Assembly: GCA_937951615.1 (NCBI GenBank)
Contig: CALFBH010000026.1
Location: 1-64,000, forward strand
DNA length: 64,000 bases
Direction: 5' to 3'
Origin: an uncultured Saprospiraceae bacterium
GTDB lineage: Bacteria; Bacteroidota; Bacteroidia; Chitinophagales; Saprospiraceae
In this document: positions 1-64,000 of the stretch, piece after piece
How positions within the stretch are numbered: the first letter of the stretch is position 1
Layout of the letters: every line of letters begins with the position of its first letter
Program-made: the position numbers and the translations under genes
Notes under the pieces: model-generated
The model's input: the letters and a program-made list of their open reading frames with translations, nothing else
Database searches by the model: none
Told to the model about the DNA's origin: nothing

Positions 1-1
1 T

Positions 2-166
2 CTAGCTCATAATCATCCTTCTGGCAATTTAGCTCCAAGTCAGAATGACCTTAACCTGACTCGTAAGTTGAAGAAGGCAGGTGAGGTGCTGGACATTAGC
101 GTTGTGGATCATCTGATTCTTACTAAAGATGGTTATTATAGCTTTGCGGATGAGGGGATACTTTAA
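2..166 (+). CDS. radC: RadC-type JAB-domain protein, C-terminal end (partial)
   Basis: The window opens inside this gene; only the last 54 residues and the TAA stop are present. They contain the JAMM/JAB metal-site motif HNHPSG, then D and the family's usual tail (DHLILTKDGYYSFADEG). RadC proteins are predicted metal-binding proteins; their role in repair is disputed and many copies travel on mobile elements. The tRNA-like fragment and direct repeat just downstream raise the chance that this copy belongs to, or borders, an integrated element. The 5' part is outside the window, so completeness cannot be judged. Confidence 0.85.
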   Translation, partial: LAHNHPSGNLAPSQNDLNLTRKLKKAGEVLDISVVDHLILTKDGYYSFADEGIL

Positions 167-283
167 ATTGCTGTATTACAGTACAGTTATGGGTTATGAA
201 TTCTGTATCTTGCACCTTCTACAAAACACTTTTTCAGGTATCTGATTTTACTAAAATAATTGTAACTAATTGGTATCCAGTAG

Positions 284-317
284 TGTGAGGTCGGCAGTTC
301 AAGCCTGCCTCGCGCTA
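284..317 (+). other. tRNA-like 3' fragment (T arm plus acceptor strand), possible attachment site
   Basis: A T stem-loop is clear: GGCAG, loop TTCAAGC, CTGCC (293-309), followed by a seven-base acceptor-like strand TCGCGCT and an A. No matching 5' acceptor strand or anticodon arm lies upstream, so this is not a full tRNA gene. Integrases often leave the 3' end of a tRNA gene at one edge of an island, which fits the terminator, direct repeat and defence-like operon that follow. The tRNA identity is not assigned. Confidence 0.4.
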
Positions 318-327
318 CTTGATTTTC

Positions 328-361
328 AAAGACTTACGATTTGTTTCGTAAGTCTTTTTTT
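328..361 (+). terminator. Rho-independent terminator
   Basis: A perfect 12-bp stem (AAAGACTTACGA with TCGTAAGTCTTT) around a six-base loop is followed by a T run. It stands right after the tRNA-like fragment and would end rightward transcription. It also lies just past the stop of the leftward MBL gene, where the A/T-rich stem may work in both directions. Confidence 0.7.
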
Positions 362-366
362 GTTTT

Positions 367-385
367 GGTACAACATAGGTACAAC
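367..385. repeat. GGTACAAC direct repeat beside the tRNA-like fragment
   Basis: GGTACAAC occurs twice, separated by ATA. Short direct repeats next to a tRNA 3' end are typical of tyrosine-recombinase arm or core sites, but no integrase gene is in the window. Function is inferred from position only. Confidence 0.35.
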
Positions 386-391
386 AAATTG

Positions 392-1471
392 CTATAAAAC
401 AATTTTTATGAATTTTTCGCTACTAGGGTATCTAACTTCAAAATTCCACTTCTCAAAAGTCTCCGCTCCATCAATTGAAAAGATGCTTCGTAAGGTATCA
501 TTGTCGTAAGTGAATACGATATTGTATTTGTTTTCCATGTCTCTATTTGAGTTTCTTAATATCCGTACTATAGCTTCTTTATTGGGCAGGTAATCTCTAT
601 TCTCACCATTGGCACTAAAAAGGTAATTGCTACATTCAATCATACTGTAAAGCTCATCACTACTATTTCCTTTGCTACCGTGGTGAGCAACTTTCACCCA
701 TTCACATTCTATTTTATTTGAAGCGGAGTATCCCAACTCCTTCAAAGAACTAACAATATCAGAAGGATGGGCATCTGCCAACCATAAGACTCTTTTACCT
801 TGGAACTCTGTAATCACAGAAATACTACTGCCATTTTCTACAGATTTATCCTCTGTCCATTTATTCAGATCAAATGAGTCAATACTTTTCAAATAATCGT
901 TATTAGATACACTTATAGGAATACTGATGGATTCATTTTCTATCCTTTCAAGCTGCACATCTTCATCTTTATATTTTGTCCTTAACTCGTTCAGTTTTTC
1001 TTTTGATGGCGAGAGAACGGTAATCTCCAGTCCATAAAGATTTTCTGTGTGTAAGTTCACTATATCCTCTTGAGGAAATTGTTGAGTTTCCTCTAAATAT
1101 TGTGATAGTAAGTCTCCTTGTTTAATACTTACCGGAGAACTAATACGAGATTGATCGTCAATACTAGTCTTGACTGCAATTCGAGGTGGATTGTAAAACC
1201 ATCTTTTGACTATATCCTGAATCTCTCCCGATTGTACAGCCTTAATATATTTTACGATACCACCAATGTGGTCGTCATGTATGTGCGAGGTAATCCATAA
1301 ATCAATATATTCTTCTTTTGATTTTATTCCTTTAATTTGTTCAATTAGGATATGCCTAAATGTTTTGCTACGCCCACTATCTATCAAAACATTATGAAAA
1401 AAATCATCATTTCCTAAGTAGCAGATTCTTGCGGCATCACCACAATCAGCCTGATAAAAATATATTTCCAT
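392..1471 (-). CDS. Metallo-beta-lactamase-fold hydrolase, last gene of a trypsin/NTPase/MBL operon
   Basis: A 359-aa soluble protein with the MBL zinc motif HxHxDH (H63, H65, D67, H68 in SHIHDDHIGG), an N-terminal beta strand ending in DSG, and a later HHGSKGN zinc-ligand motif like that of ComEC-type hydrolases. The chosen ATG (1469-1471) lies five bases past the stop of the upstream protease/NTPase gene; in-frame GTG and TTG codons just upstream would add a few residues. Tight spacing implies translational coupling. MBL proteins of this type accompany trypsin-fused NTPases in predicted counter-invader systems, including AVAST type I. Its substrate (nucleic acid, nucleotide or other) cannot be told from sequence. 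Confidence 0.85.
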   Translation of the reverse strand: MEIYFYQADCGDAARICYLGNDDFFHNVLIDSGRSKTFRHILIEQIKGIKSKEEYIDLWITSHIHDDHIGGIVKYIKAVQSGEIQDIVKRWFYNPPRIAVKTSIDDQSRISSPVSIKQGDLLSQYLEETQQFPQEDIVNLHTENLYGLEITVLSPSKEKLNELRTKYKDEDVQLERIENESISIPISVSNNDYLKSIDSFDLNKWTEDKSVENGSSISVITEFQGKRVLWLADAHPSDIVSSLKELGYSASNKIECEWVKVAHHGSKGNSSDELYSMIECSNYLFSANGENRDYLPNKEAIVRILRNSNRDMENKYNIVFTYDNDTLRSIFSIDGAETFEKWNFEVRYPSSEKFIKIVL

Positions 1472-1476
1472 ATCAT

Positions 1477-4400
1477 TCACCAATCAAATAGATTTATTTT
1501 GCCTTCCGGTATTCCTTTTACCAACTGAAAGACACCTGAAATAGCTTTAGAGTGATATCCGCCACCGTCTAATTTATATGTTTTTTGCCCTGATAGACAC
1601 CAAATAATTTCCAAGTTGTTTTTTTCTAAATAATCAAGGAATATATCTTTCTTGATTATTGTTCCAGTTGGTGTATCCATTAAAATTATATTGCCGTCTA
1701 TATCTTCCAAACTTCCATCTAATGCTCCATATCGTAAATTTAAGCCCTCGAAGATTGATTTACAGACTATATCGTAACTACTGCTAGCCCCAGATTGGTC
1801 ACTACTGCCAAAACCTCCCTTAGCTGCAATTAATGGAACTAATACTTTAAGTAGTTCGCTATTTTCATCTTGATCTCTAAGGTTCTGCCACTCAGATTCT
1901 TTTGGTGAATCATTGTAAATTGGAGACCAAAACTGTTCTCTGTTAAATAGTTGATAACTTACATATTCTTGTTCTGGTAGTGAACATCTACCTACATCCT
2001 TATCTTTCAAAAAAGCAACTATTTCCTCCTTCTGTTCGCTCCTTATAATAAAACTTTGGGCTCGTAATAATATTCTTTTATTCTCGACTTCATATTTAGA
2101 AGCTCCAATCTGTTTTGGTTCCCACAGAGTAATACTTTTATATAAAAAAATCCATTCTTGTTCTTGATAATCTTTCTTTAAGAGCAAATGTTTTACAGCA
2201 GGTAAGTCTTCTGTTTTTTCAAGCCATTCCAGATTTGGTTGGTTCCAATATCTATACCCATCATCATCCCACCAGTTTTTGCTATCTAATGATAATTGAT
2301 CTGATGTTTTTTCTTCATCATCATGTCCATGATATTTAGTGTATGCGGGATCAATATTTCTTAAGCTAATTTGCCAAGCCCCTTCACAGTATTCGTATTT
2401 ATTTTCTTCACCCCAGCTATTTTTAATCTTATAGTTATCAGTAATAATACTCATTATCTCATGAAAAGCAATCCATTGATATTTCTTCCCTATTCTTTCT
2501 GTATTGTCATTGCGTGAGTTATAGTTACTATGATTTTTGTCATGATCACCATGTAAACTTATATCATACCCCAATTCAAAGGCTCTTTGAACAATCCAGC
2601 ATTTAACAGGTGTAATATCAAACAATCTACGATGATAACGTTCATTATCAAGAGTCTGCTTATTTTTTAAGAAAGGTACAAGCTCCTGTTTTACATAGTG
2701 ACTCTCATCTTTGAATACATCTTCTAAATTACCTACTATTTTAGAAATAAAAGATTCACAATCTAATAGATGACGTTCATATTTTTCAGCTCCTAATGAG
2801 TGGGTAAGCTGTCTCTTTTTATGAACCATTGAATCTCTTTGCATTTTAAGTTTCAAGAGTAGATTAACGAGCATACTTTTTTCTTCATCCAAATTCTTGA
2901 AGTAAGCCGTGTGTACTTTTTCTAAATTAAAATTAATAGGTGAAAAATTACGCAATGCAGATTCGATTACATACCTCCCAAAATCCCAAGTCATCACAGA
3001 GTGATGTATTTGGTTAAATATTCCGCCGTAATTTTTATCATATTCAGGGCTTTTGTAGTCAATATTGTACTTATTAACATCTGCCTCTGTTGGTAATTCA
3101 GGTAATTTACTTTTATAAGGAGGTCTAATTAGTTCTAAATTGACATTTATGCCTACCTTTTTATGCACAGCATACTCGATTGCATTCCGGGCATAATCTC
3201 TCAAAAGTATATGTTCAGGAGGATTAGTATATCTAAAAATTGTATCATAAACATACTGTGAAATTTCTTTTACTCCTCCATTTTTTGTAGTTCTTAAAAT
3301 ACATCCATAAGCTACAGCATAAAGCCTTTCTGATATATACTTGTCATTAATATTCTGAAATGCGTTTAAGATTGAAATTAATGCTTTAGGCTGTTGCTCC
3401 AATAAATTTACCATTGCCTTTGTAGCCTGATCTCTCAATCTACGATTGGTTGATGACAACAACCAGGCAAGTGTTTGCCCTGTGAGTCTTGCTGTTTCAA
3501 AATCAATATTATTAGAAACATTGGGAATCCATGCCCAATCAATTAATCTTCTGAGTGGAAAGGCATGGTCATCGTCATTATATCCACTATACCATCTCAT
3601 ATAACGCTGCCAAAAACTATCTCTTTCCGGCATAGTATGTCGCAATAACATTTTATGTAGCATATCTCCATTTAGAGGGTGGTTTTTTGTGACAGCTAAT
3701 TCTGTAGAAATAAATAGATAGTCAACACTTACATGCTGATTCGTAAACCAACCCCCCAGTTTTTCAATGTTTACACTTTCAACGCTCCTCCAAGTCAAAC
3801 TACTTTGTACAAAATCTGAAATCGATGAACGTATAGTTTGAAGATTCTCGGGTTCATTTTTTTTAGGTTTTAAACCAATTTTTTTCATTTGGCGGCTTAA
3901 CCATTTGCATTTTTTTCTAAATTTTTTAAACTTTTCGTTTTTTGAAAATACCCATGGATATACTTCATACAGTTCTAAACTAAATTTTTCAGGCAATAAT
4001 ATCGCAAGTGCCTCAAGTATCCCTCTACTCTTGCCGTAATAAATTTCATTATTTACTAGCCCTCTAAGCCTATTGTCTCTTTTAAATGCTCTTTTTAGTT
4101 TTTTGCTCGAAGAGTAAGTGTCTAGCAATCTATTTACAGTAAAAAAATCTCCAAATCGCTCATATGCAAAATAGACTATTTCTTCATCTTCACCTGTTTT
4201 GTAATTATTTCTGATACTTTTAATGAATACACTTTCTTGTATTAGGTCATTTAACAAATAGGTAAATTGGGGAAACTCTTTATTAAAAAGTTTTTCGGTT
4301 TCTTCTAATTTTAGTGTCCGGGCATCATTATCGAAACTCCGTTGAGAAAACTTATTTATAGCTTCCTGAATAAGTTTAGGTCTTGAAGCATATATTTGCC

Positions 4401-6288
4401 GTCTTTCAATTAACTTTTCTTCTATGGCTTTAATGTAATATTTAAAGACTTTGCTGATTCCTTGAAAACCTTGTGGAAAAGACTTATCAGGAGAATTTTT
4501 AACTCCTTCACAAATAAGTATCAAGAATAAGGGCGTGGTAAACTCCGGTGAAAGTATAGGAAAATTAGGTTGTTTAAGTTGATAATGTTTGCAAAACATA
4601 TTCAATGCAGCATACTCATTCCCTTTAAATCCTTCATGATTTACTACTGCTAATTTTTTAGTACCTTGTCTCATGTTTTCAGGGACGATAGCACTAAAAT
4701 ATGTAGTTCTGACACTCATGGCTAATCCTACATATGGATATTGTGCGACTTGGCTTATAAATCCTGCAATTTCGTTTTTCCATAGCCTTGCTCCTGCCCC
4801 CTCATTTAGAGCATCAATTAAGATTAAAAATCGACTACCAATTTGTTTGCCAATGCTATTTGCTGATTCCAATAATTCTTCAAAAGAACAATCCAAGCCG
4901 AGTAGTTTGATTATGTTGTTCTCTATACTTACTGATGTTTTGAAATGTTGTCCTAGTAATAAAAAAGAAGGTAGATTTAATTTTTGCCGCTCAAATGCGA
5001 TATCCCCAAGTAGATGTGATTTTCCACTACCAGCTTCACCCTTTATCAGAAGCATCGGATTATTTGACAGATATAGATTAATCTCACCTAAATTACTTAG
5101 CATACGATTATTACGAGACATTATCTCGTATAATCTATTGATTTCCTGTTCATATGGTCTTAGGTGCCGAGAGTACTCTTTGTCTTTTTTGTCTTTAAAT
5201 TCTTCATATCTTAAATTATGTAGGTGATTTATCTTTTCATCAATTTTACCTTGAATATTATTAATTTTACTCTCTACCCAGTCAGTATCAATTTTTGTTT
5301 CAACATCAAAATTCAGTTGATTAATCCAAGTTTTTAAGTTGTTCACTATATCTTGTAATTCAGTCTCAATATCTTTTAAATGAGCATTTTCCTGATTTCG
5401 AAAGTACCTGTTTTCGTATAACCATTTATCAAATACCGTAATAAATCGCTTCCTAAAATAGTCATCTTTTGCCAAATCACTAAATAACTTTGAAATGGGA
5501 AGTTTTAAGTTTAATTTTTCATTAAAACGAGGTCCTGAGTTTTCAATTGATTTCGATATATGTCGTTTAAAATAATCAGTGGTTAAACCATTTTGTCCCA
5601 AGTAGGTAAAAGAAATTAATGGCAAGAAATTTTTACTCAAGATTTCATTAACAGTATGAATGTACTGGCAATAAATAACTCTACCTTTTTCTTCTGGGCG
5701 AAATCTTGTGAATATTCCAAAAAGAAAAATGTCTTGATGAGTTTTCAAAAAAATACCGCTTCCAGAAAAACCCTCGGTTGCCCATTCTACATAATCTTCA
5801 TTTAGTTGCAGTTGAAACTTTGGGGCTTCAGTCATCTGTTGTTTCCATGTAGGAAAAATTACATCTAGTTCTTTTCCTTGTGTCGCATTGGGAAAGCCTT
5901 TAATTATAAAATTTTGAAAAAGTTGTCTCTCCTGTACAGCTTTAAGAACAGGAATTTCCCCAGTTATTTGCTCGACTTTTGATTTCTCAATAACCACTAT
6001 TCCAATGTCTCTATCAAGGTCTTTATTGATTAGTCGTTCATCAATGTTTTCTATTACAGATTCATAAGTATCCTTTTGCGGGTTGTAAATGTCTATTATT
6101 ATAGAGAGGTATCGATCGTTGAATTTTGTGCTGTCTTCAAATAGACAATGAGCAGCAGTAATAATGTAAACCTTGTCTTTGAAGTTTTCTTGATAGCATA
6201 TCAAACCACTTCCTATGACTTGGTCAGAATTTTCTTTTCGTAATCGAACTGTTAAGCAGGATATTAAAGTGTCGTTATTTAAACTCAT
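1477..6288 (-). CDS. Trypsin-like protease fused to a STAND-type P-loop NTPase and a long C-terminal region
   Basis: A 1603-aa protein. Residues about 1-215 are a trypsin-like serine protease with a full triad: H47 (TAAHC), D94 (LDRDIGIV) and S175 (GFSGSG). A charged helical linker leads to a P-loop NTPase with Walker A GEAGSGKS (417-424) and Walker B FLILIDALNEG (D492). The remaining ~1000 residues are probably an alpha-helical sensor/scaffold with no recognised motif; no signal peptide is seen, so it is likely cytoplasmic. It starts 21 bases after the LRR-Roc-COR gene and leads into the MBL gene. By analogy with Avs-type STAND proteins, the inferred model is that ligand binding by the C-terminal region drives oligomerisation and frees the protease. 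High A+T suggests island DNA. Confidence 0.85.
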   Translation of the reverse strand: MSLNNDTLISCLTVRLRKENSDQVIGSGLICYQENFKDKVYIITAAHCLFEDSTKFNDRYLSIIIDIYNPQKDTYESVIENIDERLINKDLDRDIGIVVIEKSKVEQITGEIPVLKAVQERQLFQNFIIKGFPNATQGKELDVIFPTWKQQMTEAPKFQLQLNEDYVEWATEGFSGSGIFLKTHQDIFLFGIFTRFRPEEKGRVIYCQYIHTVNEILSKNFLPLISFTYLGQNGLTTDYFKRHISKSIENSGPRFNEKLNLKLPISKLFSDLAKDDYFRKRFITVFDKWLYENRYFRNQENAHLKDIETELQDIVNNLKTWINQLNFDVETKIDTDWVESKINNIQGKIDEKINHLHNLRYEEFKDKKDKEYSRHLRPYEQEINRLYEIMSRNNRMLSNLGEINLYLSNNPMLLIKGEAGSGKSHLLGDIAFERQKLNLPSFLLLGQHFKTSVSIENNIIKLLGLDCSFEELLESANSIGKQIGSRFLILIDALNEGAGARLWKNEIAGFISQVAQYPYVGLAMSVRTTYFSAIVPENMRQGTKKLAVVNHEGFKGNEYAALNMFCKHYQLKQPNFPILSPEFTTPLFLILICEGVKNSPDKSFPQGFQGISKVFKYYIKAIEEKLIERRQIYASRPKLIQEAINKFSQRSFDNDARTLKLEETEKLFNKEFPQFTYLLNDLIQESVFIKSIRNNYKTGEDEEIVYFAYERFGDFFTVNRLLDTYSSSKKLKRAFKRDNRLRGLVNNEIYYGKSRGILEALAILLPEKFSLELYEVYPWVFSKNEKFKKFRKKCKWLSRQMKKIGLKPKKNEPENLQTIRSSISDFVQSSLTWRSVESVNIEKLGGWFTNQHVSVDYLFISTELAVTKNHPLNGDMLHKMLLRHTMPERDSFWQRYMRWYSGYNDDDHAFPLRRLIDWAWIPNVSNNIDFETARLTGQTLAWLLSSTNRRLRDQATKAMVNLLEQQPKALISILNAFQNINDKYISERLYAVAYGCILRTTKNGGVKEISQYVYDTIFRYTNPPEHILLRDYARNAIEYAVHKKVGINVNLELIRPPYKSKLPELPTEADVNKYNIDYKSPEYDKNYGGIFNQIHHSVMTWDFGRYVIESALRNFSPINFNLEKVHTAYFKNLDEEKSMLVNLLLKLKMQRDSMVHKKRQLTHSLGAEKYERHLLDCESFISKIVGNLEDVFKDESHYVKQELVPFLKNKQTLDNERYHRRLFDITPVKCWIVQRAFELGYDISLHGDHDKNHSNYNSRNDNTERIGKKYQWIAFHEIMSIITDNYKIKNSWGEENKYEYCEGAWQISLRNIDPAYTKYHGHDDEEKTSDQLSLDSKNWWDDDGYRYWNQPNLEWLEKTEDLPAVKHLLLKKDYQEQEWIFLYKSITLWEPKQIGASKYEVENKRILLRAQSFIIRSEQKEEIVAFLKDKDVGRCSLPEQEYVSYQLFNREQFWSPIYNDSPKESEWQNLRDQDENSELLKVLVPLIAAKGGFGSSDQSGASSSYDIVCKSIFEGLNLRYGALDGSLEDIDGNIILMDTPTGTIIKKDIFLDYLEKNNLEIIWCLSGQKTYKLDGGGYHSKAISGVFQLVKGIPEGKINLFDW

Positions 6289-6308
6289 AGGGGAGATTAC
6301 AATGTTTC

Positions 6309-8176
6309 TTATTCTATTTCATTTATAATCTGAATGAGGGAGTTTTTAATTCTATTCTGTGCTTCAGATGCCTCAATTCTTATTTTTCCAGACCTTTTTA
6401 ATTTTTGATAACTATTCCATTGATTTTGAATTGATAAGAATTCAATAGAAGAGATTCCGTATGATTCCATAGTTTTAAAACATTCTTCTATATTATCTTT
6501 TTTAAATAATTCAATTAACTTTTCTTTTAAAGCTTCAACTGATAGCTGGGTATCCTGTTTAGCATCATTTGGTAGTTCAATACTATTTCTGATAGGTTGT
6601 TTTTTTACTTTGAAAGAGCTAAGTACATTATCAATTAGACTACTAACTTGTATATTTTCGTAGCTTATTTTACATTCTACTGTATTTTTACTCCTTAGTT
6701 TTCTTCTTTGCAAATCTTCGTATTCATAATAATTTGGTCTTTTTAATTTAGAACATTCTTCACAGTTACACGGGATTAATTTTTCAACATTAATATGTTT
6801 ATAGCTATTGTTAATTCTGTCAAATTCTTCCGTAATCAATGTCAAAAAAAGCCTCGGTTCAGGACCTTCTACAAATATTTGAATTTCTTTTTCGCCATAT
6901 GTTTCAATAATTAATGCGTTATTCGAAAATCGCTTTAATATGACGCCTTCCCGCCATACCATTGATTTCATATATATATATCGGTGCATTCTGACTATGA
7001 ATTTAGACAGAATACCTTCAGGCATAAAACCGTAAGAATATCGCAGTTTAATACTGTCATCATAATTCCAATTGAATTCAGGCTGACTTACAGGAAGTAA
7101 TTGAGGCAGTATAAATGAGTCCTTATTTGGTTCTACTTGATAAATTAATTCGAACTTAAGCATTAATGCTAAAATTTCTTTTTGCTTTCTTTCATACATT
7201 TTATCTGACCAAATATTGACAATATCACTTTTTTTAAAAACTCCTTTGTTGTTTTTTTTTATATGTTCATTGTCAAGTATTTTGTAGACAGCATCAGTTG
7301 CCCAAGAATTATTCAGTATAATAGTTTTTTCAAGAATTGAGCCATCCTTAAAATGTAAAAACACTCCAAGATCATGAAGGTAATTTGAAAGTTGGTGAGC
7401 TTTTTCGAAGTCACTTATCCCATTAAATTCAGATATATCGTAAAATTCTTTATCGGAAATATAATCTTTTTCCAGTCTTATTCTTTCTAGTTCTCTTCTG
7501 ACTCTGACCCAAGTTTTTGGAAGCTTATCTCCAACGTGATTGAGTTTTTGAATATGAAATTTTATAGTATTTATCAAATCTTTCAACCCTCGTTTAGTAG
7601 CAAAATTAACCCTTTGAATTTCAGCTTTTACATTAGGAAAACGTTGTTTAATAGCTCCTATATTAATTTCTCTGCTTCTATCCTGCTTTTCATTGTGTAC
7701 TATTATGATAGGACTGTCTCCACTCAGCAATTCAAGAATTTGCAACCAATAATTATACGATGTATCTTCTTTCCGCGTATCAGCGACTAACAAATATAAA
7801 GACCTTTTTGTAAGAAAAAATTGATGGGTTGAATGATATATTTCTTGACCTCCAAAATCCCAAATATTAACGAAAAAATCCTTTTCAGAATTACCTATAA
7901 AATTAAACCTACTAATATCAATACCTCTAGTTGTGTCTTCATCTCTAGGCAATGGTGCATCTTCATTGATTAACTTTCTGGATAAAGTTGTTTTCCCTGC
8001 TCCGGGTTCCCCGACTATTAGTAATTTTGCCTCATTCAAAACATCTTCCCCTTCAGCTTCTATTTGTAAAAAGAATTTTTTAATATCTTTAGCTCCTCTT
8101 ATTACGACTTCTGGTGGAGGGTGGTCTATGTATTTAATATCTAATTTTATTGTCTCAAGTTTTTCTAATTGACAAA
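6309..8176 (-). pseudogene. LRR-Roc-COR-EAD gene, 3' part downstream of the IS insertion
   Basis: This part encodes the end of the last LRR, the linker (HPPPEV), a Roc GTPase domain (Walker A GEPGAGKT; DFGGQE switch), a COR domain and a C-terminal helical module (LIELFKKDNIEECF to IQIINEIE) that resembles effector-associated domains. The frame stays open past the first TTG (8037-8039) as far as the insertion site at 8177-8178. The 5' LRR part is at 9301-9794. Joining 9794-9301, one TA and 8176-6309 gives 2364 bases, exactly 788 codons with stop, and reads ISSISKDICQLEKLETIKL across the junction, a clean LRR. The gene is therefore broken only by the IS. A truncated Roc-COR-EAD protein could still be made from the internal TTG, but this is not shown. 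Confidence 0.85.
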
Positions 8177-8183
8177 TAAGTAG

Positions 8184-8903
8184 TTAAGTATAAATATTCG
8201 ACACTACTATGTCGTCAAGTTCTTTGAAATTGATAGTATATTTTGTTCCAAAATCATTGAGGATTTCTTCCAATGCGATGTCGAGTTCCTCTTGTGATTT
8301 TAAATTTTCATAGGGTAGCCATTCGTACTTCACCATTCTCCAGAGTATTTCAATTGGATTGAGGTGGGGCGAATAAGTTGGGAGGAAAAAGATATGTAAA
8401 TCTTCCTGCTTCCACTTCGCTACCTGTTCGTGAAACTTATCACTATGATGGATGGGGGCATTATCGATGACAATCGCAGTAGGGCATGTCCTGCTTTTAT
8501 TAAAATCATTGATAAAGGCAATTGCCATATCACTATTCATACTGCCTTTACAGGTGTAAGCTTCCAGTCGATTATCCAGACTCATTAGACCAAAAACCTG
8601 TGTGCCTGGTGTTTTAGATGGCGTGATATGTATGTATTCTCCTTTCGGCTGCCAGGCATAGGGAATACAGCCCTGCATATTAAAGCCACTCTCGTCAGCA
8701 AAAAACAAGTCTATATACCCACCCTTATTAAGTTCAATAAGCTGTTTGAGTTCGCTGAGTTTTTTTTCATATTCCTCTGGTGTTTGTTTGCTTTTCAGGC
8801 TCTTACGCATTCGTTTCCAACTATATCCTAACGATTTTAGAAAGCGGCGAAGCATATCACGACTAATGTTGAGTCCGAATAAATCATTCAATTCGGCTAC
8901 CAT
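8184..8903 (-). CDS. IS630-type transposase, DDE catalytic part (ORF B)
   Basis: 239 aa from the ATG at 8901-8903. It carries the DDE triad: D70 (FFADESGF), D147 (IVIDNAPIHHS) and E185 (LNPIEILWR), a 37-residue D-E spacing typical of IS630. The stop lies inside the left inverted repeat. The frame continues upstream of the ATG through an A8 run and links to ORF A by a one-base shift, so the active enzyme is probably a fusion of about 347 aa, the usual family length. Confidence 0.9.
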   Translation of the reverse strand: MVAELNDLFGLNISRDMLRRFLKSLGYSWKRMRKSLKSKQTPEEYEKKLSELKQLIELNKGGYIDLFFADESGFNMQGCIPYAWQPKGEYIHITPSKTPGTQVFGLMSLDNRLEAYTCKGSMNSDMAIAFINDFNKSRTCPTAIVIDNAPIHHSDKFHEQVAKWKQEDLHIFFLPTYSPHLNPIEILWRMVKYEWLPYENLKSQEELDIALEEILNDFGTKYTINFKELDDIVVSNIYT

Positions 8904-8913
8904 TTTTTTTAGA

Positions 8914-9228
8914 CTACGGCAATGGGTTTTGACTTTTTTTTAAACTGGTAACCTGATTTTCACTTAGGGCGGATAGTTTTGACTTTAATCCTCTGCCTTT
9001 GAGAATGCCAAGTCCGCTAATACCCATATCCCGCCATCTGTCCATCCATGTATAAATCGTACGAGTACGAATACTGAATAAATCTGCCACATCTTCAATT
9101 AATTCACCGTCCGAACATAAAAGCAGAGTCTGGCAACGTTGGCGAAAATGAAACTTCGGGTGGTGCTTACTACCATCCTCTAAGGTCATTCGTTCACTAT
9201 CTGTTAAATAAAATTTTCGTCGCGTCAT
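8914..9228 (-). CDS. IS630-type transposase, N-terminal DNA-binding part (ORF A)
   Basis: 104 aa from MTRRKFYL, with a helix-turn-helix region (DVADLFSIRTRTIYTWMDRW) that would bind the terminal repeats. In-frame non-ATG codons reach to 9255, but the ATG at 9226-9228 fits the family N-terminus. It ends at a TAG 18 bases after an A8 run (T8 on the + strand, 8934-8941). Loss of one A there, or a +1 slip, joins it to ORF B and gives LKKKVKTHCRSLKKMVAEL, a plausible linker. Confidence 0.85.
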   Translation of the reverse strand: MTRRKFYLTDSERMTLEDGSKHHPKFHFRQRCQTLLLCSDGELIEDVADLFSIRTRTIYTWMDRWRDMGISGLGILKGRGLKSKLSALSENQVTSLKKSQNPLP

Positions 9229-9300
9229 GACGCAAAAATATACTATTATTTTCAAAGAACTTATATGTATCAGTGTCGATTATTTACATGGATGTACTTA

Positions 9301-9794
9301 TCTTTTGATATCGAGCTGATTTTATTTGTTAGCATATTTGCCCGGTTTATTTTACTCGTTTCCTGAGAAAAGTATAAACTTTCTAGGTTTTGAAGACTAT
9401 AAATACAAGAAGGAATTTCTTTGAAATTGTTAAAGGATAAGTACAAAAAAATTAAATTATCTAGGCTGGCAACTGATTCTGGTAGTAAGGTTAATTGGTT
9501 GTTATCTAAAGAGAGGTATTCAAGTCTTGTAAGATTTCCTATGCTATCAGGCAGAGTTTTAATATTATTTTCCTTTAATGATAAGTTTTTTAAATTAACT
9601 AGATTTCCTATTGCCGCAGGTATATGGGATAACTTATTTGCACCAAGGTTCAGTTCTCTTAAACCTTTAAGACTAAATATTTCCTTAGGAATTTTACCTA
9701 ATCCCAAATGGTAAAAGTCTATTCTATCTGATAATCCTTTTTTGACTCTTAATATTTCATTTTTCACATAACTTGATGATTGCTTATTTTTCAT
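9301..9794 (-). pseudogene. LRR-Roc-COR-EAD gene, 5' LRR part upstream of the IS
   Basis: From the ATG at 9792-9794, about 165 residues of leucine-rich repeats are read: a run of 23-residue units such as LRELNLGANKLSHIPAAIGN and LEYLSLDNNQLTLLPESVAS. The frame meets the IS at 9299 and would end at a stop inside the element (9270). It is the sensor half of the gene continued at 8176-6309. LRR modules in bacterial ROCO proteins usually mediate ligand or partner binding. As it heads the operon, the insertion may also lower expression of the protease/NTPase and MBL genes unless the IS supplies a promoter. Confidence 0.85.
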
Positions 9795-10309
9795 TATTAC
9801 AAAGGTTTGTTTTAATTAGAATTAGGTAAACTGAACTCCGTCAAAATAATAGACACTAAGATATATACAAAAAGTAATTTTCTATACGAATTTTACCCTT
9901 AGTTTTAATCTTTTACCTACATTTTACAGTTTTCTCCGATTAGGTATGCACAAAAAATATTCATAACGTCTTTTATCCGTTCACATAATAACAATGGGTG
10001 TCTTCTGATAAAATAATTTAAGCTAGAAAATCCCCATCCCTTCCACATAAACAATCTCCACAAAATTAAGTCATGCGGCTTTTGGGCGGCAACCGCTTTT
10101 GCGGCATAAAAATTTTATTCAACAGTCAGTTTCGATTTAATTATAGAAGAAGAACGCTTAAAATCCTATAATATGTTCTTGAACTTGCACCTTAATCCAA
10201 AAAAACATAACTTGCCGACTCTTCTATATTTACCCCATAAACCTACCTGTCTTCCCATTTATCGAGTAAGGAAAATATTTCAACATGTTCGTGTAAAAGC
10301 ACAACGCTT
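9795..10309. other. Intergenic region with no gene seen
   Basis: About 515 bases of mostly A+T-rich DNA between the leftward ROCO operon and the rightward subtilase gene, so it must hold divergent promoters. A short palindromic patch (GCGGC...GGCGGCAACCGC...GCGGC, about 10075-10105) resembles REP-type hairpins. No convincing promoter box, RNA gene or second integration site was found. Confidence 0.4.
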
Positions 10310-13015
10310 ATGTCTTTTTTTACATACGGGAAAATAATACTGATGATTACTTTGCTAATAATAGGGTGGCAATGCTTACTTCTTCATGCAGACGAAATAT
10401 CTGCAAACCCGCAACATATAATAGACAGCAATGTGCCACTAGGTGCTCTTGCATCCCGCGCAGATAATGTCCGGGGAAATTATCTCCATATTGCGCAAAA
10501 TGGTGCTTTGGAAGGGGAGGGGGTTGTGATTGCAGTCAGTGATTGGCTGTCAAAACACATCGATCTCAAAGATCGCTTTATCAATGAAGCTACTGGAGAA
10601 GACTATGGTCACGGCAGTTTGGTCAGCGGTATGATTGCAGGAGAAGGCATCTTGCGACCCACTTTCAAAGGCATTGCTCCGAAATCAAAAATTATCAGTG
10701 CGCCCAGTCGTATTGCAGGTAGTCATCTGGCTGGTTTGGTGAACAACCATAATGTAGTCCTCACCGTAAAACCCTCTGGCGGACCGATAAGTTGTACAAG
10801 TGGAACGCCTTATCCTTACGGAACTTATATCCGACAAAGTATGGATTACGATACAGATATGAGGACTTATCCACAGGTTCTCCATCTGACCTCAGCGGGA
10901 AACCAGGGAAGTACTTTGTGTACGCCAGATAAGTATCATTCGATAGCAGCAGGGGCGCAATCGGCTAAAAATGTACTGACAGTTGGCGCAGTAGATATTA
11001 ATGATATACCTTACGGAAACACTAGCCGCGGACCCACCGCAGATGGCAGATTGAAACCTGAAATAGTCGCTATAGGCACAGGATTCTACACGACCCATTC
11101 CAACCACGACTATAATGGCGGCTCAGGCACAAGCTTTTCAGCACCGCAGGCAGCAGGCGGATTGGCTTTATTGTATGAACATTATCGGAATATGCACAGC
11201 GGAGCTAATCCCGATGCGGCATTGATGAAGGCTATATTTTGTAATACAAGTGAAGACTTAGGTAACCCGGGACCAGATTTTCATTATGGCTATGGCAAAA
11301 TGAATATACGAAGAGCCAAAGAACTGATGGATCAGTCAGAATATTATTTTTATAATGAACTGAATACGACAGGAGCGAGTTTTCAAGCTGATATTGCTGC
11401 ACCTGAAAACCTCCACGAATTGCGGGTGATGCTGTATTGGAATGACGAGCCAGGAAACCAGCATCTCGCAGACACAGCGGCTGTACTAGTTAATGATTTG
11501 GATATAAAAATAATAGATGAAAATGGAAATATTTATTATCCATTCAAGCTAAATCCTAATGATGTAACTGCGAATGCGACAACTGGCAAAGATCGACTCA
11601 ATAATATGGAGCAAATTATTATCCCTGCTCCAGCAAGCGGAAATTATACGGTACAGGTCGATGCTTTCAAATTGAATGGCACAGCTGCACAGGACTTTTA
11701 TGTAGTGTATGAATTATTGCATCCAGGCATTATAATCACCAGCCCTTTGCCAGAAGAAATACTGCCCGGTGGTTCTTCTAATTATTATGTAGAATGGGAT
11801 TATTATGGAAATGACATGACAGATTTTATGCTTAGTTATTCATTGGATAATGGTGTAAACTGGCTACAATTGGCAACTGTCCCACATGATAAACGTATTT
11901 TTAAATGGCTGCGCAATGACCTAGCTAACATTAATATTTCAAATGCCTTGTTCAGTATTTGTAAAACAAGCGGACTGCATTGTGATACCGTGTCAACACC
12001 TTTTAAAATATATGATGCCCTGCAAAAAACGCAGATACAAATTGCAGCAATATGCGATAATCCGAATGACAGCCAACTCAAAATAAGCTGGGAAGATATT
12101 TGTCCAGATTGCGATTACGAAATTTCTATGTACGATGAAGCCAGTAATGCCATGCTGCCGGTCATGACGACGCCAAATAATGAGTACATCATGAATTACG
12201 ATTATACCTATGGAGAAACATGGGCGGCAGTTACCGTATTATATCCTGATGGAGGGCGGAGTTTGCGCTCCAATGCAGTTCGCTTTATTCCGAATTATGT
12301 AGATGTAAAAGTATTTCTGGAAGGTGCATTAGACAGCATCAATAATCAGATGCACACTAAACTGTATGAAGGTAATTTTTTGCCCCGACAACTCAATACG
12401 ATAATCGTAGAAGACGAAGTGGTTTATAATGCTGCTTTCGTTTATGCCCAAGCACCTTTTAATTATGATGGAAATGAAGTGATGCATTGGAAAAACCAAG
12501 AGTATAAACCCAATACGGTAGATTGGGTGCTAGTTTCTCTCAGAAGTACAACTGCACCAGAAAGTGAATTTGCCAAAACAGTGGCATTGTTGCTCGATGA
12601 CGGAGGTGTAAAAATTATCGAACACGATTTTTTGAGTGGCGCACCCGACTCCTCCTTTTACCTGGTCGTCGAACATCGAAACCACCTAAGTGTGATGACA
12701 CCATATCCGATTACTTACGATTCCTGCAATGGGATTATCTGGGATTTTACGACACGGGATTCCTGGAAGGTATCGACTGTTGTCGGGCAGAAAGAAGTGC
12801 GTCCGAGTGTATTTGCCATGTTTGCAGGCAATGTCCCTAAAGCCGGCGATGAATGGAGTGATATTATGGGCGCAGATAAAACGCAATGGAGCCTAAATAA
12901 TGGACGATCAGCCTATCTACTGACAGACTTCAATCTGGATGGTGATATAAATGGCGCGGACAAAATATTATGGGATGAGAATAATGGGCTATCTTCAGGA
13001 GTTTTGAATTGGTAG
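10310..13015 (+). CDS. Secreted subtilisin-like (S8) serine protease with dockerin-like C-terminal repeats
   Basis: 901 aa. A hydrophobic segment at residues 8-27 serves as signal peptide or anchor. The S8 catalytic domain has D78 (IAVSDW), H101 (YGHGSLVSG), the oxyanion Asn N198 (SAGNQG) and S275 (GTSFSAP). A P-domain-like beta region and Fn3/Ig-like segments follow. The C-terminus has two copies of a GADK-x-W-x-NNG motif with DFNLDGDINGADK, an EF-hand/dockerin-like calcium loop seen at the ends of Bacteroidota surface proteins. No classic T9SS type-A domain is present, so export through T9SS is uncertain. It probably degrades extracellular protein. Confidence 0.85.
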   Translation: MSFFTYGKIILMITLLIIGWQCLLLHADEISANPQHIIDSNVPLGALASRADNVRGNYLHIAQNGALEGEGVVIAVSDWLSKHIDLKDRFINEATGEDYGHGSLVSGMIAGEGILRPTFKGIAPKSKIISAPSRIAGSHLAGLVNNHNVVLTVKPSGGPISCTSGTPYPYGTYIRQSMDYDTDMRTYPQVLHLTSAGNQGSTLCTPDKYHSIAAGAQSAKNVLTVGAVDINDIPYGNTSRGPTADGRLKPEIVAIGTGFYTTHSNHDYNGGSGTSFSAPQAAGGLALLYEHYRNMHSGANPDAALMKAIFCNTSEDLGNPGPDFHYGYGKMNIRRAKELMDQSEYYFYNELNTTGASFQADIAAPENLHELRVMLYWNDEPGNQHLADTAAVLVNDLDIKIIDENGNIYYPFKLNPNDVTANATTGKDRLNNMEQIIIPAPASGNYTVQVDAFKLNGTAAQDFYVVYELLHPGIIITSPLPEEILPGGSSNYYVEWDYYGNDMTDFMLSYSLDNGVNWLQLATVPHDKRIFKWLRNDLANINISNALFSICKTSGLHCDTVSTPFKIYDALQKTQIQIAAICDNPNDSQLKISWEDICPDCDYEISMYDEASNAMLPVMTTPNNEYIMNYDYTYGETWAAVTVLYPDGGRSLRSNAVRFIPNYVDVKVFLEGALDSINNQMHTKLYEGNFLPRQLNTIIVEDEVVYNAAFVYAQAPFNYDGNEVMHWKNQEYKPNTVDWVLVSLRSTTAPESEFAKTVALLLDDGGVKIIEHDFLSGAPDSSFYLVVEHRNHLSVMTPYPITYDSCNGIIWDFTTRDSWKVSTVVGQKEVRPSVFAMFAGNVPKAGDEWSDIMGADKTQWSLNNGRSAYLLTDFNLDGDINGADKILWDENNGLSSGVLNW

Positions 13016-13238
13016 CTGGGTGGATTGTGTTATTTAGTTACTGGACTTTGGAAATTAGGGTATTCGGAAATTGGGTATTAGGTTACCCAAAATAAACGCT
13101 TCATTTAATTTAGATAAGTTTAAAACGATATAAAACGCTGGCGATTAGTTTTTTATTCAAAATTTAGATTATAAATAATTCTGTTCAATTGCTTAATTGA
13201 CTTATAGCCAACAGTTTTTTCCAATGGCTATCGGGAAA

Positions 13239-13287
13239 ATTTGAATTTGAATTTGAATTTAACGTTTGAATTTGAGTTTGAATTTCC
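13239..13287. repeat. GAATTT hexamer repeat tract, copy 1
   Basis: Tandem GAATTT-like units end with TTTGAATTTGAGTTTGAA then TTTCC. The same 20-odd bases recur at 14708-14730 in front of the symporter gene. The rest of 13016-13293 has no gene. Confidence 0.6.
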
Positions 13288-13293
13288 ACTAGC

Positions 13294-13518
13294 TTATTGC
13301 CTAATACATGTACCACCCAAGTCCTCATAACGATATACCGTATCGTTGATTTCATCTCTCGTAGAGCCATTATCTCCTTCACAGATGAGACCAAGATCTT
13401 CAAGGGGCGCGACACCATCATCATAACCTGTACATTCATAGCAAAAATCTTCTTCGCAGGAAGAGAACGCTAAGACTGTGGCGATTATAAGAAGTTTAAA
13501 TAATAATTTAATACCCAT
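13294..13518 (-). CDS. Small cysteine-rich lipoprotein, function unknown
   Basis: 74 aa from the ATG at 13516-13518. A lipoprotein signal (MGIKLLFKLLIIATVLAFSSC) places the acylated Cys after the lipobox AFSS. The short mature part is acidic with an FCYEC motif and two further Cys (ICEG, GTCIR), which suggests disulfides or metal binding at the cell envelope. I do not recognise the family. It is monocistronic and divergent from the next gene. Confidence 0.55.
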   Translation of the reverse strand: MGIKLLFKLLIIATVLAFSSCEEDFCYECTGYDDGVAPLEDLGLICEGDNGSTRDEINDTVYRYEDLGGTCIRQ

Positions 13519-13645
13519 GCAAATTGAAATTGTGAATTGATATAAAAACAGCTTGACAATCAAACAGTTTTGAGGCTGCAAAGTAAATAAAAAATAAGCG
13601 AAGATTAATGTTTTTTTGGACTATTTTTGTCCTTCAATAGCAATA

Positions 13646-14605
13646 ATGAATCGTATGAAAAATGGAATTATAATTCTTACTTTATTATGGATGACCTTAT
13701 CGGTAAATGCGCAGACGGATAGCCTCGAATTTGATTTCGCCCGATTTATTTATCTGGATTCCATAACGATCACAGCTTCCCGGAGTGGTTTTGATAGCGA
13801 AGAGTTTATCGAAATGGTACAGGCAGATTCTTCTTTTTACCGGGCTTTTCGCAACCTGCGTTTTGTCAATTATACTGCCGAGAATGACATCCAGTTTTAT
13901 GATAAAAAAGACCAACCCGCTGCCTCATACCGCAGCAAAACCACACAACAAGTACAGCAGGAAGCGCAACTCACCTGCCGCACCATGCGCATAGAAAGCG
14001 AACAGATAGAAGGCAAGTATTATAAAAAATCCAGAAAACCTCGCTACTACACCACCAAAATGTATGAGCGTTTATTTTTTACCAAAGAAAAAACCTGTGA
14101 AGCAAGCATAGATGCTCCAGCTTCAGAAGACGAACCCGACGGTAAAATAGCCAAATACGTTGCGCAGCTAAAAAAGCTCATCTTCCAGCCAGGCGAAAAA
14201 GTGGATATCCCCATCATTGGTAATAAAACAGCTATTTTTGATGAAAAAATGGCAGAATATTACGACTACTCGATTGAATCAAAAATCTATAAAAACGGAA
14301 TAGATTGCTATGTGTTTGGGCTAACCGTCAAGCCAGAATATCAATCTAAAAAAACCGATAAAACAGTCGTAAAATTTCTGGAAACCTATTTTGAAAAAAA
14401 GACCTTCCAAGTCATTGCCCGCAATTATCGAGTCGCTTATTATGGCGCATTATTCGACTTTGATGTCACGATGAATGTAGAGTTAAAAAAACTGGAAGAC
14501 AATTATTTTCCCGAATTTATCAGCTATGATGGCTTTTGGAAAGTACCCACTCAAAAATTAGAAAAAGCTAAGTTTACAATCCAATTGGAAAGTTTTGAGT
14601 ATTGA
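13646..14605 (+). CDS. Secreted protein of unknown function
   Basis: 319 aa from the ATG at 13646; a second ATG at 13655 gives a cleaner signal peptide (MKNGIIILTLLWMTLSVNAQ), and an upstream TTG is less likely. The mature protein has an early ITASRSGFDSEEFIEMV segment like those in Bacteroidota secreted proteins with carboxypeptidase-like regulatory regions, then a mixed alpha/beta body rich in Lys and aromatics. There is no membrane segment or sorting domain. I cannot assign a function. Confidence 0.7.
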   Translation: MNRMKNGIIILTLLWMTLSVNAQTDSLEFDFARFIYLDSITITASRSGFDSEEFIEMVQADSSFYRAFRNLRFVNYTAENDIQFYDKKDQPAASYRSKTTQQVQQEAQLTCRTMRIESEQIEGKYYKKSRKPRYYTTKMYERLFFTKEKTCEASIDAPASEDEPDGKIAKYVAQLKKLIFQPGEKVDIPIIGNKTAIFDEKMAEYYDYSIESKIYKNGIDCYVFGLTVKPEYQSKKTDKTVVKFLETYFEKKTFQVIARNYRVAYYGALFDFDVTMNVELKKLEDNYFPEFISYDGFWKVPTQKLEKAKFTIQLESFEY

Positions 14606-14690
14606 GTTTGTTTTGCCCTCACGCACCTCGTGTCCTGAAGGACGCCCCACGCGCATGTCGTATTAGTTTTGGAATTTTACCTTTTGTTTT

Positions 14691-14730
14691 TTGAGTTTGA
14701 ATTTGTCATTTGAATTTGAGTTTGAATTTC
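14691..14730. repeat. GAATTT hexamer repeat tract, copy 2
   Basis: It shares with copy 1 the string CATTTGAATTTGAGTTTGAA (copy 1 has CG for CA) and then TTTCC. It runs straight into the promoter-like boxes of the symporter gene and supplies the TTTG of the -33 position. Confidence 0.55.
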
Positions 14731-14739
14731 CTACCTTAG
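14709..14739 (+). promoter_or_regulatory. Candidate Bacteroidota-type promoter for the symporter gene
   Basis: TTTG (14709-14712), a 19-base spacer and TACCTTAG (14732-14739) match the Bacteroidota sigma-A pattern TTTG/TAnnTTTG in all but one base. The ATG is at 14744, so the transcript would start at or next to it and be nearly leaderless. Confidence 0.4.
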
Positions 14740-14743
14740 CAAT

Positions 14744-16078
14744 ATGATAGAACGTCCACCACTTTCGACGAAAATTATTTTTGCCGTTGGCCAATTAGGT
14801 TGGTCGCTGGCCAGTTTTGGAGTGTTGAATCTCATTCCGTATTTCTTTATGCCGCCTGAAGAAGCGGGGAAGACAGATTTTCCCGATTTTATTTATCAGG
14901 GCGCGATATTGGGCATACTGACGGTAGCCGGACTGGTCAATTTCGGCGGACGTTTTTTTGATGCCATCAGCGATCCGATTATTGCCAACTGGTCGGATAA
15001 AACAACTTCCACCTTTGGAAAACGCAAAAAACTGCTCGCTATCGGAGCCTTGCCTTTCGCTTTACTTTCTGTGCTGGTTTTTGTGCCCATCAGTCCCGAT
15101 GATACTATGCTGAATACGATTTGGCTAATGGTCTTAATCGTCCTCTTTTACCTGTCTTTTTCGCTATATGTTGTACCTTATAATGCGCTGATAGGCGAGC
15201 TTGGACACGACCCAAAAGACAGGATGTTAATCAGTACACTGATTTCTGTAACCTGGGCATTGGGCTTTGTTTTAGGCGGAATGATTTATGCTTTGCAGGG
15301 CTATTTTGAAAACAGCATGCCTTCGGCGCAAGCCTTCCAGTATGGGCAGGGCATCCTGAGTGTCATTGCTTTTGTGTGCATGTTATTTCCTATTTTATTT
15401 TTAAATGAAAACAAATATTGCAAGCAAACAACTTCGTCGGTTAGTTTTGGAGAATCCATGGAAATTGTCTGGAAAAATCGGAATTTTCGCTTTTTCGTGA
15501 TTGCTGATTTGACTTATTGGGTAGCCGTGACCATCATTCAGGCAGGCGTTATTTATTACGTAACCATTTTACTGGGCATGGATAAAAGTAATGCAAGTCT
15601 ATTTGCAGCCATAGCATTCCCATTGAGTTTTGCCTGCTATATTCCAGTCAATATTTTAGTAGCCAAATACGGAAAAAAACGCATCGTCTCTTTTGGGTTC
15701 ATCTTATTTGCCCTCACTTTTTTGGTTTCTTTATTCCTGGGCAAAATGCCCTTGCCGGGAATGTGGCAATTAGGTTTACTCATCGTTCTATCTGCTATGC
15801 CCCTAGCCATTTTTGGCATCATTCCCAATGCCATTATTGCAGATGTCATCAACAAACAAGCGGAAGAAGAAGGGGAGTCACAAGCAGGTATGTTCTTTGC
15901 CTTTCGGACTTTTATGATGAAGTTGGGCGCGTCTTTTGCCTTGCTGGTCTTCCCGTCTATGTTGTTATTAGGACGCAGTGCGGAGAATGATCTTGGTGTT
16001 AGAATGACAGGTCTATTCGCACTGGTCTTCTGCTTGATAGGCTTTGTATTGTTTCAAAGATACAAAGAAGTGGTTTAA
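14744..16078 (+). CDS. MFS sugar:cation symporter, GPH (MelB-like) family
   Basis: 444 aa, about 12 membrane helices. The GPH signature in loop 2-3 is clear: GRFFDAISDPIIANWSDKT followed by FGKRK. The family imports sugars or glycosides with Na+ or H+; the substrate cannot be told here. It is a single gene, and a large palindromic repeat follows it in place of an ordinary terminator, between it and the convergent SdpI gene. Confidence 0.85.
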   Translation: MIERPPLSTKIIFAVGQLGWSLASFGVLNLIPYFFMPPEEAGKTDFPDFIYQGAILGILTVAGLVNFGGRFFDAISDPIIANWSDKTTSTFGKRKKLLAIGALPFALLSVLVFVPISPDDTMLNTIWLMVLIVLFYLSFSLYVVPYNALIGELGHDPKDRMLISTLISVTWALGFVLGGMIYALQGYFENSMPSAQAFQYGQGILSVIAFVCMLFPILFLNENKYCKQTTSSVSFGESMEIVWKNRNFRFFVIADLTYWVAVTIIQAGVIYYVTILLGMDKSNASLFAAIAFPLSFACYIPVNILVAKYGKKRIVSFGFILFALTFLVSLFLGKMPLPGMWQLGLLIVLSAMPLAIFGIIPNAIIADVINKQAEEEGESQAGMFFAFRTFMMKLGASFALLVFPSMLLLGRSAENDLGVRMTGLFALVFCLIGFVLFQRYKEVV

Positions 16079-16089
16079 GCGTTAATTTT

Positions 16090-16320
16090 GCCATGAATGC
16101 ACGAATTATAAACGAATGGTAACAGTTTAGTCGATGGTCGATGGTCGATGGTCGATGGTCGATGGTCGATGGTCGATGGTCGATGGTCGAGTGCCTTTCG
16201 GCACTCGACTATGTGCTCTTTATGCCCTGCCTATGGACTATGGACTATGGACTATGGACCATTGACCTAAACTGTTACAACAAATGAATTTTATTCGTCC
16301 GCAATTCGTGCATTCGTGGC
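16090..16320. repeat. Nested palindrome with GTCGATG heptads, between convergent genes
   Basis: From outside in: GCCATGAATGCACGAATT (16090-16107) pairs with 16303-16320 at 17 of 18 bases; GTAACAGTTTAG pairs with CTAAACTGTTAC; then about seven GTCGATG heptads on the left face CTATGGA heptads on the right around a GAGTGCC/GGCACTC hairpin. The whole could fold into one long stem and may stop transcription from both sides. Confidence 0.8.
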
Positions 16321-16333
16321 TATCTTTTTTCAC

Positions 16334-16984
16334 TCAAACTCCAACCTGTATTTTTCTAAACGCCAGATAAGAATAAACAATCGGCACAATAGAAATCAAA
16401 AGCACCAAGCCAACAAAAACACTACCCACCAAATCTTTATTACTGACTAGCAATGGAAACACCGCCATCAGAACACCACCAAGCATCCACAGTTTTCCGC
16501 CAAGGCGATGTGTGCTTTTCCAAACCTGCTCATTTTCCAATGTCCAGGGCGTGCGAATACCGATAAAATAGTTGTGCTTGATCGTTTGAAAATAATTGCC
16601 CAATGCTGCAATGAACAAACCCACCACTACAAAAATCCAGTTAATATCAGAGCCGCCTTGCTGCGAACTATAAATAATAAGCACAGAAATAATCGACATA
16701 AACAGCACCATAATAAATTTGAGCTGCTGATATTTTGCACCCATATTTTTGATTTTACCCTTCGGGTCAATTTTAGGAACAAGCAGAAAAATCAGATAAG
16801 TCAGTGGAGCCAGCAAGAGCAACATAAAAGGTAAAGTCGTTTTGCTTCCCATACGGTCAACTTCACCATTTATATCGAAATGAACAGGCACTTCTGCCGG
16901 AAGACTGCCCCATATTATAGCCAGATAAATAAAAGGAATTGCCATTAAAATCAGGATAAGAATTTCACTTTTTAAATATTTCAT
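16334..16984 (-). CDS. sdpI: SdpI-family integral membrane protein
   Basis: 216 aa, six predicted membrane helices. It combines an N-terminal DUF1648-like segment (LPAEVPVHFDINGEVDRMGSK) with the SdpI signature NYFIGIRTPWTLENEQVW and HRLGGKLW. In Bacillus, SdpI protects against the SdpC toxin and sequesters the SdpR repressor. It is translated four bases after the stop of the adjacent SdpR-like repressor, the same pairing as in Bacillus. No SdpC-like toxin gene is visible in the window. Confidence 0.85.
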   Translation of the reverse strand: MKYLKSEILILILMAIPFIYLAIIWGSLPAEVPVHFDINGEVDRMGSKTTLPFMLLLLAPLTYLIFLLVPKIDPKGKIKNMGAKYQQLKFIMVLFMSIISVLIIYSSQQGGSDINWIFVVVGLFIAALGNYFQTIKHNYFIGIRTPWTLENEQVWKSTHRLGGKLWMLGGVLMAVFPLLVSNKDLVGSVFVGLVLLISIVPIVYSYLAFRKIQVGV

Positions 16985-16988
16985 CGTC

Positions 16989-17243
16989 TTATTTATTTAG
17001 ATTGATAAACCATTTTAATACATCTTCCAATACCGTCGTATTGATAGAATAGAGAACAAATTGCCCCTGCTTTTCAGCCATCACCAGATCTGCCTGCTTC
17101 AGCTTATCCAGGTGATGCGAAATACTGGGCTTGGAAATACTAAATTCCTCCGCTATTTCCCCTGCTGTCATATCTCGCTTTTTGAGGAGTTCCAAAATAT
17201 CCCGACGCGTCGCATCATTGAGTGCTTTGAATATTTTATTCAT
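16989..17243 (-). CDS. sdpR: ArsR-family repressor, SdpR-like
   Basis: 84 aa winged-helix protein. It opens with NKIFKALNDATRRDILELL, typical of ArsR/SdpR, and has the recognition helix region SISKPSISHHLDKLKQADLV. It lacks the ArsR metal-binding Cys motif, so it is probably not a metal sensor. It heads the operon with the SdpI gene and has a matching palindrome upstream, which suggests autoregulation. Confidence 0.85.
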   Translation of the reverse strand: MNKIFKALNDATRRDILELLKKRDMTAGEIAEEFSISKPSISHHLDKLKQADLVMAEKQGQFVLYSINTTVLEDVLKWFINLNK

Positions 17244-17265
17244 TTTGATGTTTAGGTAATTAATT

Positions 17266-17285
17266 ATTTAGTCAAATATCTAAAT
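17266..17285. promoter_or_regulatory. Candidate SdpR operator
   Basis: A 20-bp palindrome, ATTTAG-TCAAATAT-CTAAAT, 22 bases upstream of the sdpR start codon. Size and position suit an ArsR-family dimer. Inferred, not tested. Confidence 0.4.
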
Positions 17286-17330
17286 ATTAATTCAAAAAAT
17301 CAAATTTTACACTAAAAAAAATCTAATTAC

Positions 17331-17444
17331 TTAGATGGACAAAGTATTGAAAATGGCATAGCTCCAGATATTTATGTAGATGAAGACCCTGCCACAACTG
17401 ATGTAGATGAGATCATTGAAAAGGCATTAGAATTATTGGATTGA
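17331..17444 (+). pseudogene. C-terminal remnant of an S41 (C-terminal processing) peptidase
   Basis: The frame reads LDGQSIENGIAPDIYV, then DEIIEKALELLD and a stop. This is the standard end of S41/Ctp peptidases (G-x-SIE-x-GI-x-PDI, then an iekAl helix). In-frame stops lie just upstream and no start codon or PDZ/catalytic part exists, so it is a relic of a deleted gene left between sdpR and the T9SS gene. Confidence 0.55.
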
Positions 17445-17447
17445 GTA

Positions 17448-17476
17448 TAAAAAAAGCAGCCACATCACTGTGGCTG
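17448..17476 (-). terminator. Rho-independent terminator for the Ig-repeat T9SS gene
   Basis: On the minus strand an 8-bp stem CAGCCACA/TGTGGCTG with a four-base loop is followed by CTTTTTTT. It lies past the stop at 17563, after the REP pair. Confidence 0.65.
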
Positions 17477-17480
17477 AACC

Positions 17481-17550
17481 GAACACCGTACCGACGACTT
17501 TAGCCGTCGCAGGGAACATTGACGGCTAAAGTCGTCAGTACGGTGTTTTC
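17481..17550. repeat. REP-like inverted pair 1 (GACGGCTAAAGTCGTC family)
   Basis: The arm 17481-17508 (CCGACGACTTTAGCCGTC core) is mirrored at 17521-17550 after a 12-base loop. It lies 12 bases past the stop of the T9SS gene and before its terminator. Five such pairs occur in the window. Confidence 0.8.
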
Positions 17551-17562
17551 GGTCAGTATATG

Positions 17563-20500
17563 TTATTGTCTAAATTTCGTCACCTTACGAACCGCACTAC
17601 CCGCAGCATCCGACAAGCGGATAAAATACATGCCAGCAGATAAGTCGCGCAAGTCAAGCACAGCATTATCATTGCTATTGACAAATTGTGTAAACAAAAC
17701 CTGTCCGGTAATATTCACCAATTCCAATTGCAATTGAGTACTTTGAGTACTTTCCAATTGTACCGTCAGGTAGCCATTAAACGGATTAGGATACACCTCA
17801 AAAACACTCAAACCTTCTATATCTTCAATGGCAACAAAGTCCACCGCAAAGACATCAGAAAGAGAAGAACAACCATTGGTGTCAAATATCTCAACCGTAT
17901 AATCACCATCCATCACAGGAATATAAGACTGCGCAGACGCGCCCTGAATAGGCTGCCCATTCAAATACCATTGATAACCAAAAGCATTAATGTCCGCCGT
18001 CAATACGCCGCCAGATTCACTGATGGTCGGTTGTGCAGTCGTGAAATTAGAAACACTGACTTCATCCGTATCCACACAGCCATTATCATCGGTAAAGGTG
18101 ATGCTATAAGTTTCTGTACCACTAGGCATGACACTAATCGTAGCTGTCGTCTCTCCAGTACTCCATTCAAAAGTACCAGCCGTAGAAGGAATAGCCGTCA
18201 GCATAGTAGATTCGCCTTCACAAATGGTTTGATTTGCCCCAGCTTCTATAATTGGTGCAGGAATGACGGTAATCGTCACATTGTCCACACCAGTACAGCC
18301 GCCCAGAAAACCAGTCACCGTATAAGAAATAGAAGAGTTGGGCGTTACCGTAAGACTCGCGCCCGTTTGTCCATTATTCCAGATATAAGTATCGCCGCCA
18401 CTAGCTGTCAGCGTGACTTCTTCGCCCTGGCAAACAATGACATCCATACCCGCATCTATCATGACATTAGTGGTCACATTGACCGTAACATCATCAGTAT
18501 CTGAACCGCAGGCATTGGTCACGGTCACGGTATAAGTTGTGGTGGCATTAGGAGCTACACTCACGGTCGCACCACTTTGCCCATCGCTCCACTGATAAGC
18601 TGTTCCACCAGAAGCGGTAAGCGTCACGGCTTGTCCTGCGCAGGTGCTTTGGTCTGCGCCTGCATTGGCTGATGGTGGTGGTGCAACATTGACCGTAACA
18701 TCATCCGTACTAGTTCCGCAGACATCCATAACCGTTACAGTATAAGTTGTGCTCGCAGTTGGGGAAACCATGATACTTGCACCAGTCATTCCATTACTCC
18801 AAGAATAAGTTCCTCCACCACTTGCAGTCAGCATAACTGTAGTGCCACCACATACAGACTGGTCTGCACCAGCATTTGCATTGGGCGCACTAAGGACTTC
18901 TACAATAAGATCATCAGTAGCTGTGCCGCAAATGTCCGTCACGGTTACAGTATAAGTAGTCGTAGCCGCAGGCGAAACAGAAACGCTTGCCCCCATCATC
19001 CCATTACTCCACGCATAAGTTGCTCCTCCACTTGCAGTGAGCGTAGCCGAACCACCAGCACAAATCGTTTCGTCTGGACCTGCATTGGCTATTATATTAT
19101 TATTTACCATTACGGTCACCTCATCTGTAGCTGCGCCACAACTTCCAGTCACCGTCACACTATAAGTCGTCGTAGCAATCGGGAAAACCGTAATGCTTGC
19201 ACTAGTCTGTCCATCACTCCAAAGATAAGTTCCGCCACCACTCGCGGTGAGCATAGCCGAACCACCATTACAAATAGCCTGATCCATTCCTGCATTAGCA
19301 TTTACTGTGCTACTGACGGTTACCGTTACCTCATCAGTAGCAGAACCACAGGCATCTGTTACCGTTACGGTATAAGTTGTCGTAGCAGCTGGAGAAACCA
19401 TAATACTTGCAGTAGTCTGTCCATCACTCCAAAGATAAGTCGCGCCACCACTCGCAGTGAGTGAAGCCGATCCACCAGGACAAATCGTCTGATCCATACC
19501 CGCATTGGCCACCGGAAGTGGCGTGACATCGACCGTGACATCATCCGTAATGGTTCCGCAGGTGGTGCTTGCTGTTACGGTGTAGGTCGTCGTTGCCGTT
19601 GGTGCAACTGTAATCGTTGAGCCTGTCATTCCATTGCTCCAAGAGAAGGTTCCTGTTCCTGTAGCGGTGAGCATGACGGCCGCACCTGAGCAGGTCGTTT
19701 GGTCGAGTCCAGCATTGACAAGTGGCGCAGCATCTACTATTATTGTGACCTCATCACTTGCTGTCCCGCAGGCATCACTGACGGAGACGGAATAGGTCGT
19801 CGTCATGGTCGGCGACACAGAAATGCTTGCACCAGTCTGTCCATCACTCCAAGTATAAGCAGTCCCACCACTTGCGATGAGCGTAGCCGAAGCACCAGGG
19901 CAGATGATCTGTTGATTAGTTGTTGCCGTTACCATTGGACCAGCCGCTACGGTGTAACAGGCTTGCTGCGACACATCCGATGCATAGCAAATATCCAGAA
20001 AACTACTACCACAGGCAGCAGGCAGAATACCTGCATCTGTATTTATACTATCTATTTCAAAAAGAAAACCCTGTATGGAAAAAGTCGCACCAGGATTGAA
20101 TTGCCCGACAAGGGCAAAAACATCATTTAGATTTTGAATATCCGAACCAGAATTGATACCACCAGCATTCAGATTGGTACACAAACCAGGAAAAGCCAAG
20201 TCCACCCAGTTGCAACAAGCACCCAGCGGAATAGCCGAACCAGTCAAAATACCATCCAATAAGCCCTGCACCTGCGATAAGTCATAATTGACCGCAGTGA
20301 CACAAAACTCATCGCCAGCCATCAGCCCAAACTCAGCAGCCGGATCAAAAGCACCACTCGGCACGCCACCCAAAATCAGGTCGCCCCAGCCATCCGTCGC
20401 AGGCGTATTGGGGTCGGTCACGATGTATTCCAGCGTAGGCAGTCCTATGCCGGGATCAGTTACAGTGGACACGACTTGTTGCCCGGTACAAGCTGTAGAA

Positions 20501-20619
20501 TTAGCCGGTTGAGCAATGATCGGGGGCGTCGTATTGGGGCAGTTGATTTGCTGGGCATGCATCAGTAGCGATGTAGCGAGCAGTAAAATTGTACACAATA
20601 AGGTAAAGTAGGTTTTCAT
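17563..20619 (-). CDS. Secreted T9SS protein with nine Ig-like repeats
   Basis: 1018 aa. A signal peptide (KTYFTLLCTILLLATSLLMHAQ) and a ~200-aa unique N-terminal region precede nine ~70-residue repeats, each with NAG-x-DQ-x-C, LTASGG-x-Y-x-WS-x-G, TTTYTVTV and an ACG-x-xTD motif, so two Cys per repeat are probably bridged. The last ~80 residues are a type-A T9SS sorting domain (VYPNPFNGYLTVQLE, LSAGMYFIRL, KVTKFRQ). It is probably a cell-surface adhesin or filament. The repeats are similar enough for length variation by recombination. It ends at a REP pair and a terminator. Confidence 0.9.
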   Translation of the reverse strand: MKTYFTLLCTILLLATSLLMHAQQINCPNTTPPIIAQPANSTACTGQQVVSTVTDPGIGLPTLEYIVTDPNTPATDGWGDLILGGVPSGAFDPAAEFGLMAGDEFCVTAVNYDLSQVQGLLDGILTGSAIPLGACCNWVDLAFPGLCTNLNAGGINSGSDIQNLNDVFALVGQFNPGATFSIQGFLFEIDSINTDAGILPAACGSSFLDICYASDVSQQACYTVAAGPMVTATTNQQIICPGASATLIASGGTAYTWSDGQTGASISVSPTMTTTYSVSVSDACGTASDEVTIIVDAAPLVNAGLDQTTCSGAAVMLTATGTGTFSWSNGMTGSTITVAPTATTTYTVTASTTCGTITDDVTVDVTPLPVANAGMDQTICPGGSASLTASGGATYLWSDGQTTASIMVSPAATTTYTVTVTDACGSATDEVTVTVSSTVNANAGMDQAICNGGSAMLTASGGGTYLWSDGQTSASITVFPIATTTYSVTVTGSCGAATDEVTVMVNNNIIANAGPDETICAGGSATLTASGGATYAWSNGMMGASVSVSPAATTTYTVTVTDICGTATDDLIVEVLSAPNANAGADQSVCGGTTVMLTASGGGTYSWSNGMTGASIMVSPTASTTYTVTVMDVCGTSTDDVTVNVAPPPSANAGADQSTCAGQAVTLTASGGTAYQWSDGQSGATVSVAPNATTTYTVTVTNACGSDTDDVTVNVTTNVMIDAGMDVIVCQGEEVTLTASGGDTYIWNNGQTGASLTVTPNSSISYTVTGFLGGCTGVDNVTITVIPAPIIEAGANQTICEGESTMLTAIPSTAGTFEWSTGETTATISVMPSGTETYSITFTDDNGCVDTDEVSVSNFTTAQPTISESGGVLTADINAFGYQWYLNGQPIQGASAQSYIPVMDGDYTVEIFDTNGCSSLSDVFAVDFVAIEDIEGLSVFEVYPNPFNGYLTVQLESTQSTQLQLELVNITGQVLFTQFVNSNDNAVLDLRDLSAGMYFIRLSDAAGSAVRKVTKFRQ

Positions 20620-20806
20620 GCGTTTTCAATTGATGAATAAATTTTGAATTTGTAGCCTGATAAACGACTATACATTTTTGAATTTAAACGGCATTATCCC
20701 TTTTGGGAAGGGGAGAGCTTGGTGTTTTCATAAAGATGTACAGCAACTTAGCAGCCTCGTAAAACTACTTAATTATTTGGAAAATATTAATATCAGAAAG
20801 CTAATT

Positions 20807-21319
20807 TTATTTTTCTCTGAAGAACATGGCTAAGTGGGCAGCCACTTGAGTACCCTCTTCGTACTGCTCATAAGTCAACTCCGCATTTTCATAAAAGACT
20901 TTTCTTTCTTGCAATTTGCTGTCAATAAAGTCCTTCAATTCCTCCTCCGTTTTATCAGCTAATAAAGGACGTTGAGCAGTTTGAGATTTTAGTCTTTTAA
21001 AAAGCAATTCAGGCGATGTTTTCAAATAAACAGTCGTACCATTTTCATTCATCCAGTCCTGATTGTCAAAAAAGCAGGGCGTACCGCCGCCAGTAGCGAT
21101 GACGACCTTATTCAGCTTGCCCAGTTCTTTCAGGCATTGCTGCTCTATTAGGCGAAAGCCTTTTTCTCCTTTAAGTTTAAATATTTCTGGAATGCTGAGG
21201 TATTCTGTGTCCTCGATATAAGCATCCAAGTCCACAAAGGTATAGCCCAGCAGCTCCGCCAGCTCGCGCCCGATGGTGGATTTTCCGCAGCCCATAAAAC
21301 CGATTAAGTATATTTTCAT
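20807..21319 (-). CDS. aroK: Shikimate kinase
   Basis: 170 aa, full family length. It has Walker A GFMGCGKST, the DLD (DxD) shikimate/Mg site, the GGGTP motif and RPLL in the lid. It makes shikimate 3-phosphate for aromatic amino acid synthesis. The start is the ATG at 21317-21319; reading further upstream enters a REP repeat and would add MTAKVVST, a product of the repeat. The likely ribosome site GGAG sits at the repeat's edge. Confidence 0.93.
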   Translation of the reverse strand: MKIYLIGFMGCGKSTIGRELAELLGYTFVDLDAYIEDTEYLSIPEIFKLKGEKGFRLIEQQCLKELGKLNKVVIATGGGTPCFFDNQDWMNENGTTVYLKTSPELLFKRLKSQTAQRPLLADKTEEELKDFIDSKLQERKVFYENAELTYEQYEEGTQVAAHLAMFFREK

Positions 21320-21327
21320 TTTTATCT

Positions 21328-21394
21328 CCGTACTGACGACTTTAGCCGTCAATTAATTCAATATTCCCTGCGACGGCTAAAGTCGTCGGTACGG
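21328..21394. repeat. REP-like inverted pair 2
   Basis: CCGTACTGACGACTTTAGCC-GTC (21328-21350) is mirrored at 21372-21394 around a 21-base loop. It fills the gap upstream of aroK, nine bases from its start, so the leader of aroK is mostly repeat. Confidence 0.8.
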
Positions 21395-21450
21395 GGCTGG
21401 CTCATTTACCATTCGTCCGGTCATTGAGCGGAGTCGAAATGAACGTTACT

Positions 21451-23661
21451 TTACAATTCATCCAAAACATCTTTTATAATACCAAAATTTCGCTGAAATT
21501 CAACATAAGCAGGATAAGCATTAGTCAATTCTTCCCAAATTGTATAGCACTGCTGATAGTAAGGACGGGCTTTGGTACGATCATTCTTTTTATCCTTGTG
21601 AAATTGCCCTAATTTATAATAAGAAATAGCGAGTCCGTTTTTAAAATCTGAATTATCAGGATTGGCTTTGTGTAGTTGCCCAAAGGTTTCTGAACATTTT
21701 TGGAAGAAGTAAATGGCTTTATTTAAATCTCCAATGGTTTGATAAAAGTTTCCAAGTCGTGTAAAAAGCCATGCCAAATTAAAGGTAGGTTTTTTAAAAC
21801 CATCAATCATTCCTTCCCCATAACGGGCAAGTACAGCAGCTTCCTCATAAGAGACATTCAGCAAATGCCCAACTCCAGGTTGATAGTCCAATTTATCAAT
21901 CAAAACCAAAATCAAGCCTTCCACATCGCTATACAAACTGTCCTGCTGCTTAGTCTTTATAATCTCCTGTATCACTGGGCTGACCTTGAAGGTTTTATTG
22001 GTTTTATCATATTCCAGCCAGCCTTTTTGTGCTAAGTCGAGTAGCTGAGTATCCAGTTCTTCCTGCTCTGGCAATAGTGACTCTAATCGCTCGAAAGGGA
22101 TGTTCTCTGGCGGCAGTACGGCAAAGATGGAGAGCAGGCGACTTTCTATATCTTCGAGGTCACCGAGCTCATACATGGCGGAGATGATGGCTTCGGGTTT
22201 GGCTTTTTTGAGCTTGCCATAATCGGTCTGCACTTCACGACTTTGCGAAAGCTGTAATAGTCCTTTTTGCTGTAAATCTTCTAGTAAGTTACTAAGGCTG
22301 TATTGGGTTTTTAGGCGATTGCTTTGGTGTAGATTTTTAGCCAGTATTTCCAATACTAGCGTGTTTTTATCTACGGCATCCCTTATGTTCAAGACGAGTT
22401 TTTCTTCTTCGGTAGGTAAATCGGAGTAGTGTTTTTTGAATAATTTCAGGGCATCCACTTTTGGTAAGCCTTTTATTTTATAGGTTGCTGCACTCCGATG
22501 ATGTTCAAGTCGTGTGGTGAGCAGCAGGTGGAAATTTTCGCAACTGCGCAGGTCATCGTAATGTGTTTCGAGGTCATTTGGATCATTGGCATTGTCTATC
22601 ACGAGCAGACAAGGTTTTTGGAGGTTTGCCATTTCGGTGATGAGTCTTTGTAGCCTCTGTTGTGTATTCATTCGCTCGTCAAATCTAAGTCCGAGCGGGA
22701 AGGCGAGGAGGAGTAGGGCAGCGGCTATGCTTTGCTCTTTCAGTACCCAAGCTACATGGCTGTACTTGTTCTGGTAGCGGTGGTAGTATTGGGCAGCAAT
22801 GGAGGTTTTGCCGATACCGCCTTGTCCGTTTACCAGTAGTAGGATGTGTCCGTCTGGCTCAAATAGTCGTGTGTGTATTTCATCCAGTTCTATTTCCCTA
22901 CCTAAGAAGTCTTGATTGAGGGATGGGGGCTGCGTGAGGTGTTTTTTGATTTTTTGTTCTCCGTAGATATGGAAAGTAGCCTTATCTATTTTTTCAACGT
23001 TGATTATCTTATTTGCAAATTGCTGTAAGATTTGTTGAGTGATTCTGCTCTGAATGGGATGCAATTTTCCTTCAATTTCAATGGACTCTTTACCTTGTTG
23101 TTTTAATTGTTCAACGATGCTTGTGATGTTATCAATTTTTGCATCTTGACTTTCTAACATGACGACCAATTCAGCTTCTTTCACCGTCCGGCTTTTCTGT
23201 ACTTTTTGTCTGAAAATATCGTGGAATTGCTGAATTTTAAGGTCTATTTTATCTTTTGCAGCTTCAAAATCGACTTGATTCTTTTGTTTGAAATGTTTTA
23301 TAATCTCATCGTGTTCTCTTATTTTATTGAGGATGTTTTCTGTCCTCTGTTGAATAGTATTCAGGTTTTTCCGCTCATTTTCATTACCATAATAAAATTT
23401 GTAAAAGGAGCTTTGGACATATATTTTTCTAAAAAATTCTATGACGGTTTTTTCCTCCTCTTTTTTACAAAATTCAACAATAGATTCTATGTAAATTCTT
23501 GGAAAGTCATTGGGTGTTTGCGTTAAATTGTGTTTTAATAGAAATTCCTGAACTGCCTCTTTTTTAGATACGGCCCTTGTAAGTGATTTGATACTATCGT
23601 AAGTAATGGAGGCAGTTATTCGTCCGGTTATTAGTTCCAGCATGTTTTGTAGGTTTTCCAT
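21451..23661 (-). CDS. STAND NTPase: helical N-terminus, NB-ARC, TPR C-terminus
   Basis: 736 aa. Residues 1-210 are helical with heptad character and unknown function. A short linker INVEKIDKATFHIYG precedes the NB-ARC ATPase: Walker A GQGGIGKT (279-286), Walker B LLVIDNAND, and a sensor-like LLLTTR. A winged-helix/helical region follows, then TPRs (LGNFYQTIGDLNKAIYFFQK; LGQFHKDKKNDRTKARPYYQ). STAND proteins oligomerise when a ligand binds and switch on an effector. No effector is recognisable at the N-terminus. The linker and the C-terminal AYPAYVEFQRN motif are shared with the broken gene at 50915-51884. It is a lone gene. Confidence 0.8.
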   Translation of the reverse strand: MENLQNMLELITGRITASITYDSIKSLTRAVSKKEAVQEFLLKHNLTQTPNDFPRIYIESIVEFCKKEEEKTVIEFFRKIYVQSSFYKFYYGNENERKNLNTIQQRTENILNKIREHDEIIKHFKQKNQVDFEAAKDKIDLKIQQFHDIFRQKVQKSRTVKEAELVVMLESQDAKIDNITSIVEQLKQQGKESIEIEGKLHPIQSRITQQILQQFANKIINVEKIDKATFHIYGEQKIKKHLTQPPSLNQDFLGREIELDEIHTRLFEPDGHILLLVNGQGGIGKTSIAAQYYHRYQNKYSHVAWVLKEQSIAAALLLLAFPLGLRFDERMNTQQRLQRLITEMANLQKPCLLVIDNANDPNDLETHYDDLRSCENFHLLLTTRLEHHRSAATYKIKGLPKVDALKLFKKHYSDLPTEEEKLVLNIRDAVDKNTLVLEILAKNLHQSNRLKTQYSLSNLLEDLQQKGLLQLSQSREVQTDYGKLKKAKPEAIISAMYELGDLEDIESRLLSIFAVLPPENIPFERLESLLPEQEELDTQLLDLAQKGWLEYDKTNKTFKVSPVIQEIIKTKQQDSLYSDVEGLILVLIDKLDYQPGVGHLLNVSYEEAAVLARYGEGMIDGFKKPTFNLAWLFTRLGNFYQTIGDLNKAIYFFQKCSETFGQLHKANPDNSDFKNGLAISYYKLGQFHKDKKNDRTKARPYYQQCYTIWEELTNAYPAYVEFQRNFGIIKDVLDEL

Positions 23662-23839
23662 GAAGAGTTGGCCTTATGGATTTTGTTAATCCTATTCGAC
23701 TAAATGGTAAAGATAAGGATTTTTGTCAAATGTTTTTACACATAGAACTTCAGAAGATTAGCTCAACAAAATAGAAACAGATTCTAAGGCTAAAGCATGG
23801 ATAAAACGATTAAGGGGACAAGAAAGAATGGCTGAAAGC

Positions 23840-24155
23840 TAGGGCAAACGCATCAAATTAAAAAGCAACCTGAGTCGTCTGACGATTCAATTTATTCAGG
23901 AGTTCATCGTCCTGGAAATCATCATACGTGTGGATAAGCAAGCATCGTCAGCCGACTTTTTTTCTTCATTTTCCAAATTTAAATTTAATGCGGTGTTCAA
24001 AGTATGAAATAGTCGGCAGACGAAGGATTTGATTAAAATTAGTGGTTTGTCCCTGGAAACATGCTGTATTTTCAACTGAATTCGTCTGACGACAACGGAA
24101 TTTGCTCAACGATGCTTTGATAGAACACGACTAAAATTTTGATGCGTTTGCCCTA
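23840..24155. mobile_element. 316-bp TIR element with 8-bp target duplication (IS remnant or MITE)
   Basis: Perfect 18-bp terminal inverted repeats, TAGGGCAAACGCATCAAA (23840-23857) and its complement (24138-24155), are flanked on both sides by CTGAAAGC (23832-23839, 24156-24163). TIR plus an 8-bp duplication proves a transposition event; end sequence and duplication length resemble ISAs1-type elements, though this is from memory. Only a short frame near the left end, on the minus strand (TYDDFQDDELLNKLNRQ), looks coding. The interior holds two GTCGGC-x-GACGA hairpin modules, one being copy A below. Confidence 0.75.
23997..24120. repeat. GTCGGCAGACGAA hairpin element, copy A
   Basis: Outer inverted ends TCAAAGTATG/GATGCTTTGA enclose GTCGGCAGACGAA and TTCGTCTGACGAC, which pair at 12 of 13 positions. 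The same arrangement recurs at 36535 and 57890. This copy lies within the 316-bp TIR element. Confidence 0.75.
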
Positions 24156-24190
24156 CTGAAAGCCTTCATATAATTGGGATTTGTTACATT

Positions 24191-24267
24191 TACCAATCAA
24201 CCAATCACCAATCACCAGTCACCAATCAACCAATCAACCAATCACCAATCACCAACCAACCAATCAC
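24191..24267. repeat. CCAATCA/CCAATCACC short tandem repeat
   Basis: An irregular array of AATCAACC and AATCACC units. On the minus strand its TGATTGG unit overlaps the stop codon of the SDR gene. Confidence 0.7.
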
Positions 24268-25055
24268 TCCCCCTCCTCCAATTCCCGCCTAAGCAAAAAC
24301 TGAACAAGAGCATGAGGCAGCATACCTTGCAGCCCATTAAGCCGCCGCAATTTTGCGCCGCTAATAATCAGGGTTTTGCCTTTGATAAATCCATTCCAGA
24401 CATCCTTGGCGACTTCTGCTCTTGTGGTGGCGACAAGCCCTTCAAAGGTTTTGACTTTTTCCATTTTTGCGGTGTGTTTAAATGGCGTGTCTTTGATGGC
24501 AGATGGGCAGACGGTGATGACTTTGACTGATGACTTTAGGGCTTTGAGTTCTTCTGTAAGACTTTGGCTGTAGTGTTTGACAAAGGATTTGGTGGCTGCG
24601 TAAGCGGACATTTTGGGGACGGGCTGAAAAGAGGTGTTGGAACTGATATTGATGATCGTGCCTTTGTTTTTTGCCAGCATGACTTTTAGAAAGAGTCGGG
24701 TCATTTTGAATAGATTCAGCACATTGAGTTGTATCATGGAGACTTCTTTCTCCATTGAGATGTCATTGGCAAAACCATAAGTACCGAAGGCGGCATTATT
24801 GATGAGTACATCAACTTCCCAGTTGTTTTTTTGTGTCCAGTTGAAGGTGTTTTGGGCGGCGTCTGGTTTGGATAGGTCGATGGTAAGATAATCTATATCG
24901 GCATCGGGAATGCTTTCTTGCAATTGCTTTTTTGCTGCTTGCAATTCGTCTTCTAGCAGAGATGCCCAGAGTATTTTATAGCCGTTTTGGGCAAAGTGTT
25001 TTGTTATTTCATAACCAATTCCGCTGGAGCCGCCTGTGATTAGGACTGTTTTCAT
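24264..25055 (-). CDS. Short-chain dehydrogenase/reductase
   Basis: 263 aa, classical SDR. NAD(P)-binding TGGSSGIG at residues 7-14, NNAA motif, catalytic Ser in ISSNTSF and Y-x-x-x-K in YAATK. The DltE/YqjQ-like subgroup is likely from the C-terminal TRAEVAKDVWNGFIKGK and C-terminal hydrophobic patch. Substrate unknown. The stop codon is the first TGA of the flanking TGATTGG repeat. Confidence 0.88.
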   Translation of the reverse strand: MKTVLITGGSSGIGYEITKHFAQNGYKILWASLLEDELQAAKKQLQESIPDADIDYLTIDLSKPDAAQNTFNWTQKNNWEVDVLINNAAFGTYGFANDISMEKEVSMIQLNVLNLFKMTRLFLKVMLAKNKGTIINISSNTSFQPVPKMSAYAATKSFVKHYSQSLTEELKALKSSVKVITVCPSAIKDTPFKHTAKMEKVKTFEGLVATTRAEVAKDVWNGFIKGKTLIISGAKLRRLNGLQGMLPHALVQFLLRRELEEGE

Positions 25056-25068
25056 AATTTATAATTGG

Positions 25069-25172
25069 GTCCATAGTCGATAGTCCATAGTCGATGGCTG
25101 CTTTTAAGTATTCATTTTGCTTTGCAAAATGCGTGTAACCGCGCCATGGACTATCGACCATCGACTATGGAC
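25069..25172. repeat. Heptad palindrome with CATTTTGC hairpin centre
   Basis: GTCCATAGTCGATAGTCCAT-type heptads (25069-25098) are mirrored at 25143-25172. The centre contains CATTTTGCTTTGCAAAATG (25113-25131), a hairpin shared with the palindrome at 30785. It lies upstream of the SDR gene and 4 bases past the FG-GAP gene stop. Confidence 0.8.
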
Positions 25173-25175
25173 AAA

Positions 25176-27386
25176 TTAACTTTTGACAAACTTTTTCACC
25201 ACCACACGTTCTCCGATTTGTACTCGACAAAAATAAATGCCGCGAGCAAACTGACTCACATCGACCCTTGTATTTTCTGTAATTGTACTCTGATAAAGTT
25301 GTTGCCCTAAAGCACTGAAAATGCTGAGTTCGGCGGATTGTGTTAAAGGTTGTGCAAAACTGATTGCCAGTTCATCTGTAGTTGGATTTGGATAAATATT
25401 GAACACAAAGTCAGGAAGTTCTGGTGCAGTTGTTGAAATCAAAATATCGCCAGCAGAATAGAGGGTGAAACCGCCTCTGCGATTGCCGACAAGGTATTCT
25501 AAGTTGCCATCATCATTGATATCTGCCACATCTAAGCGAGTACGTGCGCCTTGTACAATGCCCCCAAAAAGACTGTCTGCTTTTTCGAAGCCAAGCCCAA
25601 CAGCGAGGCTGTCTTCTATATTGATGTAGCGACGAATATTGCCCGGCTCGCTGCCGATATAGAGTACATACTCTCCATTATCATCAATAATGACAGGATC
25701 GCAATAGCCTTCTGTGAAACCCAGTTCCCGACAATCTATATTGCCGAAAAAATTGTCTTCTTCTACCAAATCTGGTACTTGAGCTGTGCCAATATTCCGC
25801 CAGTAATTCAGGTTGCCATTGCGCTCACCGATGACAACATCTAGCAGCCCGTCGCGATCTATATCAATAGGGTAGGGCGCAGAAAATTGCCCGACGTCAA
25901 TATTCTGAAAGGCAGTAAAACTGGGAAAAACAGCCAAGCCATTACCTGTGTCTGTATTTTCAAAATAAAGTAATTTTCCAAATTCTTCGCCTAGCAGCAT
26001 ATCCAAATCACCATCATCGTCAAAGTCCCCGAAACTGGGATTGAGTGCGCGAAGATCAGGCGTTGCCTGTAAGTTGGCGTAATTATCATCGACGAGCGTA
26101 TATTCGGGTAAAGTAGTTGTTCCTGTATTTTCATATAAGGCAATTGTTGCCATATAATTGCCACCAGCCTGGAAAAACCCATAAGTTCCTATAACAATAT
26201 CCAGCAAGCCATCTCCATTATGGTCGAAAAAAGCAGGAGCAGTTTCTGAACCATAATCGACCATTTCATTAATCAGAAAATCATTTTGTTGATAATCGAA
26301 GAGTGGGAGCGTGGTGCTTTGTGTATTTTCGTAGAACCAGGAGCAATAGTAATTTTCGGAGACATTCCGCGCATTGGGCGCAGCCAATAAATCCTTACTT
26401 CCGTCATTATTGACATCCATATAAAAGGCGGCTGGAAAAATAGGAATGTCAACAGGCGTCGTGTAATCGGGAAAACCAATAATCTGGTCATTCATCCAGG
26501 CAGTATCGGCATTTCCTCCATTGATACCGAGCACCATATCTGTAAAAGATACATCGCCTAATAGAATTTCATTATCACCATCATCATCAATATCAAAATT
26601 GAGCAAAGAAGAACCAATATGAACGCCATCTGCAGGGCTTCGACCGATGAAATTGGGATTATTGATACAACTGTCTGGGCTGGGGCTGAGATCTAAAGAA
26701 TTGGTAACACCACTTTCATAAAAACGTCCCCAGCAATTATCTACGAGTTCGTAATCCAAATCGGCACAGCCATTGCCTTCTTCCTGCGACTGGTTTTCGT
26801 AATACTCGATCCAGCCACCGCTGATGCTAAAAGTCAGGATGTCCAAATCTCCATCATTGTCCAAATCGTGTACCGAAGGATAATCTTCGCTACTGACATA
26901 GAGGTTAGTCGGGAACTGATTGAAGCCGGGATATCTTATCAGGCTTTCAGCAAGCGTAAAGGCAATTTTATCATTATCATAATAACCTTCATAAACGGTT
27001 ACGCCAGCTACTCCAGGCATTTGTGAATAACAAAAAGCATCCTGAATGCCATCACAATTATAATCGCGCAGTAAAACCCATTTTTTGAAATTCGGGAAAC
27101 CTTCAACGTATTCTGGTGCAAATGTATAATCTACTTCATTGGCTGTACCGCCATTGAGAAAAGTCATGACGACATCACCCGTTTTATCAAAAATAAACAA
27201 GTCCTGAATGCCATCATTATTGAGATCGACTTCTGAAAATTGTGGATTATTCAAACCGCCTGTCAATGCGAGGTCGAGTTTATCTGTTCCTACGAAAAAA
27301 GGTACATCCGGACGATTTAGCGCAACCTGTGCAAAGGTAGTCAGGGAAAAAATCAAGAGTAGGAAGGTGGTGTATATGTATTTCAT
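25176..27386 (-). CDS. Secreted FG-GAP/VCBS-repeat protein with T9SS sorting domain
   Basis: 736 aa from the ATG at 27384-27386, which gives a clean signal peptide (KYIYTTFLLLIFSLTTFAQ); upstream codons come from a heptad repeat. At least six FG-GAP calcium loops are visible, among them DLNNDGIQDL, DVNNDGSKDL, DHNGDGLLDI, DFDDDGDLDM, DIDRDGLLDV and DINDDGNLEY, implying a beta-propeller. A type-A T9SS domain ends the protein (IYPNPTTDELAISF, ARGIYFCRV, VVVKKFVKS). Probably a surface-attached binding protein; the ligand is unknown. Confidence 0.9.
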   Translation of the reverse strand: MKYIYTTFLLLIFSLTTFAQVALNRPDVPFFVGTDKLDLALTGGLNNPQFSEVDLNNDGIQDLFIFDKTGDVVMTFLNGGTANEVDYTFAPEYVEGFPNFKKWVLLRDYNCDGIQDAFCYSQMPGVAGVTVYEGYYDNDKIAFTLAESLIRYPGFNQFPTNLYVSSEDYPSVHDLDNDGDLDILTFSISGGWIEYYENQSQEEGNGCADLDYELVDNCWGRFYESGVTNSLDLSPSPDSCINNPNFIGRSPADGVHIGSSLLNFDIDDDGDNEILLGDVSFTDMVLGINGGNADTAWMNDQIIGFPDYTTPVDIPIFPAAFYMDVNNDGSKDLLAAPNARNVSENYYCSWFYENTQSTTLPLFDYQQNDFLINEMVDYGSETAPAFFDHNGDGLLDIVIGTYGFFQAGGNYMATIALYENTGTTTLPEYTLVDDNYANLQATPDLRALNPSFGDFDDDGDLDMLLGEEFGKLLYFENTDTGNGLAVFPSFTAFQNIDVGQFSAPYPIDIDRDGLLDVVIGERNGNLNYWRNIGTAQVPDLVEEDNFFGNIDCRELGFTEGYCDPVIIDDNGEYVLYIGSEPGNIRRYINIEDSLAVGLGFEKADSLFGGIVQGARTRLDVADINDDGNLEYLVGNRRGGFTLYSAGDILISTTAPELPDFVFNIYPNPTTDELAISFAQPLTQSAELSIFSALGQQLYQSTITENTRVDVSQFARGIYFCRVQIGERVVVKKFVKS

Positions 27387-27402
27387 AGTTAAAAATTTAG
27401 TC

Positions 27403-27459
27403 AGTCGATGGTCGATAGTCCATGGTCGATAGACAACCATCGACTGCGGACTATGGTCG
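27403..27459. repeat. Heptad palindrome between divergent genes
   Basis: AGTCGATGGTCGATAGTCCA faces CCATCGACTGCGGACTATGG. It lies in the leader of the FG-GAP gene. The stretch 27574-27640 also holds TTAATTACGAAT-type repeats before nhaC. Confidence 0.7.
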
Positions 27460-27643
27460 TAAATATTTAATAAAACGTTTGGTTTGTCTAATTTGTGCAA
27501 CAAAGATTTGATTTTTTATCAAAAGAATACTTTTTTTAACATTATAAAGATAAATTAGCACAAAATCAGTTTAATTACGAATGGATTAATTACGAATTAC
27601 GAATCAACTCAATTAACATAATAACTTAATCAACTCAATAAGA

Positions 27644-29155
27644 ATGGAAGATACAAAGATCATAGAAAATAAGGAACTGAATATATGGGAAGCATTGATT
27701 CCTGTGATTGTTCTGGTGATTTTATTAGCTTATAATATATTTTTTAAAGATGGAGCATGGTTGGGAGACTATTCCAGCCATTATATTTTATTGATAGGTG
27801 GAGTCGTGGCTGCGATTGTCGGATTATTCAATAAAGTAAGTGTCGGGACAATGATTCATGAGGTTTGGGGTAACATAAAAAGTGTAATAATACCCATAGT
27901 TATTTTATTATTAGTAGGTGCGCTTGCAGGTACATGGGTGATGAGTGGAATTGTTCCTGCAATGGTTTATTATGGATTACAAATATTAAATCCTACTGTA
28001 TTTTTGGCAGCGTCCGTAGTCATTTGTGCATTTATTTCTTTAGCAACGGGGAGTTCGTGGACAACTTCTGCTACTGTAGGAATCGCACTAATTGGCATTG
28101 GTAGCCAAATGGGCATTAGTCCCGGTATGGCTGCAGGGGCAATTATCTCGGGTGCTTATTTTGGAGATAAAATGTCGCCATTAAGTGATACCACTAATCT
28201 TGCACCAGCGATGGCAGGAGGTGAATTATTTAATCATATCAGATATATGTCTTTGACCACAGTTCCTTCTATTTTGATCACGATTGTAATTTTTATCATT
28301 ATTGGCTTGACAACGGGGAGTTCCGCAGCACCTTCTGATAATACTGTAATCAATGATATGCTTTTAAATAAGTTTAATATTAGCCCTATACTTTTCTTAG
28401 TTCCAGCAGTTGTAATCGCACTGGTACTTTTCAAAATAAAACCTATTATCGCTTTGACAGTTGGTGCATTGCTGGGTGGATTATTTGCGATTATCTTTCA
28501 ACCCAATGTCATCAAAGAATTGACTGGTGCAGCGACATTAAGTGGCGGAGCTTATGTTCAGGCAGTTTGGGATTCTTTACTGAAAAGTACGGAATTAGCA
28601 TTACCTGATTTTGTTCAAAACAACACTGAATTGAGTGATGATGCAAAAGGTAATTTAAGTAAACTATTAAGTGGAAAAGGAGTAGTGGGCATGTTATGGA
28701 CGGTGTATTTGATTCTTTGTGCAATGGTATTTGGAGGAGTCATGGATGGCATCGGCGCATTGTCGAGAATTACTAAGTCCTTGTTGAGTATGGCGAAATC
28801 TGTATTTGGATTATTTGCCAGCACAGTAGCAAGTTGTCTGGCATTGAACATTACGGCTTCCGATCAATATTTAGCAATAGTAATTCCTGGGAAAATGTTT
28901 AAAAAAGCCTATGAAGAAAAGGGTTTAGCCCCCGAAAATCTGAGCAGGACGCTGGAAGATTCGGGTACGGTGACTTCGGTATTGATTCCCTGGAATACCT
29001 GTGGTGCCTATCAGTCAGGCGTACTAGGCGTATCGGTGTCGGATTATTTTGTGTATGCCATTTTTAATTACATCAGCCCGTTTATGACTTTATTATTTGC
29101 AGCATTCCAGATTAAGATTAAGCAACTTGGCAGTAAGCACCTTATTCCGCAATAA
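27644..29155 (+). CDS. nhaC: NhaC-family Na+/H+ antiporter
   Basis: 503 aa with about 11-12 membrane helices. Family blocks are present: ATGSSWTTSATVGIALIGIG, GAIISGAYFGDKMSPLSDTT and SGTVTSVLIPWNTCGAYQSG. It exchanges Na+ for H+ (or related ions) at the inner membrane and suits a marine or saline habitat. It ends 14 bases inside the convergent amidase gene. Confidence 0.9.
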   Translation: MEDTKIIENKELNIWEALIPVIVLVILLAYNIFFKDGAWLGDYSSHYILLIGGVVAAIVGLFNKVSVGTMIHEVWGNIKSVIIPIVILLLVGALAGTWVMSGIVPAMVYYGLQILNPTVFLAASVVICAFISLATGSSWTTSATVGIALIGIGSQMGISPGMAAGAIISGAYFGDKMSPLSDTTNLAPAMAGGELFNHIRYMSLTTVPSILITIVIFIIIGLTTGSSAAPSDNTVINDMLLNKFNISPILFLVPAVVIALVLFKIKPIIALTVGALLGGLFAIIFQPNVIKELTGAATLSGGAYVQAVWDSLLKSTELALPDFVQNNTELSDDAKGNLSKLLSGKGVVGMLWTVYLILCAMVFGGVMDGIGALSRITKSLLSMAKSVFGLFASTVASCLALNITASDQYLAIVIPGKMFKKAYEEKGLAPENLSRTLEDSGTVTSVLIPWNTCGAYQSGVLGVSVSDYFVYAIFNYISPFMTLLFAAFQIKIKQLGSKHLIPQ

Positions 29156-30734
29156 ATTTAGGGGCTTTTCGATGCTTTGTCGCCTGCTCATAAGCATAAG
29201 CAATTTCCAGCAAAACAGGCTCGCTCCAGGCCCGACCAAAAAACGAAAGTCCAACAGGAAGTTCGTGAATAAAGCCCATCGGAACAGTAATGTTCGGATA
29301 ACCAGATTGTGCAGCAGGAGAAGAGCTGCCTAATAGATAATTATCTCCATTCACCAAGTCCGTTTTCCAGGCGGGTGAGCCTGTGGGGGCGATGATAGCA
29401 TCTAAGTCATTATCATCCATGACCTTATTGATGCCGGTATGCAGGACGCGGTGCATTTTGGCAAGTGCCTCTTTGTATTCGGGCGTATTGAGGTCGCCTT
29501 TCTCCTGCGCCATTTCTAAGTATTGCTGACCAAAATATCTGAGTTCCTCGGTATCCTTCTTGTTAAACTCAATCAGGTCTTCCAGATTTTTAATAGGCGC
29601 ATTTTTGCCCAAAGAAGCAAAATACTTATTCAATCCATCCTTATACTCATACAACATTATCTCAAAAGAATCGCCGCCTACACTTTCATCGCTAAATTTG
29701 TCAATGTCGACAAAAGTTACGCCTTGCTTTTTCATGTCTTCCATAGCGGTACGAACCAATTCATCGACTTGCGGGTGCTTGTCCATTGCTGGCAGATACA
29801 AACCAATCTTTTTTCCGGTCAAACCAGCTTTTTTCAAAAATGGCGTATAATCATTTAATGCTTTCCTGTCTACTTGCTGTGTTTTGCTGTCTTTGGCATC
29901 AACAGCAGTCATCGCGCCGAGGCAGATTGCTGCGTCCGTCACAGTACGTGCCATTGGTCCGGCGGTATCCTGCGTAAATGAAATCGGAATGATGCCAGAC
30001 CGACTAATCAGCCCAACAGTCGGCTTGATGCCCACAATGCCATTGGTGGTCGCAGGGCAGACAATCGAGCCATTGGTTTCTGTGCCAATGGCGACCATGC
30101 ACAAATTTGCGGAAGCAGCTACGCCCGAGCCTGCACTCGACCCGCAGGTATTCCGGTCGAGGACATAAGGGTTTTTGGTCAAGCCGCCCAGACCACTCCA
30201 GCCACTTGTAGAGAGCTTGCCCCGAAAGTTAGCCCATTCGCTGAGGTTGGCTTTCGCCAAAATAATGGCACCGGCTGCTTTGAGTTGTGCGGCGACTGCA
30301 CTATCCTGTAAGGGTTTTGAACCTTTCAACGCACGTGAGCCTGCCGTTGTAGACATTTTATCGTGCGTATCAATATTGTCCTTCAAAATAACGGGAATGC
30401 CATGCAAAGCTCCTTTTACTTTGCCATCCCGTAAAGCTTTGTCCAGATTCCGTGCAATATCCATGGCTTCAGGATTCACTTCAATAATAGAATTGAGTAC
30501 TGGCCCGTTTTTGTCGATTGCTTCAATTCGATTCAGATAAGCCTGCACAACATCGACTATGGAAAATTTACCATCTTGGAAACCTTGCTGCATTTCGGGA
30601 ATCGTCATTTCCTGAAATTGAAAATCAGTAGTCATATTAGTCATAGATTGTTGACTGCTACAGGCAGTAAAATGAAGTAAGGGAATACCCATAGCGACCT
30701 TTGCAGTGTTGGAAATAAATGTTCTTCTTTGCAT
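29142..30734 (-). CDS. Amidase-signature family hydrolase, exported
   Basis: 530 aa. The amidase Ser-cisSer-Lys triad is intact: Lys in VILKDNID, cis-Ser in CGSSAGSG, nucleophile Ser in TETNGSIVCPA. The N-terminus has a twin Arg (QRRTFISNTAKVAMGIPLL) and then HFTACSS, so Tat export and lipidation at this Cys are likely. Such secreted relatives of GatA cleave unknown amides or peptides. The 3' end overlaps nhaC by 14 bases on the other strand. Confidence 0.9.
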   Translation of the reverse strand: MQRRTFISNTAKVAMGIPLLHFTACSSQQSMTNMTTDFQFQEMTIPEMQQGFQDGKFSIVDVVQAYLNRIEAIDKNGPVLNSIIEVNPEAMDIARNLDKALRDGKVKGALHGIPVILKDNIDTHDKMSTTAGSRALKGSKPLQDSAVAAQLKAAGAIILAKANLSEWANFRGKLSTSGWSGLGGLTKNPYVLDRNTCGSSAGSGVAASANLCMVAIGTETNGSIVCPATTNGIVGIKPTVGLISRSGIIPISFTQDTAGPMARTVTDAAICLGAMTAVDAKDSKTQQVDRKALNDYTPFLKKAGLTGKKIGLYLPAMDKHPQVDELVRTAMEDMKKQGVTFVDIDKFSDESVGGDSFEIMLYEYKDGLNKYFASLGKNAPIKNLEDLIEFNKKDTEELRYFGQQYLEMAQEKGDLNTPEYKEALAKMHRVLHTGINKVMDDNDLDAIIAPTGSPAWKTDLVNGDNYLLGSSSPAAQSGYPNITVPMGFIHELPVGLSFFGRAWSEPVLLEIAYAYEQATKHRKAPKFIAE

Positions 30735-30757
30735 GATTTGATAAATTTGACTGATAT

Positions 30758-30765
30758 CAAAGATA
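30758..30765 (-). promoter_or_regulatory. Candidate -7 box of the amidase promoter
   Basis: On the minus strand TATCTTTG matches TAnnTTTG exactly, 23 bases upstream of the amidase ATG. No exact TTG lies 19 bases further up; TGTT is near. Confidence 0.35.
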
Positions 30766-30784
30766 TGAAATTAAATCTTTTCAT

Positions 30785-30953
30785 AACAGTTTAGGTCGAT
30801 GGTCAATAGTCCATGGTCGATGGCTGTTTTTTAGTATTCAGGTCGTTTCAGCATTTCATTTTGCTTTGCAAAATGCGTGCAAAGCTTATAAAGCAGGAAT
30901 ATTACTGAATTGCAGCTATGGACTATCGACCATCGACTATGGACTAAACTGTT
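30785..30953. repeat. Heptad palindrome with AACAGTTTA ends
   Basis: Outer AACAGTTTA/TAAACTGTT ends, as in the 16090 element, then GGTCGATGG heptads mirrored by CCATCGAC heptads, with the CATTTTGCTTTGCAAAATG hairpin inside, as in the 25069 element. It thus mixes layers seen in two other palindromes. The rest of 30954-31242 is A+T-rich and empty. Confidence 0.8.
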
Positions 30954-31242
30954 ACACCTTTCCCACCTTTATACCATTTCAGACACTTTCTTACATTGTG
31001 TATAGTCGAATATAGACTGTTTCACTGCAATTTATAGCGATTTTAGCCTATTTTTCATCACATAATAAATAGCCCTACAAGCAATAATGTTGAATTTTAA
31101 TTTTAAAGAGAAAAATATTGGGAGAGGATAGTCTTTTTGGTGAATTAATTTCGTTAAAAGTAAATTTACAAACTATTATTCTGTTTTTAAGTTGTAAAAA
31201 ACTTAATTACAAAATTTTATTTTGATTTATTTAAAATAAAGC

Positions 31243-31273
31243 TTGTTTCATAGAACTATTCAATATACCTTTG
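31243..31273 (+). promoter_or_regulatory. Candidate Bacteroidota-type promoter
   Basis: TTG (31243-31245), 20 bases, TACCTTTG (31266-31273): a full match to the sigma-A consensus. The next gene on this strand starts at 31423, which leaves a leader of about 140 bases. Confidence 0.45.
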
Positions 31274-31422
31274 CGTTATCATTATGAAAGCAGTCAGCTA
31301 AGTGACAAGTTCAAAATCGTCATTAATTTTGTTTTTCAACATTTTTTTAAAATAAAATTTTACATAAGCTTGACTTTTCCTGTTTTTAATTGTAAATTGT
31401 ACACCTAATAAAAAATTTAATT

Positions 31423-31854
31423 ATGAAACGCTTTATAATAATGCTGGCAACAATTTTGGTCGCAAATATAGCGTTTGCCCAAGCTCAAAGAACGTTTGTC
31501 AAATCCTTCAACCTTAAGGGGGATAATCAAGTAGTTGTGAATCTCGACGGTCCTGTCGAAGTAAAAGAATGGGATCAGGAAGTCGTAAGAGTATTGATGA
31601 ATGTAAGCTTTGAAAATGCAAATGATTCGGCGCTCCGTTTTTTTACAGAAAAAGGGCGTTACCGTATTCTGCAAACTACTAAAAATGGTACATTAGTTAT
31701 CTCTGCAATGCCTCGTGGAGGAAATATCAAGTATCAGGGACGTCAAGTGGAGGAAGTTGTGACTTATACTATTTTGATTCCAGGTGATGTCCATGCAGAA
31801 GTTGTAGAAGCAGAAACTGCATCCGCATCAGGTAACGATACAAGCATTAAGTAA
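31423..31854 (+). CDS. Small secreted protein of unknown function
   Basis: 143 aa with a signal peptide (MKRFIIMLATILVANIAFAQ) and a beta-rich mature part (NLDGPVEVKEWDQEVVRV) that resembles one blade of the DUF4097/DUF2807 putative adhesin fold. It has no Cys and ends in a Ser/Ala-rich tail. A strong terminator follows, so it is a single transcription unit. Role unknown. Confidence 0.7.
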   Translation: MKRFIIMLATILVANIAFAQAQRTFVKSFNLKGDNQVVVNLDGPVEVKEWDQEVVRVLMNVSFENANDSALRFFTEKGRYRILQTTKNGTLVISAMPRGGNIKYQGRQVEEVVTYTILIPGDVHAEVVEAETASASGNDTSIK

Positions 31855-31892
31855 GACATAGAATAATCGTGTAGCGATTACATTTATCAGTG

Positions 31893-31925
31893 AAAAGGGC
31901 ATGGTTTTATACGATGCCCTTTTTT
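31893..31925 (+). terminator. Rho-independent terminator
   Basis: AAAAGGGCAT and ATGCCCTTTT pair around an 11-base loop, then a T run. It lies 38 bases past the stop of the small secreted protein gene. Confidence 0.8.
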
Positions 31926-31989
31926 AGTTGACTTGCGTAAATTGTTTTACTATTATAATGATTTTTGCGAAGCAAAACCCTCGTATTGC

Positions 31990-32015
31990 TATCGACCATC
32001 GACCATCGACTATCG
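31990..32015. repeat. Half heptad repeat merging with the tilS stop
   Basis: Tandem TATCGACCATCGACC units. On the minus strand tilS ends GGT CGA TAG inside the repeat, so the last two codons and stop are repeat sequence. Confidence 0.7.
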
Positions 32016-33341
32016 ACCGCTAAAGAGCCTGACGACCAAAACAGCTTTCGTCGTTTCCCGCACCTTAAACCGCTCATCCACCCGATGCCCAGCTAACCAG
32101 CAAATTTTGTCTGCTGACAGTAGAACAGCCGTTTGTTCTTTTTCAAATAAAGATACTTTTTGGTCAATCAAAAAATCACTCACTTTTTTATGCCGTCCAT
32201 TCATGCCCAATGGCTGAAAAACATCACCTGCCTCCCAGTGACGCAATTGAAGCGGAAAGACAAGTTGGTCTAAATCAAAACAGGCAATATGACTTGCTGT
32301 GTCTAGCACAAAATCCTGCTTATCTACGATTTGTAATTGCAAATGAAGCTGTCCAAAAGTAGCTTCACGATCTTCTTTAGCAAGGTAAACTGTGTCGATT
32401 TTCGGCTGACTCAGTTGTCGAATGAGCAGTGCATTTCTGTCTCTGAGCAATTCGTGGGTAGCGGACTGATAACGTGCGCCCGATAAGCCACCCAGAGACT
32501 TAAATATCTGCATAGTTTGATCCTGATTAAAACCAAAATCCTTGAGCAATTCGTATAAAACAGTCGCAGGAGCGGGGTAGGTGTGCAGCTTGGAAATATC
32601 TATGCGGACTTGTTCTTTTTCCTGTTTGAAAACAGTGGTTTTAATATGCTTTAACGCAAACTGATAAAGTGCCTCTGTGTCCTGAAAACGCTGAACGTTT
32701 TCCTGCATCGTGTTTTCGAGAGCAGGATTAATTTCTTTCAGTGTAGGAATAACATCTAAGCGAATCTTATTGCGGGAATATTTAGTTAGCGCATTGGAAG
32801 CATCTTCACACCAGCTCAGTTTTTGTGTATTGGCATAAGCCAAAATAGCTTCTTTTGTGGCAAACAATAAAGGACGAATGATATGCCCGCGCCGTACAGG
32901 AATGCCGTGCAAGCCACGAATGCCTGTACCTCTAGTTAGGTTGTAGAGCAGGGTCTCCGCAACATCGTTGAGGTGGTGAGCAGTGGCAATAGAAGCATAG
33001 GCTTCCTGCACCCGCAATTCCTCAAACCAGGCATAACGCAAATCCCGCGCAGCCACCTGAATAGAGAGTCCACGAGCCTCAGCAATTTTTTCGGTTTCAA
33101 ACTCAATGGAATGGAAAGCGACGCCGTATTTTTTAGCCAGTTCAGCCGAAAATTCCTTTTCCTCATCCGAAATTTTCCCACGAAGTTTAAAGTTACAATG
33201 TGCTATCGCAAAATCTAATCCTGCACCGTGGTACAAATCACACATGACCACAGAATCTACGCCACCGCTGACTGCGAGTAGGGGAGTGCCTTCGCTGTTT
33301 AGCTGATGTGTTTTGATATGTTGGATAAAGTGCTTTAACAT
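32010..33341 (-). CDS. tilS: tRNA(Ile)-lysidine synthetase
   Basis: 443 aa. N-type ATP pyrophosphatase with the PP-loop AVSGGVDS (residues 23-30), HHLNDVAET and RGTGIRGLHG motifs, a helical linker and the TilS C-terminal domain (FQPLGMNGRHKKVSDFLID). It modifies C34 of the AUA-reading tRNA-Ile to lysidine and is normally essential. It starts two bases after the stop of the membrane protein gene, so it may close the sulfatase-RseP-like-membrane gene run. Confidence 0.93.
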   Translation of the reverse strand: MLKHFIQHIKTHQLNSEGTPLLAVSGGVDSVVMCDLYHGAGLDFAIAHCNFKLRGKISDEEKEFSAELAKKYGVAFHSIEFETEKIAEARGLSIQVAARDLRYAWFEELRVQEAYASIATAHHLNDVAETLLYNLTRGTGIRGLHGIPVRRGHIIRPLLFATKEAILAYANTQKLSWCEDASNALTKYSRNKIRLDVIPTLKEINPALENTMQENVQRFQDTEALYQFALKHIKTTVFKQEKEQVRIDISKLHTYPAPATVLYELLKDFGFNQDQTMQIFKSLGGLSGARYQSATHELLRDRNALLIRQLSQPKIDTVYLAKEDREATFGQLHLQLQIVDKQDFVLDTASHIACFDLDQLVFPLQLRHWEAGDVFQPLGMNGRHKKVSDFLIDQKVSLFEKEQTAVLLSADKICWLAGHRVDERFKVRETTKAVLVVRLFSGR

Positions 33342-33343
33342 GA

Positions 33344-34009
33344 TTATGTCATAAGATAATAGAGATTAACGCAACAGATTAAAAGCAATTGAGGCAAATA
33401 GTATTTTAAATAAAAATATTTTTGATCGCGCGACATAATTATTAAGCTAATAAATATCGGCAGGCAAAGAAGCATACTTATAATATGAAGCTCATTTGCG
33501 TAAGGCCAGGCTTCCAATGAGAATAAAACGCCCATATAACCAATCGTCAAACCTATTCCGATAAGGCTGACCAGCAGATGTGCAAGGAAATTTGCTTTGT
33601 ATTTCCGTATTTCCACATTTGGGATGAGTATGAAAAATGGCCAAATTGATGTCAATCCAATAATGAGAAATTCACTGGCATAAGGATAGCTTTCTAATTT
33701 AAATGCAACTCCGATAAGCACAAGCATTACAATAAGAGTTCTAAGTAAATAGAGTATAAACAATCCAACATTAATCTCCTTTCTAACTAATTTAATGATT
33801 GGAACGACAAGATTGAGGATGATTAAACCTAGCGCAGAAAGCAATATTACATAAGCACCAGCATGAAAGCCCAGAGCGAGAGCAGCTCCTGATGCCAGCA
33901 AGGCTACATATAGCAATGATTCTACGACCAGATAACGAGTACGCCATTCTGGTTTCGCCGTTTCTTCTACTGAATGGTCTAGTGGTGTTTGATTTTCCAT
34001 AGTTTTCAT
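33344..34009 (-). CDS. Integral membrane protein of unknown function
   Basis: 221 aa with about six or seven membrane helices. The start is set at the ATG 34007-34009, eight bases past the stop of the upstream gene; MENQTP three codons later is possible. A helix-pair theme repeats (SYPYASEFLIIG and AWPYANELHIIS, each before a helix), which suggests an internal duplication. No known family motif. It sits tightly between the RseP-like gene and tilS. Confidence 0.65.
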   Translation of the reverse strand: MKTMENQTPLDHSVEETAKPEWRTRYLVVESLLYVALLASGAALALGFHAGAYVILLSALGLIILNLVVPIIKLVRKEINVGLFILYLLRTLIVMLVLIGVAFKLESYPYASEFLIIGLTSIWPFFILIPNVEIRKYKANFLAHLLVSLIGIGLTIGYMGVLFSLEAWPYANELHIISMLLCLPIFISLIIMSRDQKYFYLKYYLPQLLLICCVNLYYLMT

Positions 34010-34016
34010 TTGAAGG

Positions 34017-34898
34017 TTAAAAAACAGATACAAAAAACCATATCCAGATTCCATAGACAATAACTAGACTAATAAGAAGGTATTTTTGCATAAATTTTCC
34101 AGGCATCTTTTCTTTTGTCCAATACTCGTGCAACGCATTTACCACACCTAGTCCATTCAAGGTGCCTAATGGAAGTAAATTCACAATAAAAAAGAACACC
34201 CCGAAAAAAGCAGCAATCAATATTGTCTGTTCAGAAGAATAGGGCGTCGAAAATAATTCCCGAATACTATATTTGCCAGCATACATATCGGTAAAGATTT
34301 GATAAAAAGGAATAATGTCATTTAGCGTATCCAATAAAAGATAGAAAAAACCACAATACAAAAGGAAAGTTATTATGAAATAAAGCAAATTTTGCTCCTT
34401 CGACCAATGTGGTTTTTCCTGTGTTCGACCAATCAAAAACAATGTGCCAAGTCCTGCCAGAAGTAAACCCAGCACCATCAAGATTTTTGTAAGGGGAAAA
34501 GAGACGTCATGATGCCAGGCATAAAAAACGATACCCAATAAGAGTGAAGAAAGCGGCCCCGCAAAAACAATTAAGAGCCTTTTCAACGGAGCAGCGTACA
34601 TATAATGATGAGGAAGTATTTTTTCTTCTTCTGGAATATCTCTTAGATCGTAGATTTCAGTCATGAAATCATCGTCAACAGTCATGCCCGACATCGCAAT
34701 GTACCCGCCAAGAGGAAGCCAGCCCAGCCCAAATTCAGTATCACCGATTTTTTTCTTGAAAATGGAGAAAAAAGGATTGAACCAAACATAAAATTTCTCT
34801 ACTCGAATGCCAAATAATCTTGCAAAAAGATACATCGCCAGATTATAAACCAATATGTAAAGTGTACTGATAATTAATAAAGGGATTATCCAGTTCAT
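34017..34898 (-). CDS. RseP/M50-like membrane protein lacking the zinc-protease motifs
   Basis: 293 aa with several membrane helices. The body matches Bacteroidota RseP-type site-2 proteases: RLFGIRVEKFYVWFNPFFS, KKKIGDTEFGLGWLPLGGY and FAGPLSSLLLG. Where RseP has HELGH in the first helix, this protein has YNLAM, and the distal zinc Asp motif is NLLPLGTLNG with Asn for Asp. All three zinc ligands are gone and there is no PDZ insert. It is therefore a pseudoprotease, perhaps a decoy or regulator of the active RseP. It follows the sulfatase by 20 bases. Confidence 0.75.
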   Translation of the reverse strand: MNWIIPLLIISTLYILVYNLAMYLFARLFGIRVEKFYVWFNPFFSIFKKKIGDTEFGLGWLPLGGYIAMSGMTVDDDFMTEIYDLRDIPEEEKILPHHYMYAAPLKRLLIVFAGPLSSLLLGIVFYAWHHDVSFPLTKILMVLGLLLAGLGTLFLIGRTQEKPHWSKEQNLLYFIITFLLYCGFFYLLLDTLNDIIPFYQIFTDMYAGKYSIRELFSTPYSSEQTILIAAFFGVFFFIVNLLPLGTLNGLGVVNALHEYWTKEKMPGKFMQKYLLISLVIVYGIWIWFFVSVF

Positions 34899-34918
34899 AG
34901 TTTATTGTTTTGAATTTC

Positions 34919-36229
34919 CTATTGTCTTATCCGCCCTGCTTCATCCAGTAAAGCCTGTCTTGCAGTCGCTTCGGCTGCACTTAGATTATTAGAAAGATTA
35001 TTTTGTTCATAAGGATCAACTGACAAGTCATAAAAACGCTCTGTACCGCTATCAAATTGAATCAATTTATACTGTTCATCTCTGATGGCATAACCTGTTT
35101 TATTCGGCGATCCAGTACTCAATAACTCAGCATAATTATAACTTCTTGCCGCAGTAGTGCCCGTCAATAAAGGCTTAAAACTACGACTATCTTCATAAAC
35201 TGGCAAATCAAGACCTACAAGCTCCGCAACAGTAGCAAATAAATCCACACTGCTCACAAGGCTGGCATCCCGCTGACCTTTACGACTTACATCTTTGCCG
35301 GAAACAATAAGCGGAACATGAACGCCTCCTTCTGCCAAATTGCCTTTTGCCCGATTGCTGCTATAAGGCGCCTGGACAACCTGCCCAGCTGTGCCATTAT
35401 CACCAATAAAAATAATGCTTGTATTAGCCAGTTCATCAGCAGGGATACTTTCCAATAATCGTCCCATTTCAAAATCCAAATTTTCTATCATTGCCATATA
35501 ATAGGGCATTGGATTGGCATTGATGCTTGCGGTATCAGTAGGCAGATTTCCTTGCGAATGTGTGTTGGCAGGCGGGAAATGGAAAGGCGTGTGCGGTGTG
35601 GTATAAGCCACCCAGCAAAACCAGGGTTTGTCCTGCTCATTGATCCAGTCGATGGCCAGGTCTGTTATCGTTGAAGTGCAGTAAGACTGGGTATTATTGG
35701 TTTGCCCATTCTCTGTCAAAGGCCAATTATAATAATCACCAACGCCTCCACTCAATACACCTGCATAATAGCCAACACCCATCCCAGTAGGCCCACTCGC
35801 ATTATTGCCCGATAAATGCCATTTTCCGGCAACTGCATGACTGTATGCTGAGTTGGTGGTTTCGTCCAGATAAGTCTGTATTGTTTTTTCTGTCGTTGGA
35901 ATATTGGAGGTCGTGAGTACATCTAATACGCCAGTTCTGTAGCCATATCTGCCGGTCAGCATTGTCGCGCGAGTTGGGGCGCATATTGGATTTGCCCAGG
36001 CATTATCAAAAGTCAGCCCGTCGGCAGCAAGGCTTTCCAGATTTGGCATATTGGGCTTTATTGCGCCAATAGGGTAGCCGGGCGTAGCATCAATACCCAT
36101 ATCATCTGCAATAACCAGCAGGATATTATGATTGCTGAGATTGACATTGGATGGATTGGAGGATTCATCGTCTTTTTTGCAACTGCTGATGAGCAAGATG
36201 ACTAGAAGTAATAGTGTTGCTTTTTTCAT
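34919..36229 (-). CDS. Sulfatase lipoprotein
   Basis: 436 aa. Lipoprotein signal with lipobox LLISSC. Sulfatase family blocks: metal ligands in IADDMG, the formylglycine motif CAPTRATMLTGR (Cys type, so an anaerobic or aerobic FGE is needed), GKWHL, and FIGDNGTAG. It cleaves sulfate esters, probably from marine algal polysaccharides, in the periplasm or at the surface. First gene of a leftward run. Confidence 0.9.
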   Translation of the reverse strand: MKKATLLLLVILLISSCKKDDESSNPSNVNLSNHNILLVIADDMGIDATPGYPIGAIKPNMPNLESLAADGLTFDNAWANPICAPTRATMLTGRYGYRTGVLDVLTTSNIPTTEKTIQTYLDETTNSAYSHAVAGKWHLSGNNASGPTGMGVGYYAGVLSGGVGDYYNWPLTENGQTNNTQSYCTSTITDLAIDWINEQDKPWFCWVAYTTPHTPFHFPPANTHSQGNLPTDTASINANPMPYYMAMIENLDFEMGRLLESIPADELANTSIIFIGDNGTAGQVVQAPYSSNRAKGNLAEGGVHVPLIVSGKDVSRKGQRDASLVSSVDLFATVAELVGLDLPVYEDSRSFKPLLTGTTAARSYNYAELLSTGSPNKTGYAIRDEQYKLIQFDSGTERFYDLSVDPYEQNNLSNNLSAAEATARQALLDEAGRIRQ

Positions 36230-36392
36230 GATAATAATTTTTTCAACTGCCTATGCAGCTTTGCAGGCTTGTGTAAACTTACAAACTATTTTTTTTGTAA
36301 AAGTTGAATGTCTCCCTCAGGAGGGAGATTTAGAGGGAGGAATACTGGAGAATTGATAGGCTAATCAGCCCATCTTCCAGTAGTCCACCCCC

Positions 36393-36432
36393 AATCCTTT
36401 GGATTTGACATTTGTCCCGATAATTATCGGGA
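36393..36432. repeat. Short palindromes in a gene-free region
   Basis: AATCC-TTT-GGATT (36393-36405) and the perfect 18-base palindrome TCCCGATAATTATCGGGA (36415-36432). With CTCCCTCAGGAGGGAG nearby (about 36312-36327) they fill 36230-36534, where no gene is seen. Confidence 0.6.
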
Positions 36433-36534
36433 GTATTTCCACTTATATCACTTCTCTGACTCCTGTTATGGTATTTGGTTTAAGAGTAGGATAAAATTTG
36501 CCGCTTGCAGCCAATTGATGAAAATTTAAGGGTG

Positions 36535-36669
36535 TTCGATTAAAGTATGGAATAGTCGGCAGACGAAGGATTTTATGAAAAATTGGTGATTTATCCCTTT
36601 AGATATGCCGTATTTCTAAGCGAATTCGTCTGACGACAACGGAGTTTACTCAATCATACTTTAGTCGAA
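36535..36669. repeat. GTCGGCAGACGAA hairpin element, copy B
   Basis: 135 bp. Terminal inverted repeats TTCGATTAAAGTATG (36535-36549) and CATACTTTAGTCGAA (36655-36669) match at 14 of 15. Inside, GTCGGCAGACGAA faces TTCGTCTGACGAC. Copy C at 57890 is almost the same along its whole length. No coding frame. Confidence 0.85.
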
Positions 36670-36694
36670 ACACTACTGGAAATTTAAACATGCT

Positions 36695-39526
36695 CTAAAG
36701 CAAGTCCCTAATTCCAGCCACAATACATGCCCAGGCTTCATCTTTATCTGACCATGCATGAATAGCTGTCAGCTTACCCGTTTTCGGATCAGTCGGAATA
36801 CCCTGAATGGCTGCCCATTCACTGCCTTCCCAATAACTGTTCACGCGGACAATGATGGGCAGGACGATACAATCCCCAGCTTGATAACGTTCTTTTGCAA
36901 TCGCCAGTTCTTTTTCGTAAATATAATCTGATGCCCAAAAATCATCACTGATCAGCAGGACGATAATATCGGCTGTTTTTAGGTTGTGCTCAATTTCTTT
37001 ATCCCAATTTTGCCCGGCGGTGATTTCATGGTCATGCCAAATGTCTTTTATTTTTTGCTGGCGCAATAAAGGTTTTAAACGGCTTTCAAATTCTTTGCGA
37101 TAAGCGATGTCTTTATGCGAATAGGAAATGAAAATTTTCTTCGCTCCAAATGGAACGCTCGGTGTGATATTATCCAATAATTCCTTCACTAAAACATCCT
37201 CCGCACTATCAGGACATTCAATAGTCTTTTTTCGCAATTCATCAATTCTTTTCCGTAAGACTTTATAATCATAAAAATGCGGAGAACTCGCCCTAGCACA
37301 CAAGCCACAATTGCAGGGAATCAATTTTATTGCCTTGATGCGTTCAGAAAAATGATAAGTCTTATTGATGCTGTCAATTTCTGTGAATACTTTATAAATC
37401 AATTCCTTCGCCTGTCTGCCACTTACTGAAATAGACAAATTCCGACCACTATAATCTTCTGTGATTTGTGCAAGCGTAGCATCCAGTTCCAACACGACAC
37501 CTCGTTTCCAGAAGAGGCGATCTTTGATATATTTGTGCATCCGCACAATCAGCCGCGCGAGAATACCTTTGGGCATAAAATCATAACTATACTGCATTTG
37601 CAGCTTATTATTTGTATCCCATTTGTAGTCGGGCTTATCATCCGGCAGTAGGAGCGGAGCGATATAATGATGCTTTTGGTCGGGCAATTCAAAACTCAAT
37701 TCAAACTTATTCATCAAGTTCAAAATCTGCGGATAAACGCCCTGATACTTTGCTTCATGCCAGACTGTCTTTACATCCGACCAGTTAAAATGTCCCTTTT
37801 TGTCGTCATGCTTTTCTGTATGATCCAGGATAGCATAGACCGCATCCGTCGCCCATTGCGGATTGGTGATGACCATATCGTCGAGATAAGGTGTATCTTC
37901 AAAATGCAGCACCACGCCTAGAAAATGCAACTGCCGCAACAGTTCTTTTTGCGCCTGCGGGTCGGTATAGTTATGCTTATCGCAAATTGCCTGATAGTCT
38001 TTTAGAGAAATGTGATGCTTATCTTTTAGTTGTAGCAGCGCATCCCGGATATCATAACGAGTCTTGGGCCAGACCTCCCCGATGTGCGGCAATTTTTGCA
38101 GTTTTGCCTTGAGTTCAATGATAATATCTTCAAAGCCTTTATGTCCCGCGCAGACTTCCGATAAGTCTATTTCAAAATACTCTTTTATATTATCAAATTT
38201 ACCTTTTAATTCCTGTACAGGAATAGCACAACGGCTGTTGTCCTTGATATTTTGTACAATAAACAAAGGACTATCATCAGCCAGTAATTTCTGCACTTGT
38301 AGCCAGTAATAAAAATCCGTTTTTTGCTCTCGTCCGTCCTGCATCAGCACATAGATAGAATTTTTGGTCAGAAAAAACTGATGGGTGGGATGATAAATAT
38401 CCTGCCCGCCAAAATCCCAGATATTCAGGGTGTGTTCCTCTCCGTCTATTTTATAAGTCTTGGGCTGCTGCGTGACGGTGATGCCGACGGTTGTTTCATC
38501 GCTTTCGGGCAGTTTATTTTCAGGGTCTTGGAGCTTGACCATCAGTGAGGTTTTGCCTACGCCGCCTGCGCCTATGATGAGGAGTTTGGCTTCGCGTAGG
38601 GGGATGTTTTGTTCTGTTTCTAATTCTTGGAAGTAGCGTATAATGGCTTTGTTACCTTGCTTTATAATTTCTAAAGGAGGAGTGGAAATGGGATTACCAT
38701 GGACATTAATTTCTCCAGTTTCGTTCTCAGAATAATATCCTTTTACGACAACTCTTAAAGGATTACTTTTACGTTTTAAAAAAGGTATTAGAGGTTGTAT
38801 ATTAACGATCTCATTGTCACCAATACTCAAGTTTTTTAAAGTGTTTAGGCTACCTAGGTTTTCCAGATTACGGATTCGATTATTCTCAATATAAAGGTAT
38901 TGTAAATTGTTTAAAATACTTAAACTCTTCAATTTATTAATTTTATTGTTATTAATGTTAAAACGCCTCAAAGCGCCTAAGTTTTCTAAACCCTTTAGTT
39001 TGCTGATTTGATTTTGGCTAATGTCGAAATGTTGTAAAGCAATTAAGTTATCTAAGCCTTTTAATTTATTAATCTGATTGCTGCTAACATCTAAGTATTG
39101 TAGTTTGTTTAAACTATCTAAATGTTCTAAATCATTAATTTTATTGTTACTAATATCGAAATGCCTTAAATAGGTCAGTCTATTTAAATTTTCTATTTTT
39201 TTTATAACCCATTTGTCATTTTCATGCCCAGCTAGCACTAACTTTTTTAAGTTGATTAACAGCATAAGTGATTCGGGTATTTTGTCTAATAGATTTTTGC
39301 TACCTGTGTTCTGACTTAACCTATATTCATATGCACCGTATTTTTCATTCCAGTCATACCACTGATTACTAAAAATCAAGACCTCCAAATGCACCAGTTC
39401 CCCCAGTGCCTTCCATACTTCGGGCAGTTGAGGATTGTCGGGTGTCAGTCCGGTATGTCCGAGGTCTAAGTAGCCGGTTTTTTCTTTTTTTTCTTTTTCG
39501 ATTAGTTGTAGGGCTAAGTTGCTCAT
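36695..39526 (-). CDS. LRR-Roc-COR-TIR signalling protein
   Basis: 943 aa. Residues ~110-260 hold about seven 22-residue SDS22-like LRRs (LQYLDVSSNQINKLKGLDNL). The Roc GTPase has Walker A GAGGVGKT (319-326) and DFGGQDIYHPTHQFFLTK; COR follows to about 720. The last ~150 residues are a TIR domain (KKIFISYSHKD), with the candidate NADase Glu in DYIYEKELAIAKE. Bacterial TIR effectors degrade NAD+ or make NAD-derived signals. The model is that LRR sensing, through Roc-COR, activates the TIR. Its Roc-COR part is a paralogue of the IS-broken gene at 6309-9794, which has an EAD-like end instead. Confidence 0.9.
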   Translation of the reverse strand: MSNLALQLIEKEKKEKTGYLDLGHTGLTPDNPQLPEVWKALGELVHLEVLIFSNQWYDWNEKYGAYEYRLSQNTGSKNLLDKIPESLMLLINLKKLVLAGHENDKWVIKKIENLNRLTYLRHFDISNNKINDLEHLDSLNKLQYLDVSSNQINKLKGLDNLIALQHFDISQNQISKLKGLENLGALRRFNINNNKINKLKSLSILNNLQYLYIENNRIRNLENLGSLNTLKNLSIGDNEIVNIQPLIPFLKRKSNPLRVVVKGYYSENETGEINVHGNPISTPPLEIIKQGNKAIIRYFQELETEQNIPLREAKLLIIGAGGVGKTSLMVKLQDPENKLPESDETTVGITVTQQPKTYKIDGEEHTLNIWDFGGQDIYHPTHQFFLTKNSIYVLMQDGREQKTDFYYWLQVQKLLADDSPLFIVQNIKDNSRCAIPVQELKGKFDNIKEYFEIDLSEVCAGHKGFEDIIIELKAKLQKLPHIGEVWPKTRYDIRDALLQLKDKHHISLKDYQAICDKHNYTDPQAQKELLRQLHFLGVVLHFEDTPYLDDMVITNPQWATDAVYAILDHTEKHDDKKGHFNWSDVKTVWHEAKYQGVYPQILNLMNKFELSFELPDQKHHYIAPLLLPDDKPDYKWDTNNKLQMQYSYDFMPKGILARLIVRMHKYIKDRLFWKRGVVLELDATLAQITEDYSGRNLSISVSGRQAKELIYKVFTEIDSINKTYHFSERIKAIKLIPCNCGLCARASSPHFYDYKVLRKRIDELRKKTIECPDSAEDVLVKELLDNITPSVPFGAKKIFISYSHKDIAYRKEFESRLKPLLRQQKIKDIWHDHEITAGQNWDKEIEHNLKTADIIVLLISDDFWASDYIYEKELAIAKERYQAGDCIVLPIIVRVNSYWEGSEWAAIQGIPTDPKTGKLTAIHAWSDKDEAWACIVAGIRDLL

Positions 39527-39537
39527 AATGTTGTAAT

Positions 39538-39607
39538 CGTACCGACGACTTTAGCCGTCGCGTGTGTTAGTTAATATGTTTTATGACGGCTAAAGTCGTC
39601 AGTACGG
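39538..39607. repeat. REP-like inverted pair 3
   Basis: Arms 39538-39559 and 39585-39607 with the GACGGCTAAAGTCGTC core. It fills the 91-base gap between the ClpB-like gene and the ROCO-TIR gene, which read the same way. Confidence 0.8.
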
Positions 39608-39617
39608 CTAGGTACGG

Positions 39618-42600
39618 TTAGACGAGTCCGCCATACAAAAACAGCTTAAATTCCCAAATAGAAATATCTACACTATTAGAAAAACCAGTGCGTATATCGG
39701 TAATCAGTTTCAATTGGTCATAAATACGGAGAACAAGTGGTGGGCTGGTTTTTTGCTGTTTATTACTTTGGTGACGCAGCATCAATTGGACAGGTAGCGG
39801 ATTACTATGTGCTTGGTGAAAAAGATGAATACCTGCTTCATTTTTAAATAATTGATATAAACCATAACCTTCTGCGCTAATTTGCTGACTGCCTTTATTG
39901 TATTTGTATTTAATATCCAGTCCGCTAAATACCCTTGTATATAAATCTAGGAGAAATTTTACTTCGGCATCACCGACACCAGCTACAGCAGATTGTACAG
40001 TAATTTCGATGTGGTCAGAACGATTGTCCATAAAACCATCCGCAGCAAGTTCCAGCATTTCTACTGCGATGAGATCATTGAGATAACGGGTTTGCATTCT
40101 GTCAAAATGCGCTTCTCCATAATGAAAAGAATCACGCAATTGTTCGATGGCATCCTTTTGAAAAAACTGGTCTTTTAGTTGCCGGCGTTCCTTTGCGTCA
40201 TAAGCGTCAGGACGGGCTACGATACTAGAAATACCCGCACGTTTTACCCGAAGGCTTTTCACTGGCGTTTCTTCATAAATATCGTGTCCATAACCCAAAA
40301 TTTGCTTATCTAACTCTTCTCGCAGTTCTTCTATTTTATTTTTATAATGAAAACGTTGCCAGTTATTATCATCCACCGAGACCAGCACATTGTCCTGCTC
40401 ATCTTCATGATGAGCAATATCCCGACGCAGTTTATCCATCCTGCTTTTTAGCTTTTTATAGACGCCTTTGAATTTCTGTGTAGTAGGAGGTTGTAATAGC
40501 CAGTCATCTGGCAAAGGCTCTACAAAATTGAGCGGCGTGATACCCGGCACAAGATGCCCATCTTCAAAATCTATACTAAAAATAATCGGACCATCGCTGT
40601 ACATGCCGATAAGCTGGTCGGCAGAAAGTGTGGTCAGGTCTTTTTCGATTTGGCGTTTTAAGGCACGTCCACCCATGCGGTCATCGAAGCCGCGACGGGC
40701 TACCCAGTCAAGGGCTTCAGGAGCTATGTTGAGGATAGTTGTCCGCCTCACAAAACCATCCCGGCTTAATAATTCCTTGATTTGAAGTTTCGCAATGTTC
40801 TGAATATGTTCAAGTTCCAGCGGATCAAAAATCACTATTCGGTCAATTCGATTGATAAATTCAGGACGGAAATGTTTTTCTACCGCTTGGCGATACACCG
40901 CACCTTCGTCTCTGCTTTTGGTATCAAAACCGACGATAGAAGCCACATCACGCGCACCTACATTTGAGGTCATGATGATAATGATGTTATTAAAGCTGGT
41001 CGTTCTACCTCTACTGTCTGTCAGTCGCCCATCATCCAAGACCTGTAGTAATAAATCATGTACACTCGGATGCGCTTTTTCAATTTCATCCAATAACAAA
41101 ATACCAAAAGGTTGATAGCGAACTTTGCCCGTCAGTTGCCCTTCAGGTTGATTCGAATCTCCGATTAGCCGTTGAACAGCATATTGGTCGATATACTCAT
41201 TCATGTCAAATCGAATGAGGTGGTCTTCGCTGCCCATCAGGTATTTGCAGAGTACTTTGGCTGCCTGTGTTTTACCCACTCCAGTAGGACCAATAAACAG
41301 AAAAGAAGACAAAGGTTTGCCCGGTGGATTCAACTTGGCTTTGATCAGATGAATCGTTTCAGAAAGACATTTTACAGCTTGTGGCTGCCCGATAAGATGA
41401 GCGGATATGCTATCTTGCACTTCGTTTTTATCAAAAGTATATGTTTCATCAAAAATCTCCCATTGCATGCCGCTTTGTTCCTCAAAAGTCTCTCGAACCT
41501 GTGGTATATCAACCTCTGAAAACTTATATCGAACAGCCAGTTGATGCAGCATTTTCATCACACTACCTGGCAAAGCCTCCTGTTGCATATAATTTCGATG
41601 CAGAGAGAAAAGTTGTGCGAGTGCCAGCGTTGTAATGGTGCAATTATGTTCAAGTTCCAGATTGATGCGCTGGCGGGACACCATTTTTGCAGCAACATCC
41701 TCATTCGCTTCGTGGATGCGGATCACCTGAAATAAGTCAGCAAATCGGCGATCTTTGTCTTGCAGAATTTTCCATTCTTCTGGCGTAGAAATAATGATGA
41801 GCTGGAGCAATCTTTTTTCCAAATAAGGTTTTAGTACATCGCTCAAGGTCATGTCATTCTGCGAAGACTTCCCGATACGCAGCATGGCCACCACATTATC
41901 AATCATCACCTTATGGGCATGGGCTTGTTTGTTTTTGCTTTGTACAACAAATTGTAGAATAGCTTCAAAGCGTTTTTGCCATTGCCCGACCACGCTCATG
42001 CCTGCAATAATCCGAGTAGGGTCGATATGCCAGATGCTCGATAAATGTTCTGGATTTTTGGGCGCATGATTGCTGATATATTGCCACACGACCTCATGTA
42101 CGAGCGTATGCTTCCCTACACCTTCGCGCCCGACCAGGACAATGGGGGTATTTTCTTCTTGATAAATAATTTGCGATAAGCGTTTGACCAGTTCATCCCG
42201 ACAGTATGCCCGTTGTAGTTCGGCAGGGTAGGCCGCATTGAGGTTATAACCGACTTTAGCAATTTCAACACCGCCTTTAAAGTCGTCATTATTTCTCATT
42301 CCAGAGAAGAAAAAACCCAAAGGATCGTTTTCAAATGGAAAGCCAGTATATTCTACCCGAAGGGTGCAGTCAATTTCAGTAATAAATTCTCCTTTCGTTG
42401 CAGTATGGTCATTTGCATCAAAAACACCTCCGTTATCTTTTATATTTTTAATGTATTTCCGAATGCCCCGTTCTACTTGATCTGCCATCTTGTATTTGCC
42501 CCGCTCGTCGGGACTTGCGATGAACATATAATTTCCAAAGCTCGGCAGACAGACAAAACGGATGCCTTTCAAATCAAAATGAGCGGCTGAAAAATCACCT

Positions 42601-42881
42601 TTTACAAATTGTTTGCCTGTAGAAATTTGTAAGGCATAAGTCTTGAACGTATATTCAGGATTAAATTTAAACCATAAAAAATCATTGACATTTTTCCAGC
42701 CGATTTCCGTGCCACGCAAAGTCCGCTTGATCTCCGTTTGTAATTTGGAAATTGCTCGTTCAAAACGCAAATGGGTCGCTATAGGGTAACCAAGAAATAA
42801 TGGGCGAAGATAATATTGAGACCTGCCTTCTATTTCAAGTTGCTGGACTAGTATGGGAAGATTTATAGTTGTTTGACTCAT
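39618..42881 (-). CDS. ClpB-like double AAA+ ATPase with unusual N- and C-terminal regions
   Basis: 1087 aa. The first ~230 residues are not a Clp N-domain and match nothing I know. AAA 1 has Walker A GREGVGKH but a weak Walker B (VMIDN, no Glu), so it may bind but not hydrolyse ATP. AAA 2 is ClpB D2-like and intact: GPTGVGKT, LLLDEIEKAH, TSNVGA, and the Arg-finger block RPEFINRIDRIVIF. A coiled coil follows, and residues ~980-1055 (ITVQSAVAGVGDAEVKFLL, EGYGLYQLFKNEAGIHLF) resemble the PCRF domain of release factors. It is probably an unfoldase or remodeller. It lies upstream of ROCO-TIR and is divergent from the tandem AAA+ gene. Confidence 0.8.
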   Translation of the reverse strand: MSQTTINLPILVQQLEIEGRSQYYLRPLFLGYPIATHLRFERAISKLQTEIKRTLRGTEIGWKNVNDFLWFKFNPEYTFKTYALQISTGKQFVKGDFSAAHFDLKGIRFVCLPSFGNYMFIASPDERGKYKMADQVERGIRKYIKNIKDNGGVFDANDHTATKGEFITEIDCTLRVEYTGFPFENDPLGFFFSGMRNNDDFKGGVEIAKVGYNLNAAYPAELQRAYCRDELVKRLSQIIYQEENTPIVLVGREGVGKHTLVHEVVWQYISNHAPKNPEHLSSIWHIDPTRIIAGMSVVGQWQKRFEAILQFVVQSKNKQAHAHKVMIDNVVAMLRIGKSSQNDMTLSDVLKPYLEKRLLQLIIISTPEEWKILQDKDRRFADLFQVIRIHEANEDVAAKMVSRQRINLELEHNCTITTLALAQLFSLHRNYMQQEALPGSVMKMLHQLAVRYKFSEVDIPQVRETFEEQSGMQWEIFDETYTFDKNEVQDSISAHLIGQPQAVKCLSETIHLIKAKLNPPGKPLSSFLFIGPTGVGKTQAAKVLCKYLMGSEDHLIRFDMNEYIDQYAVQRLIGDSNQPEGQLTGKVRYQPFGILLLDEIEKAHPSVHDLLLQVLDDGRLTDSRGRTTSFNNIIIIMTSNVGARDVASIVGFDTKSRDEGAVYRQAVEKHFRPEFINRIDRIVIFDPLELEHIQNIAKLQIKELLSRDGFVRRTTILNIAPEALDWVARRGFDDRMGGRALKRQIEKDLTTLSADQLIGMYSDGPIIFSIDFEDGHLVPGITPLNFVEPLPDDWLLQPPTTQKFKGVYKKLKSRMDKLRRDIAHHEDEQDNVLVSVDDNNWQRFHYKNKIEELREELDKQILGYGHDIYEETPVKSLRVKRAGISSIVARPDAYDAKERRQLKDQFFQKDAIEQLRDSFHYGEAHFDRMQTRYLNDLIAVEMLELAADGFMDNRSDHIEITVQSAVAGVGDAEVKFLLDLYTRVFSGLDIKYKYNKGSQQISAEGYGLYQLFKNEAGIHLFHQAHSNPLPVQLMLRHQSNKQQKTSPPLVLRIYDQLKLITDIRTGFSNSVDISIWEFKLFLYGGLV

Positions 42882-43185
42882 ATTCGGGACTGTATACTTA
42901 AACAGTCTGCTAAATTAGTATTTTTTATAGATTCTCGTCCCTAAAGTCCAAAAAAATCTATTTCATTTTGCTCTAATCACGTCAAATTGAAACACTTTTT
43001 CGCTTAGACTCGTTCAATCAAATATAAATAACTGTAAAGTCTATCATTCAACTTATTTTTATAGGTAAAAAATAGCTGTATCTTGTGGAGGAATACAAGG
43101 TCTAATTCTTTGTGAATAGAAGAAAAGATATCTCCGCTTTTCCCGAAAAAGACTTTACTGAATACCTAAACTAATTGACTATACC
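42882..43185. other. Divergent promoter region of the two AAA+ genes
   Basis: 304 A+T-rich bases separating the two divergent AAA+ genes; both promoters must be here. No clear TAnnTTTG box, operator or repeat was found. Confidence 0.35.
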
Positions 43186-45822
43186 TTGAACAACAACGAA
43201 AATTATAAATTCAGAGACTTAAAAGTCTATTCTTCTACAGAATGGCTAGCCAAAAACAAGAAGCGTTATCGCCAGGTTTTTGAACGTTATGCCTGTACCT
43301 ATGTTTATGCCGAATTTTCTTTTTATAATAAGAAATATGACATAGAGGAGTGGGAGATTTCCATCACGCTGAAATGCTTTTCCAATAAGCGAGGTGGACC
43401 TAAAGAAATTTGCTCCTTGCCGATCAAACGAAAAGTGAGCAAACACGACCATGTCGTATATATACGAGAGGGGTGGGGCAATAAAAAAATCGGCGCGTTC
43501 TGGAAAAAAGGAGCTTATTACTGGGAGATTTGGGTGGAAGAGGAAAATATCCGCACCAAAGAATTTTACGTAGAGGATGCAGATAAGGAAATAGAAGAAA
43601 AAACGCCTTATATCAACATCAAATCCATCAAACTTTTTGAAGGTTCTGCACAGGATATTCTCAAAAGGCAGCGGATTTATTATAAAACATTCAGCCAGGA
43701 ACTGACTCGCTTTATTTGCTTAGAATTGATCCTCGAAAATCAGTTGTATGGCAAAGCCTGGCATGCAGAAGTCTTATTCAAACTCTTCAACGAATCTCGT
43801 GAACTTAAAGACGAGTTTATTCATCTGCAAAAAGTAGAAAAGAAAGAGGCAACGATCACGATAACAGCAAAATGGGGTTCAAGTGTCAAAGGCTCTTGGC
43901 GTACAGGACTGCATTATATCGACATCGTTTTCATGGATTCTATCTTAGCCACCATTCCTTTTGAAGTCAAAGAAGATCATGAAAAAGGCATTATAGGCGT
44001 TTTACTACCAGAACGTCAAAGCCTTATAGAGATAACAGCAGACAGCGAGGATCAGGAAAGTTTTGAAGATGTGATGGTCTATCTCGACAACCTCATCGGA
44101 CTCAGTGATATTAAACGGCAGGTACGCGAACATGCTCAATACCTCCAATTCCTGCAGTTGAGAAAAGAAAAAGGATTTGAAGAAAACGAGGAGGTCAATA
44201 TACATTCCGTATTCATTGGTAATCCTGGGACTGGAAAAACCACCGTCGCTAAGATGATGGGCAAACTGTATCGCAAAATGGGCTTGCTCACACGCGGGCA
44301 TGTCCATGAAGTGGATCGGGTGGATTTGATTGGAGAATATATTGGGCAAACCGCCCCAAAAGTAAAAGAAGCGATAGAGAAGGCTAGGGGAGGCGTACTG
44401 TTTATTGATGAAGCCTACGCACTAGCAAGAAGCAATGATGACAGCAAAGACTTCGGACGTGAAGTGATTGAAATACTTGTTAAAGAAATGTCGGATGGAG
44501 AAGGCGATATGGCCGTCATCGTAGCAGGATACCCAAAGGAGATGAAGCATTTCCTAGCATCAAATCCTGGCTTAAAATCCCGATTCAAAATATTCTTCAC
44601 CTTCAGTGATTATCTACCACAGGAGCTGACGCTTATCGCGGAATATGCCTGTACAAAGAAAAATGTTAGCCTGTCGAAAGCAGCAAAAGCCCGTATTGAC
44701 GAAATCATTATAGAAGCTTTCCGCGGACGAGATCGTACTTTTGGAAATGCCCGATTTGTTTATGACATTATCGAGCAGGCAAAAGTTAATCTTGGTTTGC
44801 GGGTGATGGCTTTAGAGGATCCTCGCGCTTTGAATAATGAAGAATTGTCTATTGTGGAATTGAAAGATGTGAAGCAGATTAAAGTCAAATCTGTCAAACA
44901 ATTACCGATCATTCCTGTTGATGAAGCCCTGCTGACAGAAGCCATGCTTGAGCTGAATCAGTTGATAGGCATGGAAAATGTCAAAAAAGAAATTGAGGAA
45001 TTGGTGCAGTTGGTGCGCTATTATCGAGAAACCAGCAAAAATGTCCTGAATAAATTTTTCCTACATACTGTATTTGTCGGAAATCCAGGGACTGGAAAAA
45101 CAACGGTTGCTCGTATTCTTACAAAAATATACAAAGCCCTCGGTGTGCTAGAACGTGGACACATGGTAGAAACAGACCGGCAGGGACTAGTGGCGGGTTA
45201 TGTCGGACAAACGGCACTGAAAACAGCCGAAAAAATAGAAGAATCCATGGGCGGCGTGCTGTTCATAGATGAAGCTTATGCACTTGGTGGACAAGGCGGC
45301 AGTATGGGCAATGATTTTGGAAGCGAAGCCATTCAGACGCTACTGAAACGCATGGAAGACAATCGGGGCGAATTTTTCGTCTTCGTAGCAGGTTATCCTG
45401 AAAACATGGACGCCTTCCTTAAAGCAAATCCTGGTCTGCGTTCTCGTTTCGATAAAGTCCTTAAATTTGAAGATTACTCACCAGCAGAATTGTTTGAAAT
45501 TGCCCTGATGATGTTTAAAGAAGAGGGCGTAGAGCCGGACAAAAAAGCATCAGAGCGCATGGAAGAATACCTGACCTTGCAATTTGACCTGAGAGATAAA
45601 TATTTTGGAAATGCCCGTACTGTACGTGGCATTATAACCGATGTGATTAAAAATCAAAACCTCCGATTATCGCAACTCACTAAGCGACAACGCACTGCTA
45701 AAGCACTGAAAACAATTACTTTTAAAGATGTAGATGTCATGTCTTTCGACAAAGAAGCAGATGTGATTTACACCAAGAAGTCTATTGGCTTTAAGCGGAG
45801 TAGGGGACAGGGAGCGGGGTAA
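43186..45822 (+). CDS. Tandem CbbX/SpoVK-like AAA+ ATPase with duplicated N-terminal domain
   Basis: 878 aa. The start is a TTG (43186-43188): a TGA lies nine codons upstream and no ATG occurs in either the leader or the early protein. Residues ~8-130 and ~145-265 look like two copies of one beta-rich domain. Two CbbX-type AAA+ modules follow: [30 protein letters not shown] and [32 protein letters not shown], each with an SRF Arg block. CbbX relatives act as hexameric remodelling motors. The pairing with the ClpB-like gene suggests a shared task; substrate unknown. Confidence 0.85.
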
Positions 45823-45828
45823 TTTTTA

Positions 45829-45950
45829 AATGATGAACGATGAATGATGAACTATGAATAATAAGAAATGATAAATATATTTTGCTCTGCAAAATACGTA
45901 AACATTCATCATTCATCATTCATAGTTCATCGTTCATCATTATTTCTCAT
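45829..45950. repeat. ATGATGAA-type palindrome between convergent genes
   Basis: AATGATGAACGATGAATGAT units are mirrored by ATTCATAGTTCATCGTTCAT around a TATTTTGCTCTGCAAAATA hairpin. It is the same design as the GTCGATG palindromes with another unit, and overlaps the stop of the 45947 gene. Confidence 0.75.
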
Positions 45951-46411
45951 CTCGCGATCATATACAAATAATGCTTTTCAGCTTCGGCATCAGTGTGAAT
46001 ACCTTCTCCTTTTTTATTCGTATTCTTTTTGTCTTTGGCATGTGACTGAATATAATGCGCAGCAAGATCAGTAATAGCCTTCAAATCTTTGCTTTCGCAT
46101 AATAAGATGAAATGTTTATAAGCCTTATGGTTATCTTTAGCTATCGCTTTAAGGTCAGAAGCAGCACCGATTTTAAAAGCCTTATTCTCTGCGATTAACT
46201 TTTTAATGGCTTTAGTAACTTTCGTTTTGGCAGTACGAGGTTTTACGGTCTCATACTCAAAAGAATGTTGCTCATCTATCGCCATCATCACTTCATCGCT
46301 TTCCTCATCGCGCTTCTTCTCAAAATTTTCATCCTTAGTAAATTCCTCTACTATTTTGGCAACTGCGACACCGAGAATCAGTCCGCCAATTATTCTAACT
46401 AAAAAATTCAT
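45947..46411 (-). CDS. Small membrane-anchored protein, unknown
   Basis: 154 aa. One N-terminal membrane helix (MNFLVRIIGGLILGVAVAKIV), an acidic linker and a Lys-rich helical domain (KAIKKLIAENKAFKIGAASD...KDLKAITDLAAHYIQSHAKD). No family recognised. The stop TGA is at the edge of the palindromic repeat. The codon pattern looks real, but nothing points to a function. Confidence 0.6.
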   Translation of the reverse strand: MNFLVRIIGGLILGVAVAKIVEEFTKDENFEKKRDEESDEVMMAIDEQHSFEYETVKPRTAKTKVTKAIKKLIAENKAFKIGAASDLKAIAKDNHKAYKHFILLCESKDLKAITDLAAHYIQSHAKDKKNTNKKGEGIHTDAEAEKHYLYMIAR

Positions 46412-46667
46412 GTTTAAATTTAATTTGTAAATGTGTAATAATTCGTAATTAAACCATTCGTAATTCGTAATTGAACCACCAAATACAAAGCCAATTTAAA
46501 ACCCTTAGCCTTACAATGTCGCATTTCCTGACAAAAACCGTATTTTGGCCGACGAAAGCACTATTAGTTGATTGGTTGATTGGTAAAATGGTTAATTAGC
46601 GGTCATATTTTGCTACGCAAAATGTAATCCTGGCAAACTACTCTACAACTTTACAGTTCCACTGAAA

Positions 46668-49600
46668 ATGAGCAAAAGCAAAAAGCACAAAAGAAAAGAA
46701 TCGGCAAAACCAACTGGAAAAGCAACAACAAAAGCTATTCCCGAATATAAAGGAAAGCTATCCCTTGTCATTCCATGCTATAACGAAAGCGAGCGAGTAA
46801 ACCTACTAGTCGGCGCCCTCCAAAACTTCGAACGCAAGTGGCGAGGAAGCTATGAAGTCATCATAGTAGATGACGGCAGCTCAGACGACACCCTGGAGAA
46901 AATCAAAGCCGCCATCAATAATAAACTCTCCAATCCAGACCTCGTCCAAGTCATTCCACTAGAGAAAAATGCCGGCAAAGGAAATGCCCTCAGCAAAGGA
47001 GTGGCAGCAGCAAGCGGAGACGCCATCCTCACCCTCGATGCAGACATGGCCACCGACCCACTCGAACTCGGCAACTGGCTCAGACAATTGCCAAACAATA
47101 CTTTTCCCGATAATGAAATCCTGATTGGCTCCCGTGAGCATAAAGACTCCAAGGTAAAAGGTGAACCCATGCGTCGTGTGATGGGCGTAGTATTCAATTT
47201 TTTTATACAATTATTCACCTCACTGACCCATAAAGATACCCAATGCGGTTTCAAGCTTTATCCAGCTAAAATCGCTAAAGAACTATTCGCCGGGCTACGA
47301 GTAAAAGGCTGGGCGCATGATGTAGAGTTGCTCTATAAAGCTGATCTTGCCAGTATTCCAGTACGCTCTATGTCCATTACCTGGAAAGACGTTGCCGGCA
47401 CAAAAATATCGCCACTGAAAGACAGCTTCAAAATGTTTTTTCAGGCATTATTTATCTCCTTTTTCGTGAAATGGGAATGGTTTGTGAAAAAGCCACTGGC
47501 AAGCGTATTCGGTAAAAAAGAAACCAAACATGCGGGCGGCAAAACTGAACACCCAATCTTCCGATTCCTCTTCGTTTTTCTAGCTGCCTTCCTACTCATC
47601 CTCATGCCCTCCATCAGTTCTGATTATGGCGTGACGGGCGACGAACACACGCAGCGCGTCTATGGCGATAAACTACTCAAACATAAAGTCACGGACGGAG
47701 AAGACGAGAGTTACCTCCAATGGAAAAACCTAAAATACTATGGTGGTCTGTTTGACTACATGACTTCCCGACTCAATCCGCCTGCCGACCCTAATTCGCC
47801 TTATCGCGTAGATGCACAAGGCAAGGCGCACCCCGAACATGAAGAACCAGGTTTCCAAGCACCTAATCGACGGTTTGGAGATATTTACGACTTCCGACAT
47901 CTGATCAATTCGCTCATTGGCTTTCTGATGATCTTGTTTGCAGGATTGCTGGCAAAAGAAGTGACGGGCAGTTGGCGCGTGGCTTTTCTGACTTTGTTGT
48001 TCCTCGCTTTGTCGCCACGTATTTTCGGACATTCGATGAACAATCCGAAAGACATTCCATTTGCGGCAGCCTTCATATTTACCTTGTATTATATTTTCAA
48101 ATTTGTCAAACAATTGCCCAATCCTGGCAAAAAAAGTATCGCGCTGCTTGCAGTCGGTATAGCTGCGGCTATCAATGTGCGGGTAGGTGGACTACTCCTC
48201 ATTGCTTACCTCGGCTTATTTACTGGCGTCGCTTATTTGTGGAAACCAGAATTGCGGGCAAAATTGAAAGATGTCAAGCATCTGGCTAAAATTGCGGGCA
48301 TTGGTCTGCTGATTTCCGTACTGGGGTATTTGGGTGGGCAAATCTTTTGGCCCTGGGCGCGACAAGCTCCTTTTTCCAATCCACTGGTCGCTCTCGGCGA
48401 GATGGAAAGCTTCGATACGGCGATACAAATTCTCTTTGAAGGCAAACGCATCTGGTCGGATGTTGTTCCCTGGTATTATATTCCAAAATGGATGGCAATT
48501 GGTTCGCCGATCTTCTTTTTGATTGGCTTAGTGCTGGCAGTTGTTTTATTTGTGATATTGCGTAAAAGTATTAGTACACTGGTATTTGCGCTGATGCTCT
48601 TTGCAGGCGTTTTTCCCATTGCTTATGCTGTCGCTAAAGAATCTTCTTTATACGATGGAATGCGACACTTTTTGTTTGTCTATCCCATCTTCGCAGTAGT
48701 AGCTGCCTGGGGTTGGAGTATGCTGGTCGATGTATTTAAAACAAATAAAATCGGCAAATACGCAGTAGGTCTTGTGCTAGCTGGCTTACTCGCCTTGCCC
48801 GCTATTTTTATGGTCAAAAACCATCCTTATCAATACGTCTATTTCAATGAAATATTTGGTGGCGTAGATAAGGCTTACGCCAATTATGAAACCGATTATT
48901 GGATGACTTCGATGAAAGGTCTGACGGATTGGTTTATCGAGAATGTACCAGAAGCGAAGCAGGGCTGGGAAATGGTTCAAGCTGGAAAATCGCCGGAAGA
49001 AATCAAAGCACAACTTCCACAACTCATCGTGGCGAGTAATTGCGGGGAACCCGTTGTGCATTACCTGCAAAGGCGTATTCCAAATCTGAAAGTCTACTAC
49101 GTTCGCTATCACGACCGCGAAGAACGTCCCTGGGAATATGGGTTTTGGTATTCCCGTCACCTAGACAAAAGTTATATCGAAAATGCTTGGCCGCCAGCTG
49201 ATATCATCTATGAAGAAAAAATAGGCAATACTACGATTGGCGCGGTCACGAAGCGCAAAGGCAACCATACGCACCTCGGTTATAAGGCGAAGAAAGCAAA
49301 AAATTATGAAGAGGCGATTGGTCATTATCAAACGGCAGTGCAACTTGATTCGAAAAATGAAGGTGCCTGGGTGAGCCTGGCAGAATGTTATCGTGCCATT
49401 GGAGATCATCCAAAAACAAAAGAAGCGATTGACAAGTCGCTTGCCATCAATCCTGAGCACACTACTTCGTTGGGTATTCTGGGTAGTTATTATGTCTCCA
49501 CAGGGGATATGAATAATGCGAAAGCGAGTTTTGAAAAAGCAATAGCAACCAATTATAAGTATAATTTTGCTTACTTCTGGCTGGCACAACTCAATGCACA

Positions 49601-49874
49601 AAGCAATCCAAGAAAAGCACTGGAATATATAGAGTTGCACGATAAGCATGACGGCAATATTCCTTCGGCTTACGACTTAGGTATTCAACTAGCCAAGCAG
49701 CAGGGCAAACGAGCTGCAGGCTTTTATTTTGAAGCGAAGAAAGCATATAGAGGAGGCGATGGACAGACGGCTTTGCAAAAAAATAAACAAGCCTTACAAG
49801 CTGACCCGAATTATGGACCTGCGGTGAAGTTGCAAGAGGTGTTTGATGTTTTATTGGCACAACAGAAAAAATAA
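46668..49874 (+). CDS. Fusion of GT2 glycosyltransferase, GT-C-type membrane transferase and TPR
   Basis: 1068 aa. Residues ~25-255 are a GT2 domain of the dolichol-phosphate-mannose synthase type: SLVIPCYNE, IIVDDGSSDDT, NAGKGNALSKG, TLDADMATDP. Next comes a multi-pass region with an acidic first loop (GVTGDEHTQRVYG), like GT39/ArnT-type enzymes that use polyprenyl-phosphate sugars. The C-terminus has TPRs (AIGHYQTAVQLDSKNEGAWV; AKASFEKAIATNYKYNFAYF). One chain could thus make the lipid-linked sugar and transfer it to protein or glycan. A methyltransferase gene follows. Confidence 0.85.
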   Translation: MSKSKKHKRKESAKPTGKATTKAIPEYKGKLSLVIPCYNESERVNLLVGALQNFERKWRGSYEVIIVDDGSSDDTLEKIKAAINNKLSNPDLVQVIPLEKNAGKGNALSKGVAAASGDAILTLDADMATDPLELGNWLRQLPNNTFPDNEILIGSREHKDSKVKGEPMRRVMGVVFNFFIQLFTSLTHKDTQCGFKLYPAKIAKELFAGLRVKGWAHDVELLYKADLASIPVRSMSITWKDVAGTKISPLKDSFKMFFQALFISFFVKWEWFVKKPLASVFGKKETKHAGGKTEHPIFRFLFVFLAAFLLILMPSISSDYGVTGDEHTQRVYGDKLLKHKVTDGEDESYLQWKNLKYYGGLFDYMTSRLNPPADPNSPYRVDAQGKAHPEHEEPGFQAPNRRFGDIYDFRHLINSLIGFLMILFAGLLAKEVTGSWRVAFLTLLFLALSPRIFGHSMNNPKDIPFAAAFIFTLYYIFKFVKQLPNPGKKSIALLAVGIAAAINVRVGGLLLIAYLGLFTGVAYLWKPELRAKLKDVKHLAKIAGIGLLISVLGYLGGQIFWPWARQAPFSNPLVALGEMESFDTAIQILFEGKRIWSDVVPWYYIPKWMAIGSPIFFLIGLVLAVVLFVILRKSISTLVFALMLFAGVFPIAYAVAKESSLYDGMRHFLFVYPIFAVVAAWGWSMLVDVFKTNKIGKYAVGLVLAGLLALPAIFMVKNHPYQYVYFNEIFGGVDKAYANYETDYWMTSMKGLTDWFIENVPEAKQGWEMVQAGKSPEEIKAQLPQLIVASNCGEPVVHYLQRRIPNLKVYYVRYHDREERPWEYGFWYSRHLDKSYIENAWPPADIIYEEKIGNTTIGAVTKRKGNHTHLGYKAKKAKNYEEAIGHYQTAVQLDSKNEGAWVSLAECYRAIGDHPKTKEAIDKSLAINPEHTTSLGILGSYYVSTGDMNNAKASFEKAIATNYKYNFAYFWLAQLNAQSNPRKALEYIELHDKHDGNIPSAYDLGIQLAKQQGKRAAGFYFEAKKAYRGGDGQTALQKNKQALQADPNYGPAVKLQEVFDVLLAQQKK

Positions 49875-49880
49875 ATTTTT

Positions 49881-50015
49881 TAGTCGATGGTCGATAGTCC
49901 ATGGACGATGGATATACACGGCGGTTGAAACCCGCCGCTTTTGCGAACAATTACATGTGTTTCATGTCTTGTCACAAAACTATGGACCATCGACTATCGA
50001 CTATGGACTATGGAC
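49881..50015. repeat. Heptad palindrome with a CGGCGG hairpin centre
   Basis: TAGTCGATGGTCGATAGTCC and mirrored CTATCGACTATGGAC units enclose CGGCGG-TTGAAAC-CCGCCG. It starts seven bases after the glycosyltransferase stop and ends 17 bases before the methyltransferase start. Confidence 0.75.
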
Positions 50016-50031
50016 AAACAGATCAAAGTAG

Positions 50032-50769
50032 ATGGATTTAAAAGAGTTAGAAAATGGGGTAAACCCCGAAATACACTGGTACTACCAATCCAAAAAAGTA
50101 CCCTTGTTTAAGTATTTTAAAAAGCTCTCCAAAGCGCAGGGCAAGCCGCTGACGGTGATTGACTTTGGCTCTGGTTCTGGCTTTTTTGCCATCGAATTAT
50201 TCAAAGCTTTTCCCGATGCCATCAAAGAAGTCCTGCTGGTGGATATTGGTTATACGGATGAAGAATTAGCGACTACAAAAAACGATTCGATTCGCAAACT
50301 GCGCTACATCCCCGAAGGCGTGACAGACAGCGTAGTGGTGATGATGGATGTACTGGAACATATAGAAGACGACTATGCCATTATGCAGGACATCCGCAAC
50401 CGGCTCGGGGAGAATGCCCACTATTTTATCACCGTCCCGGCATTTATGAGTTTATGGTCGGGGCATGATGTGTTTTTGGGGCATTATCGTCGCTATACTT
50501 TACCTACTTTGCGTAAATTGCTGGACACGAAAGACTGTGCGATTCAAAGTCATTACTACATCTATGGCTGGATATTCCCGCTGGTCTGGCTGATTCGTCG
50601 GATAAAAGGCGGTGGTGCAGAAGAGCAAACGCCCGAAAGCTCAGATATGAAACCAGCCGCCCCACCGATCAATTTTTTATTGAAGAACATCAATATTTTT
50701 GAAATGAATTTCCGTAAGCTGAATAAATTGTGCGGGGTGACTTGTGTTTCTGAGGGACGGATTAAGTAA
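50032..50769 (+). CDS. Class I SAM-dependent methyltransferase
   Basis: 245 aa. SAM motif I VIDFGSGSGFFAIEL, an acidic motif II (LLVDIG), and VMMDVLEHIEDD as post-motif, a methyltransf_11/UbiE-like fold. A membrane-associating stretch YGWIFPLVWLIRRI lies near the C-terminus. Its position behind the glycosyltransferase fusion suggests a lipid or glycan substrate, but this is only inference. Confidence 0.82.
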   Translation: MDLKELENGVNPEIHWYYQSKKVPLFKYFKKLSKAQGKPLTVIDFGSGSGFFAIELFKAFPDAIKEVLLVDIGYTDEELATTKNDSIRKLRYIPEGVTDSVVVMMDVLEHIEDDYAIMQDIRNRLGENAHYFITVPAFMSLWSGHDVFLGHYRRYTLPTLRKLLDTKDCAIQSHYYIYGWIFPLVWLIRRIKGGGAEEQTPESSDMKPAAPPINFLLKNINIFEMNFRKLNKLCGVTCVSEGRIK

Positions 50770-50774
50770 CCGAC

Positions 50775-50906
50775 GACGGTTTGGTAAACTTGAGGGCAGC
50801 CATGTGTGAATGGAAAGTTTGCTAAACCTGCCTGAGAAAGGTGGGGGGTAGTGGAAGGTTTAGCAAACTCGCTGCGCACGAAGCCTATGCGCAAGTTTAC
50901 GAAACC
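50775..50906. repeat. Double-hairpin repeat, copy 1
   Basis: Outer arms GGTTTGGTAAACTTG and GCAAGTTTACGAAACC, inner arms AAGTTTGCTAAACCT and AGGTTTAGCAAACT. The same four-part design is at 55837-55946. It lies between the methyltransferase stop and the decayed TPR fragment. Confidence 0.75.
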
Positions 50907-50914
50907 ATTCAGCA

Positions 50915-51319
50915 TTACAAATCTTCCAAAATCCTTTTTACATTACTATAATTCCTTTGAAATTCTACATAAGCCGGATAAGCATCGGTCAGTTCCTGCC
51001 AAAGAGATTTGGCTTGTTCAAAATACTCCTTTGCTTTTTGGCTGTCATTTTTATTCTTATAAAAAACACCAAGTTTAGCATAAGAGATGGCGAGTCCGTT
51101 TTTAAACTGTACATTATTCGGATAGGCATCATAGAGTTGTTTTCCAAGTTCAGAACGTTGTTCATAGAATTTCAAAGCCTTGTCTAATTCTCCAAGTGCG
51201 GCGTGGGTTTCCCCGAGTTTTTCGTAAGAGATGGCGAGTCCGTTTTTAAACTGTACATTATTCGGATAGGCATCATAGAGTTGTTCAAATAATACAGTTT
51301 CATCTTCATAGAATTTCAA
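50915..51319 (-). pseudogene. TPR end of a STAND gene that lost its NTPase core
   Basis: About 134 residues of TPR: units with QLYDAYPNNVQFKNGLAISY appear twice nearly identically, and the C-terminus (ELTDAYPAYVEFQRNYSNVK) matches the end of the STAND protein at 21451-23661. No sound start exists: the frame opens at a TTG where a REP repeat cuts into the first TPR unit. The matching N-terminal part is at 51429-51884. Compared with the paralogue about 375 residues, all of NB-ARC, are missing. Confidence 0.7.
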
Positions 51320-51322
51320 AAA

Positions 51323-51428
51323 ACGGTACTGACAACTTTAGCCGTCAAATAAATTTTATTGAAAATGAAATTCAAATACGCATAAAATTCTCTTTACTTT
51401 CTGCGACGGCTAAAGTCGTCGGTACGGT
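51323..51428. repeat. REP-like inverted pair 4, at the deletion junction
   Basis: Arms near 51323-51346 (one base off, GACAACTTTAGCC) and 51405-51427 with a 58-base A+T-rich loop. It occupies exactly the gap between the EAD gene stop and the truncated TPR frame, where an NB-ARC domain is expected. Confidence 0.8.
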
Positions 51429-51884
51429 TTAGGAAAAGTCTGCTTTGTCTATTTTTTCAATATTATAAATCTTCTCTGCGTTTTGTGTGATGGTTTTTGA
51501 GGTGTTGCTGACCTGATCTCCAATATGCACGTCTCCGCCAGCGGTGATATTGGAATTGGCGACGACATTTTTGCTGTTTTCTATAGACAAGACTGCCTGG
51601 TTGATTTCTTCCTGTATCTCCGGCTGTTCCTGTTGGCTTTTTAGTTCATCCAATAAGTCGAGTATGCCGATGCTGATTTGGTTTCTGGTGAGTGTTGCAT
51701 TTTCATGGCTGACTGTGCCGAGTCGTATCTGTTTCCGAATGTCTGCAAAACGTCCTGACTGGTGAATGACTTCGTCTAGTTTTGGGCTATTTTCGAGCAG
51801 CGTTTGAAGTTTGGAGAGGGCAGGAGGGAGGTCATCATTAGCGATAAGCTGTCTGATGTCTTTGATGGTTTTTTCAATGGTCAT
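51429..51884 (-). CDS. Effector-associated-domain (EAD) protein, N-terminal part of a gutted STAND gene
   Basis: 151 aa from the ATG at 51882-51884. Residues 1-75 are a death-like helical domain of the EAD11 type (IANDDLPPALSKLQTLLEN, IRKQIRLGTVSHENATLTRN, ILDLLDEL). A polar part with GGDVHIGDQV follows, then NIEKIDKADFS and TAA. That last motif is the pre-NB-ARC linker of the 21451 STAND protein (NVEKIDKATF), so the chain stops where the NTPase should begin; the stop touches a REP repeat. It may still act as a free adaptor that binds EAD partners, such as the ROCO protein at the left end. Confidence 0.65.
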   Translation of the reverse strand: MTIEKTIKDIRQLIANDDLPPALSKLQTLLENSPKLDEVIHQSGRFADIRKQIRLGTVSHENATLTRNQISIGILDLLDELKSQQEQPEIQEEINQAVLSIENSKNVVANSNITAGGDVHIGDQVSNTSKTITQNAEKIYNIEKIDKADFS

Positions 51885-51885
51885 G

Positions 51886-51993
51886 ATTTGGTGATTGGTA
51901 AATGGTAAATAGTGGCTTCTCAAATATAGAAATAAAATTTATTAATTACGAATTACGAATACACCAGTTACCAATCACCAATATACCAATCAC
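51886..51993. repeat. GATTGGT/ATTACGAATT short repeats
   Basis: GATTTGGTGATTGGTAAATG on one side and CCAATCACC units on the other, with TTAATTACGAATTACGAAT between. The CCAATCACC side overlaps the purB stop codon. Confidence 0.65.
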
Positions 51994-53345
51994 CTCAGTC
52001 CTACATAATTTCCCGGGGTCACTTGCTTGAGTTCTTCTTTAATGGCATCATCAATATCTAAGGCATCGACGAAGCTGTGGATGTCTGCATCGGTGACGAT
52101 GGCTTTGCCGCGCGTGAGTGCTTTGAGGGCTTCGTAGGGTTGTGGGTAGCCTTCGCGACGGAGGATGTTTTGTATGGCTTCTGCGACGACCATCCAACTA
52201 TTGGCGAGGTCGCTTTGTAGTTTGGCTTCATTGAGCAGGAGTTTGTTTAAGCCTTTTTGTATGGACTTAAAAGCAATGAGTGTGTGGGAGAGTGGGACGC
52301 CTACATTACGTAGTACGGTACTGTCAGTGAGGTCGCGCTGTAGGCGGGAGACGGGGAGTTTGGTGGCGAGGTGCGTGAAGATGGCATTGGCGATACCAAG
52401 ATTGCCTTCTGCATTTTCAAAATCTATTGGATTGACTTTGTGTGGCATGGCAGAAGAGCCAACTTCGCCTTGCACGACTTTTTGCTTGAAATAATCCATT
52501 GAAATATAAGTCCAGATGTCCCGACTTAAATCAAGGAGAATAGTATTGATTCTGCTCAAAGCATGAAACAAAGCTGCCAGATTATCGTAATGTTCAATCT
52601 GTGTGGTGGGATGCGAACGATGTAAACCAAGTCGTTCATTGACAAAATTATCGGCAAAGCCGCGCCAGTCGATACCAGGATAGGTGACGACATGGGCGTT
52701 GAAATTTCCCGTTGCACCACCAAATTTGGCAGAGAAAGGAATGGCTTTGACTTGTTTGATTTGTGCCTGAAGTCGAGCGGTGAAGACTTCAAACTCTTTG
52801 CCGAGTAGAGTAGGGGAGGCCGGTTGCCCGTGTGTGCGGGCTAGCATGGGAACATTTGCCCATTCGCTGACCAATCCGTCTAATTGAGCCATTATTTTTT
52901 CAAAAAAAGGAAAATAGACCGCTGTCAGTCCTTCTTTTAGCGAAAGCGGAGTTGCCGTATTATTGATGTCCTGTGAAGTCAGTGCAAAATGGATAAATTC
53001 CAGATGTTCTTCCAAGCCCAATGCACGAAATTGGTCTTTTAGAAAATACTCGACTGCTTTAACATCATGATTGGTGGTTTTTTCGATGTCTTTGATTTGC
53101 TGTGCCTGTGCTTCGCTAAAGTTACGACCGATGTCGCGCAGTTGTTCAACCTTATTGCGATCAAAACCGTTTAATTGTGGCAAAGGCAATTCGCATAAAG
53201 CGATAAAGTATTCAATTTCAACGTGTACGCGATATTTAATGAGTGCGTATTCCGAAAAATAAGCGGCATATTCCTGCGTTTTACTGTGGTAACGTCCATC
53301 GACGGGCGAAATGGCGGTCAGTGCTGATAAGGTCATCTGTGTCAT
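51990..53345 (-). CDS. purB: Adenylosuccinate lyase
   Basis: 451 aa, close to the E. coli type (456). Signature SSAMPHKVNP with the catalytic flexible loop, TSQDINNTA with the substrate-binding region, and ARTHGQPASPT with the general acid His. It acts twice, in IMP and AMP synthesis. The stop TGA is the first unit of a TGATTGG repeat. No purine genes are next to it. Confidence 0.95.
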   Translation of the reverse strand: MTQMTLSALTAISPVDGRYHSKTQEYAAYFSEYALIKYRVHVEIEYFIALCELPLPQLNGFDRNKVEQLRDIGRNFSEAQAQQIKDIEKTTNHDVKAVEYFLKDQFRALGLEEHLEFIHFALTSQDINNTATPLSLKEGLTAVYFPFFEKIMAQLDGLVSEWANVPMLARTHGQPASPTLLGKEFEVFTARLQAQIKQVKAIPFSAKFGGATGNFNAHVVTYPGIDWRGFADNFVNERLGLHRSHPTTQIEHYDNLAALFHALSRINTILLDLSRDIWTYISMDYFKQKVVQGEVGSSAMPHKVNPIDFENAEGNLGIANAIFTHLATKLPVSRLQRDLTDSTVLRNVGVPLSHTLIAFKSIQKGLNKLLLNEAKLQSDLANSWMVVAEAIQNILRREGYPQPYEALKALTRGKAIVTDADIHSFVDALDIDDAIKEELKQVTPGNYVGLR

Positions 53346-53473
53346 TATTGAATGGTGTGATTGCTAATTTTTGACGAAAGTCGCTAATTTGTCGTAAAAC
53401 TGTGTTTTTTTGTCGTAAAATCTTTATCGAGATTGAAATTTCCGATAAATTCGTAGAAAATAATAATAAAAAT

Positions 53474-54169
53474 ATGAGACGAGATTATTTAAATGAGCAT
53501 GATGATAACCTAGGTCGGCTTGCAGACCCCATTATTCGCAACCATATTATCTGGTCGATGGGTGCTGGTTTGATTCCTATGCCTATTGCAGATGTTGTAG
53601 CCGTGAGTGCTGTTCAGTTGGATATGATTAAGCAAATGAGCCGTGTTTATGGGATTGATTTTGATGAAATGCAGGGAAAAAGTCTGATTACCACGCTTGT
53701 GGGTTCAAGTTTTGCCCGTCTTGGCGCGAGTGCCATTAAATTGATACCGGGCATTGGCTCTGTCATCGGTGGTGTAGCGATGCCTGTCTTGTCTGGTGCT
53801 TCTACTTATGCACTGGGTCAGGTATTCAAACATCATTTTGAAACAGGTGGAACTTTTCTGGATTTTGATGTCAGTCGCTTACGCAAATACTATTCAGAGC
53901 AATTTGAAAAGGGTAAAAAAGTAGCGCAGGATATTAAAGCCGAGGAGGACGAAAAGAAAAAGCAGGCAGAAGCCAAAGCGGAAGAAGAAATGAAAGCGAC
54001 CAAGAAAAAGCGTCCTGCAGCAACGGCAAAAGTTGTGGATGAAGATACGGTAGATAGTATGGATGCGGCGCTACAGAAGTTGCAGGATCTCTCGAAACTG
54101 CGTGATGATGGTGTGATTACGGAGGCTGAATTTCAGAAAATGAAGAAGAAGATGATGGATAAATTTTAA
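53474..54169 (+). CDS. DUF697-like membrane protein with C-terminal SHOCT domain
   Basis: 231 aa from the ATG at 53474; the frame is open upstream but lacks a better start. The N-terminal half has DUF697/YcjF features: NHIIWSMGAGLIPMPIADVV, AVQLDMIKQMSRVYG, and glycine-rich helices (KLIPGIGSVIGGVAMPVLSG). A Lys/Glu-rich coil follows, then a SHOCT module (LQDLSKLRDDGVITEAEFQK). DUF697 often accompanies GTPases; none is adjacent. Divergent from purB and closed by a terminator. Confidence 0.75.
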   Translation: MRRDYLNEHDDNLGRLADPIIRNHIIWSMGAGLIPMPIADVVAVSAVQLDMIKQMSRVYGIDFDEMQGKSLITTLVGSSFARLGASAIKLIPGIGSVIGGVAMPVLSGASTYALGQVFKHHFETGGTFLDFDVSRLRKYYSEQFEKGKKVAQDIKAEEDEKKKQAEAKAEEEMKATKKKRPAATAKVVDEDTVDSMDAALQKLQDLSKLRDDGVITEAEFQKMKKKMMDKF

Positions 54170-54253
54170 AATATTGAGTTGCCCATGAATGTCCACAGGA
54201 TATTCACCCTGCGGGCTTGCTCTTTCACTCTCCGGAAACAATACAGAACGTTG

Positions 54254-54283
54254 AGGTCTCTCTTTTTGGGAGACCTTTTTTTG
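54254..54283 (+). terminator. Rho-independent terminator
   Basis: AGGTCTC/GAGACCT stem with a nine-base loop and a T7 tail, 85 bases past the DUF697 gene stop. Confidence 0.75.
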
Positions 54284-54300
54284 TGGTGTTGCCTCACTAA

Positions 54301-54441
54301 CCGTACTGACGACTTTAGCCGTCAAGTCAAATAGGCTCACCCACCTGCTGTCGCAGTTCACTTCGTCATAAGTCCACTGGACTTATGGTTTTCTTGCAGA
54401 AAACCGCACTACGTTCATGACGGCTAAAGTCGTCGGTACGG
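54301..54441. repeat. REP-like inverted pair 5 with internal palindromes
   Basis: Arms 54301-54323 and 54419-54441 enclose 95 bases that contain two further palindromes, CATAAGTCCACTGGACTTATG and GGTTTTC-TTGCA-GAAAACC. Confidence 0.8.
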
Positions 54442-54461
54442 TCACTATTCACACGTTCAAA

Positions 54462-54483
54462 CGGCGACTGAAGTCGCCGCTAC
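54462..54483. repeat. Single REP hairpin at the photolyase stop
   Basis: CGGCGACT-GA-AGTCGCCG followed by CTACG. On the minus strand the photolyase stop codon TAG is taken from CGTAGCGG of this repeat. Confidence 0.75.
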
Positions 54484-55799
54484 GAAAGAGCTTCCTTATA
54501 AGTAGCCAAGCAACGCGCTCTAGCAAATTTATGCTCGACCATAGGCGCTGGATAGTTTGCTGTACCAAATTCTGGCACCCATTTTTTGATGTATTTGAAC
54601 TCCTTATCAAATTTTTGTTGCTGACTCGTTGGATTGAATATACGAAAGTATGGCGCAGCATCAGTACCACAACCTGCTGCCCATTGCCAACCGCCATTAT
54701 TACTAGCCAGGTCGAAATCCAATAGTTTCTTAGCAAAATAGGCTTCGCCGCGACGCCAGTCTAAAAGCAAATGTTTAGTCAGAAAACTTGCCGTTACCAT
54801 GCGGACTCGATTGTGCATGAAGCCTGTTTCATTGAGTTCTCGCATCCCGGCATCTACGATGGGATAACCTGTTTTACCGGCACACCATTTTTCAAAATCT
54901 GCTTCATTATTTCGCCATTGTACCGCATCATATTTTGCCCGAAAAGGTGAAGTCACGACATGCGGAAAATGCGACAAAATCATCGCATAAAAATCTCGCC
55001 AGATCAGCTCATTGAGGTAGGTTTCGCTTAGATTTTCAGATTTTCGGGCTTTTTCTCGTATGGAAATTGTGCCAAATCGAAAATGAATACCTAAGCGTGA
55101 AGTGCCGTTTATTGCTGGAAAATTACGGGTTTCGCCATATTTTTTTATTAGACCCTGCGAGACTTCTGTAGGTGGAAATTTAAGCTCGCTTTTACTAAAG
55201 CCCATTTCTGCAAGCGATAAATCGGGTAGGGGAGTGGTCGATTGAAAATTGCTAAAATATTTTTCGTTTGGATATGGTTTGAAATAATAAGACAGCCCAT
55301 CGTCTGACATTCGTGTAGCCAGTTTTTTGCGCCATTTTTTTGAGTATGGCGTGAAGACAGTGTATGGCAATCCATCATCTTTTGTCACTTCACTTTTTTC
55401 AAAAATGACCTGATCTTTATACGTGTGTAGAGGGGTTTCTTTTTGTTGTAAAATTGTTTTCACCGCCTCGTCCCGTTGTAAGGCATAAGGCTCGTAATCG
55501 TGGTTGGTATAAACGGCTTTTATATCGTATTCTTGCGATAATTTTTGCCAGATGTCCAGTGGTTTCCCATATTTGATGATGAGCGATGAACCCAATTTTT
55601 CCAGTTCTTTTTTTATTTGGGAAATGCTTTGATGAATAAACTCCACACGGGCGTCTGTAGGCTCTAATTCTTCCAGAATTTCTGTATCAAAAATAAATAG
55701 CGGCAGGACGGGATATTTGCCTTTCAGCGCGTGATAAAGTCCTGCATTATCGTGTAGGCGTAAGTCTCGGCGAAACCAGAATATGGAGATTGTTTGCAT
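54480..55799 (-). CDS. phrB: Deoxyribodipyrimidine photolyase (cryptochrome/photolyase family)
   Basis: 439 aa. N-terminal antenna domain from ISIFWFRRDLRLHDNAGL; FAD-binding catalytic domain with RLGIHFRFGTIS, LIWRDFYAMIL, GYPIVDAGMRELNETGFMHN and ASNNGGWQWAAGCGTDAAPY. It repairs UV-induced pyrimidine dimers with blue light, which fits a lit surface habitat. The stop codon comes from a REP hairpin. Confidence 0.93.
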   Translation of the reverse strand: MQTISIFWFRRDLRLHDNAGLYHALKGKYPVLPLFIFDTEILEELEPTDARVEFIHQSISQIKKELEKLGSSLIIKYGKPLDIWQKLSQEYDIKAVYTNHDYEPYALQRDEAVKTILQQKETPLHTYKDQVIFEKSEVTKDDGLPYTVFTPYSKKWRKKLATRMSDDGLSYYFKPYPNEKYFSNFQSTTPLPDLSLAEMGFSKSELKFPPTEVSQGLIKKYGETRNFPAINGTSRLGIHFRFGTISIREKARKSENLSETYLNELIWRDFYAMILSHFPHVVTSPFRAKYDAVQWRNNEADFEKWCAGKTGYPIVDAGMRELNETGFMHNRVRMVTASFLTKHLLLDWRRGEAYFAKKLLDFDLASNNGGWQWAAGCGTDAAPYFRIFNPTSQQQKFDKEFKYIKKWVPEFGTANYPAPMVEHKFARARCLATYKEALS

Positions 55800-55836
55800 G
55801 GATGGTAAACGTTGTTTTTGGATTTTTGTTTTACTC

Positions 55837-55946
55837 GACGGTTTCGTAAACTTGTGCGAGGCTTTGTGGATGGCGAGTTTGCTAAACCTTTCTAAGGCTC
55901 AATTTTGGAAGGTTTAGCAAACTTCCTGCTCGCAAGTTTACGAAAC
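55837..55946. repeat. Double-hairpin repeat, copy 2
   Basis: GACGGTTTCGTAAACTTG and GCAAGTTTACGAAAC form outer arms; AGTTTGCTAAACCTT and AAGGTTTAGCAAACT inner arms. Related to 50775-50906. It marks the left side of an A+T-rich three-gene cassette; 55947-56140 has no gene. Confidence 0.75.
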
Positions 55947-56140
55947 TAACTCTTTATCAGATCATTTCAGAAAAAACGGGCTACCCATCTAACTTTGCCC
56001 TAAAAAATAGAGTTTATAAAAAAATAAATGTAAGGTTTGTAAAACAAATAGTGTTTTTATTGAAAATATATGTGTATAATTACAATTTAAATAAGACAAA
56101 TTGGGTAATTTGAAAATAATTAAACACTAAAAAAATAATT

Positions 56141-56662
56141 ATGCTTCTAAATTTAGGTGAATTTTTTCTAAAATATAATGTTTTACTAAACTTAGTTCTA
56201 ACCTTCACAGGAGGGATTATTGGATACTGGATAAAAAACTATTTAGACAAAAAGAAAGAGCTTACCAGCGAAATAACTAAAGAAAGACGAGAGAGCTATC
56301 AGAAATTTATTAACCTTATTATCTCTCTCTTTGCTACTATAAAGGCAGAAAAAAACGGAAAAAATAAAAATAATGATTTCGTGGAAGGACTGTATGAGTT
56401 TTACAAAAAGAATATACTGTATGCCTCTCCCGAAGTAATTAATTCCTTTTCCGATTATATGCAGTATATGTATAAAAATGAAGTAGATAAACAAAACCTA
56501 ACTGTTCACTTAAAACTTTTAACAAGAGTAATGAAGGGAATGAGAAAGGATTTAGGGTTAAACAATAAAGGACTTGGGAATAATGGTGAAATTTTAATGA
56601 AGGCTATTATTAAAGATTATTATACGGTATTTAATAACAAAAAAAACAGTGGAAATGAGTGA
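56141..56662 (+). CDS. Membrane-anchored protein, first gene of an A+T-rich cassette
   Basis: 173 aa. One N-terminal membrane helix (VLLNLVLTFTGGIIGYWIKN), then a cytoplasmic helical domain (ERRESYQKFINLIISLFATI, FSDYMQYMYKN). This plan resembles small DUF4760-like proteins found in accessory regions, but no family is certain. Its last eight bases overlap the next gene (ATGAGTGA), so the two are coupled. Base composition is clearly richer in A+T than the flanking housekeeping genes. Confidence 0.65.
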   Translation: MLLNLGEFFLKYNVLLNLVLTFTGGIIGYWIKNYLDKKKELTSEITKERRESYQKFINLIISLFATIKAEKNGKNKNNDFVEGLYEFYKKNILYASPEVINSFSDYMQYMYKNEVDKQNLTVHLKLLTRVMKGMRKDLGLNNKGLGNNGEILMKAIIKDYYTVFNNKKNSGNE

Positions 56663-57479
56663 GAAATTTAATACTAGAATTTCGTTTTTACCAACAAGGA
56701 ATATTGTTGATATTTATCATAGAATTAAGGATGTAAGACTCAATAATGTTTTAGAAGGGTTTGACTCTGATTTCTTAGGGATAATGTTTGGAGAAAAGGA
56801 TTCTTTAGAAACGTATGAACTCATATATGTAGGGAACAGTCAGGGCAAAGTTGAAGGCTTAGTACTTCATTCCGGACAAAAAATTGAAAGCCGTGATCTT
56901 TGTACGGTATATTTTTCAAGAGTAATTGAAAACGAATTCCCTAAAGCTAATTGTTTAGCAATATTCAATACTTTTCAGAATCAATTAAAGTCGGTTTATG
57001 AAAATTTTGGAGTTATGTGTGTGCCTAACTACATAGCGAATTTGAAGGATGTAGCAATGATTCTACCATCCCAAAAAGGTGACCTAGATAACATATTGTT
57101 TATTGATATACATGAGTTATATAAATCATATTTTGAGAGAGAAAATTATATCGAAGATAAAAAAGGGCAGCAAAAGGTTTACCTGATGTATGATCGGCGA
57201 GAGAATTTAATTAAGATTGGTGAAACGCAAACCGAATTGAAGGTAAGAAGGAAAGGAGTCGCAGAGCAGACATTGAGAGCCTCAGACCCTATGATTGAAG
57301 TAGTTGTTGCTTGGAAAGCTCCTAAGTCCTTTGAAAATGATTTATTGTTAAAGTATAGCACCAAGAGGATTCGTGGGGAATGGTTTGATATTAGAGCTAT
57401 TGATTTAGAGAATATTAATATAGAGGCACAAAAGTATCAAATGATAGAGATAGACCGTAAAGAAACTTTTATCGTGTAG
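56655..57479 (+). CDS. GIY-YIG (T5orf172-like) domain protein
   Basis: 274 aa from the ATG at 56655; GTG at 56649 would add two residues. The first ~175 residues are unassigned. Residues ~180-260 fit the T5orf172/MUG113 branch of GIY-YIG: KVYLMYDRRENLIKIGETQ, then an Arg-rich stretch, a Glu in KSFENDLLLKY and RIRGEWFDI. This branch is found in phage and mobile-element proteins as DNA-binding or nuclease modules. It may be the effector of the cassette. Overlaps the upstream gene by eight bases. Confidence 0.7.
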   Translation: MSEKFNTRISFLPTRNIVDIYHRIKDVRLNNVLEGFDSDFLGIMFGEKDSLETYELIYVGNSQGKVEGLVLHSGQKIESRDLCTVYFSRVIENEFPKANCLAIFNTFQNQLKSVYENFGVMCVPNYIANLKDVAMILPSQKGDLDNILFIDIHELYKSYFERENYIEDKKGQQKVYLMYDRRENLIKIGETQTELKVRRKGVAEQTLRASDPMIEVVVAWKAPKSFENDLLLKYSTKRIRGEWFDIRAIDLENINIEAQKYQMIEIDRKETFIV

Positions 57480-57592
57480 AGTTAATTGAAGGTTATTGAT
57501 TATGTTAAATAGAATCTATAAAGTGGCTTATACGGGCTTTTAAAATGAAATTATTATATTTGTGTATTATTAATCACAAACAAAATACGAAG

Positions 57593-57787
57593 ATGGAAAA
57601 AATCACTTGTTCTAATTGTCATTCGATATATGAACTAACCTACATCAACGTTCCAATTCGTGATAAGGATTCAATTTTTTGCAAAGTATGTAACGTTGAG
57701 CTATTCAGTTGGAATGAATCAGCTATGTATAGCGCAAAGCTAATAGAAACGCGACAAGAAGAAAAACCATCGGAAGAAGAAGAATAA
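57593..57787 (+). CDS. Small zinc-ribbon protein
   Basis: 64 aa. Two CxxC pairs (CSNC, CKVC) 27 residues apart make a zinc ribbon, with PIRDKDSIFCKVC and LFSWNESAMYSAKLI as in a widespread family of small accessory proteins of unknown role. The chosen ATG (57593) gives the usual N-terminus MEKITC. It ends in an acidic tail. Third gene of the cassette, 113 bases after the GIY-YIG gene. Confidence 0.7.
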   Translation: MEKITCSNCHSIYELTYINVPIRDKDSIFCKVCNVELFSWNESAMYSAKLIETRQEEKPSEEEE

Positions 57788-57889
57788 CCAAAGGTTTAAA
57801 ATTAACCTTCCATATTTTGGTTCTATTTAATGTTATAAAAAAAAATACCTATAATTTATATTATGTTAAATAGAGTCAAACTACAATAG

Positions 57890-58008
57890 AAAGTATGGAA
57901 CAGTCGGCAGACGAAGGATTTTGTAAAATTGGTGACTTATTCCTTTAGATATGCCGTATTTCTAACCGAATTCGTCTGACGACAACGGAGTTTACTCCAT
58001 CATACTTT
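57890..58008. repeat. GTCGGCAGACGAA hairpin element, copy C
   Basis: AAAGTATG (57890-57897) and CATACTTT (58001-58008) ends, inner GTCGGCAGACGAA/TTCGTCTGACGAC; nearly identical to copy B over its length, including the unpaired middle. It closes the A+T-rich cassette on the right. Confidence 0.85.
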
Positions 58009-58107
58009 AGTCGAACTACCAAATTTTGAATAAAAAATTTTTTGCCAGTTAAACTTAATCTTGCACTTAAACTTAGACAGCAGCACCTCTCCCCTATTTT
58101 TATCGTT

Positions 58108-59463
58108 TTATAACAAAACAGAAAGCAGCATGACCAGCGAGATACTGACCAGTGACAAAATTGTGGTCATGACAGACCAACTTCTGAAAGTTTGCTTTTC
58201 ATCCAGCCCTAAATACTTGCTCACCAACCAGAATCCACTGTCATTTACGTGAGAAAGAATACTAGAGCCAGATGCAATGGCAATCACCAATAAGGCTAAT
58301 GAAGTCCCAGAATAATTGTCGGCAATAAGCGGTGCGGTTAATCCTGCGGCTGTGATCATCGCGACTGTACTCGAACCTTGTAGTACCCTGACCAAAACAG
58401 CAGCAATAAAGGCGAAAAGCAGGAGACCTATGTTTTGTTCTGCAAAATAATTTGCCAGCATTTCGCCTGCGCCTGTAGCGATCAGCACTTGCTTGAAAAC
58501 GCCTCCTGCTCCTGTCAGCAATATAATGATGCCAGCTGGTCCAAGAGAAGCCGTGGTGATTTCTAAGAGTTGTTTGGGTGTGAAATTTCTTCTGATACCT
58601 AATAAATACCAGGCGACCAGGTTGGCAATGATTAATGCTGTAAAGGGATGCCCAATGAGTTGAATTGTCTTTTTTACGGAAATTGGTATGGGTAAATTAT
58701 TGGCCAGCGGGCTGTTCAGAAAGGTATTCAACAGAATGAGGACGATGGGAATGGCGATGATGGCAAAAATCATTAAGGGAGGCGGAATACCTTTTCCATT
58801 TTCACTTCTAAAATATTCATTATCAGTAATTTCTGGTGCGGCAACAAATATTTTTTTGGCTATAAATTTTCCGAAAACAAGTCCTGCAAGCAAAGCAGTA
58901 GGAACACCAACAATAAAACCAAATAGAATGACCTGTCCTAAGTCTGCATTCAAAATATCAGCGACAGCAACAGGACCAGGAGTTGGCGGAATAAAGGCGT
59001 GTGTAATCGCCAAGCCAGCCAAAAGCGGAATGGCAAAATGCAGCAAAGAAAGGCCAGTCTTGCGCTGCAAGGCATAGGCTAACGGAACGAGTAAGATAAA
59101 AGCTACGTCAAAAAATACAGGAATAGCAACTAAAAAGCCAGTGATTAACATAGCTAAATTGGCTCTCTTTTCGCCAAACCATTTCAGCAGATAAGCGGCT
59201 AAGGATTCAGCACCACCGGAATGTTCCAATATAGCTCCAAACATAGCACCAAGCCCCACGACGACTGCCACAAAACCAAGCGTATCTCCCATCCCCTTCT
59301 TGACAAGATCAATGGTTTCGTCTGGTGGAATTCCAGCTAATAATGCTACAGTAATGCTACAGATTAACAAGGCAATAAAGGCTTGCATTTTTAGCCTTAG
59401 GATTAAAAAAAGCAATAATGCGATTCCTATTCCAACATAGAGTAAGAGGGTAACATCTATCAT
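58108..59463 (-). CDS. gntP: Gluconate:H+ symporter, GntP family
   Basis: 451 aa, about 12-14 membrane helices. Family blocks: GLGAMFGAILEHSGGAESLA, FFDVAFILLVPLAYAL, HAFIPPTPGPVAVADIL and LRVLQGSSTVAMITAAG. It imports gluconate. It is the last gene of the operon and starts one base after the gnd stop. Confidence 0.9.
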   Translation of the reverse strand: MIDVTLLLYVGIGIALLLFLILRLKMQAFIALLICSITVALLAGIPPDETIDLVKKGMGDTLGFVAVVVGLGAMFGAILEHSGGAESLAAYLLKWFGEKRANLAMLITGFLVAIPVFFDVAFILLVPLAYALQRKTGLSLLHFAIPLLAGLAITHAFIPPTPGPVAVADILNADLGQVILFGFIVGVPTALLAGLVFGKFIAKKIFVAAPEITDNEYFRSENGKGIPPPLMIFAIIAIPIVLILLNTFLNSPLANNLPIPISVKKTIQLIGHPFTALIIANLVAWYLLGIRRNFTPKQLLEITTASLGPAGIIILLTGAGGVFKQVLIATGAGEMLANYFAEQNIGLLLFAFIAAVLVRVLQGSSTVAMITAAGLTAPLIADNYSGTSLALLVIAIASGSSILSHVNDSGFWLVSKYLGLDEKQTFRSWSVMTTILSLVSISLVMLLSVLL

Positions 59464-59464
59464 A

Positions 59465-60865
59465 TCACTTCCAGTTTGTATGAAAATACGCGGTTTCCGG
59501 ATGGTCTATTCTTTGGTAGGTATGTGCGCCAAAATAATCTCTCTGGGCTTGAATTAGATTTGCAGGCAATCTGTCAGTACTCATTGATTGACAATAGGTG
59601 TAAGCGGACTGAAAACAGGGCAAGGGAATGTTCTGCTGAATACCGTGGATAATTAATTCCTGTACTGCACTATGGTTGGCAGATATACTTTCAAAACACA
59701 GGTGATTATTGAGTATTGAAGTATTTTTATTAAAAATACCCACACAATTTTGCATAAGTTTAGAACGAATAATGCAGCCATTTGTCCATATACGGGCGAG
59801 TTCAGCAAGATGTATATTCCATTTATAAGTATCTGACGCGGTTTTTACCAGCTCGAAGCCTTGATGATGATTGATAATTCTTGCTGAGGTGTAGGCTTTT
59901 TTCAGCACATCAATTTTTAGTGGCGTGCTGCTTTTTGTGTCCAATTGTAGTTTTCTTGCCATACCTTGCCTCGCCTGTTTTTGTGAAGAAAGATACCTTG
60001 CAAAGACAGCTGCTGCCATCATTGAATTGGGCGTACCAAGTTCTAAAGCTGCCTTCACTGACCAGCCACCAGTACCTTTATTGGCTGCTTTATCAAGAAT
60101 AAGGTCGAGTGTGTAATCGTCATTCGTTTTATGTAGAAGGATGTCAATCGTAATTTCTAATAAAAAACTAGACAGACTTTCTTTGTTCCATCCACTGAAA
60201 ATATGGGCAATTTCTTCGTTGGTATTCCAGCGTTTTAACAGATCATATAGTTCTGCAAGTAATTGCATTTCAGCGTATTCAATACCATTATGCACCATTT
60301 TTACAAAATGTCCTGCTCCGTCTGGGCCTATATGGGCGCAGCAGGGCTTTTGAGCTTGGTCGGATGCTGCAATGGATTCAAATAATTTTCCCAAAAGTTC
60401 GTAACTTTTAGTCTCGCCACCTATCATCATAGATGGTCCTTTTCTCGCACCCTCTTCTCCACCAGAGACGCCCATTCCTATGAAATTGAGGTCTTGTTGC
60501 TTGCAGTAGGCTTCACGCCTGACCGTATCTTGATAATGACTATTTCCTCCATCAATAATGATATCGCCAGGTTCAAGGTGAGGTCGCAATGTTTCTATTA
60601 CTTCATCTATGGCTTTGCCTGCTTTTACCATCAGGAGTACTTTTCGGGGTTTTTCGAGAGAAGCAAGGAAGGGTTTGATAGCTGTGAATCCCTTTGCTAA
60701 GTTCTGTCCTTTATTTTCATTTAAAAAATCAGCAACTAGTCGCTCCTCCCCTTCTGCAATCCTGTTATACACTGAAAGCGAGTAGCCATGATCCAATATA
60801 TTCAGGCTTAGATTTCTACCCATGACGCCTAAGCCAATAATTCCGATAAATGATGAATTATTCAT
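59465..60865 (-). CDS. gnd: 6-phosphogluconate dehydrogenase (decarboxylating)
   Basis: 466 aa, full length. NADP-binding GLGVMGRNL at the N-terminus, GVSGGEEGARKGPSMMIGG, the catalytic Lys region HFVKMVHNGIEY, and the family signature DKAANKGTGGW. It oxidises 6-phosphogluconate to ribulose 5-phosphate. It overlaps gntK by eight bases, so it acts directly on that enzyme's product. Confidence 0.95.
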   Translation of the reverse strand: MNNSSFIGIIGLGVMGRNLSLNILDHGYSLSVYNRIAEGEERLVADFLNENKGQNLAKGFTAIKPFLASLEKPRKVLLMVKAGKAIDEVIETLRPHLEPGDIIIDGGNSHYQDTVRREAYCKQQDLNFIGMGVSGGEEGARKGPSMMIGGETKSYELLGKLFESIAASDQAQKPCCAHIGPDGAGHFVKMVHNGIEYAEMQLLAELYDLLKRWNTNEEIAHIFSGWNKESLSSFLLEITIDILLHKTNDDYTLDLILDKAANKGTGGWSVKAALELGTPNSMMAAAVFARYLSSQKQARQGMARKLQLDTKSSTPLKIDVLKKAYTSARIINHHQGFELVKTASDTYKWNIHLAELARIWTNGCIIRSKLMQNCVGIFNKNTSILNNHLCFESISANHSAVQELIIHGIQQNIPLPCFQSAYTYCQSMSTDRLPANLIQAQRDYFGAHTYQRIDHPETAYFHTNWK

Positions 60866-61340
60866 GGTCTGTCTTTTTTAATATTTCTTCAATGATCTCC
60901 TCCACAGACTGGTCGATATTTACATGAATACCATATTTCGGAATTTCGAGGGCTTCAAATTGTGAACGCAATAAGCCCGTTTGCATAAAATGATTTTTTC
61001 TAATACTCAATCTCTTGTAAATTAGTTGATAATCTCCGTTAAGATAAATATATTTTACTAAAGGAAAGTCTTCTTTAAGAAATGTTCTATACACTTCTTT
61101 CAAGGCACTACAGGCTAAAACAGCACCTTTTTTATTCCATTTTGGAAACTGCTCTCTCATTGCCTGAAGCCAGGGGTAGCGGTCTTGGTCAGTGAGTGCA
61201 ATTCCCTGGCTCATTTTTTTGATATTCTGTGCAGGGTGGAAGTCGTCAGCATCAAAAAAATCAATTTTCAGTCGTTCTGCAAATTGCTTTCCGATAGTTG
61301 TTTTTCCACAGCCACTGACGCCCATCACAATATAGATCAT
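60858..61340 (-). CDS. gntK: Gluconokinase
   Basis: 160 aa, usual length. P-loop GVSGCGKTT (residues 7-15), DFFDADDFHP, and ACSALKEVYR of the GntK family. It makes 6-phosphogluconate. It begins four bases past the lactonase gene and overlaps gnd. Confidence 0.93.
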   Translation of the reverse strand: MIYIVMGVSGCGKTTIGKQFAERLKIDFFDADDFHPAQNIKKMSQGIALTDQDRYPWLQAMREQFPKWNKKGAVLACSALKEVYRTFLKEDFPLVKYIYLNGDYQLIYKRLSIRKNHFMQTGLLRSQFEALEIPKYGIHVNIDQSVEEIIEEILKKTDHE

Positions 61341-61344
61341 CTTA

Positions 61345-62382
61345 CTATTTGCTTTGATTTTTATCCCCGAAATGGTAGTTGAGTGTACCTTTTACACCAG
61401 GTTTCACTTGGAAAACACTGCCAGCAAGCGGGTATTTTTTTTGTTCTTCTTCGGTCATATCTTCACTTGCTGTGGTGATGTATAATATATCGAGTTTAGG
61501 TCCTGTAAATGCACATGCTGTCACATTATGTGCCGGCACTTCCACCTTTTTTATCATTTCCCCAGTTTCAGGGTCAAAACAAGCTACTGCTCCTCCGTTC
61601 CAAAGTCCTACCCAGAGGTGATTGTTTTCATCAATCGCCATACCATCTGGTGAGCCTGTTTTTTCATCTATAGTTACTGCGATTTTTCGATTGCTGATCT
61701 GCCCATTTGTATTATTATAATCAAAAGAGACAATTTGATGGGTGGGCGTGTCTATGTAGTACATTTTATTCTTAGCAGCATTCCAAACTATCCCATTGGA
61801 TATGGTTATGGAATCCAATGGAGTTTTATAAGTTCCATCTTCACGAACCATGTACAAATTACCTATTGGGCTTTCACATTTATTATCCATAGTGCCTACC
61901 CAGAATCTTCCGGCAGGATCACATTTTCCATCATTAAACCGAACATTTTTACCAGCTTGATCAATAAGTACATAAGGCGTCAATGCTGAATTTTCTGTGT
62001 TAAATGTATACACTCCATCCTCTAAGGCTAAGATTACTTTATCTTTTTGATATGGCACTACAGTGCCTACTTTTGACGGGAGCGCATAAGTTCGGTCTTT
62101 GTCTTCTGTCGGATTGTAAATGTGGAGTTCTTTTTTCTCTATATCTACCCAATAAAATTCCTGAGTTTTATGATTCCATAGCGCACCTTCTCCGAGTCTC
62201 GCCTTAGTATTTATCAATACACTGGCTTTTAGAATAGCTGCTGACGCTTCTAATTTAGCTGAATCATTATTATCATGATTTATTTGTTCTTTACAGGAAA
62301 TTATCAATAGCAGGTAAGAGATTGATAATAGGTATAAGAAGAGAGCTGTTGGCGGGATGGTTTCAGATTTACGTGTTTTCAA
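61345..62382 (-). CDS. SMP-30/gluconolactonase-family lipoprotein
   Basis: 345 aa. A lipoprotein signal with LLLIISC as lipobox, then a six-blade propeller with SMP-30 metal-site blocks: GEGALWN (Glu), RFNDGKCDPAGRFWVGTMD (Asn, Asp) and SPDGMAIDENNHLWVG (Asp). No ATG is available early; translation most likely starts at the TTG 62380-62382, since TAA lies 10 codons upstream. It would open glucono-lactone outside the inner membrane and feed gluconate to the transporter encoded last in the operon. First gene of the gluconate operon. Confidence 0.88.
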   Translation of the reverse strand: MKTRKSETIPPTALFLYLLSISYLLLIISCKEQINHDNNDSAKLEASAAILKASVLINTKARLGEGALWNHKTQEFYWVDIEKKELHIYNPTEDKDRTYALPSKVGTVVPYQKDKVILALEDGVYTFNTENSALTPYVLIDQAGKNVRFNDGKCDPAGRFWVGTMDNKCESPIGNLYMVREDGTYKTPLDSITISNGIVWNAAKNKMYYIDTPTHQIVSFDYNNTNGQISNRKIAVTIDEKTGSPDGMAIDENNHLWVGLWNGGAVACFDPETGEMIKKVEVPAHNVTACAFTGPKLDILYITTASEDMTEEEQKKYPLAGSVFQVKPGVKGTLNYHFGDKNQSK

Positions 62383-62408
62383 GTGTAGCAGTATTAAGAG
62401 AAATAGAA

Positions 62409-62447
62409 ATTGTTAATGTTACACTAAGTTAGTGAAACATTAACAAT
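62409..62447. promoter_or_regulatory. Candidate operator of the gluconate operon
   Basis: A 39-bp palindrome: ATTGTTAATGTT, a mismatch, CACTAA-G-TTAGTG, a mismatch, AACATTAACAAT. It is 26 bases upstream of the first codon. The ATGTTA half-site recalls LacI-type GntR operators. No regulator gene is adjacent. Confidence 0.55.
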
Positions 62448-62459
62448 CAAACTAATTTT

Positions 62460-62504
62460 AGGAATGGTAAAAAAATAAGTTTCCTGTTTAAGTTTACCAT
62501 TCCT
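62460..62504 (-). terminator. Inverted repeat past the EGF gene, terminator-like
   Basis: AGGAATGGTAAA (62460-62471) pairs perfectly with TTTACCATTCCT (62493-62504). It begins four bases past the EGF-lipoprotein stop. The T run lies inside the loop on the minus strand, so it is not a textbook terminator. Confidence 0.4.
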
Positions 62505-62508
62505 TATC

Positions 62509-63270
62509 TTAAAAAGACCACTCCACCATCAAAGTCACGTCGAATTCGAGCGATGGATTGTTGGCATCATACAATCTCATTTCTGTAGGAAATCCAAGTT
62601 GCAAATCTGACAGCTTGCCAGACAAGGCTTCCATATACTCATCAGCATCTGGGGCGTCGCTATCGTATAGCGCAAATGTTCTCATCGTTGCTATGTCTGT
62701 AATATCCAGCGGAAAACCATCTGTAATTGTAAATGATGTACCTGCTGTAGTGTTCATGGTGCTGCTGGTTGTGAATTGTGTATTATCAGGCATCGTGCCA
62801 GTGTTGATACTGAAATAAATGTCTGGCCCGTCGGAAGCGTCCCAAGCAGCTCCATTATTGGTGTCTGGAAAATCATCAATGCGGACGGCTGTAATGCGGA
62901 GATTTGTAGGCGTGAGTACATTTTCGCAAAAATCACCACTGTAGCCAGGCAGGCAGTCGCAGGTGGCTGTAGCTGTATTACAAGTCCCACCGTTCTCGCA
63001 AGTGACGCCCTGGCAGGCTAAGTTGGTTTCGCAATTTAAACCAGAGAAACCTTCTGGGCATTCGCATACGCCATTGACGCATTCGCCGTCATTCATGCAG
63101 ACTAGTGTGTCGCAAATTCTAGTTTCACATTCATCGCCTGTGAAGCCAGGAAAGCAATTGCAAATGCCTTCATCACAAGAGCCATTGATGCATTGAACAT
63201 CTTTGCAATCGTCTTTACAGGATGTGGTGAGTAGTAATATTGCGAAGCAAAAAAACAGGCAATTTTTCAT
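62509..63270 (-). CDS. Lipoprotein with three EGF-like domains
   Basis: 253 aa. Lipobox LLTTSC, then EGF-like units of the type C-x-NG-x-C...C-x-C-x-x-GF-x-G-x-x-C at residues ~22-50, 53-80 and 84-115. A ~130-aa beta domain follows (LRITAVRIDDFPDTNNGAAWD to VTLMVEWSF), which resembles C2-like beta sandwiches. Eukaryote-like EGF repeats suggest surface protein contacts. Function unknown. Confidence 0.82.
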   Translation of the reverse strand: MKNCLFFCFAILLLTTSCKDDCKDVQCINGSCDEGICNCFPGFTGDECETRICDTLVCMNDGECVNGVCECPEGFSGLNCETNLACQGVTCENGGTCNTATATCDCLPGYSGDFCENVLTPTNLRITAVRIDDFPDTNNGAAWDASDGPDIYFSINTGTMPDNTQFTTSSTMNTTAGTSFTITDGFPLDITDIATMRTFALYDSDAPDADEYMEALSGKLSDLQLGFPTEMRLYDANNPSLEFDVTLMVEWSF

Positions 63271-63295
63271 TTTATTTTGTTTGGTATTTTTTTAT

Positions 63296-63328
63296 AAAAA
63301 AAGAGGAAGAAACCCAAGTTCCCTCCTC
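63296..63328 (-). terminator. Rho-independent terminator of the TPR gene
   Basis: On the minus strand GAGGAGGGAA and TTTCTTCCTC form an imperfect stem, then a T7 run; 37 bases past the TPR gene stop. Confidence 0.6.
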
Positions 63329-63364
63329 TCCTATTTGTTTTATAACGACGAAATCGGAATAAAA

Positions 63365-64000
63365 TTATTTTTTCAATGCTTCCAGACGTGTTTTATACTC
63401 GTTAGATTTTACGAGGTCGTCTTTACGTGCATAGATTTCTTTCAAAGCGAAAATGGTGCTATAATCATTCGCATTTAGTCCATCTGCTTTCTGGAAATAT
63501 GGTAAAGCTTTGTCCATTAGTGAAGTTACTTCGCTTTTTAGTGCATTAAAACGTGTTTCTTCGCTATATGGCAAATCATTCATTTCCTTACGCATGGGTG
63601 TGGTTTTATTGAAATACAAAGCACCGATACTATAAATTGCGTCAAAATAATTTTCATCTAAAGCAATGGCAGAGTTGTAATACTGCTCTGATTTAGCATA
63701 ATATTCTTTTGAAGAAGGTGCTTTAGACTCGTAAGCATTTTGGAATAATTTTTCATACATACTACCTGTTACCAAATGTAGAACCTTGTTTTCAGGATCA
63801 TTTTTGATCGCCAACAATAGTTTGTCTTCTAAGACTTCCAGTTTGCCTGCTTTCAGGTAATAATTGATTTCAGTTGTCAGTAGCGCATTGTTTTCAGGAT
63901 GCTTTTCTCTACCTTGCTTTAGATAATCCAATGCTTTTTCTTCGTCAGCATCTATATTGGCTTTGTACAATCCTTCATAGATATTTGGCTTAGAATAACC
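63365..64000 (-). CDS. TPR protein, C-terminal part (gene runs off the window)
   Basis: 212 codons are visible, and the frame is open to the window edge, so the start is outside. At least four TPR-like helix pairs appear (EKALDYLKQGREKHPENNAL; YYNSAIALDENYFDAIYSIG; ALPYFQKADGLNANDYSTIF). Such proteins in Bacteroidota are often periplasmic scaffolds, but the signal region is not available. It ends with its own terminator. Confidence 0.75.
   Translation of the reverse strand, partial: GYSKPNIYEGLYKANIDADEEKALDYLKQGREKHPENNALLTTEINYYLKAGKLEVLEDKLLLAIKNDPENKVLHLVTGSMYEKLFQNAYESKAPSSKEYYAKSEQYYNSAIALDENYFDAIYSIGALYFNKTTPMRKEMNDLPYSEETRFNALKSEVTSLMDKALPYFQKADGLNANDYSTIFALKEIYARKDDLVKSNEYKTRLEALKK

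Follow-up and report, generated by a model that had tools for sequence, protein, structure and literature searches.

The window, by which we mean the whole stretch of 64,000 nucleotides analysed here, carries the heptad GTCGATG 31 times, eight-fold over chance (shuffled mean 3.73), and all six loci for which the original prediction had cited GTCGATG/CATCGAC heptads do contain them, mostly as inverted arms. Tandem arrays were detected by TRF at 16130, 16231, 25069, 25144, 27403, 30916, 31991, 49881, 45829 and 24192, and inverted arm pairs lie at 16090/16293, 25069/25143, 30795/30918, 49881/49982, 45829/45908 and 51888/51963. The unit itself is degenerate, GTC[CG]AT[AG] and not GTCGATG alone, many arms consist of exactly four units, and the window elements are built of tandem 7-bp intergenic units, the property by which heptameric simple repeats are recognized.

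At the first locus, an element bounded by terminal repeats (16119-16278, with the repeats at 16119-16130 and 16267-16278), delimited by the terminal-repeat pattern and by a test of its 8-bp flanks and read here as a MITE copy, comprises an expanded plus-strand arm of eight perfect GTCGATG heptads (16130-16185; TRF and motif count), the hairpin core GTCGAGTGCC-TTTC-GGCACTCGAC (16186-16209; recurrence in the genome and folding) and an opposite arm of five units on the minus strand (16232-16266). It is flanked on the plus strand by AACGAATG (16111-16118) and AACAAATG (16279-16286), identical at seven of eight positions and read as its left and right target-site duplications. Around it lies a separate outer palindrome of the GCCACGAATGCACGAATT family, whose left arm (16090-16117, plus strand) is 82% complementary to its right arm (16293-16320, noted on the same strand). 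The second copy (30783-30955) has terminal repeats, four-heptad arms at 30795-30822 and 30917-30944 and the core palindrome CATTTTGC-NNN-GCAAAATG (30857-30875); its presumed target-site duplications, ATCTTTTC (30775-30782) and ACCTTTCC (30956-30963), both on the plus strand, are decayed and agree at six of eight positions. Folded as single-stranded RNA, 16085-16325 gives a z of -13.2 and 30785-30955 one of -8.1. The AACAGTTTA ends that had been announced for two loci are thus borne out at 16090 and 30785, the CATTTTGCTTTGCAAAATG centre is present at both 25113 and 30857, and the CGGCGG hairpin centre lies at 49919.

A body like that of the second copy, with four-heptad arms and a core at 25113-25131 and without terminal repeats, occupies 25069-25172, 3 nt past one stop codon and 13 nt ahead of the next start. 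Heptad arms around a CGGCGG-TTGAAAC-CCGCCG hairpin, likewise without terminal repeats, make up 49883-50015, and a short, bare and coreless heptad palindrome (27404-27457) is located upstream of two divergent genes. At 31990-32017 there is a lone four-heptad arm on the minus strand that spans the stop codon of a tilS-like ORF; the view that the six loci are palindromes and that all lie between genes therefore holds for the others and fails for this one, which is a single arm overlapping a gene end. Heptads of other sequence form the parallel element 45829-45941, in which ATGATGA-type arms enclose a variant (45878-45896) of the CATTTTGC-NNN-GCAAAATG core, a plus-strand ACCAATC array abutting a gene end (24192-24267), and inverted TTGGTRA heptads that occupy the gap between two tandem genes (51888-51988).

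Several further features of the window were noted in passing. The stretch 23976-24139 beside the ACCAATC array has matches of about 74-86% identity at many places in genome G004 and also in G003 and G005, and is probably another dispersed repeat. Another palindrome, formed by CCGTACTGACGACTTTAGCCGTC with its complement, is likewise dispersed; its loops measure 12 to 93 bp, and it occurs at 17482-17547, 21328-21394, 39538-39606, 54300-54442 and 51310-51441, with related copies in four congeners. Near-identical 17-bp AATTACGAATTACGAAT stretches lie between genes at 27588-27604, 46456-46472 and 51944-51960 as well as in six sampled loci (L012, L014, L016, L019, L023 and L026). Two window proteins have T9SS sorting domains, a hint at the Bacteroidota, and 43186-45822 encodes an AAA ATPase that scores above the curated cut-off of the model for stage V sporulation protein K in a Bacteroidota genome that is presumably non-sporulating.

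A genome-wide search, which had been proposed as a check, located heptad arrays throughout the genome to which the window belongs (G000, a 6.96-Mb draft in 142 contigs), with 280 perfect GTCGATG triplets versus none for the reversed control. Triplets of GTCSATR were detected in eight of the 60 genomes searched, namely in all six of the genus, in one of 31 other family members (G018) and in one of 23 of the order (G056). The arrays are hence neither confined to the window nor assignable to a named repeat family: none was found for these elements in the open-access literature, by sequence or by topic, and the window together with seven loci gave no Rfam 15 match above the gathering score. The reversed GTCSATR control was itself matched in two other genera (7 times in G014 and 11 times in G028), which shows that these genera have heptads of other sequence. 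Four consecutive GTCGATR units occur across many other phyla, in at least 108 stretches; by our own estimate, which takes the place of a control on that collection, a pattern of 28 bases would seldom be expected by chance. The matches listed (L028-L135) include GTCGATA or GTCGATG runs from Omnitrophota, Calidithermus, Brachyspira, Acidobacteria and others. An inverted heptad pair within 300 bp is present in six of the 108 other-phyla stretches listed, and neither the core nor the terminal repeat of the elements described here occurs in any of these 108, so that heptad runs there need not mean common descent.

Two families of bodies can be distinguished. Family I combines a perfect GTCGATG array with the hairpin GTCGAGTGCC-NNNN-GGCACTCGAC, a spacer and an opposite arm that usually has four heptads; its hairpin was found at 19 places of the genome with up to two mismatches and at 27 with up to three (reversed control, one). 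Family II consists of four-heptad arms, a GCTG/CAGC-like collar and the core CATTTTGC-NNN-GCAAAATG, which occurs at 119 places, compared with none for the reversed pattern. Exact matches to this core with its CG flank number 68 in G000, 12 in the sister species G001 and one in G013, the other 57 of the 60 genomes having none. In an alignment of 46 family II copies (29 from G000 and 17 from G001), conservation of the GTC and AT positions of the heptads amounts to 87-100% at 39 of 40 sites and to 76% at the remaining one, values somewhat inflated by the rule of two matching heptads per arm under which 13 of 59 copies were dropped; conservation is 47-93% at heptad position 4, 58-93% at position 7 and 91-100% in the core stem. 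Since the consensus arms are not mirrored at heptad position 4, the palindrome is imperfect there.

The claim that layers are common to loci in different combinations is supported far beyond the window. The tip of family I, present at 20 places in sampled G000 loci, has GTCGATG arms in 16 and stands next to TTCGATA-type heptads in four (L019, L027, L169 and L179), and the family II core is also found with ATGATGA-type arms (at 45829 in the window and, as a second case, at 16793 of L019) or with one arm swapped (L169). By eye, we also noticed TCCCGATA..TATCGGGA hairpins with six-base tandem arms (L013 at 3191, L019 at 17358, L176 at 13339 and L145 at 117), which agree with a smaller lag-6 signal in intergenic DNA. 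A heptad grammar common to all families was dropped as too permissive to test.

The boundaries of the AACAGTTTA elements are 12-bp terminal inverted repeats, GTAACAGTTTAG on the left and CTAAACTGTTAC on the right. Nine of the twelve positions of the GTAACAGTTTAG consensus agree in at least 46 of 54 ends, which were chosen by pattern and are not independent, and the end together with a heptad occurs at 59 places of the genome with up to three mismatches (reversed control, none). A first scan of 41 heptad elements yielded direct repeats longer than in any of 200 permutations. For 20 distinct end-bounded elements, the flanking 8-mers proved to be 68% identical versus 34% when permuted (z 8.7, 0 of 2000 permutations), with a maximum at 8 and small shoulders at 7 and 9 (z 2.8 and 2.3) when lengths from 2 to 16 were scanned. 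Among 20 newly fetched stretches, 15 lacking both ends were left out, and the remaining five held-out elements gave 80% identity versus 44% (14 of 2000 permutations). All loci taken together (24 elements, a set that overlaps with the 20, only the five being held out) gave 75% versus 36% (z 10.6, 0 of 1000). The signal peaked sharply at 8 bp without any shift; there were shoulders at 7 and 9 (z 3.3 and 3.1), and all other shifts tried gave identities of 0.31-0.44. Under a looser rule that admitted 27 pairs, two of which share one right end in L309, eight of eight bases were identical in five pairs, seven in four, six in nine, five in five, four in three and two in one; perfect duplications flank the copies in L257, L262, L278, L323 and L327.

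A target duplication of fixed length next to inverted ends is the signature of a DDE-type transposon. The end-bounded pairs listed measure 37-186 bp; they are short, have no coding capacity and exist in many dispersed copies, as is characteristic of MITEs. The 12-bp ends, the 8-bp duplications, the short gene-less body and the dispersal to many unrelated sites together fit a non-autonomous DNA transposon (MITE), and the statement that no defined element class fits accordingly does not hold for the two AACAGTTTA loci. At 18 heptad elements without terminal repeat (the class of 25069 and 49883), no duplication emerged at any of 900 offset pairs, and the MITE reading therefore covers only part of the finding: it is in part a new MITE family, and the modular sharing of layers between shells, which is what surprises most, has only a partial explanation. 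As a whole, the observations are probably best explained if the AACAGTTTA loci are MITE copies with a modular body, layered by insertion and bearing arrays expanded by slippage.

According to this explanation, the insertions would have been made by a cut-and-paste (DDE) transposase acting in trans. The body is modular: a hairpin core is enclosed by heptad arms, often of four GTC[CG]AT[AG] units, and these by a terminal shell. The same arms are found with two or more cores, and the same core lies between other heptad arms or within other shells. No transposase partner was found with the Y1 profile, the IS66 profile or the search for exact end pairs; the latter yielded none 0.7-3.5 kb apart in the draft assembly of 142 contigs. 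On contig C85, two ends face each other at a distance of 1.2 kb, and the gene enclosed by them was considered as a transposase and set aside, as it matches a methyltransferase domain; these ends (L276, 336-1515) belong to two separate end-bearing heptad elements that closely flank the methyltransferase-like gene, an arrangement that might, in principle, be mobile as a whole. In IS66, the elements begin with GTAAGCG and give rise to 8-bp repeats, as described in the relevant part of PMC11946415. The ends reported here start with GTAAC and are accompanied by duplications of the same length. IS66 comes nearest in its ends and duplications, yet PF03050 has no match in G000 (one in G001), and this counts against IS66 as the mobiliser.

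The original prediction had derived the nested order from stepwise growth around a hairpin. Where this can be tested, it is not supported. Bare copies of the outer palindrome of the 16090 locus (GCCACGAATGCACGAATT) with both arms exist in seven sampled loci (L013, L018, L023, L024, L172, L176 and L183), and when the MITE and one duplication are removed from 16090, the remainder folds as one hairpin with the junction at the edge of its loop. A separate, dispersed outer palindrome, a MITE in its loop and a 7/8 duplication suggest that 16090 grew inward, and on the simplest reading the outside is older than the inside in this one case. Layering may thus arise when a palindromic element inserts into the loop of a pre-existing palindrome. 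Among 24 end-bounded copies, only the one at 16119 exceeds shuffled flanks in this respect (14 of 18 pairs versus a shuffled maximum of 13); L259 and L166 (12/18) stay within them, and loop insertion was rejected as a general rule in G000.

Layering may also come about the other way, if an element takes up inner hairpins and then multiplies with them. Two G001 copies (L190 and L203) share a TCCCG...CGGGA hairpin within the third heptad, of which L204 contains a diverged relative, a related hairpin sits at that place in the G000 copy L257, and three other G001 copies (L233, L242 and L245) share another inner insert. These inserts lie on separate contigs and between unlike flanks, which makes it probable that the composites were multiplied once they had become nested. 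In L315 and L318, family II copies are cut or filled by further unrelated hairpins, which represents additional nesting.

Whether the elements could instead have grown in place, from arrays formed by slippage, mirrored by template switching at hairpins and extended outward as palindromes, has to be weighed against the same data. Sampled intergenic DNA of the genome has a period-7 signal (lags 7, 14 and 21) with 35 lag-7 runs of at least ten versus none in shuffled sequence, and an array of some heptad family is present in 43 of 232 gaps, the sampled loci having been chosen partly for GTCGATG and around known matches, so that such densities are not genome rates. At least four of five orthologous gaps in congeners, which were placed by extrapolation and are too diverged for a clean empty-site comparison, were seen by eye to contain other heptads, and a single arm is evidently expandable, the array length in sampled family I copies ranging from one to at least 18 perfect units. 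Of the 13 arrays with at least ten units, nine are cut off by a contig end, which makes their sampled lengths lower bounds; contigs end inside long GTCGATG arrays in L017, L021, L022, L025, L166-L168, L171, L172, L182 and L183, and these arrays evidently break the assembly. The period-7 signal, the arrays in gaps, the heptads of the congeners and the expandable arm speak for local growth, but complete bodies are repeated at dozens of loci unrelated to one another, the arms of one copy are not mirror images at heptad position 4, end-bounded copies are flanked by 8-bp duplications, and the outer layer at 16090 is a palindrome in its own right. Local growth is excluded as the sole cause for the end-bounded copies, and for the finding as a whole we regard it as unlikely. 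Within the MITE explanation, copy numbers suggest that one arm was later lengthened by slippage to give the long perfect GTCGATG arrays.

The arms and core of G000 recur in the sister species G001, where the terminal repeat plus heptad had no match; a search of G001-G005, G018 and G056 did not find this repeat in any of them. The G001 copies mostly lie inside a hairpin, CATGAGTCATCCCGAATTT..., that also exists bare: nine pairs of this hairpin have gaps of up to 50 bp, 15 have gaps of 131-243 bp, and nine single ends were counted. One copy (L198) is placed inside a different outer hairpin. The G001 outer hairpin was examined as a transposon end and rejected, since no duplication was apparent in 29 pairs (160 of 200 permutations reached or exceeded the observed value). 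The occurrence of the same arms and core within a duplication-free, terminator-like hairpin indicates that bodies also change shells. Some of the bare hairpins could have arisen by deletion from filled ones, and the change there could have gone in either direction. It is conceivable, though we consider it rather improbable, that we are dealing with a modular mobile palindrome whose body passes between unrelated shells and is a MITE in one species and part of a terminator-like hairpin in its sister.

Another proposal is that the palindromes are kept as transcription terminators or mRNA 3'-end hairpins that end or protect transcripts. The 45 outer hairpins of G001 lie in 26 convergent, 18 tandem and one divergent gap, a distribution that departs from the 72 convergent, 224 tandem and 83 divergent of 379 gaps in G000 (p 9e-9 for convergent and 2e-4 for divergent), although these base rates are those of G000 and the genes stem from a simple ORF rule; by eye, some of the bare G001 hairpins resemble intrinsic terminators and finish with a T run. 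For the G000 elements, 13 of 34 were convergent (p 0.007; 12 of 33, p 0.015, when the split L024 is counted once), and 13 of 17 in tandem gaps lay nearer to the upstream stop (p 0.025). These counts exclude 14 of 48 clusters (13 at stretch ends and one inside an ORF) and rest on gene positions from a greedy ORF rule by which some context is visibly off (left distances at 27404 and at 5567 of L176). On the other hand, four of 34 were called divergent (p 0.11), the window elements between 15900 and 32200 have no T run: of 19 terminator-like matches in that part, one falls in an element, with a tail that is not T-rich. A placement near stops is, moreover, equally expected from selection against promoter damage. 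The simplest reading of where the G000 elements lie is tolerance near gene ends, and a role in transcription as the reason for their maintenance appears doubtful, more so than local growth. Under the MITE reading, their function for the host would probably be nil or incidental, copies being tolerated near gene ends. REP/REPIN-type palindromes spread by a RAYT (Y1, HUH) transposase would also be short, intergenic and present in more than 100 copies, and G000 has four Y1 matches (PF01797), but G001 carries many copies of the same body with no Y1 match, which led us to reject RAYT as the mobiliser, and the Y1 mechanism is not expected to give target duplications of fixed length, so this origin is very improbable.

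BrickBuilt, a MITE of Porphyromonas gingivalis, is similarly short, intergenic and dispersed, has inverted ends and tandem repeats and also comes from the Bacteroidota (PMC4596501). As far as its description there extends, its tandem units are of 23 bp (PMC4596501), whereas here a 7-bp unit is mirrored in both arms around an interchangeable core and a fixed 8-bp duplication was measured; MITEAba12 may be named as another MITE example. Heptameric repeats have been described as TAACTGA (MacGregor 2015, PMC4679880) and as GGGAATC and GGGGA(C/T)T, the latter study reporting mostly four units in Xanthomonas and showing one inverted pair (Rehm 2015, PMC4692102). They resemble our elements in being seven-base, largely intergenic and scattered in phylogeny with few degenerate positions, and differ in that the passages concerned describe them simply as repeats and mention no terminal repeats, no target duplications and no interchangeable core (PMC4679880, PMC4692102). 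IS1397, IS621 and ISRm22 target palindromes, ISRm22 at the axis (Tobes and Pareja 2006, PMC1525189). The 16090 locus, as far as that account allows the comparison, is likewise an insertion into a repeated palindrome and, as with ISRm22, near its axis, but what was inserted is a gene-less palindrome, and loop insertion concerns one of 24 copies. The palindromic, intergenic REP/BIME and REPIN elements that accompany RAYT reach similar numbers, above 100 copies; they are set apart by the 8-bp duplications found here and by a sister genome with many bodies and no Y1 match. BOX elements of pneumococcus are modular repeats as well, with a variable copy number of the inner module; to our knowledge, they have neither mirrored heptads nor an exchange of outer shells.

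These puzzling intergenic palindromes thereby become testable, since some are transposons whose defined ends allow a search for empty sites, for a transposase and for the times of insertion. With arms and cores shared between shells and five heptad bases out of seven conserved, the elements offer a concrete case for studying why repeats of seven bases recur in bacteria, a question raised in 2007 and, in the portions of the literature considered, explained only by hypotheses (PMC4679880, PMC4692102). If the body does pass between shells, there would have to be a second route that leaves no duplication. Insertion directed by hairpins would be one example and gene conversion between hairpins at the replication fork another, and such a route would also spread heptads and bear on why seven-base repeats are common in bacteria.
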